Positions 1-23,498 of a DNA stretch of 23,498 nucleotides are shown here, in pieces. Where the stretch lies: positions 1 to 23,498 of the forward strand of contig JAFXWI010000057.1 of assembly GCA_017542915.1 (NCBI GenBank). Direction: 5' to 3'. The notes below the pieces were generated by a model. That model did no database searches, was not told the origin of the DNA, and worked only from the letters and a program-made list of their open reading frames with translations. Position 1 is the stretch's first letter. The number at the start of each line of letters is the position of its first letter. Position numbers and translations under genes: made by a program. This DNA comes from Paludibacteraceae bacterium (GTDB lineage Bacteria; Bacteroidota; Bacteroidia; Bacteroidales; Paludibacteraceae).

Positions 1-8
1 AAATTTTT

Positions 9-77
9 GCATGGCAAAGTTGACCATCTTGACAAACTTCGGCTCCTACTTGGTCAACTTTGTCAAGTTTGCCATGC
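9..77 (+). terminator. Terminator-like bistable hairpin at left edge
   Basis: The outer stem is a perfect 10-bp inverted repeat (9-18 with 68-77), followed on the plus strand by ATTTTTTC, which fits an intrinsic terminator for a plus-strand gene left of the window. Two inner stems compete. Bases 17-26 pair perfectly with 51-60 (10 bp), and 28-36 pair perfectly with 59-67 (9 bp). These pairings cross and share bases, so only one can form fully, unless they form a pseudoknot. The minus-strand side is also followed by some T (AAAAATTT on the plus strand), so a bidirectional role is possible. Confidence 0.5.
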
Positions 78-121
78 ATTTTTTCATCATTTCATAGATC
101 GCTTAGATAAAAACTTTAGTT

Positions 122-154
122 ATTCCTTGTATATTCCTTAAACATTCCTTATTC
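122..154. repeat. Three direct repeats of ATTCCTT, 11-bp period
   Basis: ATTCCTT begins at 122, 133 and 144, so the spacing is exactly 11 bp, close to one helical turn. The spacers (GTAT, AAAC, ATTC) differ. Such an array may be a protein-binding site, but no matching regulator is visible and the stretch is AT-rich, so chance is possible. I see nothing else in 80-290. Confidence 0.4.
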
Positions 155-290
155 ATTATCGATCCTACCAGCCTTCGACTTCGTTCGCATCTGTTCTTAT
201 CTCATTACATTCGAACGATTATTTCGCATCCTGCACGTCACCGGTGGGTTCTTTATTCATTCGTTTCTTTTTGACACATGTGTACAACAA

Positions 291-320
291 AAGCAACAAC
301 CCCTTTCGGAATTGTTGCTT
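291..320 (-). terminator. Intrinsic terminator of the antitoxin/toxin-remnant transcript
   Basis: AAGCAACAA and TTGTTGCTT form a perfect 9-bp stem. Read on the minus strand, the stem is followed by TTGTTG, a short T-rich tail. It lies just downstream of the toxin remnant and the antitoxin gene, in the right place to end their transcript. Confidence 0.55.
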
Positions 321-345
321 ATAGGAAAATCGTTTAGAGAGAATG

Positions 346-434
346 TTAACTTATCTCTTTCTTGCCAAACAAATATTCATGCGATCCTGTATTGGTCAAT
401 AACAAGGTCAGTTCGTTCGAACCGTGTACATGCC
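346..434 (-). pseudogene. C-terminal remnant of a YafQ/RelE-type toxin
   Basis: Directly after the antitoxin stop codon, one minus-strand frame reads about 28 residues to a TAA at 346-348. It contains NELTLLLTNTGSHEYLFGK. This matches the C-terminal end of YafQ-family (RelE superfamily) mRNA-cleaving toxins, where a TGSH-x-x-LF motif carries a catalytic His and a conserved Phe. The intact family is about 90 residues. Here the N-terminal two thirds (the fold core and the other catalytic residues) are missing, and no start codon fits. The usual Arg before TGSH is Asn here. The order antitoxin-then-toxin is the normal operon order for this family. I read it as an internal deletion that fused the antitoxin end to the toxin tail. 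Family assignment rests on this short motif and on context. Confidence 0.6.
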
Positions 435-644
435 TCAAATACCTAAAGTTTGAAACATTTCTTCGGCTGAAGACCATGTACGCACACGTCCTGCCTCAAT
501 ATCATCCAATGCCCGGTCTAAAGCGTTTTTCTTCTCTATCTCGAAGCCAAGTGCTTTTACGACTGCTTTAAAACGCTTCGCCTCAACGCGCGGTACATGT
601 ATCGTCATACGCTCATACTGATTTGCTGCTACTGTTGCTTGCAT
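435..644 (-). CDS. Antitoxin-like protein, 69 aa, of a decayed TA pair
   Basis: A small charged protein with MTIHVP near the N-terminus (a likely DNA-binding beta strand), a helical middle (residues 18-50) and ALDDIEAGRVRTWSSAEEM near the end. This is the layout of the short antitoxins paired with YafQ/RelE toxins in Bacteroidales, whose C-terminal segment wraps the toxin. An internal Met at residue 13 could also start translation, but a strong Shine-Dalgarno sequence 5 nt before the first ATG favours 644. It has a full Bacteroidetes promoter upstream and a hairpin terminator downstream. Only a stub of the toxin gene remains beside it, so it is an orphan antitoxin that may still bind DNA or neutralise toxins encoded elsewhere. 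Function is inferred from size, motif layout and the adjacent remnant. Confidence 0.7.
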   Translation of the reverse strand: MQATVAANQYERMTIHVPRVEAKRFKAVVKALGFEIEKKNALDRALDDIEAGRVRTWSSAEEMFQTLGI

Positions 645-647
645 ATC

Positions 648-657
648 AACCTCCTTT
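648..657 (-). promoter_or_regulatory. Strong Shine-Dalgarno sequence of the antitoxin gene
   Basis: The minus strand reads AAAGGAGGTT, with the GGAGG core 5 nt before the ATG at 644. A near-perfect Shine-Dalgarno sequence is unusual in Bacteroidetes, and none of the large genes in this window has one. It decides the start codon and may reflect horizontal origin or a need for high antitoxin output. Confidence 0.75.
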
Positions 658-673
658 CTTCAATTTTGCGAGG

Positions 674-705
674 CAAAATTACTGCTTTTTTTTGAAATAT
701 GCAAA
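674..705 (-). promoter_or_regulatory. Bacteroidetes promoter of the antitoxin gene
   Basis: On the minus strand TTTG (702-705) is followed after 20 nt by TAATTTTG (674-681), a perfect match to the -33/-7 pattern. It closely resembles the promoter of the upstream ncRNA at 1634-1665: both share TTTGC at -33 and GCAGTA at the start of the -7 box. Confidence 0.8.
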
Positions 706-823
706 CTTTTGAGCAAAAAAATGATTTTTTACTTCATTTTTCTCATTTTCCTATAAGTACACAATCTGTCAAAGATCTTTTGCCTCCGTTTAAGCCGGGA
801 AGCGGGGCTGTGATTTTATACGC

Positions 824-1150
824 AAAAAGAGCGCGAAGTTATTCTTCACGCTCCCTATCCGCTCGTAAGGTTCTAAATCCGTAAGATACAGCAAATGTCC
901 AATGTGGGATACTTGATACAAACTATAACATGCGCACACGAGCACATACTATACTTATAAAGTACCCAATAGGACACCTATTGGCTGTTCTTGGGCTGGT
1001 TTTAGAAAGTTGCGAAGTTTCCGGGAGCCGCCAATAACATCAATAAATGTCAATTATGGTATTCAATCACTTTGGTATTTGTGATTTCGTGTTTTTCTTG
1101 GTTTTGGGAACACCAGTGAATGCCACTTATGCTCCGATGTTTTTCAAATC
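824..1150 (-). ncRNA. Structured non-coding RNA, copy A (about 327 nt)
   Basis: This minus-strand transcription unit has a perfect promoter (1156-1187) and an intrinsic terminator (829-853) and contains no convincing reading frame. It is homologous to copy B (1290-1628): they share an exact 18-nt block (1004-1021 here) with similar sequence around it, and the distance from that block to the terminator differs by 1 nt. Long-range pairing is possible between 1001-1007 and 871-877 (perfect 7 bp), which would close a large rod. A small hairpin around a UUAUUG loop lies just 5' of the shared block, with stem ACAU/AUGU. In copy B the corresponding stem is CGUU/AACG, a compensatory pattern. The ends are predicted from the promoter and terminator. 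The rod shape recalls 6S RNA, but I could not identify the 6S core and the RNA is longer. Family unknown. Confidence 0.65.
829..853 (-). terminator. Intrinsic terminator of ncRNA copy A
   Basis: Read on the minus strand, GAGCGTGAAG - AATAA - CTTCGCGCTC forms a 10-bp stem followed by TTTTTG. The single non-Watson-Crick position is a U-G pair in minus-strand RNA but would be a C/A mismatch in plus-strand RNA, which supports minus-strand transcription. Confidence 0.75.
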
Positions 1151-1155
1151 GACTG

Positions 1156-1187
1156 CAAAATTATACAAAATTTTCCAATTATGCAAA
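1156..1187 (-). promoter_or_regulatory. Promoter of ncRNA copy A
   Basis: On the minus strand TTTG (1184-1187), 20 nt, then TAATTTTG (1156-1163): a perfect Bacteroidetes promoter. It predicts a start near 1150. Confidence 0.75.
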
Positions 1188-1289
1188 CTACAGTTTACAA
1201 GTTTCAGCTATTTTGTCATTATTTGCACAAAAAACGTCAATTTAGTGCCCTTTTCAAGGTTCGTACGTAGTCGATTCATCCGGGACATA

Positions 1290-1628
1290 AAGAAAGCGTG
1301 AAGTTCACTTGTTCTTCACGCTCCCTTAGGCCTTCGCAATGCCTGTAACCAGTAGAAAAACAACCGAAGTCCACGCCGAATATGTAAAGCAAATACAATA
1401 CGCCTACGCGTAGTGTACTCAGGATTTACACATCCCGAGGACATTCATTGGTTATTGCTCGGACTGATTACGAGAAAGTTGCGAAGTTTCAGGAAGTCAC
1501 AAACAACGTTCAATAAACGCCTTTTCAATATGTCTAATTCTCCACCCTTTCCCAGAGACACTTCCCCTCAGCGTGGATCAGATTACGCATACGTATACGC
1601 ACATGCGTGGTATAGCAATACGCATAAT
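1290..1628 (-). ncRNA. Structured non-coding RNA, copy B (about 339 nt)
   Basis: A second minus-strand unit with the same layout as copy A. The shared 18-nt block is at 1473-1490. A closing rod is well supported here: 1479-1486 pair perfectly with 1332-1339 (8 bp), and 1464-1471 pair with 1345-1352 (8 bp including one G-U that works only in minus-strand RNA). The 5' end starts with its own long hairpin (1618-1629 with 1581-1593), absent in that form from copy A, so the 5' third has diverged while the rod and terminator are kept. A plus-strand ORF across 1413-1676 has no recognisable features and I treat it as spurious. No protein gene lies between the promoter and the terminator, so a leader role is unlikely and a free RNA is more likely. 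Family unknown. Confidence 0.65.
1295..1322 (-). terminator. Intrinsic terminator of ncRNA copy B
   Basis: AGCGTGAAG and CTTCACGCT form a perfect 9-bp stem with a 10-nt loop. On the minus strand it is followed by TTCTTTATG. It is homologous to the terminator of copy A but has a longer loop. Confidence 0.7.
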
Positions 1629-1633
1629 CGGTA

Positions 1634-1665
1634 CAAAAATACTGCTTTTCCTTCATATACGCAAA
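1634..1665 (-). promoter_or_regulatory. Promoter of ncRNA copy B
   Basis: On the minus strand TTTG (1662-1665), 20 nt, then TATTTTTG (1634-1641), a perfect Bacteroidetes promoter. It predicts a start near 1628, which places the first strong hairpin at the very 5' end of the RNA. Confidence 0.75.
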
Positions 1666-1732
1666 TATTTCTGTAAAATTCGTACAAAAAAGTGCATTTT
1701 TTAACGAAAATGGGCAAAAAAAGGGGGAAAAA

Positions 1733-1812
1733 GGGTTAGAGGATTAGGGGGTTAGAGGATTAGAGGGTGAGAGGGTTAGAGGATGAGAGGATGAGAGGAT
1801 GAGAGGATTAGC
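1733..1812. repeat. G-rich 8-bp tandem repeat, 10 units
   Basis: Ten consecutive 8-bp units follow GG(A/G)T(T/G)AG(A/G), the last unit ending in C. Examples are GGGTTAGA, GGATTAGG and GGATGAGA, with three identical GGATGAGA units in a row (1781-1804). All G runs are on the plus strand, several of three or more. It lies between the terminator of the 1087-aa gene and the promoter of ncRNA copy B. Copy number may vary by slippage. Confidence 0.85.
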
Positions 1813-1818
1813 AGGAGG

Positions 1819-1838
1819 TTCTCGCAAAGATGCGAGAA
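1819..1838. other. Perfect 8-bp hairpin between repeat and terminator
   Basis: TTCTCGCA (1819-1826) and TGCGAGAA (1831-1838) pair around AAGA. On the plus strand it is followed by AAAA and on the minus strand by CCTCC, so it is not a convincing terminator in either direction. It sits 8 nt from the strong terminator at 1846-1881 and may be a 3'-end structure of a read-through transcript. Confidence 0.4.
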
Positions 1839-1845
1839 AAAAGAA

Positions 1846-1881
1846 CAAACAGAGTGTGTCGGGAAGGACACACTCTGTTTG
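1846..1881 (-). terminator. Strong intrinsic terminator after the 1087-aa gene
   Basis: A perfect 15-bp stem (1846-1860 with 1867-1881) with a 6-nt loop begins about 20 nt past the stop codon. On the minus strand it is followed by TTCTTTTTTC, a good U tract. Confidence 0.85.
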
Positions 1882-1900
1882 ATGGGGATATCAAGAGGGA

Positions 1901-4900
1901 TTAACGCACCATCATCGGATGGATCGTGCGGGGTTTGGGGGCATTGGTATCCGACGCACGGAGGACAAGGAGATAATATCCTGCGGTAGTCGGAGCAGAG
2001 ATAGACGAGTTGTCGTACGACTCCGTATGATGCGGACGACCGAGCACGTCATACCAGTATGCCTTACCTTTGCCTTGCACTTGGATAGACGATCCGAGCG
2101 GAACAAGGGTCGGTATATCCGTCTTCGTAGGATCTGTTTCCTTAATAGGATAGATCGGACAGGTGAAGAGCTGTACACCATCAGCACGAGTGAGGAGTGC
2201 GCTATAGGGCTCTCCGAAACGGAGCTGTGCATTCTCTCCGGCGAAGTAGTTGAACTCCGAAGCACCCTGAATAGGCGACTCACCAAGATACCACTGTACT
2301 GCCGTGAAGGTATAACCACCGTTATAGTCCGCATTGCGGATACCGAGCACATCATTCCAACGCTGGGTGATGATCGACGATGCATAGCGGATCGTCACCG
2401 TAAACGGCAGACGTACATTATGCTCCGGAAGCGAGTCTTCGAGCAGAAGGGATCCTTTATAGATATTCGGATACGGCTTTGCAAGGGGCACAACGAGCGT
2501 GGTGTCGGTTCCTTTGCGCTGATGTTTGGTTTGCGGATCAATCGAATCCAGATCAGCAATGAGGTACGAATAGCGCAAACTGCGTCCTTGGGTGATGATA
2601 TACTCGATTCCGACGATAGAGTCATCCTCGCAGACGATAATCGCGGTATCTGCCAGATGGGCTTTGAGCGGTTCATAGACCTCAAAATTGAGTACCCACG
2701 TAGTGTCACAAGCAGCATTGGGAATGGTATCGATCACACTCTCGGTATAGGAACGTCCACGATATACGAAAGGCAGATCATCGGAGAGGACCACGGTGTC
2801 CGCTAAGAGACGGACCGGTTCGGTCAGCTCCAGATAGATGACGCTGTCACAGGTAGTAGCGGGGTTGAGGAGCACGACAGAGTCCACCACACCATAGGTG
2901 TGATAAGCGGTGTCGGTACGCTCTTTCCAAACGAAACCGGCCTTGCGGTCATCATCGCAGAGGATATAGGTCTGCGTCTCTTTGGTTGCACCGAGCGGAT
3001 CGAGGTGGAGGTGGTAATGCAGTACGGAATCACAGGTACCGCAAGTGGTACGAAGCGTAACCTCATAATCGCCGCCTTCGATCGGGAAATCAAAGGTCGG
3101 CTTCACCTCATCGGACCAGCCGTACGCCAAGCCTTCTATATTCCACTCATAGGTCTCAATATGGTATGCTTTGCTGACGAGTGTATCTCCGGTCACGTGG
3201 TCGATCTCCTGTACCCATGAAGGAGAAGCATCGAAGGTCACGCGGTAGATATTGTCACGGCAGTTCATGTATATCTGCGGCTCATTCATCACCGAGATGG
3301 GGTTGGTAGCCAGCGTCGAAGCATAGAGCGAGAAGAAACAGGAGTGATCTTGAACGAACATACAATCGACTACATAAAGGCTGTCATCGTGCAAACCGGC
3401 ATTATAATGCTGGTCGGTACTGAGGATATACTGATCCGGCAGGGAGCCATCGGGACGACGGTATTTCTCGTTATAGGCATATGCCCAACGATAGTGAAAT
3501 CCGTCCGGTGCCTCAAACTCGGGGTTGATAGCACCACACTTCATGCCTTTGAGTTTACCATCGGAGCAACCGAGGGTGAAATAGGCGTAACCGAAGTGCG
3601 CATTATAGACACAGTCATAAGTAGCCAGACGCGCTGTGATGGTACTTCCGTGACCGGCATATTGTTTGATATTGACACCGACCGTAGTCCATTCTTTCCA
3701 AACGACCGGAGTAGTAGAGCCTTCGAACGAGCCAGGAGGCACAAGATGCCATCCCTGCGCAGACGCACCGGGCTTTAACTGCTGGGTTTGCGTATTGTAT
3801 GCGTCATTGGCATTGAAATCCGCCTGTCCGCACCTACCGATAGACTGACCGTCCACCAAGATATCCAAGGTAAAACGGGAGTTCTCAGCATCAGTGTGGT
3901 TAGGTGCCTCAATGATAGGCAAATACTTGAGCAGAAGGACAGGATACTTGATGGTATCAATAGGGAAGGAGAACTCAATCTGCTCCGCTCCTTCGCCTGT
4001 TTCATTTTCCCAGTTGCCCAAACGTATGGATGCCAGTTCGCCATCCGGAACGGTCTTCGCCATATTAGCAGTACGCGCTTCTACTTCCGTACGATCGAAA
4101 TGCACCGTATGACGGCTGCGTGAGTTGGCAGGACCATAATCGACTGCATTAACCAGACGGAAATCCGAGAAAGTACGTGTATCCGACGGCTGTGAATTGG
4201 CAACATAACATTTGGCGTTATTCAAGTTCAGATAATCCACACACATCTGATCGGGGTAGTAGATGAGCTTGGAGACGATGGTCTTGAGACTGAAATAGTC
4301 ATCGCCGCACTTCGCACGCACGATGAAGTCGGTCTGACCAACAGGCAGACCGGTGAAGTTGGTCTGCGTACTGGTCACGATCTTCGGTCCCGCCCAGACT
4401 TGTCCGTCATAGGAGTAGGCGCTGACCTCGTACTCGGTAGCCGTACCTTGCCATTCCAGCGAGACGGTGGTACCGTTCGGAGTGACCACAAGGTTCGTAG
4501 GCTGATCGCAAGGCTCTCCGTCGGTAATAAGGATATTATCGATTAACGCACCTGGTTGCTGCGGTAAATACGTGCCATTGGCCCAGACGAAAGCGAGATA
4601 GTGAGGCGTACCGTCACACTCCGATCCCGGAATCTTCACGGCGCACTGACGCCACGTAACCGTACCGGCGAGATAGTCCATGTTCGCCGTCGGTTGCAGA
4701 CGGATGATATAGTTTTCGTACCTCTTAGGCAGACCTGAGGTAGCGACGGAGTTAACCTTGATCGAATCCGGGATCCAAAGGGCATAGAGACCATCGAATT
4801 TACTTGCCACGTTCGCCATAACCGTATAGTCGAAAGTCAGCATATAATCTCCGGAGATAGGATCCAACGAAATAGTATCATACGCAAAAACCCAACATCC

Positions 4901-5164
4901 CTTATTCTGGTAATGCGCAGAAACACCTCCATCGTCCGAGATGAAAAGTCCATACTGACCGTTACGGTCATTGTTACCGGGTTCGCCGATATACCACTTG
5001 TTCGCCAACTGATTATAAATACTCTGAGTAGCTGTAGGATTGAGTTTCCAACGGCTACGAGCAACCGAGTCCTCGAAATTACAGGAGTACCGTCTAACAG
5101 CTTGAACAGGAGCAGCAAAAACGAGGGCTGCTACCACGAAGAGTTGTACGAATCGTTTTATCAT
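1901..5164 (-). CDS. Secreted FN3/jelly-roll surface protein, 1087 aa, T9SS-type tail
   Basis: Residues 1-22 are a signal peptide (MIKRFVQLFVV...APVQA). Residues about 23-215 look like a beta-sandwich (jelly-roll/MAM-like) module. An FN3-like domain starts at Cys219. A conserved block starts at Cys308 (CVDYLNL) and includes TVPDGELASIRLGNW and YAYFTLGC motifs. Later come a PKD-like segment near 680-735, segments ending in CDSVIYLEL, and a WNDVL...YNGGYTF...QWY module (about 930-1000). The end (YDVLGR...AGYYLLVLR...MMVR) resembles the T9SS type A sorting domain, so export across the outer membrane and surface attachment are inferred. It is a paralogue of the 1072-aa protein upstream, aligned over most of its length. 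No enzyme motif is visible; an adhesin or matrix role is most likely. It is preceded by copy 1 of the 395-bp repeat and I see no separate consensus promoter, so it may be read through from the upstream operon. Confidence 0.75.
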   Translation of the reverse strand: MIKRFVQLFVVAALVFAAPVQAVRRYSCNFEDSVARSRWKLNPTATQSIYNQLANKWYIGEPGNNDRNGQYGLFISDDGGVSAHYQNKGCWVFAYDTISLDPISGDYMLTFDYTVMANVASKFDGLYALWIPDSIKVNSVATSGLPKRYENYIIRLQPTANMDYLAGTVTWRQCAVKIPGSECDGTPHYLAFVWANGTYLPQQPGALIDNILITDGEPCDQPTNLVVTPNGTTVSLEWQGTATEYEVSAYSYDGQVWAGPKIVTSTQTNFTGLPVGQTDFIVRAKCGDDYFSLKTIVSKLIYYPDQMCVDYLNLNNAKCYVANSQPSDTRTFSDFRLVNAVDYGPANSRSRHTVHFDRTEVEARTANMAKTVPDGELASIRLGNWENETGEGAEQIEFSFPIDTIKYPVLLLKYLPIIEAPNHTDAENSRFTLDILVDGQSIGRCGQADFNANDAYNTQTQQLKPGASAQGWHLVPPGSFEGSTTPVVWKEWTTVGVNIKQYAGHGSTITARLATYDCVYNAHFGYAYFTLGCSDGKLKGMKCGAINPEFEAPDGFHYRWAYAYNEKYRRPDGSLPDQYILSTDQHYNAGLHDDSLYVVDCMFVQDHSCFFSLYASTLATNPISVMNEPQIYMNCRDNIYRVTFDASPSWVQEIDHVTGDTLVSKAYHIETYEWNIEGLAYGWSDEVKPTFDFPIEGGDYEVTLRTTCGTCDSVLHYHLHLDPLGATKETQTYILCDDDRKAGFVWKERTDTAYHTYGVVDSVVLLNPATTCDSVIYLELTEPVRLLADTVVLSDDLPFVYRGRSYTESVIDTIPNAACDTTWVLNFEVYEPLKAHLADTAIIVCEDDSIVGIEYIITQGRSLRYSYLIADLDSIDPQTKHQRKGTDTTLVVPLAKPYPNIYKGSLLLEDSLPEHNVRLPFTVTIRYASSIITQRWNDVLGIRNADYNGGYTFTAVQWYLGESPIQGASEFNYFAGENAQLRFGEPYSALLTRADGVQLFTCPIYPIKETDPTKTDIPTLVPLGSSIQVQGKGKAYWYDVLGRPHHTESYDNSSISAPTTAGYYLLVLRASDTNAPKPRTIHPMMVR

Positions 5165-5210
5165 ATTATTTAGCTTTTTTCGTTACCATATAAAATTTCC
5201 TTGTAGTTGA

Positions 5211-5606
5211 TGTTTAGACAAAAACATATAAAACCCCTCAGTCGTTTGTAGCCCTATGGGCTGCTGTATCTTTGTTCGCTTGATCGTCCTTGTGAGCAAG
5301 CTCCCATGACGCTCCATCGCCCAAATCTACACTCCTTACGGAGTACAAACGCCTTCGGCAATAAACCTAAAAAACAATTTTCATTTCCTCTGATTTTTAT
5401 CGTTCACGAATTAACCAAATTAAACGAATTTTATAAAATTGTTTTGTATGTTTATTGCCTTTGTAGGCTTTAACTCGAAGAGTTGCGGGCTGAGATGATA
5501 AAAGCCATCTGGGTGCTTGCACACAAGTGGGTTTTAGCAGCTAAGAACGCAAAGCGCGAAGCGCTAAAGCATGCAAAGGTGTTTTTTATGTTTTTGTCTA
5601 TGTCAA
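5211..5606. repeat. 395-bp intergenic repeat with inverted ends, copy 1
   Basis: Near-identical to 12126-12519, in the same orientation. The ends are inverted repeats: 5215-5237 matches the reverse complement of 5578-5600 at 21 of 23 positions (TAGACAAAAACATA core). The interior has many small hairpins, such as AGCCC/GGGCT, GCTTG/CAAGC, CTCC/GGAG, AACTC/GAGTT and GCGC/GCGC, and no conserved reading frame. It fills almost the whole gap between the 1072-aa gene's stop (22 nt away) and the 1087-aa gene's start (46 nt away). It could be a MITE-like non-autonomous element or a conserved leader/processing element of surface-protein transcripts. No clear target-site duplication is visible. A plus-strand TATCTTTG (5267-5274) has a TTTG 18 nt upstream, a weak promoter candidate. 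Confidence 0.85.
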
Positions 5607-5627
5607 AGACCACGTAGGATTGGCTAT

Positions 5628-8600
5628 TTATTGAACAATCATCACTTGCGATTTGGATTCGCCGTTGGCATCAACCGCTTTGAGGACGAATACTCCGGCA
5701 TGATCCGGTGCCTGCAGGTCGCAGTATCCTTGCGGCAGATGAACGGTGCTATAGAGTTGTCCGGAGACGGTGTAATACCAAACGGTCACCGGTTGCTCCA
5801 TATACAGGCGCATCATCTGGCTCACATGCACAATAGACGGATAATCCGACTGCTGCTCGTGGTACTCGGGCTGGATAGGACAGGTCTTGACGGTGACTCC
5901 ATCTTTGCGGGTCAGCTCGACATAGTACTCTGCGTTGTTATCCAGCGGCTGATAGATATACGAGTGGTTCTCTCCGGGCAGCGGCATATCATTCTTATAC
6001 CACTGGAAGGAAACGAACTCATATCCGCCGTTGTATTTCGGGCTCAGGAGGGTCAGTACATCATTCCACTTCTGCTCCACGATAGAGCTACGGTAACGGA
6101 TGTCAAACTCACGAGCCTGCGCATAGACGCCGCAGCAGAACTGATGGAAATAGAGCGAAGCCTTGTAATGACCCGGCAGGATATTCGCATCATACGGGAT
6201 CTCCACAGACGAAACCTGCTCATAGATGACCGTATCGCGGAGTCCGGGTGTATTGAACTTAATGACGAGGCTGTCATAGACACCGGCTGCAATGTCGAAG
6301 ACGATGAACATCTGCTCTTCATCCGCACAAGCATACGGAATCTGAGGTATATTCGCCTCCAAGAGCTGGTTAACGGTCAGGGTGAGATAGATAGCACTAT
6401 CACATCCATTATCGTTCTTGAGCATGATCAGATAGTCATCCATCGGCTGGTTGTACTTGATACCATTGATGGTCACATACTGGTTCGAACAGATGGAGTC
6501 ATGACGATAGGTATCCTTAGGCGCCGGATAGACGGTGAGATAGAGCGTAGAGGTGGAGTCGCATCCCGCAAAATTGGGGAAGGTACCCACATAGACGGTA
6601 TCCCGGTCAAACCACTGTCCGTCAAACTTAATCGGCGTCTCGGAACAGGTGGAGTAATGGAACTCCGTGGACTGAGGAACGATATTAGGCACGACGATGG
6701 TATCCACGCGTGTACTGTCACAGGAGTTTTCGGCTCCGATATAAACCGTCATGGTGACCTCGACGGAGTCTCCCTGTTCGCGACAGGTATAGACCGGATT
6801 CGTGGTCGTGGTGGTACGTACCTGACCGGTAGTGAGGCTTCGGAAGGTCCAGAAACTCTCGTTCACCGGCTCGGTGGTATGGGTCTCCTCCCCTTCCCAC
6901 TTATTCATGACATGCGAGGTATTGGTGAACTTGAGTTGGCTCATACAATCTCCGTAGATAGGCTCGTACGTATAATCCGGTACCGGGAAACGCGGTGCAG
7001 AAACGGTACTGATCTCGAAGAAGCACTCCGGCTCCTCGATGAAGCTTACCTTGCAGGTAAAAGTATGCTGACCCGGGTCCACTTCGAAGACCTGATCATG
7101 GCTACGTACGGTACCGGTCTCATCGCGCCACTCGTACGCAAAGCCTTCCGGAGCAATACAGGTCACTTGCGACTGCATACCACAGTTCTCGGTCTCTATA
7201 TGCGCGTTCGCACAATCGACAGTAAAGTACGCGTATGCGTAGTGTCCGGACCAGCCGCAGTCCATCGTTGTGAAACGCACTTTGATGGTCTGACCATGAT
7301 AAGGCATCAGGTTGACGCCGATGGTTGTCCAATCTTTCCAAGCTGCGTCACCGTTACGGGTTATATTCCAGCCGGAAGCGACACCGGACTCATAGGTAAA
7401 CTCGGCGTGTCCGCAGCTCTGGTCGATCAAGTTACCGTTCTGGTCAAGCACCTCTAAGTTGAAGCGCGGCTGACCTTCCTCATCGTGTCCGGGAGGGTTC
7501 TCAAAGACGATGGCATACTTCACGATCAAGATACCTTGGTTCGTGGAATCGACGAGTATATCATAGGTGATAGACTCTGCCTCGCCGCCCCAGTTCCAGT
7601 TACCGAGACGGACAGAAGCAAGCGCACCATCGGGCACGGTCTTCAGAAGACTATCCGTACGCGGGTCGTACTCCGTAGGATCGACATGAAGCGTATGGCG
7701 ACTCTCGATAGCGTCCGGACCGAAATCAACTACACCTATATTATCAAAAGGCGTAGCACCGGATTGCGCGTTGGGGTTCATACCATAGGTGCAGACCACA
7801 TTGGGGCTATAGAGATCGACATAGTTGATACAGTGGTTCTCAGGACAATAGACGAGAATCATCGACTCATAGACATAGTTGGAGCGGAGGGTCTTGTTCT
7901 CCTCCGGATCGTAGAAAGCACTACGGATGCGGACATCGTAACTACCCTCCAATATACGCTTGAGGGTATAGGTGCAACGAGTACCATCCTCACGAACGAA
8001 GCCGTCCGGTCCTTCGGTAATACCGCTCACGCCATGCGTCCAGCCGGTCTCCCCGACCTTACGATACTGGATATCAAACTCATTGGCGGCACCGGAGGTC
8101 TCCCAAGAGACGATGAGCGTCGAGTCCTCGCAATGCGGATAGACGATGAGGTTCTCCGGCTTCTTGATAGCTGCCGAGTTGATCTGGAAATTATCGATAG
8201 CGATACTGGTCAAGCCTAATGAATCCTGCTGGTTGCTATTGACCCAGATGAAGATAAAAGCAAAGTTCTTGGACGAGTTAGCGGCATTGACACTCACCAC
8301 ATTGGTAAGCGACACGTTCTGCCACGACTCGCTACCGCAAACGAATTTCTCGCCGGACTCGCCGAGTGCCTGACAAGCACCTATCTGCGCATTGGACAGA
8401 CGTCCACCCGGAGCATTGATGAGGGCATCGATACTGTAGTTTCCGGCAGCCTGTATATCCTGCTCACGGGCAACCATGACGTACAGTTTGGAGGTAGTGG
8501 AATCACCCATACCTTTCCAATCAAAGCTGACATCGTATTTCTGGGTATTGGTAGCGGTCGGGAACTTATAGAGCAGATACGAGACCACCACATTCGGCGA

Positions 8601-8846
8601 GCCGCCGAAGTTAGGGTTCTTACCGTCCGAGGAGACATAGAGCGAACGTTTGCCTTCGCTATGCACCGCCGTACCCACCATCCAGAGATCCTTCGTGGTC
8701 CGGTTGCCGTAGTTGAAGGTCCATGCCGATAGATCCTCCCCCTCCTCGAAACTACACTCGTAGGGGAAGGTGGTCATCGGTGTCGTCTGCGCCCAAGAAA
8801 GGACGGAGAACAAAAGGGCTATATGTAAGAAGAGAAACCTCTTCAT
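5628..8846 (-). CDS. Secreted FN3/jelly-roll surface protein, 1072 aa, T9SS-type tail
   Basis: Residues 1-19 are a signal peptide (MKRFLFLHIALLFSVLSWA). Residues about 25-225 form a jelly-roll-like module of the cleaved-adhesin/MAM type (CSFEEGEDLSAWTF, LWMVGTAVHSEGKRSLYVS). An FN3-like domain starts near 228. The conserved block shared with the 1087-aa paralogue starts at Cys339 (CINYVDLY) and includes TVPDGALASVRLGNW and YAYFTVDC. Two CDS-x-x-x-YLTLTV-like segments and a WNDVL...YNGGYEF...QWY module follow. The C-terminus (YYTVSGQLYSTV...AGVFVLKAV...MIVQ) resembles a T9SS type A sorting domain. Surface location is inferred, and no catalytic motif is seen. The gene follows the OmpA-family gene by 33 nt, so it is probably the third gene of that operon. 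The spacer is a 7-bp tandem repeat that runs into the start codon, which could make expression variable. Confidence 0.75.
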   Translation of the reverse strand: MKRFLFLHIALLFSVLSWAQTTPMTTFPYECSFEEGEDLSAWTFNYGNRTTKDLWMVGTAVHSEGKRSLYVSSDGKNPNFGGSPNVVVSYLLYKFPTATNTQKYDVSFDWKGMGDSTTSKLYVMVAREQDIQAAGNYSIDALINAPGGRLSNAQIGACQALGESGEKFVCGSESWQNVSLTNVVSVNAANSSKNFAFIFIWVNSNQQDSLGLTSIAIDNFQINSAAIKKPENLIVYPHCEDSTLIVSWETSGAANEFDIQYRKVGETGWTHGVSGITEGPDGFVREDGTRCTYTLKRILEGSYDVRIRSAFYDPEENKTLRSNYVYESMILVYCPENHCINYVDLYSPNVVCTYGMNPNAQSGATPFDNIGVVDFGPDAIESRHTLHVDPTEYDPRTDSLLKTVPDGALASVRLGNWNWGGEAESITYDILVDSTNQGILIVKYAIVFENPPGHDEEGQPRFNLEVLDQNGNLIDQSCGHAEFTYESGVASGWNITRNGDAAWKDWTTIGVNLMPYHGQTIKVRFTTMDCGWSGHYAYAYFTVDCANAHIETENCGMQSQVTCIAPEGFAYEWRDETGTVRSHDQVFEVDPGQHTFTCKVSFIEEPECFFEISTVSAPRFPVPDYTYEPIYGDCMSQLKFTNTSHVMNKWEGEETHTTEPVNESFWTFRSLTTGQVRTTTTTNPVYTCREQGDSVEVTMTVYIGAENSCDSTRVDTIVVPNIVPQSTEFHYSTCSETPIKFDGQWFDRDTVYVGTFPNFAGCDSTSTLYLTVYPAPKDTYRHDSICSNQYVTINGIKYNQPMDDYLIMLKNDNGCDSAIYLTLTVNQLLEANIPQIPYACADEEQMFIVFDIAAGVYDSLVIKFNTPGLRDTVIYEQVSSVEIPYDANILPGHYKASLYFHQFCCGVYAQAREFDIRYRSSIVEQKWNDVLTLLSPKYNGGYEFVSFQWYKNDMPLPGENHSYIYQPLDNNAEYYVELTRKDGVTVKTCPIQPEYHEQQSDYPSIVHVSQMMRLYMEQPVTVWYYTVSGQLYSTVHLPQGYCDLQAPDHAGVFVLKAVDANGESKSQVMIVQ

Positions 8847-8872
8847 GATGTATGATGTATGATGTATGATGT
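8845..8872. repeat. Four exact 7-bp repeats at the start codon of the 1072-aa gene
   Basis: ATGATGT occurs four times in a row on the plus strand (ACATCAT on the coding strand). The last unit overlaps the ATG at 8844-8846, and the array fills nearly all of the 33-nt gap after the OmpA gene stop. Slippage would change the ribosome-loading region without touching the protein. Confidence 0.9.
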
Positions 8873-8879
8873 ACGATTT

Positions 8880-11120
8880 TTAATAAATTTGTTGAATATC
8901 TTCGTTGCCGACGTCGGTGATGGTAAATTCTACACGACGGTTGAGCTGACGACCTTCTTCGGTATCGTTGTCGGCTACCGGTTCTTTCTCACCCTTACCT
9001 TCGGCGGTGATACGCTCAGCGGCTACACCACGTTTGATGAGGTCATTACGAACGGAGTTAGCACGACCTTCGGAGAGGATCTGGTTTGCCTCATCCGTAC
9101 CGACAGCGTCGGTGTGACCTACCACATGGATCTTCACGCTCGGGTTATCCAAGAGGAAGTTCGCCAAATCCGACATCGACTGCTCGGACTGCGGGAGGAT
9201 ATAGGTCTTGTTGGTAGCGAAGAAGAGGTTCTCGATCTTGACCTTGATACCCTCTTTGATCGGCTGCATGAAGACATCGAGTGTGTCGTGTACGAAACGG
9301 AGGGTGTCATCTTTCGGCATATAACCGACAGCACTCATGTGCGCTACGTACGTACCTTCTGTAAGGGTGGTCTCGATGAAACCGTCATCCGCCGACTGAG
9401 CTGCATAGAGGACAGCGGTGTCGTTGAGGGCGGTGATACGAGCCAATGCCTCGATCGGTTCGTTGGTCAGGACGTTATACACATTCATGCACAGCATCGG
9501 GATAACCGGTGCCGGGATACGCTGCAGCGGCAGACGAAGGGTATCGAAATCGAAGACCTCCACCTTCTGGAGGATCGTATCCGAAGGATAATAGCCGTTC
9601 TTGGTAGCCGAGATACGGTACTCACCCGGAGCAAAACGTCCTTGGAGCAGACCCTGACGGTTGGTGTTCTTCTGCAGTTTCTTGCCGGTCTCCACATTGG
9701 TAATCTCCACTGCTACACCACCGAGCGCTTTGTCAGAGCTGTCATCATACATATAGACGCCCATACGAGGTGTAGGAGCTTTCGGGTACTCTTGGGTAGC
9801 TTTCTGCTTACGCGGCAGATCGAACCACACGGCTATCTTCGCTCCCACGAGGAAGGGGTTGACCTTCACATCCTTGGCAGCGGTAGTAGCAAAGGAAGCG
9901 TTCACCGTATAATCGAGCGGACTGACACCGGGTTGATTGATAGGCAGTTGCATCGGTATATCCTGCGCACCGTCGGCAGCCTTGTAGCTGAGGGCGTTGA
10001 GCACACCGTAGTCCGCAAAGACGGAGAGACGCACACGCGCCTTGGAGTTGATCCAACGGTCGAGGTTGACACCGAACTCCGCCGTAGCAGCTACATTGAG
10101 ACCGAAATTGACGGTGTTAGACGGACGATCGATCTTCTCATCGTTCACCAAGGTATGCTTGTACATATTCGTCATGCCGGAGATGAGCTCTTTGTCCTCG
10201 ATGGAGGTAGTGAGATTGCCGGAGAGGGTTGCTTTGCTGTAAACACCATACCCTACTTTCACACCGGCTTGCCAGAAGAGGGGCACGCGTTTGAACTCCA
10301 TACCGAAGAGGACAGGCACTTGTGCAAAACCGCCGATGATCTTCTCGCTCACATCGGAGAACTTATAGGAATACGTCATCACATCGCGGTACGGCTCCAT
10401 ACCGTAATGACGATAGATATTTCCGTCTTCGGAAGAGGAGAGGTTCTTAACGGCGTTATAGAAGGTGAACTCCACGCCGGTGGTGAAGATAAACTGCTTG
10501 TACCGCAGTTGGTAACCGAGACCGGCACCGCCACCTACAAACCCTTTGTCCTCGGTCTCAAAACCATAGGCGTTTTGCGTCTTGGTAGCAGGCTCGAACT
10601 TAATGCCCGAGGTAAAGAGGTCGCTGTAACCCACATGGCCCCAGAAACCGAGACGATGGGCGATATCACGGTTGTTATAGGCTTCTGCTTTCGCATTCGA
10701 TTTATCGATAGCTGCTACAGCTGCCATATACTGCGCCTTCTCCTCGGCAGCAGTGAGAGCCGGTTGTGCGGGTTGCGCCTTAGCGGTCTTGGCAGGAGTA
10801 GCCTTAGCAGTAGCTTTGGACTGCTGCTGTTTAGCTTTCGCCTGCTGTCGCTTCTGCTGCTCTTTCTGCTTCTGCGCAGAAGCTTTGGCTTGCTCTTTCT
10901 TTCGTTGAGCAGCCGCTTTCTCACGCTCCTTGGCAGCTTTGGCTTTGGCTTTCTCGCGTTCCTTGGCTTTCTTTGCCTTCTCTTTCTCGCGCTGTGCTTT
11001 CGCTTTCGCTCGAGCATCCACTGCATAAACAGCTGCTACAGAAGAGTCCAATACCGAAACTGCGGGCGCAACTACTGCCAAGCCCATTGCCATCAAAAGT
11101 ATGTAAGTGATTCGTTTCAT
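8880..11120 (-). CDS. OmpA-family outer-membrane protein with Lys/Ala-rich helix, 746 aa
   Basis: I place the start at 11120 (MKRITYILLMAMG..., a signal peptide) rather than nine codons earlier, because it then follows the barrel gene's stop by 4 nt. After the signal, residues about 36-120 are a Lys/Ala/Glu/Gln-rich, TolA-like helix or coiled coil. Residues about 155-437 form an outer-membrane beta-barrel similar to the adjacent 319-aa protein (compare VFADYGVLN with LYADFGVLN). Two carboxypeptidase-regulatory-like beta domains follow (about 454-535 and 544-625). The last 115 residues are an OmpA peptidoglycan-binding domain with the full motif GHTDAVGTDEANQILSEGRA and NRRVEF near the end. 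Such proteins anchor outer-membrane complexes to peptidoglycan. The neighbouring T9SS-type cargo suggests a role in presenting or exporting it, which is inference. The long charged region before a barrel is unusual. Confidence 0.85.
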   Translation of the reverse strand: MKRITYILLMAMGLAVVAPAVSVLDSSVAAVYAVDARAKAKAQREKEKAKKAKEREKAKAKAAKEREKAAAQRKKEQAKASAQKQKEQQKRQQAKAKQQQSKATAKATPAKTAKAQPAQPALTAAEEKAQYMAAVAAIDKSNAKAEAYNNRDIAHRLGFWGHVGYSDLFTSGIKFEPATKTQNAYGFETEDKGFVGGGAGLGYQLRYKQFIFTTGVEFTFYNAVKNLSSSEDGNIYRHYGMEPYRDVMTYSYKFSDVSEKIIGGFAQVPVLFGMEFKRVPLFWQAGVKVGYGVYSKATLSGNLTTSIEDKELISGMTNMYKHTLVNDEKIDRPSNTVNFGLNVAATAEFGVNLDRWINSKARVRLSVFADYGVLNALSYKAADGAQDIPMQLPINQPGVSPLDYTVNASFATTAAKDVKVNPFLVGAKIAVWFDLPRKQKATQEYPKAPTPRMGVYMYDDSSDKALGGVAVEITNVETGKKLQKNTNRQGLLQGRFAPGEYRISATKNGYYPSDTILQKVEVFDFDTLRLPLQRIPAPVIPMLCMNVYNVLTNEPIEALARITALNDTAVLYAAQSADDGFIETTLTEGTYVAHMSAVGYMPKDDTLRFVHDTLDVFMQPIKEGIKVKIENLFFATNKTYILPQSEQSMSDLANFLLDNPSVKIHVVGHTDAVGTDEANQILSEGRANSVRNDLIKRGVAAERITAEGKGEKEPVADNDTEEGRQLNRRVEFTITDVGNEDIQQIY

Positions 11121-11124
11121 CGTT

Positions 11125-12084
11125 TTAATGGATTGCTTGTGTTCCACCTCGTCTGCGATAATTACGCTCTACGCGGTGATAATCGTAAATATATGATTTT
11201 GAATTCTGTTTCAACTCAAAGGCTACGGTGAACTTCACGCCCACATTGAGGTTGCGGAAGACTGCATCCGCAGCAAGGTTACTGAGCATCAGCGGCTGTA
11301 CGTAGAACTGCACGCCCTCGTCCGTCTCGCGATAACCGAAGGTACCCACATCGGTCTTGGAAGCCGAATGGAGATTGAGCACTCCGAAATCGGCATAGAG
11401 CGCAATGTACATACGAACGAGGTCAGGGTTCAGACGGAACATCTGATGCTTGTACATATGACCGATACGGGCACCGATCTCGGCGTGAGCCAAGATGTTG
11501 AGGTTCCACTTCATCTTGATATTACCGCTGCTCATCTTCCGTCCGGACTCGAACTGGTGGTTCGGCATATCGTAGAAATCATCGTAGTAACGCTCGTACT
11601 CTCCGAAGGTGGTGTATTCCGCTTTGGAGGAGGTAGAGCCGTACATATTGATCGACACCTTGGGACCCAAGAGGAAATAGAACCGTTTCCACTCACCACC
11701 GATGAGCAAGGGGATATTGAGGTTGACCATGTGGCTTCTATCGCGGGACTTATCCATCATCACGTGCATATTGAAGATGTCGCCCTCGGTATCCATCATC
11801 GGCACGGACATATCCACCGACTGGAGGTTATTGGAGTTGAGCTCATACATACCCTCGGCTCCGACGGAAAGAATAAAATTATTACGGAAGAAGCGGTAGT
11901 CTATACCTATATTGGCATTCACGCCGCTTCCGGCACGCTGTCCGGGTATCGTATGGAGCAGTGCGGAATAGCCTAAATCGCCGTGAAGCGCCACGAAATG
12001 GTGGGTCTCCGGCGTGAGCCTTGTGAACGCCCAGATTCCCGCGCTCATCATCATGCAACATACTATGAATAGGTACCGTTTCAC
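11125..12084 (-). CDS. Outer-membrane beta-barrel protein, 319 aa
   Basis: Starts with GTG at 12082-12084, giving a signal peptide (MKRYLFIVCCMMMSAGIWA). The rest is alternating beta-strand sequence of Bacteroidetes outer-membrane barrel type: HGDLGYSALL, VNANIGIDYRFFRNNFILSVG, WKRFYFLLGPKVSIN, MYIALYADFGVLNLHS and NLNVGVKFTVAFEL. It resembles the barrel part of the next gene (OmpA family), 4 nt downstream, so the two likely arose by duplication, are co-translated, and may work as a pair. The size is like PorP/SprF proteins of T9SS cargo clusters, but I see no family-specific motif and would call it only a generic barrel. The first gene of its operon, it is transcribed from the promoter at 12559-12590 through copy 2 of the 395-bp repeat. 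Confidence 0.75.
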   Translation of the reverse strand: MKRYLFIVCCMMMSAGIWAFTRLTPETHHFVALHGDLGYSALLHTIPGQRAGSGVNANIGIDYRFFRNNFILSVGAEGMYELNSNNLQSVDMSVPMMDTEGDIFNMHVMMDKSRDRSHMVNLNIPLLIGGEWKRFYFLLGPKVSINMYGSTSSKAEYTTFGEYERYYDDFYDMPNHQFESGRKMSSGNIKMKWNLNILAHAEIGARIGHMYKHQMFRLNPDLVRMYIALYADFGVLNLHSASKTDVGTFGYRETDEGVQFYVQPLMLSNLAADAVFRNLNVGVKFTVAFELKQNSKSYIYDYHRVERNYRRRGGTQAIH

Positions 12085-12125
12085 AGACTATTTTTTAATA
12101 ATATTTTAAGTTTCCCAGTGGGTAT

Positions 12126-12519
12126 TGTTTAGACAAAAACCTATAAAACACCTCAGTCATTTGTAGCCCTTTGGGCTCTTGTATCTTTGTTCGCTTGATC
12201 GTCCTTGTGAGCAAGCTCCCATGCCGCTCCATCGCCCAAATCTACACTCCTTACGGAGTACAAACGCCTTCGGCAATAACCCTAAAAAACAATTTTCATT
12301 TCCTCTGATTTTTATCGTTCACGAATTAACCAAATTAAACGAATTTTATAAAATTGTTTTGTATGTTTATTGCCTTTGTAAGCTTTAACTCGAAGAGTTG
12401 CGGGCTTAGATGATAAAAACTATCCGAAAGCTTGCTTGCGAGGAGTTTTAGCAGCTAAGTACGTAAAGCGCGTAGCGCTAAAGCATACAAAGGGTTTTTT
12501 ATGTTTTTGTCTATGTCAA
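12126..12519. repeat. 395-bp intergenic repeat with inverted ends, copy 2
   Basis: Near-identical to 5211-5606; only scattered substitutions and a more diverged stretch near 12420-12450 separate them. The inverted ends are slightly more degraded (left 12130-12152, right end at 12513). The repeat begins 41 nt upstream of the barrel gene's GTG, much like the 46-nt distance in copy 1, and lies wholly inside the predicted 5' untranslated region of that operon. Small hairpins are conserved with copy 1. No ORF in it is convincing. Confidence 0.85.
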
Positions 12520-12558
12520 TGTTCACGGGGCAATTTAGTAAAAAACAAAATCGGGCGG

Positions 12559-12590
12559 CAAAGGTACAAAAAAAATCCCAATTACACAAA
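12559..12590 (-). promoter_or_regulatory. Promoter of the barrel-OmpA-surface protein operon
   Basis: On the minus strand TTTG (12587-12590), 20 nt, then TACCTTTG (12559-12566): a perfect Bacteroidetes promoter. It shares GTACCTTTGCCGCCC with the promoter of the 10-kb gene at 22829-22860, so the two may be co-regulated. The predicted leader is about 470 nt and contains repeat copy 2. Confidence 0.8.
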
Positions 12591-12687
12591 TTTTTGTTAC
12601 TTTTTTGTTCATTTTTTTGCATTTTGTAATGTCTTTTAGACAAAACAGTAGAAAATAGACAAATAAAAGTAGGATAATCAGCAACCA

Positions 12688-12715
12688 AAAAGAGCTACCC
12701 GAAGGCAGCTCTTTT
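12688..12715 (-). terminator. Intrinsic terminator of the 10-kb adhesin gene
   Basis: AAAAGAGCT and AGCTCTTTT form a 9-bp stem, extended inside by GCC-TTCG-GGT on the minus strand with a stable UUCG-type loop. It lies about 40 nt past the stop codon. On the minus strand TTTTTGG completes the U tract. Confidence 0.8.
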
Positions 12716-12755
12716 GGATGCAATGCAGTCGTGAAAGACTGATGCAGAGAGTCGT

Positions 12756-15700
12756 TTATTTCAGCTCGACAGCCTGTCCGGTAACGTTATAAACCTTACC
12801 ATTGAGCATGATATAAACGTGGTTATCGCGGATGAACTTGATCGCCTTGGTATCCTTGCCTGCGTTCGCGCCCTCGATATCCGTCGGATAGCTCTTATGA
12901 GAGATCGAGAGGTTGTCGATAGCAGCGGGTACACCGTTGGAGACGCTACCATCGTTGATCCAAACGAATACTACGCGATACAATCCGGTTACAGGAACGA
13001 CTACGGACTTGTGCTGCGACTCCTCTTGGTTAACCAGAGCGGCATTCTCGTCGATAGCGATCCAGCCTGCAGGCAGGTACTCTTCCGTCAGACCCTCAGG
13101 AGCAACACCTGCTGTCAGCTCTACATCCGCCGGAACGAGGGCTGCACGCATGAAGTCGTTTGCGCCATCCTCTTCGTCGTACTCACCTACGCACTTCCAA
13201 TCGTACGAAATGGTATAGGTACCGCTATACTCGAAGTTGAAGAGTTTGGTAGCGAACGAAACGGAAGCGGCCTCATTGTCGTAGCCATAGGTAGTACCAT
13301 CGTTAGAAACGAAGAGCTCACCATTGATTACCCAGCCGTTTGCATTGTTAGCGAATTTCCATCCGGCAGCGTCTGAGAAGTCAGTCGAGTACGGCAGGGC
13401 CTGGATGTCCTCAATCGTCGAGAAGGCAACAGAAACGAGCTTGCTATTCTCATCACCGCAGTTGTTGCGCAGGTAGAATACATATGCGGTAGCCTCGTCG
13501 AGGTTATCCAGAACGAGCGGGTTAGTAGTAGCCTGAGCAAATGCTGTCGGAGCTTCGTTAGAAGATGCGAGAACAACTGCGTATTCCCAGTTAGCACCCT
13601 CTACCTCATCCCACGAGAAGGTAGCACCAACTTTCGTGATATCCGATACCTCAAGGTGCGTAGCCCACATACAAGACGGAGCTTGACCCGGAACGTAGTT
13701 GATCGTCATCTTCGGCAGGAAGTTACGCTGGGTCATGTTGTTGCCCGTACCGTAACCACCGATAGAAGCGCCGGTCGTGTTCTTACCATACCAGCTGCAG
13801 CCAACATACGAGCCTGCAGCCGTCTGCTTGAAGCCGATGAGCAGGTTGTCACCAGTGTACTGGAACTGCTCACTGAGGGTTACTACCATCTTGTTGTTCA
13901 CGATAGAGAGGTTACCGGCAATCATAACTTGCGTCAGGCTGTTCCAGTCAACCAATGCACCGAGGGTAGCGTCCTCCGTAGTAGTCATGTAAACCTCGAA
14001 CTCAGCAGCACCCCAGTCAATCGAAGCGTTGGAAGAGTAGAAGGTCAACTCGGTGATCGAATCCCAGAGGATCTCTTGCAGACTCTCTGCCGGAACGATG
14101 AACTGACTTGCCGTATTACCCTCGTCTACGTAAGTACCATAGATAGGTACGTAGCTATTGGTCTGGGCACCATCGTTTACGACGATCGAGTAGATATTGG
14201 TCGGCAGGAAGGAGATCACAGCGCTGTAAGCACTCTCACCATCCTCCTCACCGCAAACTGCTTTCACGCGAGCGTAGTAAGTCTGCTCTGCTGTCAGACC
14301 AGTCAGGTATATTACCGACTCGGTTACGTTCAGTACAACCGAGTCTAACATATTGCTATTGAGACTGTACTCAACCTGATATTCCTGTGCTTCGCCTGCG
14401 TTCCACGTGAGGGTTGCGATCGAACCGTCACCCGGAGTGAGCTCTGCTGCCAAACCGGTCGGAGCAGGACAAGCGATAGTAGTCGTGAAGGACTGCTTAG
14501 CGGTCCATACGCTTACACCGTCCGTCTCACCGCAGTTCGCACGTACGTATACATAATAGGTATGCGACGGCAGGAGGTTCGTCAGCGTGTACGGATTCTC
14601 CGTTACGTCAAGGATCGTACTCAGCGTATCAGGGTTGAATCCGGCAATGGTGTCGAGAGCGATCTGCCATGCAGCAGCGTCAGACTCCCAAGCCAAGGTT
14701 GCACTGTGAGCAAATACATCCGAGATGGTCAAACCGGTCGGTTTGATACAAGTCGGGATAGCATCGATACGCACATTGTCAATGTGGAGGTTGTTATCAC
14801 CGTTGGACACCGTGGACTCGCCGTAGAAGCCGATCATGATCTGCTCGCCTGCATAAGCGGTCAGGTCGATTGCAACCTCTTCACCGGCATTGCTGATAGC
14901 GTCATATACATACTCCGAACCGCTGTTGTTCCACTCGCGCAGGAGAGCCCAAGTAGCACCACCGTCGGTAGAAATCAGCACCGCGAACTTATCATCCGGC
15001 TGACCACCTGCTGTCGGAGCTGCCGAGCTGCCGTAAGTATAAACCGTCAGCGCCAGATCGAAGGTCAGCTGGTTATTGCCAATACTGTAGATAGCCGGAG
15101 TCATCAACCAGTGCTTGCGGGTCGTACCATAGATATTGATACGTGCATGGCTGTCAAAGACGTTATTGTTCGTACCAAATGCCCAAATCGAACCGGTAGT
15201 GAGTGCTTCACCATCGAGCACGTCAGCCATCAGACCTTGCGCCTCACTCCAGTCAGCCGGGATAGTCGATGCAGCGAACGGCTCGTAGAACGGAGCTACA
15301 TAAGCGGTCTTCACATTGATGTAAGACGACCACATATCCGCCTCAGCACAGCTTACCTGAACCTGTACGTAGTACTTGGTCGAAGGAGCGAGATCGGTCA
15401 AGGTATATGGCATCTCAGCTTCCTCGATCAGCGTCCAGTCTTGTGCATTGGTACTGTAACGGAGGTTGAAGGAGGACTGTCCATAGGTATTCCAACTGAT
15501 CACTGCCGAGTTCATCGTGATATCCGAAGCTACGAGGTTATCCGGCATCTGGCAATCACTGGCGGTATGGAACGTAAAGAGATCGCTCCACTCACCAAAT
15601 CCTTCGTCACCGCAGTTCGCACGTACGTACACGTTATATAAGGTGTCGGACAGCAGTTCTGACAATGCGTACGGTTTAACCGCTACATCGTAGATATCTG

Positions 15701-18700
15701 CCTCCTCTACATCTACCAAACTGAAGTTCGGATCAGCCGAGTAAACGATCTGCCAAGCAGATGCTTTCGAGCTCCAATCCAAGATAGCAGAAGCAGCGGT
15801 GATCTCCGAAACGGCAATATTCTTCACCTTACCACAAGCGGGCTGCAGCGTAATAGCCACATCGTCCAGATAGAGATAAGCGTCACCATTACCATAGTTG
15901 CTGGTACCCTTGAAATAGATGATTACGGTATCTCCGGTGTAGTCCGCGAGATCGAACTCATACGGCGTCCAAGAGGAGATGGAGGTGAGATTATTCTCGA
16001 GCGATGTTCTGGTCTGACCACCGTCATTCGAGATAAAGATCTCAGCTGCACCACCAGTAGGATTCTTCCAACGGAAAGTCAATGTAGCATCCGCTGTCAG
16101 AGCTATTTCAGGAGTAGCAAGGATATTGGTATTTCCGTTACCATTCGAGTACGAGTTAAAGCGTACGCAGGTATCTGCAGCTGACGCGTAGTAGTTCCAC
16201 TTATAGGCTTCAGAAGTCGTAGTACCTTCCGAGTTATCCCAACAGAGAGGTATTCCGCTTGTCAGGGCACTGAAATTATCAGCAAACGGCAGTTCGTATA
16301 CGCCACACGCGGTAGCGAACTGAACAGCACTGCTGTAAACAGAGGACTCGGTGTCGCCACATACAGCTGCTACACGTGCGTCATACAGCGTAGCTGCCTC
16401 CAGGCCGCTTAACTCATACGGATTCGTATTTGCCGAAACAGTGATCCACTCTTCGTCAGAAGCTTTCTTGTACTGGAGTGTCCAAGCGGTCTCTGCGTTC
16501 TGCGCCGTCCACCGGAGTACTACAGAGGTCGAAGTAGCCAACGAATCGATTGCCATCAGACCTGTCGGCTCCAGACAGCTCGGGATCTCCTCTACTACGA
16601 TATCATCGAGGTAGAGACCACGAGTGCTAACCGACGAATTAGCAGCTAACATCTTGAAGGCGATATACTGACCTTCTCCGGTATAGGCATTCAAGAGAAC
16701 CTCGAACGGTGCATAGCTCGTAGAAGCAGGCTTAATAGTCTGAATAGCTACGAAGGTAGCCGCATCGCTCGGATCGGTCATGATACCTACCGTGATGGAA
16801 TCACCGCTATAATAACTGCTGTACTTACGCGCATTGAACTTGATACGCAATCCGTTCAGACCCTCCATCTGAGGCAGGATAGCATACTGATCCTGCGGGT
16901 CATAATCGGTATAAGAGCTGTAAGAAGAATAGAACTTGAGCGAGTTATTCGGGCTGTTAGCATACGAAGTGCCATCATATACCGTCGGATAATAGCTATA
17001 GGAACTATAGGTACAGGTATTGATATAACTCCAGCAGATCGGCAGGGTATGCGCATAGTTCGAAGCTACAGCAAGGCTGTCAAAGCCCTCCGCATACGGG
17101 TAGGTGGTGATAGCCAGACACTCGGTCAAGAAGCTGATAGCAGAGGTGTACTCGGAGATCTCCTCGTCACCGCACTTAGCAGCCACTCTCACCTCATAAG
17201 CTGTAGCAGACTCCAGACCCTCAAGGGTGTACGGATGAACCGTTGCAGCCTCGTCAAGCGTGATCCACTCTTCGTCTGCCGCTTTCTTGTACTGGATCAT
17301 CCAAGCCGCCTCATTGCCTTGCGGATTCCACTCAAGGGTTACCGAAGTAGCCTCCGTAGCAGTAACTACCAACTCTAATGGGCGCTCACACGACGGGATA
17401 GCCGCGATCTTCACATTATCCACATGGAGGTTGTTGTCTCCACCGGAAACACTCGACTCGCCGTAGAAAGCGAAGATCACATTCTTGCCGGCCAAGTTGT
17501 CATCAAGAACGATCTTGATCTCCTGACCGGTAGTAGCGATGTCGTCATAGATATACTCAGAGCCGGTATTGTTCCATTCGCGCAGAATAGACCAGCTCTC
17601 GCCATTATCGAGTGAGTAGAGAACGACAAATCGGTCATCGGCTTGACTTCCTTTGGTAACAGCTGCTGCTGTACCCGAGTATTTCGTCAACGCGAGGTCG
17701 AAAGTCAGCTGAATACCTGCTTGCAGTTCGATAGCCGGTGTTTGCAGCCACTTATTGCAGGTAGTACCATAGATATTGACGTACGCATGACGGTCAAACA
17801 CACCATTGGAGGTACCGATTGTCCATCCTGAACCGGATTGACGCTGAGCCACACCGGCAGAGATGCTATCGAGCCAGCCTGTATATTGACTCCAATCAGC
17901 AGGAGTACCGGTAGCCGTGAAATTCTCCAAGAACGGAACACCGTAAGCGGTGGTGAAGAATACCGAAGTAGTAAACGGACTCTTCGCCTCTTCGCTGGAC
18001 GGATCGCACCAAGCTGCTACTTGTGCCTCATAGGTCGTTTTAGCCTCGAGGTTCTCGATCTTGAGCGTAGTGTCAGAAGCTAAGACAGGCGTATTCCATT
18101 CTTGGTCAGCCGCTTTCTTATATCGTACGATCCAAGTATCCTCGCTGCCCTGTGCTTTCCAAGAGAGAACAGCAGCGTTCGATTTCAAACTGTCTGCTAC
18201 GACTACCAATGCGGTAGGCTCCAGACAACCCGGGATCTCCTCCACTACTACATCATCGATAAGCGCTGATGCCTCCAACTGAGAAGCAGCCAACATCTTG
18301 ATAGCCACGAACTTACCATCACCCGTATAAGCGGTGAACGGAATAATGAACTGGCTATATACATTGCTGGTCAACTCAATGGTATCGAGAGCTACAAAGT
18401 TAGCGGAATCAGCCGCAGCAGGCATTACGCCTACTACGAGTCGTGCTCCCTCGATGCTGGTGGAGAGCTCATAGTCATTACAAGCCATGAATTTGAGACG
18501 CATATTATTCAAGCTGATCAACTCAGGCAGGACAACATACTCATCCACCGGATTATCATTGGCCTTCGAGTAGAAATAGAGGAACTTGGTACCGCTATAA
18601 GCTTCCGCCGGATAGTTTGCCAATACACCCGGATAACCGCTTTCGTCCTGAATAGCGCTCCAGCAGAGGAGGTTACCCTCAAAGTCTTCGCTGACCTCAG

Positions 18701-21700
18701 CTACAGGAACGCACTCGGTAACGAAGAAGATCGAACTGCTGTAATCGCCGATAGTCTCCTCATCGCACTGAGTAGCCACTTGTGCCTCATAGATAGTAGC
18801 CGGATCCAGTCCCTCAAGGAGTTTGAAGGTATCGGCAGCTACCGGCACTACAGCCTGCCACTCTTCTGCACCTTCCTCACGGTAGCGGATCACCCAATTA
18901 GTCTCAGGACTAAGCGGCGTCCAAGCCAGCACAGCCGAGTTAGCCGTAATCAGGCTGTCAATAGCGTGCAGGGCTTTCGGAGTAGCGCATGCAGGAGCAG
19001 CACCGTGCTTGAAGTCAATAGCGGTCTTCGGCAAGAAGGATTGTACGCCGGTCGATCCAGAGTTACCGTACACGTACGCAGCCGAACCGGAAGGTGCAGA
19101 AACACCATACCAATACGTATTTGCATACGAACCGCTGGTAAGCTGATTAAAGGCAACCAAGAGGTTTCCACCCTTATATTGATACAGCGAATCGAGAGCT
19201 ACATACATCTGGTTGTCAGCGATAGAAAGCGCCTTATTCGACATTACCTTATGAAGCGAGCTCAGATCCACTACACCACTCATCGTAGTATAGTCCACTT
19301 CAGCCATATAGACATCGAAACGAGCTGCACCAAAATCTTTCGATGCAGGCGAGCTGGTAAAGAAGGTCAGTGCCTGAATAGAATCCCACTGGATATTCTC
19401 CAATTGAGCAGCCGGAATAATGAACTGACCCTTGGTCGTTTGATCCACATAGTATCCATAGAAAGGAACATACTCGTTGGTAGTAGTACCATTGTTCAAG
19501 ACAATCTGGAACGGGTTGAGGGTCTTGAAAGCGACAGAAACGCTCTCGCTCAATCCGTCTGCCACACAGTTCTTACGGAGGTAGAATACATAGTTTGTAT
19601 TGCTCTCCAGATCGCTCAAGGTAAGCGAGTTCTGCTCTACCGCAATGAACTGATCGTCTGCCGGTTCGGGCTCGGAAGCCGGAACACAAGCATATACCCA
19701 TTTCATACCGTCCGTTGCCTCGTTCCAATCGAAAGAAGCGCCGGTGAAGGTGATGTTCGAAACGGTCAAACCTGCCGGTCTCGGGCAAAGGATACGACTG
19801 ATCTTGATGTTATCGATAGCACCCGGAGGATTCGTACCGGAACTATTGTCATTACGCCAAGCAATGATCACTTTGTAGTTGCCTACGTTCTCGATGTTGA
19901 TCTCTGCCAATTGGCTCTGCCATGTATCACTGCCGACCAGCTGCGAACCGCCGTCCAACGCAATCCATCCCTCCGGCAAGCTGCTGGAGCTGAAATCGGT
20001 CGGGGCCGTGGTAGCAGCCTCGGGATCAACAGAAATCGGAGCCAACGCTACACGCATGTAGTCCGAATAAGACGAACCTTTACACAACCAGTCGAACGAG
20101 AACGAATACATGCCCGTTTCCTCGAAATAGAAGGTCTTGGTAGCATATACCATAGCAGGAGCATAAGCGCCGTAGGTACCGAAGGTATAAGCATGCGTCA
20201 AACCATGATCATTAGATACATAGAGCGCGTGCGTACCAGTCTTAGCAACTGCGGTACCGTATGCCCATTGGTTCGGCAGATCACCGTTGATGAGCAACCA
20301 TCCGTTGCCATCCTCGAAGGTGCAGCTATACGGCAGAGCAGCCGGAGTCTGGAGGGTCTTGAAGGTCTTCATGAGCGGCTCACTCTTCTCGGTCTCGTCA
20401 CAAGCGCGGCGAACGAAGAAGATATAATCGGTTGTCTCAGCCAATTCGGTCAGATCAACGTACATATCGCCGGTCGAACCGGTATAATCGCTCGCAGCCG
20501 GAGTGAAGTCAGCTGCAGGATTAGCTACGTAGCCGTACTCCCACTGACCGTCCTCGTCTGCATCCCAAGAGATAGAAGCCGTAGAACCGGTCACTTCACC
20601 AATGGTGATACTGAGCGGACGCTCACAAGCCGGAATCAGGTCAATAGCTACATTCGAGATATGGAGGTTGTTGTCGCCGTTAGCCTCGGTGGACTCACCG
20701 TAGAACGCCAATAGGATGCTCTGACCGGCATATTCGCTCAGGTCAAACTTAATGGTCTGACCCTCGGTTTTGATACCATCAAACGAAGAACCTTGACCTT
20801 GGTTACCCCAAGTACCTAATGCCTCCCACTCTTCTCCACCGTTGGTAGAGATAAGAACGATGAACATATCGTCATTCTGCTCACCGGCGGTAACGGCTGT
20901 AGGAGTAGAACCGGCTTTGGTAGTCAAAGCGAGGTCGAAGGTCAATTGATAGCCAGCCGACATCTCGATTACCGGACTTACTAACCAGTATTTGGTCGAA
21001 TCCTTGATATTCAGATAGAGGTGCTCATTGCTAAAGACACCATTCTGTGTACCTACACTCCATCCCTTCGTGGCAGCTACGAGCGATGCACCACTTTGCT
21101 GAACTTCCTCCAAGAGTGCCTCATAACGTTTCCACTCACCCGGCATAGCCGTGGTGTCAAAGCTCTGAGCGAACGGCACAACAGCTGCGGTCTTGGCAAA
21201 AATAGATTTACCATAGTCGGTATAGTCCTCAGCGGTACATACAGCTGCTACGCGGATCTCGTACTCCGTGAAAGCACTGAGACCGGTGATGGGGTACGGA
21301 TTAGCTGCGATATCGAGTGTGGTCCATACAGCCGTAGAATCAGCTGTCGGCTTGTATTGGAGACGCCAGTTCTCCTCGTTGCTGTTCGCTGTCCATGCTA
21401 CAGGCAGCGTAGAGCTCGTAGCCGCACCATCTACAGCGTGCAGAGCGGTCGGCTTCAAGCAAGTCGGGGTCTTCTCAATCACTACATCATCTACGTGGAT
21501 GTTGTTATCTCCACCTGCAACGGTGGACTCGCCGTAGAACGCCAAAAGAACCGTCTGACCGGCATAAGCGCTCAGGTCAATCGGCTCAACTTCTTCTCCT
21601 GCCACAGCGATATCGTTGTACACATAGGACGAACCGGTATTATTCCACTCACGCAGAATAGTCCAGTTAGCACCCTCATCAATCGAAGCCAAAACGATAA

Positions 21701-22751
21701 AACGGTCGTCCTGTTGTAGGGTCTTGTCAACCTCAACCAATGTACCCGAAAACTTGGTCAACGCCAAGTTAAAGTACATCTGGAAGCCCGGATCGTCCTC
21801 TTCCATTTCCGGAATAGGAATAGCCGGGGTCTGAAGCCACCTATAGCAACCGGTTCCATAAATGTTTGCGCGAGCGTGATTGTCAAAGACACCATTGTTT
21901 GAGCCGAAGGACCAAACAGAACTGCTGGTGCGAGTAGCAGATCCATCAGCTTGCAATTGACCTGACCAAACTGTCCATCCACTCGGTGCAGACGTACCAT
22001 TGAAATGCTCTGCGTACGGCAGACCAATCAGCGTGTTGAACGAAACGGCTTTCCAACCGCTGGTGTTCTCACCACAGATAGCCTGTACCTGTACTTGATA
22101 AGCCGTGTTCGAAACGAGGCCTGTCAACTGATAGGAACCACCCGTTAGGTTCTTCAACAGCGTCCAGTCCGCATCAGAAGCGCCTTTGTACTGGAGGTTG
22201 TAAGCAGCAGCCGTACCGATCCAGTTGATCGTTGCGGAGTTCGACGTTACGTCGTTTGCCTCCACCGACTCCGGTTTGTCGCAAGTCTGACCTGCCGAAG
22301 CTTCCGTTGTAATGGTAGCTTCCCAACCGGCAGCCGTGGTAGAGCCATCCGAATGCCACTCAATGGTGAGCGTACCGGACTGAGCTACATAATCTACATT
22401 TGTAGTGATGGTTGCAGACGCACAGCCGGTCTGGAGTCTTCCAAGCAATTCGCCTTCCGTCGCATTGCCATCATAGATAAGCATGTAGTCCCAGTTGTAA
22501 CAACTGGATGAGGACTCCGTTGCAAATGACGAAAAGTTAATCGTAATACTTCCCGTACAAGTGAACGTAGCCGTGTAGCTTTGACTAGTGCCATAATCGG
22601 CACTTGGTCCGCCTGAATCATAAAAGGCGTAGGTGCTACCCGGAGTCAGCTCTTCTTCCATATTACCGGTTAAGGTAATAACTTCTTGAGCCTGTACCGT
22701 TGCCCATGTAGCAAAGAGCACCATGACCAAACAAAGTAATACTTTTCTCAT
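12756..22751 (-). CDS. Giant secreted mosaic adhesin, 3331 aa (CUB, 13 FN3, 11 jelly-roll modules)
   Basis: Residues 1-21 are a signal peptide. Residues about 25-150 are CUB-like (FYDSGGPSADYGTSQSY...LIYDGNATEGELLGRL). FN3 domains, each opening with Cys and carrying a second conserved Cys, start at 157, 431, 709, 989, 1255, 1509, 1788, 2059, 2306, 2400, 2668, 2761 and 3027. Between them are beta-sandwich modules of five types: A (IYGT...WLQTPAI...DNNLHVDNV) at about 240, 524, 1604 and 2483; B (PYSCTFEDG) at 804 and 3116; C (NEYVPFYGYYVD...FLPKTAIDF) at 1081 and 2852; D (AYTGDGKFVAIKMLAA) at 1346 and 1879; E at 2148. Types A, B and D resemble cleaved-adhesin/MAM jelly rolls. The tail (AIKFIRDNHVYIMLNGKVYNVTGQ) resembles Bacteroidales secreted-protein C-termini, so surface display through T9SS is inferred. 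No protease or glycosidase motif is seen. It has its own promoter and terminator. Confidence 0.8.
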   Translation of the reverse strand: MRKVLLCLVMVLFATWATVQAQEVITLTGNMEEELTPGSTYAFYDSGGPSADYGTSQSYTATFTCTGSITINFSSFATESSSSCYNWDYMLIYDGNATEGELLGRLQTGCASATITTNVDYVAQSGTLTIEWHSDGSTTAAGWEATITTEASAGQTCDKPESVEANDVTSNSATINWIGTAAAYNLQYKGASDADWTLLKNLTGGSYQLTGLVSNTAYQVQVQAICGENTSGWKAVSFNTLIGLPYAEHFNGTSAPSGWTVWSGQLQADGSATRTSSSVWSFGSNNGVFDNHARANIYGTGCYRWLQTPAIPIPEMEEDDPGFQMYFNLALTKFSGTLVEVDKTLQQDDRFIVLASIDEGANWTILREWNNTGSSYVYNDIAVAGEEVEPIDLSAYAGQTVLLAFYGESTVAGGDNNIHVDDVVIEKTPTCLKPTALHAVDGAATSSTLPVAWTANSNEENWRLQYKPTADSTAVWTTLDIAANPYPITGLSAFTEYEIRVAAVCTAEDYTDYGKSIFAKTAAVVPFAQSFDTTAMPGEWKRYEALLEEVQQSGASLVAATKGWSVGTQNGVFSNEHLYLNIKDSTKYWLVSPVIEMSAGYQLTFDLALTTKAGSTPTAVTAGEQNDDMFIVLISTNGGEEWEALGTWGNQGQGSSFDGIKTEGQTIKFDLSEYAGQSILLAFYGESTEANGDNNLHISNVAIDLIPACERPLSITIGEVTGSTASISWDADEDGQWEYGYVANPAADFTPAASDYTGSTGDMYVDLTELAETTDYIFFVRRACDETEKSEPLMKTFKTLQTPAALPYSCTFEDGNGWLLINGDLPNQWAYGTAVAKTGTHALYVSNDHGLTHAYTFGTYGAYAPAMVYATKTFYFEETGMYSFSFDWLCKGSSYSDYMRVALAPISVDPEAATTAPTDFSSSSLPEGWIALDGGSQLVGSDTWQSQLAEINIENVGNYKVIIAWRNDNSSGTNPPGAIDNIKISRILCPRPAGLTVSNITFTGASFDWNEATDGMKWVYACVPASEPEPADDQFIAVEQNSLTLSDLESNTNYVFYLRKNCVADGLSESVSVAFKTLNPFQIVLNNGTTTNEYVPFYGYYVDQTTKGQFIIPAAQLENIQWDSIQALTFFTSSPASKDFGAARFDVYMAEVDYTTMSGVVDLSSLHKVMSNKALSIADNQMYVALDSLYQYKGGNLLVAFNQLTSGSYANTYWYGVSAPSGSAAYVYGNSGSTGVQSFLPKTAIDFKHGAAPACATPKALHAIDSLITANSAVLAWTPLSPETNWVIRYREEGAEEWQAVVPVAADTFKLLEGLDPATIYEAQVATQCDEETIGDYSSSIFFVTECVPVAEVSEDFEGNLLCWSAIQDESGYPGVLANYPAEAYSGTKFLYFYSKANDNPVDEYVVLPELISLNNMRLKFMACNDYELSTSIEGARLVVGVMPAAADSANFVALDTIELTSNVYSQFIIPFTAYTGDGKFVAIKMLAASQLEASALIDDVVVEEIPGCLEPTALVVVADSLKSNAAVLSWKAQGSEDTWIVRYKKAADQEWNTPVLASDTTLKIENLEAKTTYEAQVAAWCDPSSEEAKSPFTTSVFFTTAYGVPFLENFTATGTPADWSQYTGWLDSISAGVAQRQSGSGWTIGTSNGVFDRHAYVNIYGTTCNKWLQTPAIELQAGIQLTFDLALTKYSGTAAAVTKGSQADDRFVVLYSLDNGESWSILREWNNTGSEYIYDDIATTGQEIKIVLDDNLAGKNVIFAFYGESSVSGGDNNLHVDNVKIAAIPSCERPLELVVTATEATSVTLEWNPQGNEAAWMIQYKKAADEEWITLDEAATVHPYTLEGLESATAYEVRVAAKCGDEEISEYTSAISFLTECLAITTYPYAEGFDSLAVASNYAHTLPICWSYINTCTYSSYSYYPTVYDGTSYANSPNNSLKFYSSYSSYTDYDPQDQYAILPQMEGLNGLRIKFNARKYSSYYSGDSITVGIMTDPSDAATFVAIQTIKPASTSYAPFEVLLNAYTGEGQYIAFKMLAANSSVSTRGLYLDDIVVEEIPSCLEPTGLMAIDSLATSTSVVLRWTAQNAETAWTLQYKKASDEEWITVSANTNPYELSGLEAATLYDARVAAVCGDTESSVYSSAVQFATACGVYELPFADNFSALTSGIPLCWDNSEGTTTSEAYKWNYYASAADTCVRFNSYSNGNGNTNILATPEIALTADATLTFRWKNPTGGAAEIFISNDGGQTRTSLENNLTSISSWTPYEFDLADYTGDTVIIYFKGTSNYGNGDAYLYLDDVAITLQPACGKVKNIAVSEITAASAILDWSSKASAWQIVYSADPNFSLVDVEEADIYDVAVKPYALSELLSDTLYNVYVRANCGDEGFGEWSDLFTFHTASDCQMPDNLVASDITMNSAVISWNTYGQSSFNLRYSTNAQDWTLIEEAEMPYTLTDLAPSTKYYVQVQVSCAEADMWSSYINVKTAYVAPFYEPFAASTIPADWSEAQGLMADVLDGEALTTGSIWAFGTNNNVFDSHARINIYGTTRKHWLMTPAIYSIGNNQLTFDLALTVYTYGSSAAPTAGGQPDDKFAVLISTDGGATWALLREWNNSGSEYVYDAISNAGEEVAIDLTAYAGEQIMIGFYGESTVSNGDNNLHIDNVRIDAIPTCIKPTGLTISDVFAHSATLAWESDAAAWQIALDTIAGFNPDTLSTILDVTENPYTLTNLLPSHTYYVYVRANCGETDGVSVWTAKQSFTTTIACPAPTGLAAELTPGDGSIATLTWNAGEAQEYQVEYSLNSNMLDSVVLNVTESVIYLTGLTAEQTYYARVKAVCGEEDGESAYSAVISFLPTNIYSIVVNDGAQTNSYVPIYGTYVDEGNTASQFIVPAESLQEILWDSITELTFYSSNASIDWGAAEFEVYMTTTEDATLGALVDWNSLTQVMIAGNLSIVNNKMVVTLSEQFQYTGDNLLIGFKQTAAGSYVGCSWYGKNTTGASIGGYGTGNNMTQRNFLPKMTINYVPGQAPSCMWATHLEVSDITKVGATFSWDEVEGANWEYAVVLASSNEAPTAFAQATTNPLVLDNLDEATAYVFYLRNNCGDENSKLVSVAFSTIEDIQALPYSTDFSDAAGWKFANNANGWVINGELFVSNDGTTYGYDNEAASVSFATKLFNFEYSGTYTISYDWKCVGEYDEEDGANDFMRAALVPADVELTAGVAPEGLTEEYLPAGWIAIDENAALVNQEESQHKSVVVPVTGLYRVVFVWINDGSVSNGVPAAIDNLSISHKSYPTDIEGANAGKDTKAIKFIRDNHVYIMLNGKVYNVTGQAVELK

Positions 22752-22828
22752 ACACTTAAGTAATTAGTTAAACAATAAATTTAATTAAACTATTATTCCA
22801 TTATAGGTATAATATACAATTTGGGCGG

Positions 22829-22860
22829 CAAAGGTACAAAAAAATTTCGATATGTGCAAA
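22829..22860 (-). promoter_or_regulatory. Promoter of the 10-kb adhesin gene
   Basis: On the minus strand TTTG (22857-22860), 20 nt, then TACCTTTG (22829-22836), a perfect Bacteroidetes promoter. It leaves an AT-rich leader of about 70 nt without a Shine-Dalgarno sequence, as is normal in this phylum. Confidence 0.85.
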
Positions 22861-22921
22861 TTTTTTGTTAAAAAATACCAAAATGATCCATTTTTGCAAA
22901 GTTTACATTACAAAATGAACA

Positions 22922-22947
22922 AAGAAAGCGCCCGAAAGCGCTTTCTT
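22922..22947 (-). terminator. Intrinsic terminator of the 129-aa gene
   Basis: AAGAAAGCGC and GCGCTTTCTT form a perfect 10-bp stem around a 6-nt loop, 34 nt past the stop codon. On the minus strand it ends in TTTCTTTGTTC. Between it and the stop lies a short direct repeat of TTCGTACATCG (22950-22976). Confidence 0.7.
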
Positions 22948-22981
22948 CCTTCGTACATCGCACATTCGTACATCGTACTAC

Positions 22982-23371
22982 TTACCCTTGGTGTTCCTGA
23001 TCGTAGGCTTCGCCGCAGATCTTCCAGAGGTATGCCTGCATGGTCTTTTTGCCATCGGCGAGGTTTTTCTGAGCCTCGAAAGCCAGCTGGTCAGCGGACA
23101 TCTTTGAGAGGTCGCCTGCACGCTCCGCTACGGCTGCACGAACGGCAGCGAAACGGCTACGAGCCTTGGTCTCTAAGGCAGTGACCGGAGTCGTACGCTT
23201 GTACGTGTCTGCCTCACGGATGAAGAGACGAGTACAATCCGGATTCTGAGTCGGAGCTACTCGGTGAGTACCGATGAGGTAGGTACCACAAGAGTGACCA
23301 TCTTTTACTTTCGGCTTAGCCAAAGAACCGGAGACGTGGTCAATACCGGTTGCATACTTAACTTTTCCCAT
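22982..23371 (-). CDS. Conserved-type hypothetical protein, 129 aa
   Basis: A soluble-looking, basic protein with no signal peptide or membrane segment. The N-terminal half (MGKVKYATGIDHVSGSLAKP, then GTHRVAPTQNPDCTRLFIR) is Gly/Thr-rich with two of the protein's three Cys residues. The C-terminal half is helical and rich in Ala, Lys and Arg (ARSRFAAVRAAVAERAGDL). I have the impression that proteins of this kind are common in Bacteroidales, but I cannot name a family or a function. The ATG at 23371 is the only good start. No consensus minus-strand promoter is visible in the short divergent gap; the only clear promoter there faces the other way. The gene ends at its own hairpin terminator. Confidence 0.7.
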   Translation of the reverse strand: MGKVKYATGIDHVSGSLAKPKVKDGHSCGTYLIGTHRVAPTQNPDCTRLFIREADTYKRTTPVTALETKARSRFAAVRAAVAERAGDLSKMSADQLAFEAQKNLADGKKTMQAYLWKICGEAYDQEHQG

Positions 23372-23381
23372 AAGATTTAGG

Positions 23382-23412
23382 TTGTATATTTAAAAATTTA
23401 TTTGTATCTTTG
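23382..23412 (+). promoter_or_regulatory. Plus-strand promoter facing off the right edge
   Basis: TTG (23382-23384), 20 nt, then TATCTTTG (23405-23412): a perfect Bacteroidetes promoter, and the only strong plus-strand one in the window. The predicted start is near 23418. Confidence 0.8.
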
Positions 23413-23417
23413 CACCC

Positions 23418-23498
23418 GATTTAACATCTAAGTATGGATTAAGGCCGAGTTTAGGATGGTGATAAAGACCGTATTAAACGTTTAGTCCCCATACTTAT
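23418..23498 (+). ncRNA. Structured leader RNA or small RNA, cut by the window edge
   Basis: Downstream of the plus-strand promoter, TAAGTATGG (23429-23437) pairs perfectly with CCATACTTA (23489-23497), closing a roughly 69-nt domain. Inside, GAGTTTA can pair with TAAAC and a GGT/ACC stem can stack on it. No start codon with a convincing frame is present before the edge. A ribosomal-protein leader of the Bacteroidia type (for example before rplM) is a guess from the overall look; I cannot confirm it. Confidence 0.45.

Follow-up and report, generated by a model that had tools for sequence, protein, structure and literature searches.

The window, by which is meant the whole stretch of 23,498 nucleotides that was analysed, carries on its minus strand a tandem pair of units of about 330 nt each, unit B upstream and unit A downstream. 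Unit B (1289..1628) follows a promoter of the form TTTG-N20-TAttTTTG at 1634..1665, found by pattern matching, from which transcription would start near 1628. It ends in an intrinsic terminator, a hairpin with a T run at 1289..1322, where the window's clade also has a local hairpin, AGCGTGAAG/CTTCACGCT. Unit A (824..1150) has its promoter (TTTG-N20-TAatTTTG, likewise a pattern match) at 1156..1187 and its terminator, again a hairpin with a T run, at 824..853. The units share an exact 18-nt block (the 18-mer), at 1473..1490 in unit B and 1004..1021 in unit A; no other site in the window comes within 3 mismatches of it, and 100 shuffled sequences gave a mean of 0.02 matches and never two. A preliminary description had reported two head-to-tail minus-strand units with 20-nt promoter spacers, terminators and the shared block, and each of these lies where it was placed. 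The distance from block to terminator, given there as differing by 1 nt, is the same in both units when measured to the terminator hairpin. The units were also described as noncoding, which agrees with the open reading frames (ORFs): none of at least 60 aa overlaps them on the minus strand, and all such ORFs are on the plus strand.

Unit A is followed by a 69-aa ORF at 435-644 (-), which also follows unit A in the rumen genome RUG715; the ORF has no Pfam match and looks antitoxin-like by eye. Just upstream of the unit B promoter lies a G-rich tandem repeat (1732-1811, five copies of a 16-bp unit), and a long imperfect inverted repeat around TTTGCATGGCAAA..TTTGCCATGC is seen by eye at positions 1-75. 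The window also contains a 3331-aa ORF at 12756-22751 (-), in which nine fibronectin type III stretches and one match to CUB were identified; for the two ORFs beside it, of 1087 and 1072 aa, Pfam gave none.

Both units are predicted to fold stably (unit B, -118.9 kcal/mol, z -6.23; unit A, -99.6 kcal/mol, z -5.84), with none of 100 shuffles equally stable in either case. The architecture consists of a hairpin, P2, and a 5' hairpin region, P3, that pairs over a long range with the 3' domain through helices X, K and Y, which enclose a rod. In unit B, P2 (GGCGTT..AACGTT) occupies 1505..1521, and P2 is 89.6% paired in 77 relatives; it is the hairpin whose stem was noted earlier to differ between the units with its pairing kept (ACAU/AUGU versus CGUU/AACG). 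The 5' strand of helix K (1479..1486) lies within the 18-mer and pairs with 1332..1339, an assignment based on compensated K sequence classes in relatives. Helix Y joins 1464..1471 to 1345..1352 and helix X joins 1491..1497 to 1321..1327, both as judged from an alignment of 77 relatives and from comparison of own with swapped partners; the X 3' strand overlaps the terminator 5' arm by two bases. The rod, counted in the alignment of relatives, has its 5' arm at 1422..1456 and its 3' arm at 1359..1388, and in typical members the 3' arm is partly the terminator 5' arm as well. The K and Y pairings are the two unit B stems proposed in the preliminary description, and the rod-closing stem that it proposed for unit A (1001-1007/871-877) is also present. 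Unit A retains P2, P3, X, the rod and the terminator. Its K is imperfect, the 3' strand (TTACGAG, 862..868) pairing to 1010-1016 except for a single C-A mismatch, and its Y is shifted so that it draws on the end of the 18-mer.

For the 5' part, a covariance model (R1) was built from 48 sequences, unit B among them. Unit B scores 67.4 bits with this model, of which it is itself a training sequence, while unit A, outside the training set, scores 53.4 bits (E 4.8e-10). Unit B is thus a canonical member and unit A a diverged member of one family by both model and fold. Since A-type copies also occur at loci L021, L035, L020 and L065, unit A represents an old subtype. Two weaker matches in the window were set aside. 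One, at 22860-22944 (21.5 bits, E 0.003, filters off), contains a terminator-type hairpin followed by A/T-rich promoter sequence, lacks the 18-mer and was treated as chance; the other, a plus-strand match at 971-1074 (17.1 bits, E 0.028), coincides with part of unit A, for which the minus-strand match is the stronger.

A search of a genome collection (257 billion bases, both strands) with the 18-mer yielded at least 119 stretches, where arithmetic predicts about 7 by chance. Five matches without flanking family sequence (L016, L030, L047 and the viral matches L120 and L121) were dropped from all counts, and the flanks of the remaining stretches in view share a long conserved context. Among the matches listed, 80 titles are mostly those of Bacteroidales or families within Bacteroidales; L002, L023, L043 and L051 have Firmicutes-type titles, yet their sequence belongs to the family. 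Across the unit region the window is about 94% identical to the rumen genomes RUG715 and RUG454, both of which carry the same tandem pair. With R1 at E 0.01, 11 of the 12 genomes taken through loci contained 2 to 15 copies each, the unmatched twelfth being the source of a chance 18-mer, and Paraprevotella clara YIT 11840 contained eight (E up to 0.01). Draws of more than 40 genomes were searched with stricter filters, at which weak matches are lost; at E 0.001 the model matched 19 of 41 genomes in the taxonomic family of RUG715, 18 of 41 in that of Paraprevotella clara and 33 of 39 in that of genome G004, with up to 16 copies (centre genomes included in all three), as well as 16 of 197 genomes drawn evenly from the order, and at E 0.0001 it matched one of 247 drawn evenly from the phylum, namely RUG715. 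The search of other Bacteroidales genomes suggested in the preliminary description therefore finds the RNA in several Bacteroidales families, as named in record titles.

The preliminary description could match the units to no known family, and comparison with Rfam 15 gives the same answer for the core. At gathering scores there were no matches in the window and none in the loci of 10 relatives; a scan of 20 loci gave one, to the DUF805b RNA (RF02914), outside the core. Permissive scans returned only matches regarded as chance, among them MicC at 815-932 of the window (21.8 bits against a cut-off of 90) and mir-57 (14.5 bits against 44). A known RNA such as 6S RNA, which we take to be RF00013, that has diverged too far for the library is scarcely credible as an explanation: the units share with 6S RNA, including 6S-Flavo (RF01685), a free-standing size class and a rod-like fold, but the core has no match at gathering, permissive scans give only far-sub-threshold chance matches, and the leader RNA family sits before genes. 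DUF805b was found in the gap between terminator and ATG at L130 (2562-2596, -) and L135 (587-621, +) above gathering and at L142 (2617-2651, -) below it, with a second L130 match further downstream at 1069-1103. It differs from the family in being a 35-nt element outside the leader core, it occurs in three of six genomes searched, also away from leaders, and it has no match in the window.

Table 1 of Weinberg et al. 2010 (PMC2864571) lists candidate structured RNAs of Bacteroidales or Bacteroidetes, Bacteroidales-1 (RF01693) among them. The comparison covered the motifs in that table that carry Rfam numbers (so not, for example, Bacteroides-2), and none of these matches the window or the core in the relatives scanned. 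Full-text searches of a literature collection with few subscription papers found no description of such an RNA, which could stand as an unnamed candidate in a supplementary list. The literature covered includes PMC8040213, PMC2864571 and PMC7366714, and the terms looked for do not occur in PMC11109978. As far as compared, this is an uncatalogued structured RNA family.

Evidence for the fold comes from compensatory change. Alignment A1 comprises 77 of the 78 copies that passed thinning (82% identity) and a length limit; L108 was too short to be included. Over its seven helices (P2, P3, X, K, Y, C and the terminator), 93.0% of cells are paired and 34 of 51 pairs have changed on both sides, so that the covariation across homologues that the preliminary description proposed to look for is strong. 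There are 495 both-side-changed cells against 161.6 in shuffles, a number that none of 500 shuffles reached, and pairing falls to 35.4-44.9% in slid controls. The same seven helices contain 560 G-U cells against 131 A-C cells, consistent with the proposal, made earlier from G-U pairs, that the RNA is read from the minus strand. Rows of A1 were chosen for an exact 18-mer and TGCGAAG in the 3' half, and its seven invariant K pairs are uninformative there; K was tested separately on 61 copies found by R1. These came from RUG715 (12 of 12 copies), G238 (9 of 12), G256 (9 of 11), G253 (5 of 6), G004 (6 of 15), G305 (5 of 6), G005 (6 of 8), G254 (8 of 10) and G006 (1 of 4). An exact complement of at least 6 nt stands at the expected place in 58 of the 61, a count made without a shuffled control. 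The TTCGC type accounts for 26 of the 58, and the other 32 have different sequences, among them CTCGCA/TGCGAG, CTGGTA/TACCAG, CTGGAA/TTCCAG and TCCGGAAA/TTTCCGGA. The three misses are the RUG715 unit-A copy, a third RUG715 copy (L136) and L146. Support is weak for a GAAA/UUUC local hairpin around the K strand (58 copies; -2.00 kcal/mol for own partners against -1.17 for those of another copy), and no conclusion here depends on it.

The sequences of helices X and Y are private to each copy. When each strand was paired with its own partner or with that of another copy (95 copies, some closely related), energies were -11.9 against -3.0 kcal/mol for X and -10.6 against -2.9 for Y. Own-partner gains were smaller for P3 (-10.0 against -7.0), helix C (-17.6 against -14.1) and the rod (-32.0 against -24.3). 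The duplex energy of the whole 5' region is -47.2 with its own 3' region and -28.6 over 455 swapped pairs. The loops differ even between copies of one genome. The presence of many copies in a genome, before unrelated genes, would be expected of a mobile repeat in which a promoter and a folded RNA travel together and insert in front of genes; copies of one genome are strongly different in sequence with the pairing kept, and their direction and spacing relative to genes are fixed, which makes such a repeat highly improbable.

Gene context was counted on 163 distinct copies of 181 fetched, after removal of copies sharing a 60-mer; 7 of the 61 model-found copies were left out as identical to 18-mer copies or nearly so. 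In 142 of the 163, an ATG-initiated ORF of at least 60 aa begins no more than 320 nt from the terminator, at a median gap of 61 nt. Where an ORF of at least 90 aa is in view downstream (142 copies), the nearest is co-directional in 136 and opposite in 6; for the nearest upstream ORF the split is 57 to 40. Upstream of the RNA, the promoter -7 element is present in 142 of 158 copies (14.6 in shuffles, 22 on the other strand) at a median of 109 nt from the 18-mer, and the full promoter in 99 of 158 (1.5 in shuffles). In the gap between terminator and ATG, the -7 element is at chance level (6 of 142, 5.9 in shuffles) and a full promoter occurs only at L021, which belongs to the window's clade, and L096. 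Since the genes are co-directional, the gap is short and gap promoters are at chance, the family as a whole consists of gene leaders. The preliminary description saw "self-contained" noncoding RNA genes. The structured RNA stands, and for the window pair separate RNAs of about 330 nt may be literally right because the next gene there has its own full promoter; family-wide, the same context counts do not support self-containment. In a separate observation, a short hairpin, GCC-n-GGGGAGTC-n-GGC, immediately precedes the ATG in 37 of 142 copies (2.2 in shuffles; L019, L073 and L040 are examples), an excess that is partly post hoc in that the pattern was written after the sequences had been inspected. 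This hairpin may be a second regulatory element.

An alternative casts the units as trans-acting small RNAs, each transcribed from a promoter of its own to its own terminator, whose place before genes is incidental or a second role. By the definition of such RNAs (own promoter and terminator, no dependent gene), the window pair fits and most of the family does not. Attenuated leaders, too, release RNAs of this kind. Across the family the downstream gene shares the direction of the RNA in 136 of 142 copies, its short spacing is constant and it has no promoter of its own; the loops differ within one genome, leaving no shared seed beyond the conserved core. Trans-acting RNAs are on this evidence unlikely, and most probably the family is a riboswitch-like class of transcription-attenuating leaders.

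Attenuation is suggested by the sharing of one strand between two structures: part of the rod 3' arm doubles as the 5' arm of both the intrinsic terminator and helix C. Both the rod and the terminator pairings show compensatory change. The terminator is 98.1% paired over 77 rows, with both-side changes in four of its seven pairs. The rod together with P2 (27 pairs, 21 of them in the rod) is 86.1% paired and contains 63 both-side-changed cells against 30.4 in shuffles; further pair types (43 against 41.1) are not above shuffles, and the 16 pairs with both-side change were matched by 29 of 500 shuffles. Pairing is lower, 76.8%, in the part of the rod whose bases also belong to the terminator. 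Some changes extend over all three strands: columns 97-280-333 are GCG in 55 rows against AUA in 5, and UAU stands at columns 114-259-352 in each of the five rows with A at column 259, related rows not being independent events. In 19 rows, however, columns 113-260-351 carry CAU, a combination that preserves the terminator pair at the expense of the rod pair in this register.

When the 77 RNAs are folded without constraints, the best structures include 70% of rod pairs but 1% of terminator pairs; for transcripts cut before helix C closes, they include 91% of X-K-Y pairs. With the two states forced, the ON fold is lower in 36 of the 77 and the OFF fold in 41. Because the predicted ground state has the rod and lacks the terminator, termination would require that the rod fold be blocked or outrun. 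Pseudoknots are not modelled by the folding program, so X-K-Y may be present in either state; it could coexist with the terminator as a pseudoknot, and only rod and terminator need be mutually exclusive.

We infer the regulatory mechanism from covariation and position only. The RNA would be transcribed from its upstream promoter ahead of a co-directional gene about 60 nt beyond the terminator. If the rod has formed, the terminator could not close and RNA polymerase would read into the gene; if the rod is open, helix C and the terminator would close and transcription would stop. A putative small molecule or protein that recognises the conserved internal loops beside K would set the balance. A constitutive leader whose role is mRNA protection, mRNA processing or the slowing of polymerase, with an unregulated terminator-like hairpin, would agree with a predicted ground state that has no terminator and with targets that have no common pathway. 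Such a leader would have little need of a strand common to rod and terminator that changes three ways, which is superfluous in a purely protective fold, or of a terminator so fully paired and compensated, and it is judged quite unlikely. In kind of mechanism, the closest known systems are riboswitches and other terminator-based attenuators. Like them, the family stands between promoter and gene with a conserved folded domain, occurs in several copies per genome and has one arm common to the terminator and a helix that may compete with it. Unlike them, it has no Rfam class, it is large, it contains a long-range three-part helix with copy-private X and Y, its downstream genes are very diverse and any ligand is putative.

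The 142 downstream proteins fall into 102 clusters, 82 of them single and the largest of 13. Signal-like N-termini, by a crude rule, occur in 86 of 142 downstream proteins against 191 of 443 background ORFs. Pfam and PADLOC matches (85 plus 10 proteins scanned) include BspA repeats, Peptidase_C10, LytTR, CsgG, DUF6175, a HaeIII-type endonuclease, helicases, an EcoRI-type methylase and, in P. clara, a NusG-domain protein. Leaders stand directly before DNA methyltransferase, SNF2/DEAD-type helicase, NusG-domain and LytTR genes at L154, L140, L145, L034, L175 and L177, the L034 and L145 proteins clustering together. No metabolic theme was seen among the 72 Pfam families of the 85 proteins (E 0.01), nor a pathway shared by the targets that would name a ligand. 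A bolder proposal, held with rather less than even confidence, is that in Bacteroidales of gut and rumen a single common signal governs many genes unrelated to one another, with surface, defence and regulatory roles, through the copy-private long-range loop-to-loop helix, which would make this a new riboswitch-like class. The signal is perhaps a second messenger or a lineage-specific antitermination factor.

The window pair departs from the family pattern. Unit B leads only into the unit A promoter, while the window's clade has a promoter in the gap after unit A; in the window this is the pattern-matched promoter of the 69-aa ORF at 674..705 (-), which uncouples the ORF from unit A. With B leading only into A, and the ORF beyond A transcribed from a separate promoter, the window units are probably orphaned leaders that yield RNAs of about 330 nt. 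The distance from 18-mer to 18-mer is about 470 nt at L021 and L035, 553 nt at L065 and 1229 nt at L020. At L020 the interval between units B and A holds a ParE-like toxin gene and a 132-aa ORF that has no Pfam match (2267-2946, -), which puts a leader in front of what may be a toxin-antitoxin pair; downstream of unit A comes a DUF1016/YhcG nuclease gene. The most economical explanation is that the window's clade has lost genes that lay between the units. Taken together, it is probable that the two units are copies, B canonical and A diverged, of a new Bacteroidales family of structured leaders that would act as attenuators and that are here probably orphaned.

If this reading is true, the family represents a layer of gene control that no paper found by full-text search describes. 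The RNA is about 320 nt long, with 51 counted base pairs and 21 more in the rod, and is present in several Bacteroidales families. The occurrence of copies in a named strain, Paraprevotella clara YIT 11840, makes the mechanism directly testable. The targets include surface proteins, DNA-modification and restriction enzymes, and LytTR and NusG-like regulators, so that such control would touch both colonisation and phage defence.
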